Assembly: GCA_945870105.1 (NCBI GenBank)
Contig: CAMBRL010000021.1
Span: forward strand, 1 to 33,464
Direction of reading: 5' to 3'
Length of the DNA stretch: 33,464 nt
From: Chitinophaga pinensis
GTDB taxonomy: Bacteria; Bacteroidota; Bacteroidia; SXHM01
Positions 1 through 33,464 of this stretch are shown one piece after another. A model generated the notes under the pieces. The model was not told the DNA's origin, made no database searches, and saw only the letters and a program-made list of their open reading frames with translations. How positions within the stretch are numbered: position 1 is the first letter of the stretch; every line of letters starts with the position of its first letter. A program made the translations under genes and the position numbers.

Positions 1-438
1 GAGGGAAAAGGAATGCAAACCCGTTTGCTTACCGCCATAAAAATGGAAGAGATAGCAGAAACATTTATCCGCAGAAGAGCGGTGCGCCACTTAGAAAAAG
101 GGCGTGTTGTTATTTTTGGTGCAGGAACGGGAAACCCTTATTTCACCACAGATTCAGCGGCTTCATTGCGCGCCATAGAAATTGAAGCGGATGTAGTTTT
201 AAAAGGCACCCGCGTGGATGGCATCTACTCTGCCGATCCCGAAAAAGATAAATCAGCAACTAAGTTTGATACTATTTCTTTTGATGATGTGTATGCAAAA
301 GGGTTGAACGTAATGGATCTTACGGCATTCACACTTTGCAAAGAAAACGAGCTGCCTATTATTGTCTTTAATATGGACAAACCCGGAACACTTTTAAAAG
401 TGGTGGAAGGGGAGAAGGTGGGGACGCTGGTTTCGTAA
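1..438 (+). CDS. pyrH: UMP kinase, C-terminal part (5' end outside the window; frame open upstream of the ATG at 13)
   Basis: Protein has UMP kinase C-terminal signatures ([71 protein letters not shown]). Codons 1-12 (EGKG) are in frame. Confidence 0.95.
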
Positions 439-447
439 CTCATTTAT

Positions 448-700
448 TACTCGTTTCAGGCTAACGATTGGTGATTACCGTCCCGTACTCACAATTCCCC
501 ATCTCGTCATGTGAGTAGGTGTTCATTACTCACAACACATGTACTATTGTTGTGTCTCTGTGCCCTTAACTCACAACGCAAGTAAAATGATTGGGCCTCC
601 GTGTCCATTACTCTTAACGCGAGTACTCGCGTTAAGAGTAATGGACCTTATCTCACAACAGTAGTACTCATATTGTGAGTACGTGTCCTTTAATCCTAAT
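448..700. repeat. Array of ~6-7 imperfect ~39-42 bp repeats, several forming hairpins (consensus about TACTCACAAC-N~15-GTTGTGAGTA-GGTGTCCAT)
   Basis: Unit starts read at about 448, 486, 527, 567, 609, 649 and 690. Hairpin arms: 486-493/510-517 (TACTCACA/TGTGAGTA), 531-537/548-554 (CACAACA/TGTTGTG), 603-624/625-646 (perfect), 652-658/673-679 (CTCACAA/TTGTGAG). The GTGTYCAT-like linker recurs. Confidence 0.7.
603..646. repeat. Perfect 44-bp palindrome GTCCATTACTCTTAACGCGAGT|ACTCGCGTTAAGAGTAATGGAC
   Basis: Each base 603-624 pairs with its mirror base 646-625; the palindrome breaks at 602/647. Confidence 0.95.
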
Positions 701-783
701 CATATGTCTTGCTTGCCTTCTTAAAAGTTTTTTGAGCGCGAGTCAGATATCGCGGATGCTCTTAAAAGTTTTCAGGACAGAGG

Positions 784-1170
784 TCAGAGTTGGTCAAGCT
801 CCTGTTTATAGGCAAAAACTTCGGTGCCAAGTACAACTCCCTTTATTTTTCCTGCCAAAATAGCCGTAAGAAAGGTATCGCCTCTGCGTTTTTTGCCGCG
901 GGCATAGGTGCGTACCGAGCGCAAATCGCGCAAGTCTCCAAAACTTACTCCTTCTAATGAAGGATGTCCCACTTCAGGGCTTCCTGAGTTAAAGCGTTTG
1001 TTAAGGGGTGAGCGCTCGGTATTGATTACACAAACTTCATCAATTTCAAGGTATGAAATTATACGAGATTTTATTCGGTTGCGAGCCGTATTTACCGAAA
1101 CGCCTGCCGCTTTGGTATATTCAGGTATGCTCATGTATTCGGGAAAGCGAAGAATGTTGGCTAATTCCAT
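784..1170 (-). CDS. Small putative HTH DNA-binding protein (longer ORF start at 1194)
   Basis: ORF of 128-136 aa with helix-turn-helix-like segment MSIPEYTKAAGVSVNTARNRIKS. The antisense ORF 908-1246 looks less protein-like. Confidence 0.6.
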   Translation of the reverse strand: MELANILRFPEYMSIPEYTKAAGVSVNTARNRIKSRIISYLEIDEVCVINTERSPLNKRFNSGSPEVGHPSLEGVSFGDLRDLRSVRTYARGKKRRGDTFLTAILAGKIKGVVLGTEVFAYKQELDQL

Positions 1171-1226
1171 GTTGTTAATTTTTGAGAACGACAAAAATAA
1201 GGAAATTAAAAACTCATTTCAAAGCC

Positions 1227-1234
1227 TACCTTTG
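1227..1234 (+). promoter_or_regulatory. Candidate Bacteroidota -7 element TACCTTTG upstream of the TonB receptor
   Basis: Matches TAnnTTTG, 45 nt before the ATG. The identical 10-mer TACCTTTGCG occurs upstream of dxs. No clear -33 element. Confidence 0.4.
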
Positions 1235-1278
1235 CGTGGTAGTTAAACTATTCTACCTTTCAGGCGTCTTCCTTCTTA

Positions 1279-3744
1279 ATGAGATTTATTTTCGTTGTCT
1301 TACTTACTTTCTTTCTCACCTTCTCACTTTCCTACGCCCAAAAACCTAGCGGCAAGCCCCCCACAATAGGAAAAATTTACGGTCGTATTCTTGATTCCAA
1401 AACCAAACAACCCGTTGAGTTTGCATCGGTAACGGCCACTTCGTTGAAAAACGACAGCATTATTAGCGGTTCATTAGTAAAACAAAACGGTGATTTTTCG
1501 CTGGAAAAACTTCCGCTTATTCCTCTTAAAATAAAAATCAGTTTCATAGGATACCTTACCCTTGAACAAACTGTTGCGCTTAACATGCAAAACCTGGATG
1601 TGGACATGGGTAACCTGAAAATGGAACAGGATTCAAAAGTGCTGAACGAGGTGGTGATAGGAGAAGAAAAAAGCACCATGACCATGAGCATCGACCGCAA
1701 GGTGTATAATGTGGACAAGGATATTTCAACCAAAGGCGGCACGGCAAGCGACATTATGAAAAACATACCCAGCGTTAGCGTTGATGCCGATGGCAATGCC
1801 ACCCTGCGCAATAGCGGCACACAGGTGTATGTTGACGGAAGACCCACCACTCTAACGCTTGACCAGATACCTGCTGACCAGGTGGATAAAGTAGAGGTAA
1901 TCACCAATGCATCCGTAAAATTTGATGCCTCAACCTCGGGCGGAATTTTAAACCTTGTGATGAAGCAAAACCGAAAGCCCGGCTACAACGGAACTATTTC
2001 GGCAGGCATAGGAACCAATAGCCGCTACAATGCAACGGGAAGCATCAGCATCCGCCAGAAACCCATTAATTTTTCAGCTTCTTACAGTTTTAACTCTTCG
2101 CGTAATTACAACGAAGGCTATACCTACAGAACCAATCTTTACAATAACAGTCCTACAAGTTATTTCAATCAGGATAACGTGAATGATGAGCAAGGAGTGA
2201 ACCACATGGCGCGACTGGGGCTTGATATAACGCTCAATAACCGCAATCTGCTTACACTTTCTGGAAATTTTTATTATCGCCTCAATGATTCGGATGACGA
2301 ACAACTCTTCACTTATGCCAACTCCGAAAACGTGATAACCGAAACCGGCAGTCGCAACAATGTGCAGCTTAATAATCATAATAATTTATCTGCTTCTGCT
2401 TTTTTCAAACATACCTTTCCTAAAAAAGGTGAAGAACTTACTATTGATGCCAGCTACAATTACTCCAACTCAACTCGCGATTATGTTTTCAGCACCTACA
2501 GCTATGATAGTTTGCAAACGCTGCTGCCCGAAAATCCCGTGATACAGCGCAACGATGGAGGTTCCATTTCCAACCAATACATTTTTCAACTGGATTATGT
2601 AAATCCGCTCACCGAAAATTCAAAGCTGGAAGCAGGAATCCGCAGTTATTACAAGCCCTATACCTCCTTCAATTTCACCGAAAATTATGTGTTCCCTACC
2701 GATAGTTATGAGAAAGACACAATCCTGAGCAACGACTATTATATTGACGATTTAATCAATGCCGCCTACATCAACTACATGAGCAAAATGTGGTGGAACA
2801 TCAGGTATCAGGTAGGTTTCCGTTTCGAGCAATCGTATTATAAAGGCACCATAAAAGATCGCGACCTCGAGTTTTCGTATTCCTATCCTTCCTCGGCTTC
2901 CAACATTTTAAACTCCATTTTTCCGGGAATATATTTTACCAAAGAAGTAGCAAAAAATCAGGACATACAGTTGAACTTTTCGCGCAAATTAAATCGCCCG
3001 AATTTTTTCCAACTCAATCCTTTTATTATGGGCGCTGATAGACAAAACTACCGCATCGGAAATCCAACCCTGAAACCTGAATTCACTAACATGGGCGAAC
3101 TGAATTACAATCCCTGGAACGAAAAATTTAATCTGCTCAGTTCGTTCTATTTTAAACTCACCGAAAATCCGATTACCAATGTGGCTTACCCTTCTGAAAT
3201 TGATTCGCTCATTCTTGTAAACACCTTTGTAAACGGCAAAAGCAGTTTTACTTACGGCTGGGACAATTCGCTGAAACTTACGCTCATCAAGCCGTTGGAC
3301 ATAACCCTTGGCGGGAATATTTCTTACGTTGCGCTGAGTTCGTCAGACGGATTAACCAAAAACAGCGGCTTCAATTGGGATGCAAAAGCAAATATCTCGT
3401 ATCGCCTCCCAAAGGATTTTACACTACAGGCAAACGGCAGATACGAATCGCCAAAAATTATTTTGCAGGGAACCATGATACCGCAATACTCGGTTGATTT
3501 TACGGTGAGCAAAAGCATTAAGAAAAAATGGAATTTCAACTTAACGCTGAATGATGCCTTCAATACCAGACGCTGGGGTGCAAGCTACGATACACCTTAT
3601 TATATACAGGAAGTTTCGCGCAGAAGAGAAACACGCTTCCTGCGTTTCACCGTTTCCTACAACTTTGGTGAGCAGGATGCATCGCTCTTCAAAAAGCGCA
3701 ACCAGAAACGACCGGGCGGAGAAAGTCAGGAGATGGATTTTTAG
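1279..3744 (+). CDS. TonB-dependent receptor / outer membrane beta-barrel protein with N-terminal CarboxypepD_reg-like domain
   Basis: Signal peptide, GRILDSKTKQPVEFASVTA carboxypeptidase-regulatory-like repeat, plug domain (GGTASDIMKNIPSVSVDADGNATLRNSGTQVYVDGRP), long C-terminal barrel ending VSYNFG. Confidence 0.92.
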   Translation: MRFIFVVLLTFFLTFSLSYAQKPSGKPPTIGKIYGRILDSKTKQPVEFASVTATSLKNDSIISGSLVKQNGDFSLEKLPLIPLKIKISFIGYLTLEQTVALNMQNLDVDMGNLKMEQDSKVLNEVVIGEEKSTMTMSIDRKVYNVDKDISTKGGTASDIMKNIPSVSVDADGNATLRNSGTQVYVDGRPTTLTLDQIPADQVDKVEVITNASVKFDASTSGGILNLVMKQNRKPGYNGTISAGIGTNSRYNATGSISIRQKPINFSASYSFNSSRNYNEGYTYRTNLYNNSPTSYFNQDNVNDEQGVNHMARLGLDITLNNRNLLTLSGNFYYRLNDSDDEQLFTYANSENVITETGSRNNVQLNNHNNLSASAFFKHTFPKKGEELTIDASYNYSNSTRDYVFSTYSYDSLQTLLPENPVIQRNDGGSISNQYIFQLDYVNPLTENSKLEAGIRSYYKPYTSFNFTENYVFPTDSYEKDTILSNDYYIDDLINAAYINYMSKMWWNIRYQVGFRFEQSYYKGTIKDRDLEFSYSYPSSASNILNSIFPGIYFTKEVAKNQDIQLNFSRKLNRPNFFQLNPFIMGADRQNYRIGNPTLKPEFTNMGELNYNPWNEKFNLLSSFYFKLTENPITNVAYPSEIDSLILVNTFVNGKSSFTYGWDNSLKLTLIKPLDITLGGNISYVALSSSDGLTKNSGFNWDAKANISYRLPKDFTLQANGRYESPKIILQGTMIPQYSVDFTVSKSIKKKWNFNLTLNDAFNTRRWGASYDTPYYIQEVSRRRETRFLRFTVSYNFGEQDASLFKKRNQKRPGGESQEMDF

Positions 3745-3750
3745 AAATAA

Positions 3751-3777
3751 AAAAAGCTCCGTAAAGGAGCTTTTTTT
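3751..3777. terminator. Rho-independent-like terminator (AAAAAGCTCC-GTAAA-GGAGCTTTTTTT)
   Basis: 10-bp stem 3751-3760/3766-3775, loop GTAAA, T-run. Sits after the TonB receptor stop. Confidence 0.85.
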
Positions 3778-3838
3778 GTGGGCCCACCTGGGATCGAACC
3801 AGGCACCCATCCGCCTTAGGCGGATTGCTCTAACCGAA
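3778..3838 (-). pseudogene. Partial tRNA copy (3' 61 nt of the tRNA at 4139-4212) with anticodon arm replaced by palindrome ATCCGCCTAAGGCGGAT
   Basis: 3778-3809 is identical to 4138-4169 (32 nt) and 3826-3838 is identical to 4186-4198 (13 nt). The intervening 16 nt (TCCGCCTTAGGCGGAT vs CAGATTATGAGTCTGT) differ but have the same length. It lacks the 5' acceptor strand and part of the D arm. Confidence 0.85.
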
Positions 3839-4069
3839 AGTGTTTTTTAAAAATTCTCGCCCTTTACCACTTTTAAGGAATTTCTCTCTTTTCATTGCTT
3901 CTGCTCGTGTTTCAAATTGTTCGGAATAAACTAATTCCCAGTGACCGTCTTTGCTGGTATACCTGTTTGCGGGAGAATTATGCTCAATAATTCTTCTTTC
4001 AAGGTCATTGGTTTGTCCCTTGTAAAGAATTCCTGAAGAAGTTGACTTTATGACGTAAACAAAAAACAT
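3830..4069 (-). CDS. Stand-alone GIY-YIG family nuclease (UPF0213/YhbQ-like)
   Basis: MFFVYVIKSTSSGILYKGQTNDLERRIIEHNSPANRYTSKDGHWELVYSEQFETRAEAMKREKFLKSGKGREFLKNTFG: GIY-YIG variant (VYVIK..GILYKGQT.DLERRI..HN) and the typical EAMKREK..KS..GR.FL tail. Stop codon TAG lies inside the tRNA-like sequence. Confidence 0.9.
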   Translation of the reverse strand: MFFVYVIKSTSSGILYKGQTNDLERRIIEHNSPANRYTSKDGHWELVYSEQFETRAEAMKREKFLKSGKGREFLKNTFG

Positions 4070-4095
4070 GCGGCTCAATTTTCGGATTGAATCAA

Positions 4096-4126
4096 AACAG
4101 CCATCAGCCTGAGGCGGATGGCTGTT
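4096..4126. repeat. Hairpin AACAGCCATCaGCC-TGA-GGCgGATGGCTGTT upstream of the GIY-YIG ORF
   Basis: Arms 4096-4109/4113-4126 with one A/G mismatch. Core CCATCAGCCTGAGGCGGATGG resembles CCATCCGCCTTAGGCGGATTG at 3807-3827. Confidence 0.8.
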
Positions 4127-4138
4127 GCCAAGAAAAAG

Positions 4139-4212
4139 TGGGCCCACCTGGGATCGAACCAGGCACCCACAGATTATGAGTCTGTTGCTCTAACCGAATG
4201 AGCTATGGGCCC
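4139..4212 (-). tRNA. tRNA with CAT anticodon (elongator Met, or Ile2 if lysidine-modified)
   Basis: Reverse complement GGGCCCATAGCTCATTCGGTTAGAGCAACAGACTCATAATCTGTGGGTGCCTGGTTCGATCCCAGGTGGGCCCA folds with acceptor GGGCCCA/TGGGCCC, anticodon stem ACAGA/TCTGT, loop CTCATAA, T arm CCTGG-TTCGATC-CCAGG. The anticodon stem lacks the initiator GGG/CCC. Confidence 0.93.
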
Positions 4213-4250
4213 TAAAATCCTTTCTATTAGCAGAAAGGGACGCGAAAGTA

Positions 4251-4258
4251 TAAATTTG
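4251..4258 (+). promoter_or_regulatory. Candidate -7 element TAAATTTG upstream of the HAD hydrolase gene
   Basis: TAnnTTTG match close to the start codon (ATG at 4267). Confidence 0.3.
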
Positions 4259-4266
4259 CACCCAAT

Positions 4267-4902
4267 ATGCAAAATATGTTTCCCCTACAAAATAATATCA
4301 AGAACATCATCTTCGACCTTGGAGGAGTGATACTAAACATTGATTATAAACTCACTGCCGAGGCATTTAAAAAATTAGGCCTCAAAAATTTTGATGAGAA
4401 ATATTCGCAGGCAAAACAAACCCGCCTTTTTGATAAGCTCGAAACCGGAGAGATTTTAGCCGGTGAATTCAGAAAAGAATTAAAAAGCCACATCGGTGAT
4501 ACGGTAAGCGATGAAGACCTGGATGCAGCATGGAATGCCATGCTGCTTGATCTGCCAACCGAACGTATTGAGTTGCTGAAAAATCTAAAAAACAATTACA
4601 GACTGTTTCTTCTCAGCAATACCAATGCAATCCACCACAAAGCGTATTCTGAAGCGATGCAAATAACCTACGGTAATGCTGATTTCAGCGAGGTATTTGA
4701 AAAGCAATACTTATCATTTCAGTTAGGTTTGCGAAAACCCGACAAACAAATCTTTGAATTGGTGTTGAACGAAAACAAACTCACAGCTTCTGAAACACTG
4801 TTTATTGACGATTCAATTCAGCACGTTGAAGGAGCAAGGGAAGCAGGAATTACAGCCTACCATTTGCAGCCCGGGGAATCAATTTTTGAACTGTTCAGTT
4901 AG
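4267..4902 (+). CDS. HAD-family (subfamily IA) hydrolase
   Basis: NIIFDLGGVILNID motif I, LFLLSNTNAIH motif II, GLRKPDKQIFELVL, TLFIDDSIQHVEGAREAGI motif IV. Confidence 0.92.
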   Translation: MQNMFPLQNNIKNIIFDLGGVILNIDYKLTAEAFKKLGLKNFDEKYSQAKQTRLFDKLETGEILAGEFRKELKSHIGDTVSDEDLDAAWNAMLLDLPTERIELLKNLKNNYRLFLLSNTNAIHHKAYSEAMQITYGNADFSEVFEKQYLSFQLGLRKPDKQIFELVLNENKLTASETLFIDDSIQHVEGAREAGITAYHLQPGESIFELFS

Positions 4903-5300
4903 ATTATCTCCTGACAAAGCTCCGTTAAAACACCTCCCGCACTTTTGGGATGGACAAAGCAGATTAGTTTATTATCAGCTCCTTTTTTAGGTGCTTCGTT
5001 TAGCAGAACAAAGCCTTGTTCTTTCAGGCGTTTCATTTCTGCAACAATATCAGTTACAGCATAAGCAATGTGGTGGATGCCTTCGCCTTTTTTCTCAATA
5101 AATTTAGCAATTGCACTTTCCGGTGAAGTGGCTTCCAATAGTTCAATTTTGGTTTCTCCAACCTTGAAAAACAAAGTAATCACATGCTCGCTTTCCACAG
5201 CCTCGCGTTTGTAAGGTGCAACGCCAAGCAAGGCAGTGTAAGTTTTTTCTGCTTCTGCCAGGTTTTTTACTGCTATGCCTATGTGTTCTATTTTTTCCAT
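4899..5300 (-). CDS. mce: Methylmalonyl-CoA epimerase (VOC family)
   Basis: MEKIEHIGIAVKNLAEAEKTYTALLG...GEGIHHIAYAVTDI...NKLICFVHPKSAGGVLTELCQ is the characteristic epimerase pattern. The stop overlaps the convergent HAD gene. Confidence 0.93.
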   Translation of the reverse strand: MEKIEHIGIAVKNLAEAEKTYTALLGVAPYKREAVESEHVITLFFKVGETKIELLEATSPESAIAKFIEKKGEGIHHIAYAVTDIVAEMKRLKEQGFVLLNEAPKKGADNKLICFVHPKSAGGVLTELCQEII

Positions 5301-5311
5301 TTGTATCTAAG

Positions 5312-5345
5312 AAAAAAGCCAATCTTCAAGATTGGCTTTTTTGTT
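5312..5345. terminator. Bidirectional terminator-like hairpin AAAAAAGCCAATC-TTCAA-GATTGGCTTTTTT
   Basis: Perfect stem flanked by an A-run and a T-run, between two minus-strand genes. Confidence 0.8.
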
Positions 5346-5356
5346 TTTACTCTGCT

Positions 5357-5386
5357 CCCTCTCCCTCGGAGAGGGCTGGGGTGAGG
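5357..5386. repeat. REP-like element CCCTCTCC-CTC-GGAGAGGGCTGGGGTGAGGC
   Basis: 8-bp stem 5357-5364/5368-5375 plus a CTGGGGTGAGGC tail. I recall this sequence type as a common dispersed repeat, not checked. Confidence 0.5.
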
Positions 5387-5389
5387 CTC

Positions 5390-6184
5390 TTATTTTTTGA
5401 ACTCACCAAATGTGTTATCAAAATTTACCTGATAGCTTCCTTTGTCAAGTTTAGAAACATCAACGCTTTTGTCAATACCTTTCTGAACAATGTTGCCGTA
5501 GGCATTGTAAATCTCGTACATGGTTTTGTCAGAGAAAGAAATGCTGGTGCTTACTTTTTTACCCGCATCATTAAAAGTTACAGGAGGCAACGGGCTTTTG
5601 TATTTTGTATCAATTGAATACCGTGGTTTTCCGCTTGCATCAACTTGTTTCAGGCGGAATTTGTTTTCACCGGAGTGAATAGTTCCAATCTGAAATTCAT
5701 ATTTGTTCAAATCAGGAGAACCTTTTCCCTGAACGGTTCCAACATCCACCCATTTGTTCCAGCGGAATTGTTCAACAGTGTAAGGCAGACTTCCTGTTTC
5801 GTTTTTAGTGTTGAATATTAATACACCTTCTTTGCTTACTGCTAATGCATCGATATCAAATGTTGCCATTGGCTTCAGCACTTCGGCATTCAGCACTTTT
5901 GGTTTGCAGTCATCTTTATATTTTATTTTCACTTCTACTTTTGAACCTAAAGCCAATTGAAAAAACGAAAAATCAATTTCAAAAGCGCTTGAGTTTATCT
6001 CGTCTGTAGTGGTTTGGTCGTTAATGGTTACTTCATACACGCAAAAACCTACACCTGAACTGGCGAAAGGATTTTGCACATAAATATTTTTGCCCTGATA
6101 ATTTCCCTCAAGGACAATTACTCCGGCTGAAGATGATAATACTGAAAGAGCAAGAACGGCTAACAGAGAAAAGATTTTGTTCAT
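5390..6184 (-). CDS. Secreted hypothetical protein with T9SS type A-like C-terminal segment
   Basis: Signal peptide MNKIFSLLAVLALSVLSSSAG. C-terminus YEIYNAYGNIVQKGIDKSVDVSKLDKGSYQVNFDN resembles a Por-secretion sorting domain. Confidence 0.65.
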   Translation of the reverse strand: MNKIFSLLAVLALSVLSSSAGVIVLEGNYQGKNIYVQNPFASSGVGFCVYEVTINDQTTTDEINSSAFEIDFSFFQLALGSKVEVKIKYKDDCKPKVLNAEVLKPMATFDIDALAVSKEGVLIFNTKNETGSLPYTVEQFRWNKWVDVGTVQGKGSPDLNKYEFQIGTIHSGENKFRLKQVDASGKPRYSIDTKYKSPLPPVTFNDAGKKVSTSISFSDKTMYEIYNAYGNIVQKGIDKSVDVSKLDKGSYQVNFDNTFGEFKK

Positions 6185-6351
6185 GGTATTAAATTGTTCT
6201 GTTTGTTTTTATGTTTAAGCAATGCAAATATACTAAAGTCCTTAAATTCTTCAATAAATTTGATGAACTACCAAGGAAACGGGTGTTTTACCTTAAATCC
6301 TTAAAAAAGTTATAAAATAGGATGAAAAAAACAGAAACCGTTGGAAATGAG

Positions 6352-8561
<2,210 letters not shown>

Positions 8562-8590
8562 TTAAAGCATTTTTACAGTCCTGATTCTTT

Positions 8591-9457
8591 ATGTTTCCCG
8601 AAACAAAAAATATCCCGCTCCAAAAAATTGAAGCTGCTTTTTTGAAAGAAAAAGAAATCAGTCTTTATGTGTTAAGACTTGATTTAGTTCACCCTCATAT
8701 CAGCGGCAACAAGTGGTTTAAACTGAGATACAATCTGGAAGAAGCACGAAAACAAGGGAAGAAAACGCTCGTAACTTTTGGCGGAGCCTATTCCAATCAC
8801 ATTATTGCAACAGCAGCAGCCGGAAAAGAATTTGGTTTTAAAACGATAGGAATAATCAGAGGAGAGGAATTAAATGAAAATGATAACTCCGTTTTGCAGT
8901 TTGCAAAATATTGTGGGATGGAATTGCGGTTTGTGTCAAGAGAAGAATATCGTAAAAAGGAGTTCAATATTAAGGATGAATATTATCTGATTCCAGAAGG
9001 CGGAACAAATGATTTGGCAGTAAAGGGATGCTCTGAAATTATTTCATTGATTGATATTCCGTTTGATTATATCTCTTGCGCAGTTGGCACAGGCGGAACC
9101 ATTGCAGGAATTATTTCATCGTTGAATGAGAATCAAAAAGCAATTGGTTTTCCGGTTTTGAAAGGAGGGGAGTTTTTGACAAATGAAATTGAAAAGTTAG
9201 TGCCATCAAAAACAAATTTTGAATTACAAACGGAATATCATTTCGGAGGCTATGCAAAAAAGAATGAAGAACTTCTCAACTTTATTTTTGATTTTAAATC
9301 AAACCACAATAATCAACTTGATTTTGTTTACACCGGAAAAATGATGTTCGGAATTTTTGACTTGATTAAGAAAAATTATTTCCCTAAAGATGCAACTATT
9401 GTTGCTGTGCACACAGGCGGTTTATTTCAGTTCGCAGATAGCGAGCCAGGCCATTAA
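8591..9457 (+). CDS. PLP-dependent 1-aminocyclopropane-1-carboxylate deaminase / D-cysteine desulfhydrase family protein
   Basis: YVLRLDLVHPHISGNKWFKLRYNLEEARKQGKKTLVTFGGAYSNHIIATAAAGKEFGFKTIGIIRGEE; AVGTGGTIAGI glycine loop. Confidence 0.9.
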   Translation: MFPETKNIPLQKIEAAFLKEKEISLYVLRLDLVHPHISGNKWFKLRYNLEEARKQGKKTLVTFGGAYSNHIIATAAAGKEFGFKTIGIIRGEELNENDNSVLQFAKYCGMELRFVSREEYRKKEFNIKDEYYLIPEGGTNDLAVKGCSEIISLIDIPFDYISCAVGTGGTIAGIISSLNENQKAIGFPVLKGGEFLTNEIEKLVPSKTNFELQTEYHFGGYAKKNEELLNFIFDFKSNHNNQLDFVYTGKMMFGIFDLIKKNYFPKDATIVAVHTGGLFQFADSEPGH

Positions 9458-10612
9458 ACCCATTCCTGTTTTCAGCGCTTCTTCATCAATATCAAATGTT
9501 GAAGTATGCACTCCGCTGGTGATACCTAGTTTTTTATTTCCTGTTCCGAGGCGGTAGAAACAAGCAGGAATGTGTTGCGAATAAAAAGCAAAATCTTCTG
9601 CGGTCATTCGCAAGTCAAGCAATTCTACATTTTCTTCTCCTAAAAATTCTTTTGCGTTTGCAATTGCATTTTTGGTCAGCGTTTCGTCATTCACTAAAAA
9701 AGGATAGCCCTTCATAATGTTGAATTCTCCACTTCCTCCGTTTTCCACAAAAACTTTTGCAGCAATATCTTTCATTTTTTCGTGTGCCTCTTCCCGCCAT
9801 TTCTCGTCCATCGTGCGAAAAGTTCCTTCAATCTTCACTTCATCAGGAATTACATTGGTAGCACCCATTCCTGTGATTTTACCAAAAGCAAGAACAGTTG
9901 GAATATTAGGAATGGTTCGAGTTTTCTCATCCATGAATTCAGATTGTAGCGCAACCAAAACTTTTGAAGCAATCAGTAATGGATTAACATAATTTGCAGG
10001 CATGGCCGCGTGCCCGCCTTTGCCTTTAACGGTGATGTAAATTTCATCTGTGGATGCCATATACATTCCCGGACGGAAACCCACTTTACCTGTTTCCATA
10101 CTTGGAAAAACATGCTGTGCAAAAATGCTTTCCGGTTTTGGATTCTGAAGCACACCCGAATTAATCATAAGTGATGCGCCACCCGGAAGTTTTTCTTCTC
10201 CCGGTTGAAAAATAAGCTTCACCGTTCCTTCAAATTCGTTCTTCAATTCGTTCAGGATTTTTGCAGCGCCCAGTAATGAAGAGGTATGCACATCATGTCC
10301 GCAGGCATGCATCACGCCAATGTTCTTAGAAATGTATTCTTTGTTATTTTCTTCTTTTATAGGCAATGCATCTAAATCTGCACGCAGCGCAATTGTTTTT
10401 TTTGTAGAATTTTTTCCTTCAATCAGTGCAACAATTCCCGTTTTTACAATTCCGTTTTTATAAGGAATCCCCCATTCATCTAATTTGGAACAGACAAAAG
10501 CAGAGGTGTTGTATTCTTCAAAAGATAACTCAGGGTTGGCGTGCAAGTGTCTGCGAAGCGCGACAACTTCACTGAAATATTTATCGGAAAGTGATTTAAT
10601 TTTTTCTTTCAC
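9422..10612 (-). CDS. M20 family amidohydrolase (N-acyl-amino acid / hippurate hydrolase-like)
   Basis: LRADLDALPIKEENN, GVMHACGHDVHTSSLLGAAKIL, IFQPGEEKLPGGASLMI, FGKITGMGATNVIPDEVKIEGTFR. Confidence 0.93.
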   Translation of the reverse strand: MKEKIKSLSDKYFSEVVALRRHLHANPELSFEEYNTSAFVCSKLDEWGIPYKNGIVKTGIVALIEGKNSTKKTIALRADLDALPIKEENNKEYISKNIGVMHACGHDVHTSSLLGAAKILNELKNEFEGTVKLIFQPGEEKLPGGASLMINSGVLQNPKPESIFAQHVFPSMETGKVGFRPGMYMASTDEIYITVKGKGGHAAMPANYVNPLLIASKVLVALQSEFMDEKTRTIPNIPTVLAFGKITGMGATNVIPDEVKIEGTFRTMDEKWREEAHEKMKDIAAKVFVENGGSGEFNIMKGYPFLVNDETLTKNAIANAKEFLGEENVELLDLRMTAEDFAFYSQHIPACFYRLGTGNKKLGITSGVHTSTFDIDEEALKTGMGLMAWLAICELK

Positions 10613-10616
10613 CGGA

Positions 10617-11024
10617 TTATTTTCCGAACAAAAATTTCAATGCAACAAGAATCATAAAAACTGCAAAAACCTTTTTTACAATATTTTGGTCGATACCAAT
10701 TGCAATTTTTGAACCTAGAAAGGCCCCCAAAATAAATGCAATGCCTATTACAAACGCTGCATGAAAGCTGATGTGTCCGGCTTTGTAATAATTCATCACC
10801 GCTAACACTCCAACGGGTAGCATCAGAAGTGCCAGACTTGTTCCCTGTGCAGTATGTTGCGAAAATCCGAGAAATATAATCAAGCCCGGAACAATAATTA
10901 TTCCTCCACCAACACCTACAAATCCACTAAGTAAACCGGCACACAAGCCGATTGTAAGCAATATCAGAACAGTATTTACGTCCATAGTTTTGAATGATAA
11001 ATTTTTTTCGTTCAGTTTTTTCAT
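10617..11024 (-). CDS. TauE/SafE family membrane protein, half-length (alternative start 10985)
   Basis: ILLTIGLCAGLLSGFVGVGGGIIIVPGLIIFLGFSQHTAQGTSLALLML signature; only 122-135 aa. Confidence 0.82.
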   Translation of the reverse strand: MKKLNEKNLSFKTMDVNTVLILLTIGLCAGLLSGFVGVGGGIIIVPGLIIFLGFSQHTAQGTSLALLMLPVGVLAVMNYYKAGHISFHAAFVIGIAFILGAFLGSKIAIGIDQNIVKKVFAVFMILVALKFLFGK

Positions 11025-11025
11025 C

Positions 11026-14000
11026 TTAAAAATCCAAGCTCAGTGAAACATATAATAACGGTTTCAATACTCTGCCATCTTCTATTCCCCAGGCATAATC
11101 TGCGCGGATAAAATAGCCGAGAATTCGGCTGCGCACTCCAAATCCATAACCGCCAACAATGGGCTCTTTACTGTTTTTAATTTTGATGGTAATGTTTCCT
11201 GATTGAATGGTTTGTGTGTTCAAAAAATTGTCTTCAGAATACGGAGAAGGACCAGTCCATGCAGTTCCAATATCGCCAAAAGCAACCACCTGAAAATTGG
11301 TAAGAAAATCAGATTTTAACGGGCGGTTCATAATGTATTTGAAAAGCGGAACTCTCAACTCACTGTTGAATAAAGCAAAGCTGTTTCCATTTCTCGCATT
11401 CTGATAAAAACCGCGCATATTGGTGGCTACAGTCTGGTATTGATAATTCTGCGTGTAATCAATAGCTGTTGAGTTATCAAATTTTGGAACAAACCAGTTG
11501 TCAACTCCCCCAAGGTAGTAAATCAGTTTCTCCGTTCCGAAAGAAGTGCTTGCTGCAAAACGGTTTGCCCAAATCAAATCACGATGAATTTTTTTATAAT
11601 GGCGAATATCCAGTCCTATTACAAAAAAGCGCGCAGCTTTCTTATCAACATGCTGATAATATTCTCCAAAAATTTTGTAGCGCCAGCCGTTGTATAAATT
11701 CAATCCGCGGTTTACGGTGTTATCAAAAACATATTCCATTTTCAAACCACCCAAATAATTATTACGGTTTTTCTCTTGCAGATTGCTAAGATCTGTGCTA
11801 AGGTTTACTTCCTGGTCTGTCCGTCCAATTAGGCTTCCGCGCAATGAAGCCACTTCGCTAAAAGGATATTTAAGAGAATAAGTGAGCGTGTGGGTGTGAA
11901 CTTTGATTGCTGATACTTCCACAATATTTAAAAAGCTCTGACGGTGAAAAACAACCTGCTGGTCAACACGGTGTTTAAAATTCTGGTAGCTCAAAAAATA
12001 CTCGTTGCTGTTCAGATTTCCTGCAAAGCGGAAGCCGCCAACAATTTTATAATCTTCCATCACATCACTAATTCCGATTTTGAAAAGTCCATTGATGCCA
12101 GGGTTGAAAAACACTGCGCCACCACCCGTAAATTTCTGATAAGATGAATTAATGAAGTTGTTGTTAAGCTGCGTAACAACATAATCTGTGTAAAATGCCA
12201 CATCGTAATTTCTCAATTTAGGAAGTGTGAATTCTTTTTCTTTGTCTGGCAAAACCTCTTTCCCGTTTTCGAACTGTCGCACTTTTGTTTCCCCATTTGC
12301 GGCAATGTTTGTTTCGGTTTGTCTTACCTGTTTATCTTGTTTGTCGTTACGATTTTCGCCTTCAAACGTGTAGTTGTTGATGTCAATTTTCCCGGGAGGT
12401 GTTGCTTGTTCTTCTTGCTTTGGAACAGAAATCAGGGCATTTCTCGATCGTGGAATTCCATTGGCAGCATTGACATTTTCTTCTTCCTGTTTGTTTGATT
12501 TTTGTTCGGTGCGGAATTGAGAATCCTTCAGCTCAATGTTTTTATTTGCACTTTCTGCAAGCACCGAACGCTGATACATGTAATACTTCCCTTCGTTGAA
12601 AATTATCTCTGAAACTTTACCTGATTTTGGCTGAACATCTTGTTGGATAATGTTGCGAGGATAGTTTGTTACAGGAAATGAGGTTGCGATATAACTATAG
12701 TGGGCGATGGTGTCCACATAGCTTATAATGCTGTCCATTTTTGCCAGAAAACGGTTATTCACACCATTTGCATCGCTGAGGTAAGCAATGTGTGCGCTAT
12801 CAAATTGAGCTGGCTGAGTTTCATTGATATTTGCAGTATGCGTAATGCGCTTTAAAAGCTGTGATTTGGTTTTGTAGTTGTAAACGTAAATATCTGTTGA
12901 AGCATCTTTTGGCAACATGCTGCTTTCATTCAGTTTAATAGTATCGTTATTTCTGTTGGAAGCAAAAACAACTTCGCGTGATTTATTGATGAAGCGAGGA
13001 TTCAAATCATCCCAGACATCTTTCGTTACCTGATGATAAGTATTAGCAGCAAGGTTGTAAACAAAAATATCACTTTGCCCGAACTGCACGGCTGACATGG
13101 CTAATTCTTTTCCGTCATCGGAATAAGAGAAGTCAAGTATTTTTTCAAAGTTGAAAAGCGGACGTTTGGTTTTTTTCTTCGTTTGAAGATTATAAAGCGT
13201 GAGCATAATTTTTCCACGGTGTTCCGTAATCATCGAGAATAATTGTGATGAAGGATGCCATGCCAAAAGTGGAATTGAATAATCTGTTTTCTGTTCCAGC
13301 TTATGCCCGATGCGGATAATTTTCTTCTTTTTTCCGGTCTGAGTATTCTGCATCCACACACGGTATTTCCCCCATTCGTTTCCTGCAAAAATATTGTAGC
13401 GCCCGTCAGGGCTTGCTTTCAATTGTGAGTACACCATATTTGGCTTGGACTTCTTCAATAAAGGATCTTCTTTAGGCAGAGAAAGATTCTTGCTTCGTTC
13501 GTAATATAATTTATCATAATAGGCAACCCATTCATACGTTAGATTTTTCAGTGAAACGCCCAATACAAAAAGAAAACCGCTGTCAATATTTCGGCTTATT
13601 TTAGTCATGTAGAGAATGTTGGAGATTACTTGTTTGCCATACGTTTCGGAAACATAGCGCCAGATAGAATGCCCCGCGTAACGAGCATCATCACCTGTAA
13701 GACGATTGAATTTCTCATATTTCTTGCTAAGAATTCCGTCTTTTACATGGTTCTCAATTTCTGCATCCCAATCGTTTGACATGTAGGAAATCAAACCTTG
13801 TGTGTACCACTCAGGAAGGTTGAGCAGCGTTGAATTGCGCACCACATCTTTGATGTTCCCGCCATACATCATCTGGTCAAGCATCACTTTGGTAATACCG
13901 GCTTTTATTTGTCGTTCAAGATCGCGGTGGTCGCCATTGAAATACAGCACCACTTTGGTTCCTACAATAAAAGTTACTCCACCAACATTATACTGTTGAT

Positions 14001-14352
14001 CCGTTTCTAATCCGATATTGCTTTCTTTTAAATCAGAAAACTTGTTGAAGATGATGAACTGAATTCTGTCGTCAAGTGTGTAATCAAAAACCTTTTCAAT
14101 CTCACCGATTTGTTTGGTGGCGTAGCGAGCGGTGTAATTGCTCAGTTCTTTTCCGCCTAAATAAAAGTAAGTATCAAACTTTTCAAAACGGTAAAAAGAC
14201 CAAAAGCGGTCTTTCATATTTTTGTATTGCACACGGTTTTTGCCGAAGGGCATTTGCAAGCCGTTATAGAATTGAGCGTCAGCAATTCCTGCAACCAGAA
14301 CCAAACAACAAATAATACTAAATCTGAAACCTCGCATCAACACAATTTTCAA
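11026..14352 (-). CDS. Large secreted protein: peptidase-MA-like N-terminus, TolB-like beta-propeller, C-terminal outer membrane beta-barrel (BamA/Omp85-like)
   Basis: Signal peptide, LPEWYTQGLISYMSNDW segment, propeller repeats (SPDGRYNIFAGNEWGKYRVWMQN; YSDDGKELAMSAVQFGQSDIFVYN; DIYVYNYKT), C-terminal RADYAWGIEDGRVLKPLLYVSLSLDF. Confidence 0.75.
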   Translation of the reverse strand: MKIVLMRGFRFSIICCLVLVAGIADAQFYNGLQMPFGKNRVQYKNMKDRFWSFYRFEKFDTYFYLGGKELSNYTARYATKQIGEIEKVFDYTLDDRIQFIIFNKFSDLKESNIGLETDQQYNVGGVTFIVGTKVVLYFNGDHRDLERQIKAGITKVMLDQMMYGGNIKDVVRNSTLLNLPEWYTQGLISYMSNDWDAEIENHVKDGILSKKYEKFNRLTGDDARYAGHSIWRYVSETYGKQVISNILYMTKISRNIDSGFLFVLGVSLKNLTYEWVAYYDKLYYERSKNLSLPKEDPLLKKSKPNMVYSQLKASPDGRYNIFAGNEWGKYRVWMQNTQTGKKKKIIRIGHKLEQKTDYSIPLLAWHPSSQLFSMITEHRGKIMLTLYNLQTKKKTKRPLFNFEKILDFSYSDDGKELAMSAVQFGQSDIFVYNLAANTYHQVTKDVWDDLNPRFINKSREVVFASNRNNDTIKLNESSMLPKDASTDIYVYNYKTKSQLLKRITHTANINETQPAQFDSAHIAYLSDANGVNNRFLAKMDSIISYVDTIAHYSYIATSFPVTNYPRNIIQQDVQPKSGKVSEIIFNEGKYYMYQRSVLAESANKNIELKDSQFRTEQKSNKQEEENVNAANGIPRSRNALISVPKQEEQATPPGKIDINNYTFEGENRNDKQDKQVRQTETNIAANGETKVRQFENGKEVLPDKEKEFTLPKLRNYDVAFYTDYVVTQLNNNFINSSYQKFTGGGAVFFNPGINGLFKIGISDVMEDYKIVGGFRFAGNLNSNEYFLSYQNFKHRVDQQVVFHRQSFLNIVEVSAIKVHTHTLTYSLKYPFSEVASLRGSLIGRTDQEVNLSTDLSNLQEKNRNNYLGGLKMEYVFDNTVNRGLNLYNGWRYKIFGEYYQHVDKKAARFFVIGLDIRHYKKIHRDLIWANRFAASTSFGTEKLIYYLGGVDNWFVPKFDNSTAIDYTQNYQYQTVATNMRGFYQNARNGNSFALFNSELRVPLFKYIMNRPLKSDFLTNFQVVAFGDIGTAWTGPSPYSEDNFLNTQTIQSGNITIKIKNSKEPIVGGYGFGVRSRILGYFIRADYAWGIEDGRVLKPLLYVSLSLDF

Positions 14353-14396
14353 AAAAGAAATTAAAGGTAATACTTTATGAGGAAATAATCATTGAA

Positions 14397-14454
14397 CGTC
14401 ACCCTGAATTTATTTCAGGGTCTTGAGAGATGCTGAAACAAGTTCAGCATGACG
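14397..14454. repeat. REP-like double hairpin CGTCACCCTGAATTTATTTCAGGGT...TGCTGAAACAAGTTCAGCATGACG
   Basis: Two adjacent hairpins (ACCCTGAAttTATTTCAGGGT; TGCTGAAaCAAGTTCAGCA) bounded by CGTCA/TGACG ends. Lies in the intergenic gap. Confidence 0.7.
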
Positions 14455-14458
14455 AAAT

Positions 14459-14821
14459 TTACATCACCGGATAAAACGCATCTTCAATATGTCTTACCGT
14501 ATTTTGATATTGATTTTTTACAATCGAAATAATATCAAATCGAACATCCACATCTAGGTTCTTATGAACCACATACGCATTTGCAGCTTTTATAAGGTTT
14601 TGCTGCTGTTTTTTTGAAACAAATTCTTCGGGTTCGCCCATGCTGGAATAGCTTCGGGTTTTTACTTCAGCCACAACCAACAATTTTTCTTTTTTCGCAA
14701 CAATATCCATCTCGTGCCCGCCAAAGCGAATATTCCTGCCAAGAATTTCAAAGCCCTTGCTTTTCAGCAGTTTTTCAGCTTCATCTTCGCCCTGTTTCCC
14801 GAATTCGTGATTTTCTGCCAT
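14459..14821 (-). CDS. YraN/UPF0102 family predicted endonuclease
   Basis: GKQGEDEAEKLLKSKGFEILGRNIRFGGHEMDIVAKKEKLLVVAEVKTRS. Confidence 0.95.
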   Translation of the reverse strand: MAENHEFGKQGEDEAEKLLKSKGFEILGRNIRFGGHEMDIVAKKEKLLVVAEVKTRSYSSMGEPEEFVSKKQQQNLIKAANAYVVHKNLDVDVRFDIISIVKNQYQNTVRHIEDAFYPVM

Positions 14822-14861
14822 GAAACAAAAATAGAAATTTATAAGGCTTACTGCATTTGCT

Positions 14862-14869
14862 TACTTTTG
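14862..14869 (+). promoter_or_regulatory. Candidate -7 element TACTTTTG upstream of gpmI
   Basis: TAnnTTTG match 18 nt before the ATG at 14887. Confidence 0.35.
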
Positions 14870-14886
14870 CAAACCTAATTAAAACC

Positions 14887-16413
14887 ATGCCTGCAAAAAA
14901 GAAACTCGCCCTCCTGATTTTAGATGGTTGGGGTAAAGGCGACCACTCAAAAGCTGACGCTATCTGGAATGCCAAAACTCCGTTTGTTGACGGCATGATG
15001 AAAAAATATCCCAACAGCGAACTCAAAACTTCGGCTGAAGATGTTGGTTTGCCTGCGGGACAAATGGGGAATTCTGAAGTTGGCCACTTGAACATTGGAG
15101 CTGGGCGTGTTGTTTACCAGGATCTTGTGCGAATCAATAAAGCTATTGAAGATGGAAGTCTAGCAAAAAATAAAGTGCTGAAAGAGGCATTTGATTATGC
15201 TAAGAAAAATGGGAAAGATTTGCATTTAATGGGTTTGGTTTCTGATGGAGGAGTTCACTCATTACAAGAACATTTGCATGCACTTTGCGAACTGGGAAAG
15301 AAAAAAGGTTTGAAAAATGTATTTATCCATGTCTTTACCGATGGTCGCGATACCGACCCGAAAAGTGGTTTAAAGTTTATTGAGAACTTAGAAAAAGTTT
15401 GTAAAAAAACAGGAGTAAAAATCGCAACTGTTGTTGGTCGCTACTACGCAATGGATCGCGACAAGCGCTGGGAACGCGTAAAATGGGCTTATGATTTAAT
15501 GGTGCAAGGGAAAGGTCGTCCGGCAAAAAATGCGGTGGAAGGAATAAAACGTTCTTACAAAGAAGGCGACACCGATGAATTCATAAAACCGATTCTTATC
15601 ATCAACGAAAAGTTTGAGCCTGTCGGACAAATAAAAAATGGTGATGCGGTTATCTGTTTCAATTTCCGCACTGACCGTTGCCGCGAGATTACCTTAGCGC
15701 TAACACAAAAAGATTTTCCGGAACAGGAAATGGAGAAAATAGATTTGCATTATGTAACCATGGCCCGGTATGACGATACGTTCAAAAATGTTCATGTTAT
15801 TTTTGAAAAGGATAATCTGATAAATACATTGGGCGAAGTTTTATCCAAAGTCGGGAAAACACAACTGCGCATTGCCGAAACGGAAAAATATCCTCATGTT
15901 ACGTTCTTTTTTTCGGGTGGAAGGGAAAAACCTTTTGAAGGCGAAAAACACATTATGATTCCTTCGCCAAAAGTTGCCACTTATGATTTGCAACCCGAAA
16001 TGAGCGCCAAAGAAGTTGCCAAAGCAGTAGTGGATGAAATCAATAAAACTACACCTGATTTTATTTGTCTGAACTTTGCAAATGCTGATATGGTAGGTCA
16101 TACAGGAGATTATAAAGCAATTTTAAAAGCGGTGGAAACAGTTGATAGCTGCACCAAAAAAGTGGTGGAAGCCGGATTGAAAAAAGATTATTCCTTTATA
16201 ATTATTGCCGACCATGGCAATGCCGATTTTGCTGTAAATGCAGACGGAACGCCCAATACAGCGCATACAACCAATCCTGTCCCCTGCATCTTTATTTCAA
16301 AAGGTGTAAAAAAAGTAAAGAACGGAAGACTTGCCGATATTGCTCCTACTATTCTTGAACTGATGGGAGTGAAGCAGCCGAAGGAGATGACGGGGAATAT
16401 TCTTGTTTCGTAA
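14887..16413 (+). CDS. gpmI: 2,3-bisphosphoglycerate-independent phosphoglycerate mutase
   Basis: LLILDGWGKGDHSKADAIWNAKTPFVDGM, QMGNSEVGHLNIGAGRVVYQDLVRI, HVFTDGRDTDPKSG, GRYYAMDRDKRWERV, NFANADMVGHTGD, IADHGNAD. Confidence 0.98.
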   Translation: MPAKKKLALLILDGWGKGDHSKADAIWNAKTPFVDGMMKKYPNSELKTSAEDVGLPAGQMGNSEVGHLNIGAGRVVYQDLVRINKAIEDGSLAKNKVLKEAFDYAKKNGKDLHLMGLVSDGGVHSLQEHLHALCELGKKKGLKNVFIHVFTDGRDTDPKSGLKFIENLEKVCKKTGVKIATVVGRYYAMDRDKRWERVKWAYDLMVQGKGRPAKNAVEGIKRSYKEGDTDEFIKPILIINEKFEPVGQIKNGDAVICFNFRTDRCREITLALTQKDFPEQEMEKIDLHYVTMARYDDTFKNVHVIFEKDNLINTLGEVLSKVGKTQLRIAETEKYPHVTFFFSGGREKPFEGEKHIMIPSPKVATYDLQPEMSAKEVAKAVVDEINKTTPDFICLNFANADMVGHTGDYKAILKAVETVDSCTKKVVEAGLKKDYSFIIIADHGNADFAVNADGTPNTAHTTNPVPCIFISKGVKKVKNGRLADIAPTILELMGVKQPKEMTGNILVS

Positions 16414-16419
16414 TCTCCG

Positions 16420-16839
16420 ATGGTTGTAAAAGAAATCTCCACCCTTGAAGAAATGCTTGCAAAGCTTCCGCTCGTGCAGCAGCTTTATCCGGATATGACC
16501 AAAGAGAAGTATGAAGAAATGTTGCGCGATATGATTCCCAATAATTATTCGCAGGTATTGGTTTTTGATGGAGATAAATGTGTGGGCTTATCGGGAATAT
16601 GGTTTAATACCAAGCTGTGGACGGGTAAATATCTTGAACTGGATAATGTGGTTACAGATAAAAACCACCGCTCAAAAGGACTAGGAAAACTAATCAATGA
16701 ATTTGCAGCAGAAAAAGCAAAACAGTTGGGTTGTAAGTTTATTGTTTTAGATGCTTTTGCTGATAATCGTGATGCACATCGTTTTTATTTCCGTGACGGG
16801 TACGTTATTCGTGGCTTCCACTTTTTGAAATCATTATAA
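16420..16839 (+). CDS. GNAT family N-acetyltransferase
   Basis: LELDNVVTDKNHRSKGLGKLINEFAAEKAKQLGCKFIVLDAFADNRDAHRFYFRDGYVIRGFHF. Confidence 0.92.
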   Translation: MVVKEISTLEEMLAKLPLVQQLYPDMTKEKYEEMLRDMIPNNYSQVLVFDGDKCVGLSGIWFNTKLWTGKYLELDNVVTDKNHRSKGLGKLINEFAAEKAKQLGCKFIVLDAFADNRDAHRFYFRDGYVIRGFHFLKSL

Positions 16840-16870
16840 AGAAACACTTCGCTCAGTTCTGTGTGACATT

Positions 16871-17902
16871 ATGAACAGCATCAGCAAAAAGAAAGACCAG
16901 ATAAAGATCAATGCTCAGTTGAGGAAATATTTGCGGCAATACGACCGCGAAAAAATATTGCCCATTGAGTATCACGATTTGCTGAACTACAAATTTGCAC
17001 ATCCCATCACCGACAAAAAAGGCAAGGATACACTTTGGGAAAGCGTTACCTACGAAAAAGAAAAAGCAGCGGAATTGGATGTGGCCCTCACTTCCATTTA
17101 CATGATGCTGAAAACGGAAGGTTCTTCTTCGCGATTAAAACACCTTACGGTTGAGCGCATTGATTATTGCACCTTCGGTAATTCCAATCCGTTTCGCATA
17201 CGAATTGTAAACCGCCTCAACGACAACTACGATTATTTTTATATCAAACAGGCTGATGCTTCACGGATTTATGGTTTGGAGTTGGAGCACATTCTTTCGC
17301 CTAACCGCATCAATTATTTTGTGGATCGCGAAACGCTGATTGAAGAACACATTGCCGGTATTCCTGGCGACCAGTTTATTGCCTCATGGATGGGTGATAA
17401 AAGGGTGAACAAAATCCGTTTGGCAAAAGAGTTTGTAAAATTTAACGAGCGTTGTTTTGTGCGTTTGTTGGGCGATATGCGCTCCTACAATTATGTGGTT
17501 GATATTACGCCCGACTTTGATGATGTGCAGTACCGCATCCGTGCCATTGACTTTGACCAGCAGAGTTATGAGGGCAAAAAGTCACTCTACCTGCCGCAGT
17601 TTTTTAAAGAGAATAATGCCATTGTTGAACTCTGTACCCAATTGCTTACGCATGAATCGTTTGAGCAATATAGGAATGAAGAGCGTTCACTTATTTCACG
17701 CAGGGTGCGCCTTTCGCGCTATCAGATAAAAGACCTGATGGATGTGATGATAAAGGACTCTGTTTCAACGGATGAAAAAACCGCTCATCTGAAAAATGAA
17801 TTGGCTGCGCATTATAAAAACGATGTGTTTCTAAAATGCCGAAGCATGGGAGAAATAGTAAAAAAGAGTTTGGTGATGCTGCTCAAAGACAGCAAGCAGT
17901 AG
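16871..17902 (+). CDS. Conserved hypothetical protein with a possible divergent kinase/phosphotransferase-like motif
   Basis: 343 aa ORF. Segment RLLGDMRSYNYVVDITPDFDDVQYRIRAIDFDQQSYEG resembles GDxxxxN...IDFD catalytic/metal-binding motifs. Confidence 0.6.
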   Translation: MNSISKKKDQIKINAQLRKYLRQYDREKILPIEYHDLLNYKFAHPITDKKGKDTLWESVTYEKEKAAELDVALTSIYMMLKTEGSSSRLKHLTVERIDYCTFGNSNPFRIRIVNRLNDNYDYFYIKQADASRIYGLELEHILSPNRINYFVDRETLIEEHIAGIPGDQFIASWMGDKRVNKIRLAKEFVKFNERCFVRLLGDMRSYNYVVDITPDFDDVQYRIRAIDFDQQSYEGKKSLYLPQFFKENNAIVELCTQLLTHESFEQYRNEERSLISRRVRLSRYQIKDLMDVMIKDSVSTDEKTAHLKNELAAHYKNDVFLKCRSMGEIVKKSLVMLLKDSKQ

Positions 17903-17905
17903 GTC

Positions 17906-18412
17906 TTACTCCGAAATCCCGTCAAGTTCGTCCTGAAGTTCACTTGGCGCTAACTCAATATTCCAGCGTTTGGCAAAGGCTTCCTGCTGATACGAAAAGT
18001 CGCCATCCAGTTTGGCTTGTCTTTCGGTAATGCTTGCAATTAGCGCATCCAATCGCGCAACATCGGAGTCTTCAATGTTTTCTTTTTTCAAAATGCTAAC
18101 CATTTCGCTGTACTCTATTGCAACGATGCTTTTGTAGAATTTAAAAAGCGATAGCGCAGAACTTTTTAATGCAGCACCGTCTTCCCATGGTTTAACTTTT
18201 TCAACTGCTTCAATTGAAACATCTATTTGTTCCAGAATTAATTTCAGCGGCAGATCCATTTCTTCGCCTGCTTCAACGGCATAAGTAAAGTCAATTATGC
18301 GCTGGCCTATTTTATTTTGCTCGTCAACAATAAGGTCGTTGTACTCAACTGCGCTTTTTTGGGCAGAGGCGGCAAAGGGAAGTACTAAAAGAAGGAGAAG
18401 CAGGTTTTTCAT
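17906..18412 (-). CDS. Secreted hypothetical protein (LIC11966-like helical surface protein)
   Basis: Signal peptide MKNLLLLLLVLPFAASAQ and a helical body. Family assignment tentative. Confidence 0.55.
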   Translation of the reverse strand: MKNLLLLLLVLPFAASAQKSAVEYNDLIVDEQNKIGQRIIDFTYAVEAGEEMDLPLKLILEQIDVSIEAVEKVKPWEDGAALKSSALSLFKFYKSIVAIEYSEMVSILKKENIEDSDVARLDALIASITERQAKLDGDFSYQQEAFAKRWNIELAPSELQDELDGISE

Positions 18413-18464
18413 GGCAGGATTTTTTTTGAATGGGCAAAAGTAAAATAAAAAAGGATGAGTAATG

Positions 18465-18545
18465 GCACACGGATGACACGGATTAAACTGATTTACACGG
18501 ATTTTTTATCCGTTTTTATCCGTAGCATCCGTGTCATCCGTGTGC
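18465..18545. repeat. Large inverted repeat with perfect 19-bp arms GCACACGGATGACACGGAT / ATCCGTGTCATCCGTGTGC and internal ACACGGAT/ATCCGT repeats
   Basis: Arms 18465-18483 and 18527-18545; the interior contains further ACACGGAT and ATCCGT copies. Confidence 0.92.
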
Positions 18546-18570
18546 TATATTAACGATAACTTAATATTTC

Positions 18571-18578
18571 TACCTTTG
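18571..18578 (+). promoter_or_regulatory. Candidate -7 element TACCTTTG upstream of dxs
   Basis: Same TACCTTTGCG decamer as at 1227; 17 nt before the ATG at 18595. Confidence 0.45.
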
Positions 18579-18594
18579 CGCTTCATAAAATTAG

Positions 18595-20520
18595 ATGGAG
18601 ATAAAAGCCGGACCCCTTCTTGAAAAGGTGATTTATCCTTCCGACCTGAGAAAACTCAAACCGGAAGAATTACCTCAGTTTTGCGATGAACTTCGTCAAT
18701 ACATTGTAGATATTGTTTCTGTTAAAGGCGGACACTTTGGTGCCAGCCTTGGTGTGGTAGAGCTTACCGCTGCGCTGCATTATGTTTACAATACGCCTTA
18801 CGACCAATTAATCTGGGATGTGGGCCATCAGGCTTACGGTCATAAACTGATTACTGGACGCAGGGCTGATTTTCATACTAACCGTGTATATAAAGGACTT
18901 AGCGGTTTCCCGAAACGCAGCGAAAGTGAGTATGATACCTTTGGCGTTGGACACTCTTCCACTTCCATTTCTGCTGCCTTGGGTATGGCGGTGGCTTCGC
19001 GACTGAAAAACGAAAAATCTCGTCAGCATATTGCCGTAATTGGTGATGGAGCTATGACGGGAGGAATGGCTTTTGAGGGCTTGAATCACGCAGGTGTTGA
19101 AAACTCCAACATTCTTGTGGTTTTGAACGACAACTGTATGAGCATTGACCCTAACGTTGGTGCCCTGAAAGAATACCTGACCGATATCGCCACTTCACGC
19201 ACCTATAATAAAGCGAAGGACGAAATCTGGAATTTGCTTGGTAAAATAAGCATGTTCGGACCTACTGCCCGCGAGATAGTATCAAAAGTAGAAGGCGGTG
19301 TTAAAGCGGCTTTGCTGAAACAAAGCAATATGTTCGAGTCGATGCAGTTCCGTTATTTCGGGCCTATTGACGGGCATAATGTGGCGCACCTGGTTAAGGT
19401 GATGAATGATTTGAAAAACATTCCCGGCCCAAAGATTTTGCATTGCGTTACCGTAAAAGGTAAAGGTTATAAACTGGCGGAAGAAGATCAAACACTTTGG
19501 CATTCGCCCGGTTTGTTCAATAAAGATACCGGTGAGATTATTAAAGTAAAAACAGAAAAGCCTCAGCCTCCTAAATATCAGGATGTGTTTGGGCATACAA
19601 TAGTGGAATTGGCCGAGAAGAACGAGAAAATTGTGGGCGTTACGCCTGCCATGCCTTCGGGATGCTCGCTCAATATTATGATGAAAGCCATGCCGACCCG
19701 CGCTTTTGATGTGGGTATTGCCGAGCAACATGCCGTTACGTTTTCGGCTGGTATGGCTACGCAGGGCTTGGTTCCGTTCTGCAACATTTACTCAACCTTT
19801 ATGCAGCGCGCCTACGACCAGGTGATACACGATGTGGCGTTGCAAAAACTGAATGTTGTTTTCTGTCTGGATCGTGGCGGACTTGCCGGTGCTGACGGAC
19901 CAACGCACCACGGTGCTTTTGATATTGCTTACATGCGCTGCATTCCCAACATGGTGGTTTCGGCTCCCATGAATGAGGAGGAATTGCGCAACCTGATGTA
20001 CACTGCACAGCAGGAAAACATGGGTCCTTTCTCTATCCGTTACCCGCGCGGAAACGGGGTGATGGTTGACTGGAAAAAACCTTTCCAATTAATTGAAGTG
20101 GGCAAAGGCCGCAAACTAAAAGACGGTGAAGATGTAGCGGTGCTTTCATTAGGACACATCGGCAACCATGCCGCCAACGCTATTAAAGGACTAGAAAATC
20201 AAGGCATCTCAGCCGCACATTACGATATGCGTTTTGCCAAACCTTTGGACGAAAAATTATTGCATGAAGTGTTTACCAAATTCAATAAAGTAATTACCAT
20301 TGAAGACGGCTGCCTGCCCGGAGGGATGGGAAGCGCCATAGTAGAATTTATGGCCGATAATAATTACAACGCGCATGTAAAACGCCTGGGTATTCCCGAC
20401 CATTTTATTGAACACGGCACGCAGGTAGAATTGTACAAAGAGTGTGGCTTCTACGAAGAGCACGTGATAGAAGCTGCCCAACAGCTTACGGGGATTAAGA
20501 AAAGGGCGATAGCGGGGTAA
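18595..20520 (+). CDS. dxs: 1-deoxy-D-xylulose-5-phosphate synthase
   Basis: GGHFGASLGVVELTAALHYVYNTPYDQLIWDVGHQAYGHKLITGR, GDGAMTGGMAFEGLNHAG, DIAEQHAVTF-type motif (VGIAEQHAVTFSAGMA), DRGGLAGADGPTHHGAFD. Confidence 0.98.
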   Translation: MEIKAGPLLEKVIYPSDLRKLKPEELPQFCDELRQYIVDIVSVKGGHFGASLGVVELTAALHYVYNTPYDQLIWDVGHQAYGHKLITGRRADFHTNRVYKGLSGFPKRSESEYDTFGVGHSSTSISAALGMAVASRLKNEKSRQHIAVIGDGAMTGGMAFEGLNHAGVENSNILVVLNDNCMSIDPNVGALKEYLTDIATSRTYNKAKDEIWNLLGKISMFGPTAREIVSKVEGGVKAALLKQSNMFESMQFRYFGPIDGHNVAHLVKVMNDLKNIPGPKILHCVTVKGKGYKLAEEDQTLWHSPGLFNKDTGEIIKVKTEKPQPPKYQDVFGHTIVELAEKNEKIVGVTPAMPSGCSLNIMMKAMPTRAFDVGIAEQHAVTFSAGMATQGLVPFCNIYSTFMQRAYDQVIHDVALQKLNVVFCLDRGGLAGADGPTHHGAFDIAYMRCIPNMVVSAPMNEEELRNLMYTAQQENMGPFSIRYPRGNGVMVDWKKPFQLIEVGKGRKLKDGEDVAVLSLGHIGNHAANAIKGLENQGISAAHYDMRFAKPLDEKLLHEVFTKFNKVITIEDGCLPGGMGSAIVEFMADNNYNAHVKRLGIPDHFIEHGTQVELYKECGFYEEHVIEAAQQLTGIKKRAIAG

Positions 20521-20521
20521 A

Positions 20522-21094
20522 TTATTTCACCTTTTTATACCGAAAACAATCCACCGTATGGTCATTTACCATACCCACCGCCTGCATAAACGCATAGCAA
20601 ATAGTAGTACCCACAAACTTAAAACCGCGCTTGAGTAAATCCTTGCTCATGGCATCTGATTCGGGGCTACGCGAAATAAAATCTTTCAGCGTGCGGTTTT
20701 TGTTGGTGATGGTTTTGTAGTTAGTGAATTGCCAGATATACTTATCAAAACTGCCAAACTCCTTTTGCACTTCTAAGAATTTTTGTGCGTTGATAACAGC
20801 CGCCCGCACTTTCAGTTTGTTGCGGATAATTCCTGCATCGTTTAAAAGCGACTCGATTTTTTTCTCGTTATACTTTGCAATTTTCTTTGCATCAAAATTG
20901 TCAAACGCCTTGCGGAAGTTTTCGCGTTTGTGCAAAACGGTTTTCCAACTCAGTCCTGCCTGGAAAGCATCGAGGATAACGGCTTCAAATAATTTTTGGT
21001 CATTGTGTTGCTGAGTTCCCCATTCGTGGTCGTGGTACTGTTGCATCAACTCATCAGCGCCCGGCCAGGGGCAACGTTTTTTTTCTTTTGCCAT
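20522..21094 (-). CDS. tag: DNA-3-methyladenine glycosylase I
   Basis: KRCPWPGADELMQQYHDHEWGTQQHNDQKLFEAVILDAFQAGLSWKTVLHKRENFRKAFDNFD; GTTICYAFMQAVGMVNDHTVDCFRY. Confidence 0.95.
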   Translation of the reverse strand: MAKEKKRCPWPGADELMQQYHDHEWGTQQHNDQKLFEAVILDAFQAGLSWKTVLHKRENFRKAFDNFDAKKIAKYNEKKIESLLNDAGIIRNKLKVRAAVINAQKFLEVQKEFGSFDKYIWQFTNYKTITNKNRTLKDFISRSPESDAMSKDLLKRGFKFVGTTICYAFMQAVGMVNDHTVDCFRYKKVK

Positions 21095-21130
21095 AACTAT
21101 TACATCTTAAATATTACCTATTACATAAAA

Positions 21131-22669
21131 TCACCCTGCCCAGTTATCCCTATCCAAACTGCGATATTGTATCGCCTCCGCAAGATGTGCAGAGGTAATG
21201 TCTTTGCTATCCTCCAAATCCGCAATCGTGCGCGCTACTTTTAAAATTCTATCAAACGCACGTGCCGAAAGTCCGAGTCTATCAGTGGCACGTTTCAACA
21301 TATCTTTGCCCCGCTCATCAATCTTGCACATCTGTTTCAGCACCTTGCTGCTCATTTGAGCGTTGCAGTGCATATTTTCATTTTCCTTAAATCTTTCTTC
21401 CTGCACATCACGAGCTTTTATAACACGGTCGCGCACCTTTTCACTTTTCTCCGAAAGATGTTCCTGTGTCAATTCACTAAACGCAACGGGAGTAACTTCC
21501 ACATGAATATCAATGCGGTCTAAAAGCGGCCCGGATATTCTGTTCAAATATTTTTGCACCACACCCGGAGCGCACACACAATCTTTCTCGGGATGGTTAT
21601 GATAACCGCAAGGACAAGGGTTCATGCTCGCCACCAACATAAATGAGGCAGGATACTCCACACTTTGTCTGGCCCGCGAAACCGTTACTACTCTATCCTC
21701 CAGCGGCTGACGCATTACTTCTAACACCGTGCGTTTAAACTCGGGCAATTCATCTAAAAATAAAACACCATTGTGCGCCAATGATATTTCACCCGGCTGC
21801 GGAATACTTCCTCCACCAACTAAAGCCACATCTGAAATGGTGTGATGTGGCGAACGAAACGGGCGCAATGTTACAAGAGAAGTATGCTTTCCCATCTTGC
21901 CCGCAACGGAATGTATTTTGGTTGTCTCCAATGCTTCAGCCAAACTAAGCGGAGGTAAAATAGTGGGCAGTCTTTTTGCCAGCATGGTTTTACCCGCCCC
22001 GGGCGGCCCGATAAGAATAACATTATGTCCGCCTGCTGCAGCAATCTCCAACGCACGTTTGATATTCTCCTGTCCTTTTACATCACAAAAATCCAGATCC
22101 GTTTCGTTCAGCCGCGAATAAAATTCATCGCGGGTGTTTACAATCGTTTGTTCTAAAGGCTTTTCACCATTGAAAAACTCAATCACATCTTTTACATTTT
22201 CTGCACCGTAAACTACAAGGTCGCCAACGATAGCAGCTTCACGCGCATTTTCTTTTGGCAGAATAAAACCTTTGAAACCTTCTTTCTTTGCTTGAATGGC
22301 AATCGGCAGTGCGCCTTTTATCGGTTGCAAACTTCCATCCAATGAAAGCTCGCCCATGATGATGTACTTGCCAACTTCATCCGCCAGAATTTGTTCCGAT
22401 GCAGCCAGAATACCAACCGCCAGTGTAAGGTCGTAAGCCGAACCTTCTTTGCGGATATCAGCAGGCGCCATGTTAATCACAATCTGTTTTCCGGGAACGC
22501 GGTAGTCGTTGTTCTTTAAGGCTGCCTGTATGCGGTGCTGACTTTCTTTTACTGCGCTGTCGGGCAAACCCACCAGCATAAATCCTACTCCGGGAACAAT
22601 GTTCGTTTCAACCGTTATAGTTGTTGCATTAACTCCGCTAACCGCGCCACCAAAGGTTTTTACAAGCAT
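21131..22669 (-). CDS. YifB/ComM family Mg chelatase-like AAA ATPase
   Basis: GLPDSAVKESQHRIQAALKNN, LIGPPGAGKTMLAKRLPTILPPL, RPFRSPHHTISDVALVGGG, LFLDELPEFKR, SMNPCPCGYHNHPEKDC. Confidence 0.96.
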   Translation of the reverse strand: MLVKTFGGAVSGVNATTITVETNIVPGVGFMLVGLPDSAVKESQHRIQAALKNNDYRVPGKQIVINMAPADIRKEGSAYDLTLAVGILAASEQILADEVGKYIIMGELSLDGSLQPIKGALPIAIQAKKEGFKGFILPKENAREAAIVGDLVVYGAENVKDVIEFFNGEKPLEQTIVNTRDEFYSRLNETDLDFCDVKGQENIKRALEIAAAGGHNVILIGPPGAGKTMLAKRLPTILPPLSLAEALETTKIHSVAGKMGKHTSLVTLRPFRSPHHTISDVALVGGGSIPQPGEISLAHNGVLFLDELPEFKRTVLEVMRQPLEDRVVTVSRARQSVEYPASFMLVASMNPCPCGYHNHPEKDCVCAPGVVQKYLNRISGPLLDRIDIHVEVTPVAFSELTQEHLSEKSEKVRDRVIKARDVQEERFKENENMHCNAQMSSKVLKQMCKIDERGKDMLKRATDRLGLSARAFDRILKVARTIADLEDSKDITSAHLAEAIQYRSLDRDNWAG

Positions 22670-22699
22670 GATTAATTCTTTTGTGTTAATTAAAAATAA

Positions 22700-23740
22700 T
22701 TATTTATAAATAAAAACTTCCACCTCCCCATTCTCCTTCACATATCCGCGATACATCCCCGGTGAATTAAAAGGCATAGCAATATTACCTTGGGCATCAA
22801 TGGCAATTATACCGCCCGTTCCTTCACCACCAAGATCAACTAATTTTTTATTTACAACTATACCTGCCGCTTCCTGAAGCGAAACATTTTTGTATTCCAT
22901 CATCGCTGAAATATCATACGCTACTATGCTGCGGATAAAATATTCGCCATGTCCGGTGCACGAAACAGCGCAGGTTTTATTATTGGCATAAGTGCCTGCA
23001 CCAATAATAGGGGAGTCTCCAATGCGCCCGAATTTTTTGTTGGTCATTCCTCCTGTTGAAGTTGCTGCGGCAAGATTTCCGTTTATATCTAATGCAACCG
23101 CACCCACCGTTCCGAATTTACTGTCGGGGTTGGGATTAAACTCCACATCAAACGAAGGTTTTACATCGCCTTTATCTTCGCTATGGTCAAGCTGAATTTT
23201 TTCTGAATCTTTTATTTTCTGCCATTGTTCCCAGCGCAGGCTGTCAAAAAAATACTCCGGTTCTGCTAATTCTAATTTTTGTTCAGCAGCAAATTTCTCA
23301 GCGCCTATGCCGGTCATCATTACGTGAGGTGATTTCTCCATCACCTTACGCGCAGCCGAAACAGGGTTCTTAATATTTGTTACTCCTGCCACTGCACCTG
23401 CCTCCAATGTTTTACCGTTCATGATGCTTGCGTCCATTTCGTTTTTCCCTTCGGCAGTAAATACAGCACCTTTTCCTGCATTAAACAAAGGAGAATCTTC
23501 CATCACTCTTACTGCAGCTTCCACTGCATCCAGACTGCTGCCACCTGATTTTAAAACGGTGTAGCCTGCATCCAGTGCATCTTTCAGCTTTTGTTTGTAA
23601 GCATTTTCCAATTCAGGAGTCATGCTTTCTTTTAATATAGTTCCTGCACCACCGTGAACGGCAAGCGCAAACTTTTGTGACTGTGCAATTGAGTTACTCA
23701 TTGAAAAAAGAATTATTGAAGCGAGAAATACTGTTCTCAT
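22700..23740 (-). CDS. Isoaspartyl peptidase / type III L-asparaginase (Ntn hydrolase), secreted (ORF extends to 23872)
   Basis: FALAVHGGAGTILKE, SSLDAVEAAVRVMEDSPLFNAGKGAVFTAEGKNEMDASIM, GTVGAVALDINGNLAAATSTGGMTNKKFGRIGDSPIIGAGTYAN. Signal-peptide-like start MRTVFLASIILFSMSNSIAQ at 23740. Confidence 0.93.
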   Translation of the reverse strand: MRTVFLASIILFSMSNSIAQSQKFALAVHGGAGTILKESMTPELENAYKQKLKDALDAGYTVLKSGGSSLDAVEAAVRVMEDSPLFNAGKGAVFTAEGKNEMDASIMNGKTLEAGAVAGVTNIKNPVSAARKVMEKSPHVMMTGIGAEKFAAEQKLELAEPEYFFDSLRWEQWQKIKDSEKIQLDHSEDKGDVKPSFDVEFNPNPDSKFGTVGAVALDINGNLAAATSTGGMTNKKFGRIGDSPIIGAGTYANNKTCAVSCTGHGEYFIRSIVAYDISAMMEYKNVSLQEAAGIVVNKKLVDLGGEGTGGIIAIDAQGNIAMPFNSPGMYRGYVKENGEVEVFIYK

Positions 23741-23814
23741 TTCACAAATGTATAATTGTTTTACATGAACACACAAACACGTGTACACATGAACACTTTC
23801 CCTATTTTCGCTGC

Positions 23815-24600
23815 GTGAACAAAATCCGTTTTGCATTTCGTTACCTGCTATACCTGCTGAAAGCCCGAACACGTCACGGCACGCATTCTCCTTTTGTTTA
23901 CAATCTGCTGGATGAAGTTATTTACGACAGCGCACATTTTTACGTCTTTGATGAAATTGAATCGTTGCGTAAAAAACTTTTGCGCGATGAACGAACAATC
24001 AACATTAAGGACTACGGAGCAGGTTCAACAATAAATTCATCACCAACGCGCAAACTGAAAGACATTGCAAAGAACTCTGCAAAGGCTGATAAATATGGTC
24101 AACTCATGTTTCGCATTATTCAAAAGTTTAAACCCGAAACGCTTTTGGAATTAGGAACCTCACTTGGTATCAGCACCATTTATCAGGCTTCCGCTGCTCC
24201 GAAAAGTAAACTGATAACAATAGAAGGTTGTCCCGAAACTGCTGCTGTTGCAAAAGAGAATTTTGAAAAACTGAAATTGAGTAACGTTGAAATAGTTGTC
24301 GGAAATTTTGATGAAACACTTTCTTCAACACTCAACAATATCACAAGATTGGATTATACTTTCTTTGATGGCAACCATCGCAAAGCCCCGACATTAGACT
24401 ACTTCAGGAAATGTCTCACTAAAGTCAACAATGATTCTGTTTTTGTTTTTGATGACATTCATTGGTCAGATGAAATGGAAGAAGCCTGGGAAGGAATCAA
24501 AGCGAATCCTTCGGTGACGGTAACAATAGATTTATTTTTTGTCGGCTTGGTTTTCTTCCGGAAAGAACAGAAGAAACAGGATTTTATTATCCGTTATTAG
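23815..24600 (+). CDS. Class I SAM-dependent (O-)methyltransferase (probable GTG start; ORF extends to 23677)
   Basis: RHGTHSPFVYNLLDEVI, LLELGTSLGISTIYQASAAPKSKLITIEGCPETAAVAKENFEKLKL, YTFFDGNHRKAPTLDYF, VFDDIHWSDEMEEAWE. Confidence 0.85.
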   Translation: MNKIRFAFRYLLYLLKARTRHGTHSPFVYNLLDEVIYDSAHFYVFDEIESLRKKLLRDERTINIKDYGAGSTINSSPTRKLKDIAKNSAKADKYGQLMFRIIQKFKPETLLELGTSLGISTIYQASAAPKSKLITIEGCPETAAVAKENFEKLKLSNVEIVVGNFDETLSSTLNNITRLDYTFFDGNHRKAPTLDYFRKCLTKVNNDSVFVFDDIHWSDEMEEAWEGIKANPSVTVTIDLFFVGLVFFRKEQKKQDFIIRY

Positions 24601-25321
24601 TCTGTTCAATTTTCTCCAGCGCCTTTTCGGCCGCTGATTGCTCAGCACGTTTTTTAGAGAAATCCTGTCCTGTGCCGAGCACCTCATCATTTACAACCGC
24701 ATTAATCACAAATAATTTGCGTGCGCCCATATCGGTTTCTGCCACCACTTCAAAACACAATGTTTTGCGCTCCTTTTGAATCCATTCAATCAAACGGCTT
24801 TTGAAATTCAATTCCTGTTCCTGCAATTCGTCCACATCAATATGGTTATTGATGAGTTGAACAAGAACGAAGTTTTTTGTTTTAACAAAACCTTTGTCTA
24901 AATAAATGGCGCCAATCATGGCTTCCAGTGCATCACCCATAATTGAGTTACTGCGCATGTTTCCGCGATTATCACTTTTAATGAATTTATCTAAGCCCAT
25001 TTTCTGGGCAAGATGATTCAGGTTTTTGCGGCTTACAATTTTGGAACGCAACTCGGTCAAAAACCCTTCGTCTTCAAACGGATATTTTTTAAAAAGATAA
25101 TCCGCAACTATTGCATCCAATATTGCATCGCCCAAAAATTCAAGTCGCTCGTTACTGGCTTTTATGCCTGCTTTCACTTCGGGCGCCACCGATTTGTGAA
25201 AAAAAGCAAGTTTGTAAAGGTTAAGATTATCAGGGTAAAAGCCGAGCAGGTTTTTCAGTGATGCGACAAATTTTTTGTCATCACCGGAAAGTAAATTCCG
25301 TTTTAGATAATTAATCGGCAA
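24587..25321 (-). CDS. rnc: Ribonuclease III
   Basis: SNERLEFLGDAILDAIVADYLFKKYPFEDEGFLTELRSKIVSR; MGDALEAMIGAIYLDKG; C-terminal dsRBD. Confidence 0.96.
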   Translation of the reverse strand: MPINYLKRNLLSGDDKKFVASLKNLLGFYPDNLNLYKLAFFHKSVAPEVKAGIKASNERLEFLGDAILDAIVADYLFKKYPFEDEGFLTELRSKIVSRKNLNHLAQKMGLDKFIKSDNRGNMRSNSIMGDALEAMIGAIYLDKGFVKTKNFVLVQLINNHIDVDELQEQELNFKSRLIEWIQKERKTLCFEVVAETDMGARKLFVINAVVNDEVLGTGQDFSKKRAEQSAAEKALEKIEQTNNG

Positions 25322-26575
25322 TCAGGAAATATGCTTTTTGAAAATTACAGAAGCGTTGTGTCCTCCAAAACCAAACGTATTGCTAAGAGCTGCATTTACC
25401 GTGCGTTTCTGTGCAGTATTGAACGTGAAGTTCAGTCGCGGGTCAAATTGAGGATCGTCAGTAAAGTGGTTAATCGTTGGCGGAACAATATTATTTTTCA
25501 CCGCAAGAACAGAAGCAATGGATTCAATTGCTCCTGCAGCACCCAATAAATGTCCTGTCATTGATTTGGTGGAACTGATATTGAGTTTGTATGCATTATC
25601 ACCAAACACAGCTTTAATAGCTTTTGATTCGGCAATATCACCCAGCGGAGTTGAAGTTCCGTGAACATTGATATAGTCAATAGCTGAAAAATCCATTTCT
25701 GCATCTTCCAATGCAGAACGCATTACGTTCAGCGCTCCCAAACCTTCAGGATGCGGAGCAGTGATATGATTAGCATCAGCAGACATGCCACCGCCAACTA
25801 CCTCGGCATAAATTTTTGCTCCACGTGCAATTGCGTGTTCCCGTTCTTCCAAAATTAAAGCACCTGCACCTTCACCTAAAACAAAACCATCGCGGTCAAG
25901 GTCAAACGGACGTGAAGCAGTTTCAGGATTATCGTTGCGTGTTGAAAGTGCGTGCATGGCATTGAAACCGCCAATTCCTGCTTCATTTACAGCCGCTTCA
26001 GAACCACCTGTAACGAAGATATTTGCTTTGCCTAAACGAATGTAATTGAACGCATCAATAATAGCATTGGTAGAAGAAGCACAGGCCGAAACCGTTGTGA
26101 AATTAGGTCCGCGCAAGCCGTATTTAATAGAAATATGGCCAGCTGCAATATCGGCAATCATTTTAGGAATAAAGAAAGGATTGAAACGTGGAGTTCCATC
26201 GCCTTTCACAAATTCAGCACACTCGTTATAAAATGTTTCCAATCCGCCAATTCCCGAACCCCAGATAACACCGGCTTTGTCAACGTTTATTTTGGTAAGG
26301 TCAATGCCCGAATCTTTGATGGCTTCGTCAGCAACCACTAGTGCGTATTTCGCAAAAGGATCCATTTTACGGGCTTCTTTGCGGTCAAAGAAATCTTCTT
26401 CTTTGAAATTTTTTATTTCGCACGCAAAACGGGTTTTGAACTTTGAAGCATCAAAACGGGTGATGGGTGCTGCACCGCTTGTACCTTTAAGCAGATTTTC
26501 CCAAAACTGAGTCGCAGTATTTCCGATGGGCGTTAAAGCTCCTAATCCTGTTACTACAACTCTTTTCAGCGTCAT
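25322..26575 (-). CDS. fabF: Beta-ketoacyl-ACP synthase II
   Basis: RVVVTGLGALTPIGNTATQFWENLLKGTSG, VSACASSTNAI, NVHGTSTPLGDIAE, STKSMTGHLLGAAGAIE. Confidence 0.98.
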   Translation of the reverse strand: MTLKRVVVTGLGALTPIGNTATQFWENLLKGTSGAAPITRFDASKFKTRFACEIKNFKEEDFFDRKEARKMDPFAKYALVVADEAIKDSGIDLTKINVDKAGVIWGSGIGGLETFYNECAEFVKGDGTPRFNPFFIPKMIADIAAGHISIKYGLRGPNFTTVSACASSTNAIIDAFNYIRLGKANIFVTGGSEAAVNEAGIGGFNAMHALSTRNDNPETASRPFDLDRDGFVLGEGAGALILEEREHAIARGAKIYAEVVGGGMSADANHITAPHPEGLGALNVMRSALEDAEMDFSAIDYINVHGTSTPLGDIAESKAIKAVFGDNAYKLNISSTKSMTGHLLGAAGAIESIASVLAVKNNIVPPTINHFTDDPQFDPRLNFTFNTAQKRTVNAALSNTFGFGGHNASVIFKKHIS

Positions 26576-26605
26576 GCGCTATGGAATATTATATTTCTGT
26601 AAAAA

Positions 26606-26670
26606 CATAAAATCACCTCACATTTGGTGCGAAGTGATTTTATGCAAAAGAAAACACGAGCTTCGTGTTT
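26606..26670. promoter_or_regulatory. Two consecutive hairpins between acpP and fabF
   Basis: CATAAAATCAC/GTGATTTTATG (26606-26616/26634-26644) and AAACACGA-GCT-TCGTGTTT (26652-26670). Confidence 0.55.
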
Positions 26671-26907
26671 CTACTTCGCGTTAGCCTCAATATACTCAAT
26701 TGCCTGACCAACTGAGCTGATATTTTCAGCCTGATCGTCAGGAATGGCGATGTTAAATTCTTTTTCAAATTCCATGATTAACTCAACGGTATCTAAAGAA
26801 TCGGCACCTAAATCGTTGGTGAAACTCGCTTCGTTGGTTACTTCGTTTTCGTCAACGCCAAGTTTGTCAACGATGATGGCTTTTACTCTTGATGCAATGT
26901 CTGACAT
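26671..26907 (-). CDS. acpP: Acyl carrier protein
   Basis: [81 protein letters not shown] phosphopantetheine site. Confidence 0.97.
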
Positions 26908-27013
26908 GGTTAAATTATTTGATGTTTTTTGTGTTTGTGGCTGCAAACTTAGTAAAATTAAATATCTGACGAATAAATATTGATTTTCAGGTAATGTAAA
27001 AGAAATTTAATCC

Positions 27014-29503
27014 TTACTCCTGAAAATAAACGCGTTTCACCCTGCGTGAAACATTGGTCAGCACTTCGTAAGGAATAGTCTCCATGATTTTTGCAAAATC
27101 TGCAATGGAATATTTTTCACCGAATACAATCACTTCGTCACCTTCTTTGGCAGCAATATCAGTTACATCAATCATGCACATATCCATGCAAACGTTGCCA
27201 ATAATAGGCGCGAACTTGTCATTCACCAAAACTTTTCCCCGCCTATTGCCGTGCTTGCGGCTTAATCCGTCTGCATAGCCGATTGGGATGGTTGCAATCT
27301 GTAATGCACGTTGTGTCATTTCACTTCTTCCGTAGCCTACACTTTCGCCTGCTGGAATACTATTAATTTGAGAAATGCTGGTTCGCAAAGTGCTCACATT
27401 TTGAAGTTTTTTCTGTTCGGTATCATTAGCACCAATTCCATATAAACCAATTCCAAGTCGCACCATTTCAAACTGCGCATCTGGGAAACGAGCTGAGCCT
27501 GCTGAGTTTAGAATATGACGAATAATCGGGTAGTTGAAATAAGCACTAATTTTAGCACTTATTTTTGTGAATGCGGTAATTTGCGAACGGGTAAACTCAT
27601 CGTGTTTCGGGTCTTCACTTCCTGCAAGATGTGAGAAAACAGATTGAACTTTCAGCAGCGAATTATTTTTCACACGCACCAATAATTCGTTCAAATCATT
27701 TTCGTGAAAACCGAGGCGGTGCATGCCGGTGTCTAATTTAATATGAATGGGGATCGGTTGCTTAATTTCAGTGCGGTTACGTTTCACAGCATCTTCAAAC
27801 ATTCCCAGAACACGGAAGTTGTAAATCTCCGGCTCAAGCTGATTTTTTATCATGGCATCATAACTCTGTTCTTCGGGATTCATCACCATAATTGGTAAAG
27901 TAATTCCGGCTTTGCGCAATTCAATTCCTTCATCTGCATACGCAACAGCAAGGTAATCTACACGATGAAACTGAAGCACATTAGCAATTTCGTAGCTCCC
28001 ACTTCCGTATGAAAACGCTTTTACCATCGCCATAATTTTGGTTTCAGGCTTTAATATAGAGCGGAAATAATTCAAGTTGTGTGCAACAGCATTGAGGTTA
28101 ATTTCCAAAACTGTTTCGTGTGTTTTTTGTTGTAATACATTATTAATTTCTTCGAAACCAAAAACACGTGCACCTTTCAGCAAAATGGTTTCGTTGCTGA
28201 AAAATGAGTTACTGAATTCTTTCAAAAACTCTTTTGTTCCGGAATAGAATTCCTTTTCAAGATTGAATAAACCGTTTTGGCGCGAAATGGCTTCACCAAT
28301 GCCAATCAGACGTTTCACATGTTTGCGCTCGAGTAGTTCAGCTACTTCTTTGTAAAGCGCTTCTTCGTTTTTTCCGCTTTGCAGAATGTCGGAAAGAATG
28401 ACTGTTTTTTTCGGATGTTGTTTTTGCTGTTCCAGAAAATCAAGTGCAATTGCCAGTGAACCTAAATCAGAATTATAGCTGTCATTAATCACCGAACAAT
28501 TATTGATTCCTTCTTTTAGTTCCAGTCGCATCGCAACAGGACTAAGCATCAACATACGTTCAGCAATTTGCTTGTTCTCGTGACCAGAATACAACATGAA
28601 CAGCCAACAGTGAATTGCATTTTCAACCGAAGCATCGTCAGTAAACGGAATTTTTATGCGCAGAAAATCATTATTGTAAACACCTTGAATTTCAGTGTCA
28701 GTTGCAGATTTGGTGATTTTTCCAATCAATAAACTTGCAGCAGTTTTCTTTGACCAGTTTAATAATTGTGTGTCTTTTAATTCTTCATCTGCTTTTACTG
28801 CTTCATGAATTTCAGGATAATCTTTGCAATAAATCAGCGCCTGAACATCTTTGAAAAGTTTCAGCTTTTCTTTTGTCTTTTCAAGCAATGAAGAAAAATT
28901 TTCACTGTGAGCTTGTCCTATGTTGGTGAAAATTCCGGTGGTTGGTTTTATTATTTTTTCCAATTTTTCCATTTCGCCAGGATGCGAAATTCCCGCTTCA
29001 AATAAGGCGAATTCGTGTTCGCTCTTCATTTGCCATACTGAAAGCGGAACACCTACCTGTGAATTAAAACTTTTCGGGCTGCGGACAATGTTTTTCTCTT
29101 CGCGCAGCAATTGATACAGCCATTCTTTTACAATTGTTTTTCCGTTGCTGCCGGTTATACCAATTACCGGAATGGAGAATTGTTTGCGGTGATGAGCGCA
29201 CAATGTTTGTAATGCTTTTAGTGTGTCAGCAACAAGAATAAAATTTGCTTCTGGTAACTCATACAAACTTTGCGGAAGAGATGTAACTACAAAATTCCGT
29301 AAGCCATTAGCATATAAATCAGGAATAAAACGGTGGGCATCATGACGCTCGCCTTTGATGGCGAAAAACAAACTGGTTTCAGCACCTGCAAGTTTTCGGC
29401 TGTCAATCAGTAATTGCCGCACAGGATTTTCAGGATGATTTCCGTGAAGTTTTCCCTGAATGATTTCAGAAATTTCGGATAAGTTATAATTAACTGAACT
29501 CAC
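27014..29503 (-). CDS. murF-alr: Bifunctional UDP-N-acetylmuramoyl-tripeptide:D-alanyl-D-alanine ligase / alanine racemase
   Basis: N-terminal MurF (VIGITGSNGKTIVKEWLYQLL; INDSYNSDLGSLAIALDFLE) fused to Alr (TKIMAMVKAFSYGSGSYEIANVLQ; KLDTGMHRLGF; GYADGLSRKHGNRRGKVLV). The PLP lysine region reads MVKAFSYGSG. Confidence 0.95.
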   Translation of the reverse strand: MSSVNYNLSEISEIIQGKLHGNHPENPVRQLLIDSRKLAGAETSLFFAIKGERHDAHRFIPDLYANGLRNFVVTSLPQSLYELPEANFILVADTLKALQTLCAHHRKQFSIPVIGITGSNGKTIVKEWLYQLLREEKNIVRSPKSFNSQVGVPLSVWQMKSEHEFALFEAGISHPGEMEKLEKIIKPTTGIFTNIGQAHSENFSSLLEKTKEKLKLFKDVQALIYCKDYPEIHEAVKADEELKDTQLLNWSKKTAASLLIGKITKSATDTEIQGVYNNDFLRIKIPFTDDASVENAIHCWLFMLYSGHENKQIAERMLMLSPVAMRLELKEGINNCSVINDSYNSDLGSLAIALDFLEQQKQHPKKTVILSDILQSGKNEEALYKEVAELLERKHVKRLIGIGEAISRQNGLFNLEKEFYSGTKEFLKEFSNSFFSNETILLKGARVFGFEEINNVLQQKTHETVLEINLNAVAHNLNYFRSILKPETKIMAMVKAFSYGSGSYEIANVLQFHRVDYLAVAYADEGIELRKAGITLPIMVMNPEEQSYDAMIKNQLEPEIYNFRVLGMFEDAVKRNRTEIKQPIPIHIKLDTGMHRLGFHENDLNELLVRVKNNSLLKVQSVFSHLAGSEDPKHDEFTRSQITAFTKISAKISAYFNYPIIRHILNSAGSARFPDAQFEMVRLGIGLYGIGANDTEQKKLQNVSTLRTSISQINSIPAGESVGYGRSEMTQRALQIATIPIGYADGLSRKHGNRRGKVLVNDKFAPIIGNVCMDMCMIDVTDIAAKEGDEVIVFGEKYSIADFAKIMETIPYEVLTNVSRRVKRVYFQE

Positions 29504-29506
29504 AAA

Positions 29507-30097
29507 TTATAGTTTTGATTTCATGCTTTGTGCTTTGAAGAAACAATCCCTGCACAAAGGTTCGTAGTTATTAGTTTCGCCCAAAACAACAAGTGAATTT
29601 TCTTCCGTAATGCGGTAGGAGTGATTCGCAAGATTTCCGCAGCGCATACAGATTGCGTGAACCTTGGTGATGTATTCTGCAGAAGCCATCAATGCAGGCA
29701 TAGGACCAAAAGGGTTGCCCAAAAAGTCCATATCAAGTCCTGCGATAATTACGCGCACACCTGAGTTTGCCAGTTGATTGCAGACATTCGGTAATTCGGA
29801 ATCGAAGAATTGTGCTTCGTCAATTCCAACCACATCTACTTCACTTGTCATCAATAAAATGTTGGAAGAGGAGGGAACGGGTGTGGATTGAATTTCATTA
29901 GAGTCATGCGAAACAACCTTTACTTCATCGTAGCGATTATCTATAGAGGGCTTAAAGATTTCAACTTTCTGTTTCGCAAATTTTGCGCGTTTCAAACGCC
30001 TGATTAATTCTTCCGTTTTGCCTGAAAACATAGAACCGCAGATAACTTCTATCCAACCTTTTTTTACGGAATGATTAAGCGGGTTTTCAAGAAACAT
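29507..30097 (-). CDS. tdk: Thymidine kinase (ORF extends to 30169)
   Basis: [77 protein letters not shown], zinc-binding CMRCGN...CRDCF. Confidence 0.96.
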
Positions 30098-30175
30098 AAA
30101 ACAGAAAATAATAAAGGGGCAGGAGAAAACGTTATTTTTGAACCAACACAAAACTAAATAAAAGCACAATAGGAA

Positions 30176-30802
30176 ATGGAAAACAATACTGCGTTGAAGA
30201 ATATTTTGAATGAATTAGAGCGTATCGGCAAAAAAATAAACGGTTTGCAATCTTCTGGAAATAAGATTTCAGAAAAAGGTCTTGCATTGGTTGAATCGCA
30301 ATTGAAAAATGTTTCTTCCACATTGGAAATTCTTGAGGAAGTGGTGGTGAATAATGCCATGCCTGCCGGCAGGCAGGAATCGGTTGCAGTAGCGGAGGAA
30401 ACCATTCCTGTTGATGTGAAAGAAGTGGTTGCTATGTCACTAGAAAATACTGCACCTGAAATAGTGGAAGTTGTTAAACAGACCGAGCCTGCGCCTGTTG
30501 CAGATAAAAAAACAAAAACGAAAACGCCTGAAAATCCTGATAATAGCCTTGTTGGCAAAATGAAACGTAAGCCAATCAAAGATTTAAGAACGGCTATCGG
30601 GATTAATGAAAAATTTGCCTTTATAAAACTGTTTGGCGGTGATGCAACCGCATGGGGCAATGCCCTGCAAAAACTGAATTCTTTTTCATCCTATTGGGAA
30701 GCAGAAGCGATGTTGAGCGAGTTCAATCAAAAATATAAATGGAAAGAAGAGGATGAAACGCTGCAAAGCCTGATGGATTTGGTGGAGCGCAGGTATATGT
30801 AA
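30176..30802 (+). CDS. Conserved hypothetical protein carrying an in-frame palindromic insertion
   Basis: 208 aa; conserved-looking C-terminus [52 protein letters not shown]. An MPAGRQ segment is encoded by a palindrome. Confidence 0.75.
30358..30377. repeat. Short palindromic element CCaTGCCTGCCGGCAGGCAgG inside a coding region
   Basis: Perfect 16-nt palindrome TGCCTGCCGGCAGGCA (30360-30375) plus a flanking C30358/G30377 pair. Confidence 0.8.
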
Positions 30803-30829
30803 TTTCCCTATTTTCGCAGCCCGCATTTT

Positions 30830-30901
30830 GGTTTCGTAGTTCAATGGATAGAATAGAAGTTTCCTAAACTTTTGATCCCAGTTCGATTCTGGGCGAGACT
30901 A
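30830..30901 (+). tRNA. tRNA-Arg (CCT)
   Basis: GGTTTCGTAGTTCAATGGATAGAATAGAAGTTTCCTAAACTTTTGATCCCAGTTCGATTCTGGGCGAGACTA: acceptor GGTTTCG/CGAGACT (two wobbles), anticodon loop TTCCTAA, T arm CCCAG-TTCGATT-CTGGG. Confidence 0.93.
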
Positions 30902-30905
30902 CTTG

Positions 30906-30935
30906 AAAATCCTTTGCTGATGCAAGGGATTTTTA
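30906..30935. terminator. Terminator hairpin after tRNA-Arg (AAAATCCTTTGC-TGAT-GCAAGGGATTTTT)
   Basis: 12-bp stem with one wobble, loop TGAT, T-run. Confidence 0.8.
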
Positions 30936-31490
30936 GTTTGCAAAAACTCCTTCCACGCTAAATTTGGTATCAAATGTCCAGCGCACGTGCATTTCGCTGT
31001 CTAAGCGGTATAGTTTTTTTGGAATATAACACAGCGTTTGTTGAGAGGTGTAAAGAAAATTCTTCGCATCTCTTTTTATGCAGATTTCAGTTGGTTGCCA
31101 TAGTGAGTCGGTGAAAATTTTTATTTCTTTTACTGATATTTTTTCGTCAGCTGTTTTGTAGGTGATGGTGTTTTTGCTTCCTTCTTTTAACGTGTCGGTA
31201 GTATAGCTGTCTTTCCATGCCGGTTTGTTGATGCTGTTTTCGGCAAATATTTTCAACTCTTTTTTCCAGTCGATGCTGTCGGATAATGTTTTGGTTTCTG
31301 TTGCTCCGTCTTTGATTATTGTTTTCGTGATTTCGGGTTTCGTTACGTTCAGCGCATCGGCTTCTTTGGAGAAGTAGGAAACAAGGTCAAAGAATTTTCC
31401 GGGTTCGGATTTTTTTTCTTCGTGTTCTTTAGAGCAAGAAGCAAACAAAAAAAGTATCACGCAAAGGCGCAGAGGCGAAAAGTTTTTCAT
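30933..31490 (-). CDS. Hypothetical lipoprotein
   Basis: MKNFSPLRLCVILFLFASCSKEHEEKK: signal peptide with lipobox-like LFASC. Confidence 0.65.
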   Translation of the reverse strand: MKNFSPLRLCVILFLFASCSKEHEEKKSEPGKFFDLVSYFSKEADALNVTKPEITKTIIKDGATETKTLSDSIDWKKELKIFAENSINKPAWKDSYTTDTLKEGSKNTITYKTADEKISVKEIKIFTDSLWQPTEICIKRDAKNFLYTSQQTLCYIPKKLYRLDSEMHVRWTFDTKFSVEGVFAN

Positions 31491-31492
31491 GC

Positions 31493-33046
31493 TTACAAAT
31501 CGAATCTTATCCCCTGTGCCAGTGGAAGACTGTCGCCATAATTAATAGTGTTGGTTTGCCTGCGCATGTAAATTTTCCAGGCATCGCTGCCGCTTTCACG
31601 ACCGCCACCGGTTTCTTTTTCTCCGCCAAAAGCTCCACCTATTTCTGCTCCTGATGTTCCTATGTTCACGTTTGCAATACCGCAATCGCTGCCTTGCTGA
31701 GAAAGAAACTTTTCCATCTCGCGCATGTTGGTTGTGAAGATGGATGACGACAATCCCTGCGGAACTCCGTTCTGCATTTCAATCGCTTCTTCAATGGTTT
31801 TGTATTTCATCACGTATAAAATAGGAGCGAAGGTTTCTTCCTGCACAATGTGAAATTCGTTTTTCGCTTCAATGATGCAGGGCTTAACATAGCACCCACT
31901 TTCATATCCGTTGCCGTTTAGCACTCCTCCTTCCACAACAATTTTCCCGCCTTCTTGTTTAGCACGTTCAATGGCGTTGAGGTAATCTTCCGTTGCTTTT
32001 TTGTCAATCAACGGACCAACATGATTTTTTTCATCCAGCGGATTTCCAATGCTGAGTTGGCTGTAAGCGTTTTTCAAAACCGAAACAGTTTTATCGTAAA
32101 CACTTTCGTGAATAATCAATCTGCGGGTTGAAGTGCAGCGTTGTCCTGCCGTTCCCACGGCACCAAACACAGCGCCAACCAATACCATTTTTATATCGGC
32201 ATGTTCCGAAACAATGATGGCGTTGTTGCCACCCAATTCTAAAATGGTTCTGCCGAAACGCTCGGCAACCATAGAAGCCACACGTCTTCCGATGCGGGTA
32301 GATCCTGTGAAAGAAACCAGCGGAACACGTTTATCTTTATTCATTAAATCGCCTGATGCATTGCCGATAACCACGCAACTTACACCTTCGGGAACATTAT
32401 TTCTTTTCAGAACGGGTGCGATAATATTCTGGCAGGCAAGAGCGCACAATGGAACTTTTGAACTTGGTTTCCAAACGCAGGCATCACCGCAAACCCATGC
32501 CAGAGCAGCATTCCATGCCCACACGGCAACAGGAAAATTGAAAGCCGAAATAATTCCAACCACGCCCAGCGGATGATATTGCTCATACATGCGGTGCAGC
32601 GGGCGCTCACTGTGCATGGTCAACCCGTGCAACTGGCGCGAAAGCCCAACGGCAAAATCGCAGATGTCAATCATTTCCTGCACTTCGCCCATGCCTTCCT
32701 GGTAGCTTTTTCCCATTTCGTAGGAAACCAGCATGCCCAGTTCGTTTTTGTATTTGCGTAATTCATCACCTATCTGGCGCACCACTTCACCGCGCTTGGG
32801 TGCCGGAACCATGCGCCATTCATTAAATGCAGCTTCGGCAGTTTTTATTACCGTTTCATAATCTTCCGGTGTTGCAGCATTTACGCTAGCAATCAATTCA
32901 CCGGTAACAGGTGAAAATGAATCTATTTTGTTGCCTTGTGTTTTAAACGATTTTGTGCCGGTTGAAGCGCCTGAATTTTCCTTTCCTATTTTGAAAAGTT
33001 CCAGAACTTCTGCTATGCCGGGTTTTGCTGTAAGGGTTGCGGACAT
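31493..33046 (-). CDS. Aldehyde dehydrogenase, ALDH7 / L-piperidine-6-carboxylate dehydrogenase-like
   Basis: [127 protein letters not shown]. Confidence 0.95.
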
Positions 33047-33107
33047 GGGTAATGATTAAATGAGGGGGCGAAATTAGAAATAATACCTCTTTTTGTTTTG
33101 TGAATCT

Positions 33108-33464
33108 TTAGTATCCATGGACTATGAAGGAATTACACCTATCAAAATCTGTTATAGTATGTAACCAAATTGGCTCAAAAAAATCTTCACCCCAATTGTC
33201 CGGATAAGTATTCAAATCAATTTCAAATTCTTTTTTTCGTTGTGTAATAAGGTCAATCCATTTGGAAGAAGGTTGGGGAATATATTTCATACGTAATATA
33301 TCCTTAACACAAATAGGCATTGCAGTTTCTTTAATTGGCCTGCCGACAATATCTATATCGGTGTAAAGTGGAATTGTATCTAATAACTTATATGTGTATT
33401 TTTTTGTGATTTCTTTCAAGATGAAAATCTCATTCCCAGAACTATCAATTTTTGAAGTTGGTTG
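33108..33464 (-). CDS. Hypothetical protein, C-terminal part (frame open to the window edge)
   Basis: ORF 33108-33419 uses a TTG start. Upstream codons to 33464 are open (QPTSKIDSSGNEIFI...), so the gene is truncated at the edge. Confidence 0.5.
   Translation of the reverse strand, partial: QPTSKIDSSGNEIFILKEITKKYTYKLLDTIPLYTDIDIVGRPIKETAMPICVKDILRMKYIPQPSSKWIDLITQRKKEFEIDLNTYPDNWGEDFFEPIWLHTITDFDRCNSFIVHGY

Follow-up and report, generated by a model that had tools for sequence, protein, structure and literature searches.

A family of minimal GIY-YIG elements, probably homing-like and target-specific, in tRNA genes of Bacteroidota

Across the Bacteroidota, genes for a minimal GIY-YIG nuclease are found beside tRNA genes, enclosed between an intact tRNA and a further, broken version of it. 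The best explanation for this arrangement, to which we assign a probability of about two in three, is a homing-like, target-specific family of GIY-YIG elements that inserts in tRNA genes and leaves one intact tRNA behind. With regard to its parts, the view that the unit is a target-specific mobile element can be held with considerable confidence, and it is reasonably probable that the unit moves by means of cleavage and repair of the tRNA gene, the cleavage itself being inferred.

The unit was recognized in the window, by which we mean the whole 33,464-nt stretch of a Chitinophaga pinensis contig that was analysed. On the minus strand, an intact tRNA(CAT) at 4212-4138 is followed by a terminator-like hairpin at about 4128-4094 (an inverted repeat, z = -5.0), by the 79-residue reading frame of the GIY-YIG nuclease at 4069-3830 (PF01541, E = 1.1e-16), and by a broken copy of the tRNA at 3838-3778 that retains tRNA positions 15-28 and 44-75. 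At 3777-3749, an inverted repeat and the T's behind it represent the original terminator of the tRNA, which is now located 3' of the broken copy. This order had been proposed in the first-pass annotation, and the hairpin, the nuclease gene and, by repeat and inverted-repeat analysis, the partial copy with its terminator were all recovered where it had placed them. The tRNA was likewise found, although ARAGORN ends it at 4138 and not at 4139. The two copies share exact direct repeats of 32 nt (3778-3809 and 4138-4169), as proposed, and of 14 nt (3825-3838 and 4185-4198), where 13 nt had been reported, both with a spacing of 360 nt. The stop codon of the nuclease, TAG, is indeed supplied by the duplicated D-loop sequence, and a stop inside tRNA-derived sequence is found in 40 of the 80 scored loci having tRNA sequence downstream.

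In the broken copy, the 17-nt anticodon arm (ACAGACTCATAATCTGT) is swapped for a 17-nt palindrome, ATCCGCCTAAGGCGGAT, at 3825-3809 on the minus strand, with no difference in base count. The 15-nt core of this palindrome gives a single match in the window, with none expected from shuffled sequence, and replacement of the anticodon arm by a palindrome is also found in L013, a tRNA-Phe locus, and in L044. The inner part of the hairpin that follows the intact tRNA is similar to the ATCCGCCTNAGGCGGAT palindrome. The tRNA(CAT) of the window starts with GGGCCC, which sets it apart from the initiator (CGCGG) and GGCGGGGTAGCT Met tRNAs of the Met-type loci, and from its sequence is possibly a tRNA-Ile2. 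The second tRNA of the window, a tRNA-Arg at 30830-30902, has no comparable unit beside it. The palindrome, together with the mirror layouts and the correspondence of nuclease clades to tRNA types described below, lies beyond what the first-pass annotation had put forward. Two more familiar identities for the unit were rejected. It is not a tRNA-integrating genomic island, as the sole reading frame between the tRNA copies is the 79-residue GIY-YIG protein and there is no integrase, and it is not a group I intron in a tRNA gene, as an uninterrupted tRNA adjoins the element.

The same locus can be found without the insert. Through the neighbouring HAD-type hydrolase gene, the orthologous locus was located in four congeneric genomes, and in three of these (L043, L045 and L046) the terminator follows the tRNA directly; there is no insert, and the hairpin seen at 4128-4094 is absent. 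The terminator of L043 (AAAAAAAGCTCC...) is the one now found 3' of the broken copy in the window, and the intact tRNA of the window is identical to that of L043. These loci are the empty sites that an insertion predicts, and with them the sporadic presence and empty allelic sites expected of a homing element are observed. The fourth orthologue, L044, reflects a separate event, in which a broken copy with two palindromes lies upstream of the intact tRNA and the nuclease gene is absent; the broken copy is at about 1285-1455 of that locus. In the element-bearing allele, the broken copy is interrupted by the palindrome, and the neighbouring intact tRNA is unchanged relative to the empty congeners. 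Because the intact tRNA equals the tRNA of the empty congeners, the homing-like reading gives no account of how a cell with the element avoids cutting of its own tRNA gene.

Homologues were collected by class-wide and phylum-wide searches, supplemented with regions further down the match list, giving 99 scored loci (two of these, L063 and L068, repeat L023 and L041; they are counted in the 99 and excluded from the tree). A tRNA lies within 250 nt of the nuclease gene in 86 of the 99, always on the same strand (86/86), and 84 of these 86 loci have a second, partial copy of the adjacent tRNA, with 20 anticodon types represented. By comparison, when 433 kb of the source genome were sampled, only around 0.4% of positions were this close to a tRNA. 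Both this enrichment and the empty sites support the earlier inference that a minimal element has inserted at the tRNA and carried or duplicated part of it. No tRNA is nearby in the remaining 13 loci, six of which are at contig ends, and none was found near the distant, low-scoring GIY-YIG paralogues of the genus (L002 and L005-L012). Further examples include a tRNA-Leu unit in the source genome itself (L003, G000:C50), in which the terminator is duplicated as well, and a tRNA-Arg unit in a congener (L004). At L003, one element has the palindrome TCCCGATAGCTATCGGGA on either side, once within the D loop of a 5' fragment of tRNA-Leu and once within the T arm of a 3' fragment.

The units measure about 315-450 bp, harbor a single gene and adopt one of two layouts. 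Read downstream, the order is intact tRNA, nuclease gene and broken 3' part in 58 loci, and broken 5' part, nuclease gene and intact tRNA in 28 loci. Duplication of the leader or terminator is frequent, and tandem arrays are common, with identical units for example in those of 5 x 450 bp in G577 and 5 x 315 bp in G632. Because the arrangement recurs in genomes assembled as one contig, including these two, chance duplication and assembly artefact were rejected as explanations. Assemblies are seen to break beside units at L087, L100, L112 and other contig ends, and the number of units in draft genomes is therefore probably underestimated.

The nuclease itself consists of little more than the catalytic domain, without a separate DNA-binding domain to account for specificity. 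In an alignment of 20 homologues, Y5, Y16, G18, R26, H30 and E62 are invariant, and the reading frame in the window has what defines the GIY-YIG superfamily, namely the domain and its catalytic residues (two Tyr, Gly, Arg and Glu). The nuclease genes are under purifying selection, with dN/dS below 1 in all 45 independent pairs (median 0.15), from which it follows that they are functional. Searches for carriage by a phage or plasmid gave only distant matches, without a close relative in phage or viral records, and such carriage was rejected on this ground; Seg proteins of T-even phages were not among the phage matches, so that a close relation to the SegB family is not supported.

On the nuclease tree, the amino acid of the adjacent tRNA requires 23 changes (retention index 0.78, z = -16.4) and the host family requires 52 (retention index 0.44, z = -7.3), and the tRNA amino acid is thus far more strongly clustered on the tree than is the host family. 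The tree was used for these clustering statistics only, because it rests on 76 columns and many of its forks are open. The large Met clade encompasses 16 nucleases spanning eight host families, so that the target specificity expected of a homing element is kept across a change of host. The window nuclease falls outside this clade, beside a tRNA-Phe element, and the tRNA(CAT) beside it differs in sequence type from the tRNAs of the Met clade. In a prospective test, GTDB genomes were searched with Met-clade proteins alone, yielding 79 loci, of which 65 have an adjacent tRNA, every one on the same strand. This is tRNA(CAT), initiator or elongator, in 62 of the 65 and tRNA-Asn in the other three, which are in Cloacimonadota; a partial tRNA copy is present in 64 of the 65. 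The hosts include Balneola, Pedobacter, Cyclobacterium and Niastella, as well as MAGs labelled Marinimicrobia, KSB1 and Cloacimonadota. Three of the 79 loci, L167, L172 and L178 of Niabella ginsengisoli GR10-1, lie on contigs that are nearly identical through all flanks; they were rejected as independent insertions, are probably one locus assembled three times and, because of this near-identity, were not used as evidence of mobility.

These observations bear on the simplest alternative, in which tRNA genes undergo ordinary tandem duplication, the extra copy decays, and nuclease genes gather as neutral cargo or serve a host function. Tandem copies without a nuclease do exist, as this would have it. 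Neutral duplication does not, however, lead one to expect a single strand orientation and two fixed layouts, nor the co-specificity of nuclease and tRNA across host families, the strong purifying selection, or broken copies that are near identical to the intact tRNA apart from a structured insert. We consider it improbable and disfavour it, the homing-like, target-specific element being the better fit to the facts.

The structured inserts were examined in 153 distinct cases, in which they interrupt the anticodon arm 79 times, the D arm 38 times and the T arm 35 times; because detection needs matching flanks, the ends of the tRNA are under-sampled. Of the 112 distinct inserts of 13-30 nt, 64 can form five or all of their six terminal base pairs, against a shuffled mean of 1.2. 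There are 19 different arm sequences among the paired inserts, and the stems differ by compensatory changes. In the Met elements the sequence most often reads CATA|TCCGCC-N4-GGCGGA|C, with the palindrome directly 3' of the anticodon and one A. When 396 genomes were searched for the Met palindrome in a tRNA-Met context, without reference to the nuclease, 18 sites were found in 11 genomes, all 11 of which carry the nuclease family. Eleven of the 18 sites are beside a nuclease gene, and the other seven, three of them single and four of them in one array, all adjoin an intact tRNA-Met. This array (L222:1350-1960, in G156) has four broken tRNA-Met copies, without a nuclease, upstream of the intact tRNA-Met, and the copies vary in the D arm, where TCCCGATAGATATCGGGA is either present or absent. 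The spacer, read by eye, is similar to the C-terminal tail of the nuclease, a resemblance that suggests the array may be a deletion derivative.

The same palindromes occur also away from tRNAs in family-bearing genomes. In the source genome, for which the background was drawn from 433 kb of sequence and a pattern search, TCCGCCTNAGGCGGA palindromes are located off tRNAs at L120:15268, L121:13938, L122:307 and L130:1461, and at least two of the four are nested within another inverted repeat, in its stem or its loop. These palindromes are central to a second alternative, in which the nuclease is directed by structure, acting on the hairpins that tRNA arms and palindromes form when extruded in single-stranded or cruciform DNA. 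On this view, the true mobile or cis-acting part, akin to REP sequences, would be the palindrome, with tRNA genes targeted as rows of hairpins. The closest sequences of solved structure are indeed those of structure-specific nucleases, UPF0213 (1zg2 and 1ywl, E about 1e-12) and then SLX1 (E of 1e-6 to 1e-4), inserts are found in the D, anticodon and T arms alike, nuclease-less copies retain both palindrome and tRNA, and genomic palindromes elsewhere often lie in the loops of other hairpins. The TCCGCC/GGCGGA palindrome is also commoner in 25 family-rich genomes (1.76 per Mb) than in 20 without the family (0.25 per Mb, p = 9e-4), with an excess that remains within the class once known in-element copies are removed (p = 0.013). 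Yet this comparison involves only a single stem family and is confounded by phylogeny, its 20 family-free genomes are simply those that happened to be listed, and SLX1-type specificity is inferred from sequence similarity alone. Structure-directed action does not by itself account for the restriction of each nuclease clade to one tRNA type, and we regard it as unlikely, though it is the most credible of the alternatives.

A third possibility is that the nuclease works on RNA, with its cognate tRNA, or an RNA resembling a tRNA, as the substrate that it cuts, for instance in defence, and the broken copy as a decoy or regulator. We know of no RNase activity in this GIY-YIG subfamily, which counts against the idea, and neither empty sites, nuclease-less arrays nor duplicated tRNA leaders and terminators are predicted by it. 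The maintenance of the palindrome as a hairpin through compensatory changes and the shared strand of nuclease and tRNA would be consistent with it, as would the fusion of an SLX1-type GIY-YIG protein to a TrmH-like tRNA methylase domain recorded in the 2006 survey of the superfamily (PMC1564403). On balance it seems the least plausible of the readings considered, and only a very slight one.

For the homing-like element, the following course of events can be envisaged. The minimal GIY-YIG endonuclease would cut its cognate tRNA gene within a tRNA arm, at a site that is itself inferred, and the break would be repaired from an element-bearing copy by means of the tRNA halves on either side of the nuclease gene, a repair route that is equally an inference. 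A second tRNA copy, interrupted by the hairpin palindrome, would remain. Crossover on one or the other side of the palindrome could give rise to the two mirror layouts, and recombination among units to the tandem arrays and nuclease-less copies. The palindrome may serve as a binding site for the nuclease or as a block to re-cutting, and this role, like self-immunity, is inferred. Since the target tRNA is in part duplicated, in tandem, around the element, the cell always retains one intact copy. Spread stimulated by the nuclease, as the first-pass annotation had supposed, stays at the level of inference. Besides the unchanged intact tRNA, the absence of a separate DNA-binding domain, the palindromes located off tRNAs and the 13 loci without a tRNA nearby count against this account.

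The nearest precedent is SegB of phages T4 and T6, a free-standing GIY-YIG homing endonuclease that cleaves within tRNA genes and drives tandem tRNA-segB amplification using microhomology between tRNA and nuclease gene (PMC13096335). Both systems have a GIY-YIG gene adjoining tRNA genes and tandem units of tRNA and nuclease. SegB, however, belongs to the tRNA array of a lytic phage, with no palindrome-broken tRNA copy described (PMC13096335), whereas the present units are chromosomal, encode a smaller protein and have one target tRNA per nuclease clade. Integrative elements that attach at tRNA genes also carry part of the tRNA, rebuild the intact gene and leave a displaced fragment, but the present units have no integrase, are below 0.5 kb, form tandem arrays, harbor a hairpin palindrome in the fragment, and may displace either the 5' or the 3' part. 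The UPF0213 and SLX1 nucleases, which provide the best sequence matches among solved structures, are to our knowledge not mobile. Short dispersed palindromes are linked to a nuclease or transposase family in the REP/RAYT system, where RAYT is an HUH tyrosine transposase, and the Rickettsia palindromic elements (RPE) are palindromes inserted in genes; the present units differ from both in being GIY-YIG-based and tied to tRNA copies. No description of the tRNA-GIY-YIG-broken tRNA arrangement was found in open PMC text, closed-access papers and preprints being outside this scope. The 2006 superfamily survey mentions nothing like it (PMC1564403), and a 2023 paper on tRNA fragments mentions neither GIY-YIG nor Bacteroidota.

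What emerges appears to be an extensive and mostly undescribed family of very small mobile elements, every kind of which is bound to a single tRNA. Only tentatively, and with rather less than even confidence, would we describe it as a new selfish class that is widely distributed among Bacteroidota and extends to related phyla. In this reading the mobile unit is a tRNA gene copy interrupted by a hairpin; a minimal GIY-YIG nuclease specific for the tRNA would move it and, acting in trans, would also move derivatives that lack the nuclease, and the palindrome would be the means by which the nuclease recognizes or spares its site. The findings suggest SegB-like behaviour in bacterial chromosomes, and nuclease clades that track single tRNA types suggest a programmable-like recognition by a domain of only around 80 residues. 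The elements are also a possible source of tRNA fragments near tRNA genes and of assembly breaks at some tRNA loci. Together, the observations point to a mobile element that ranks among the smallest and commonest of a major bacterial group, residing inside essential genes and regenerating them.
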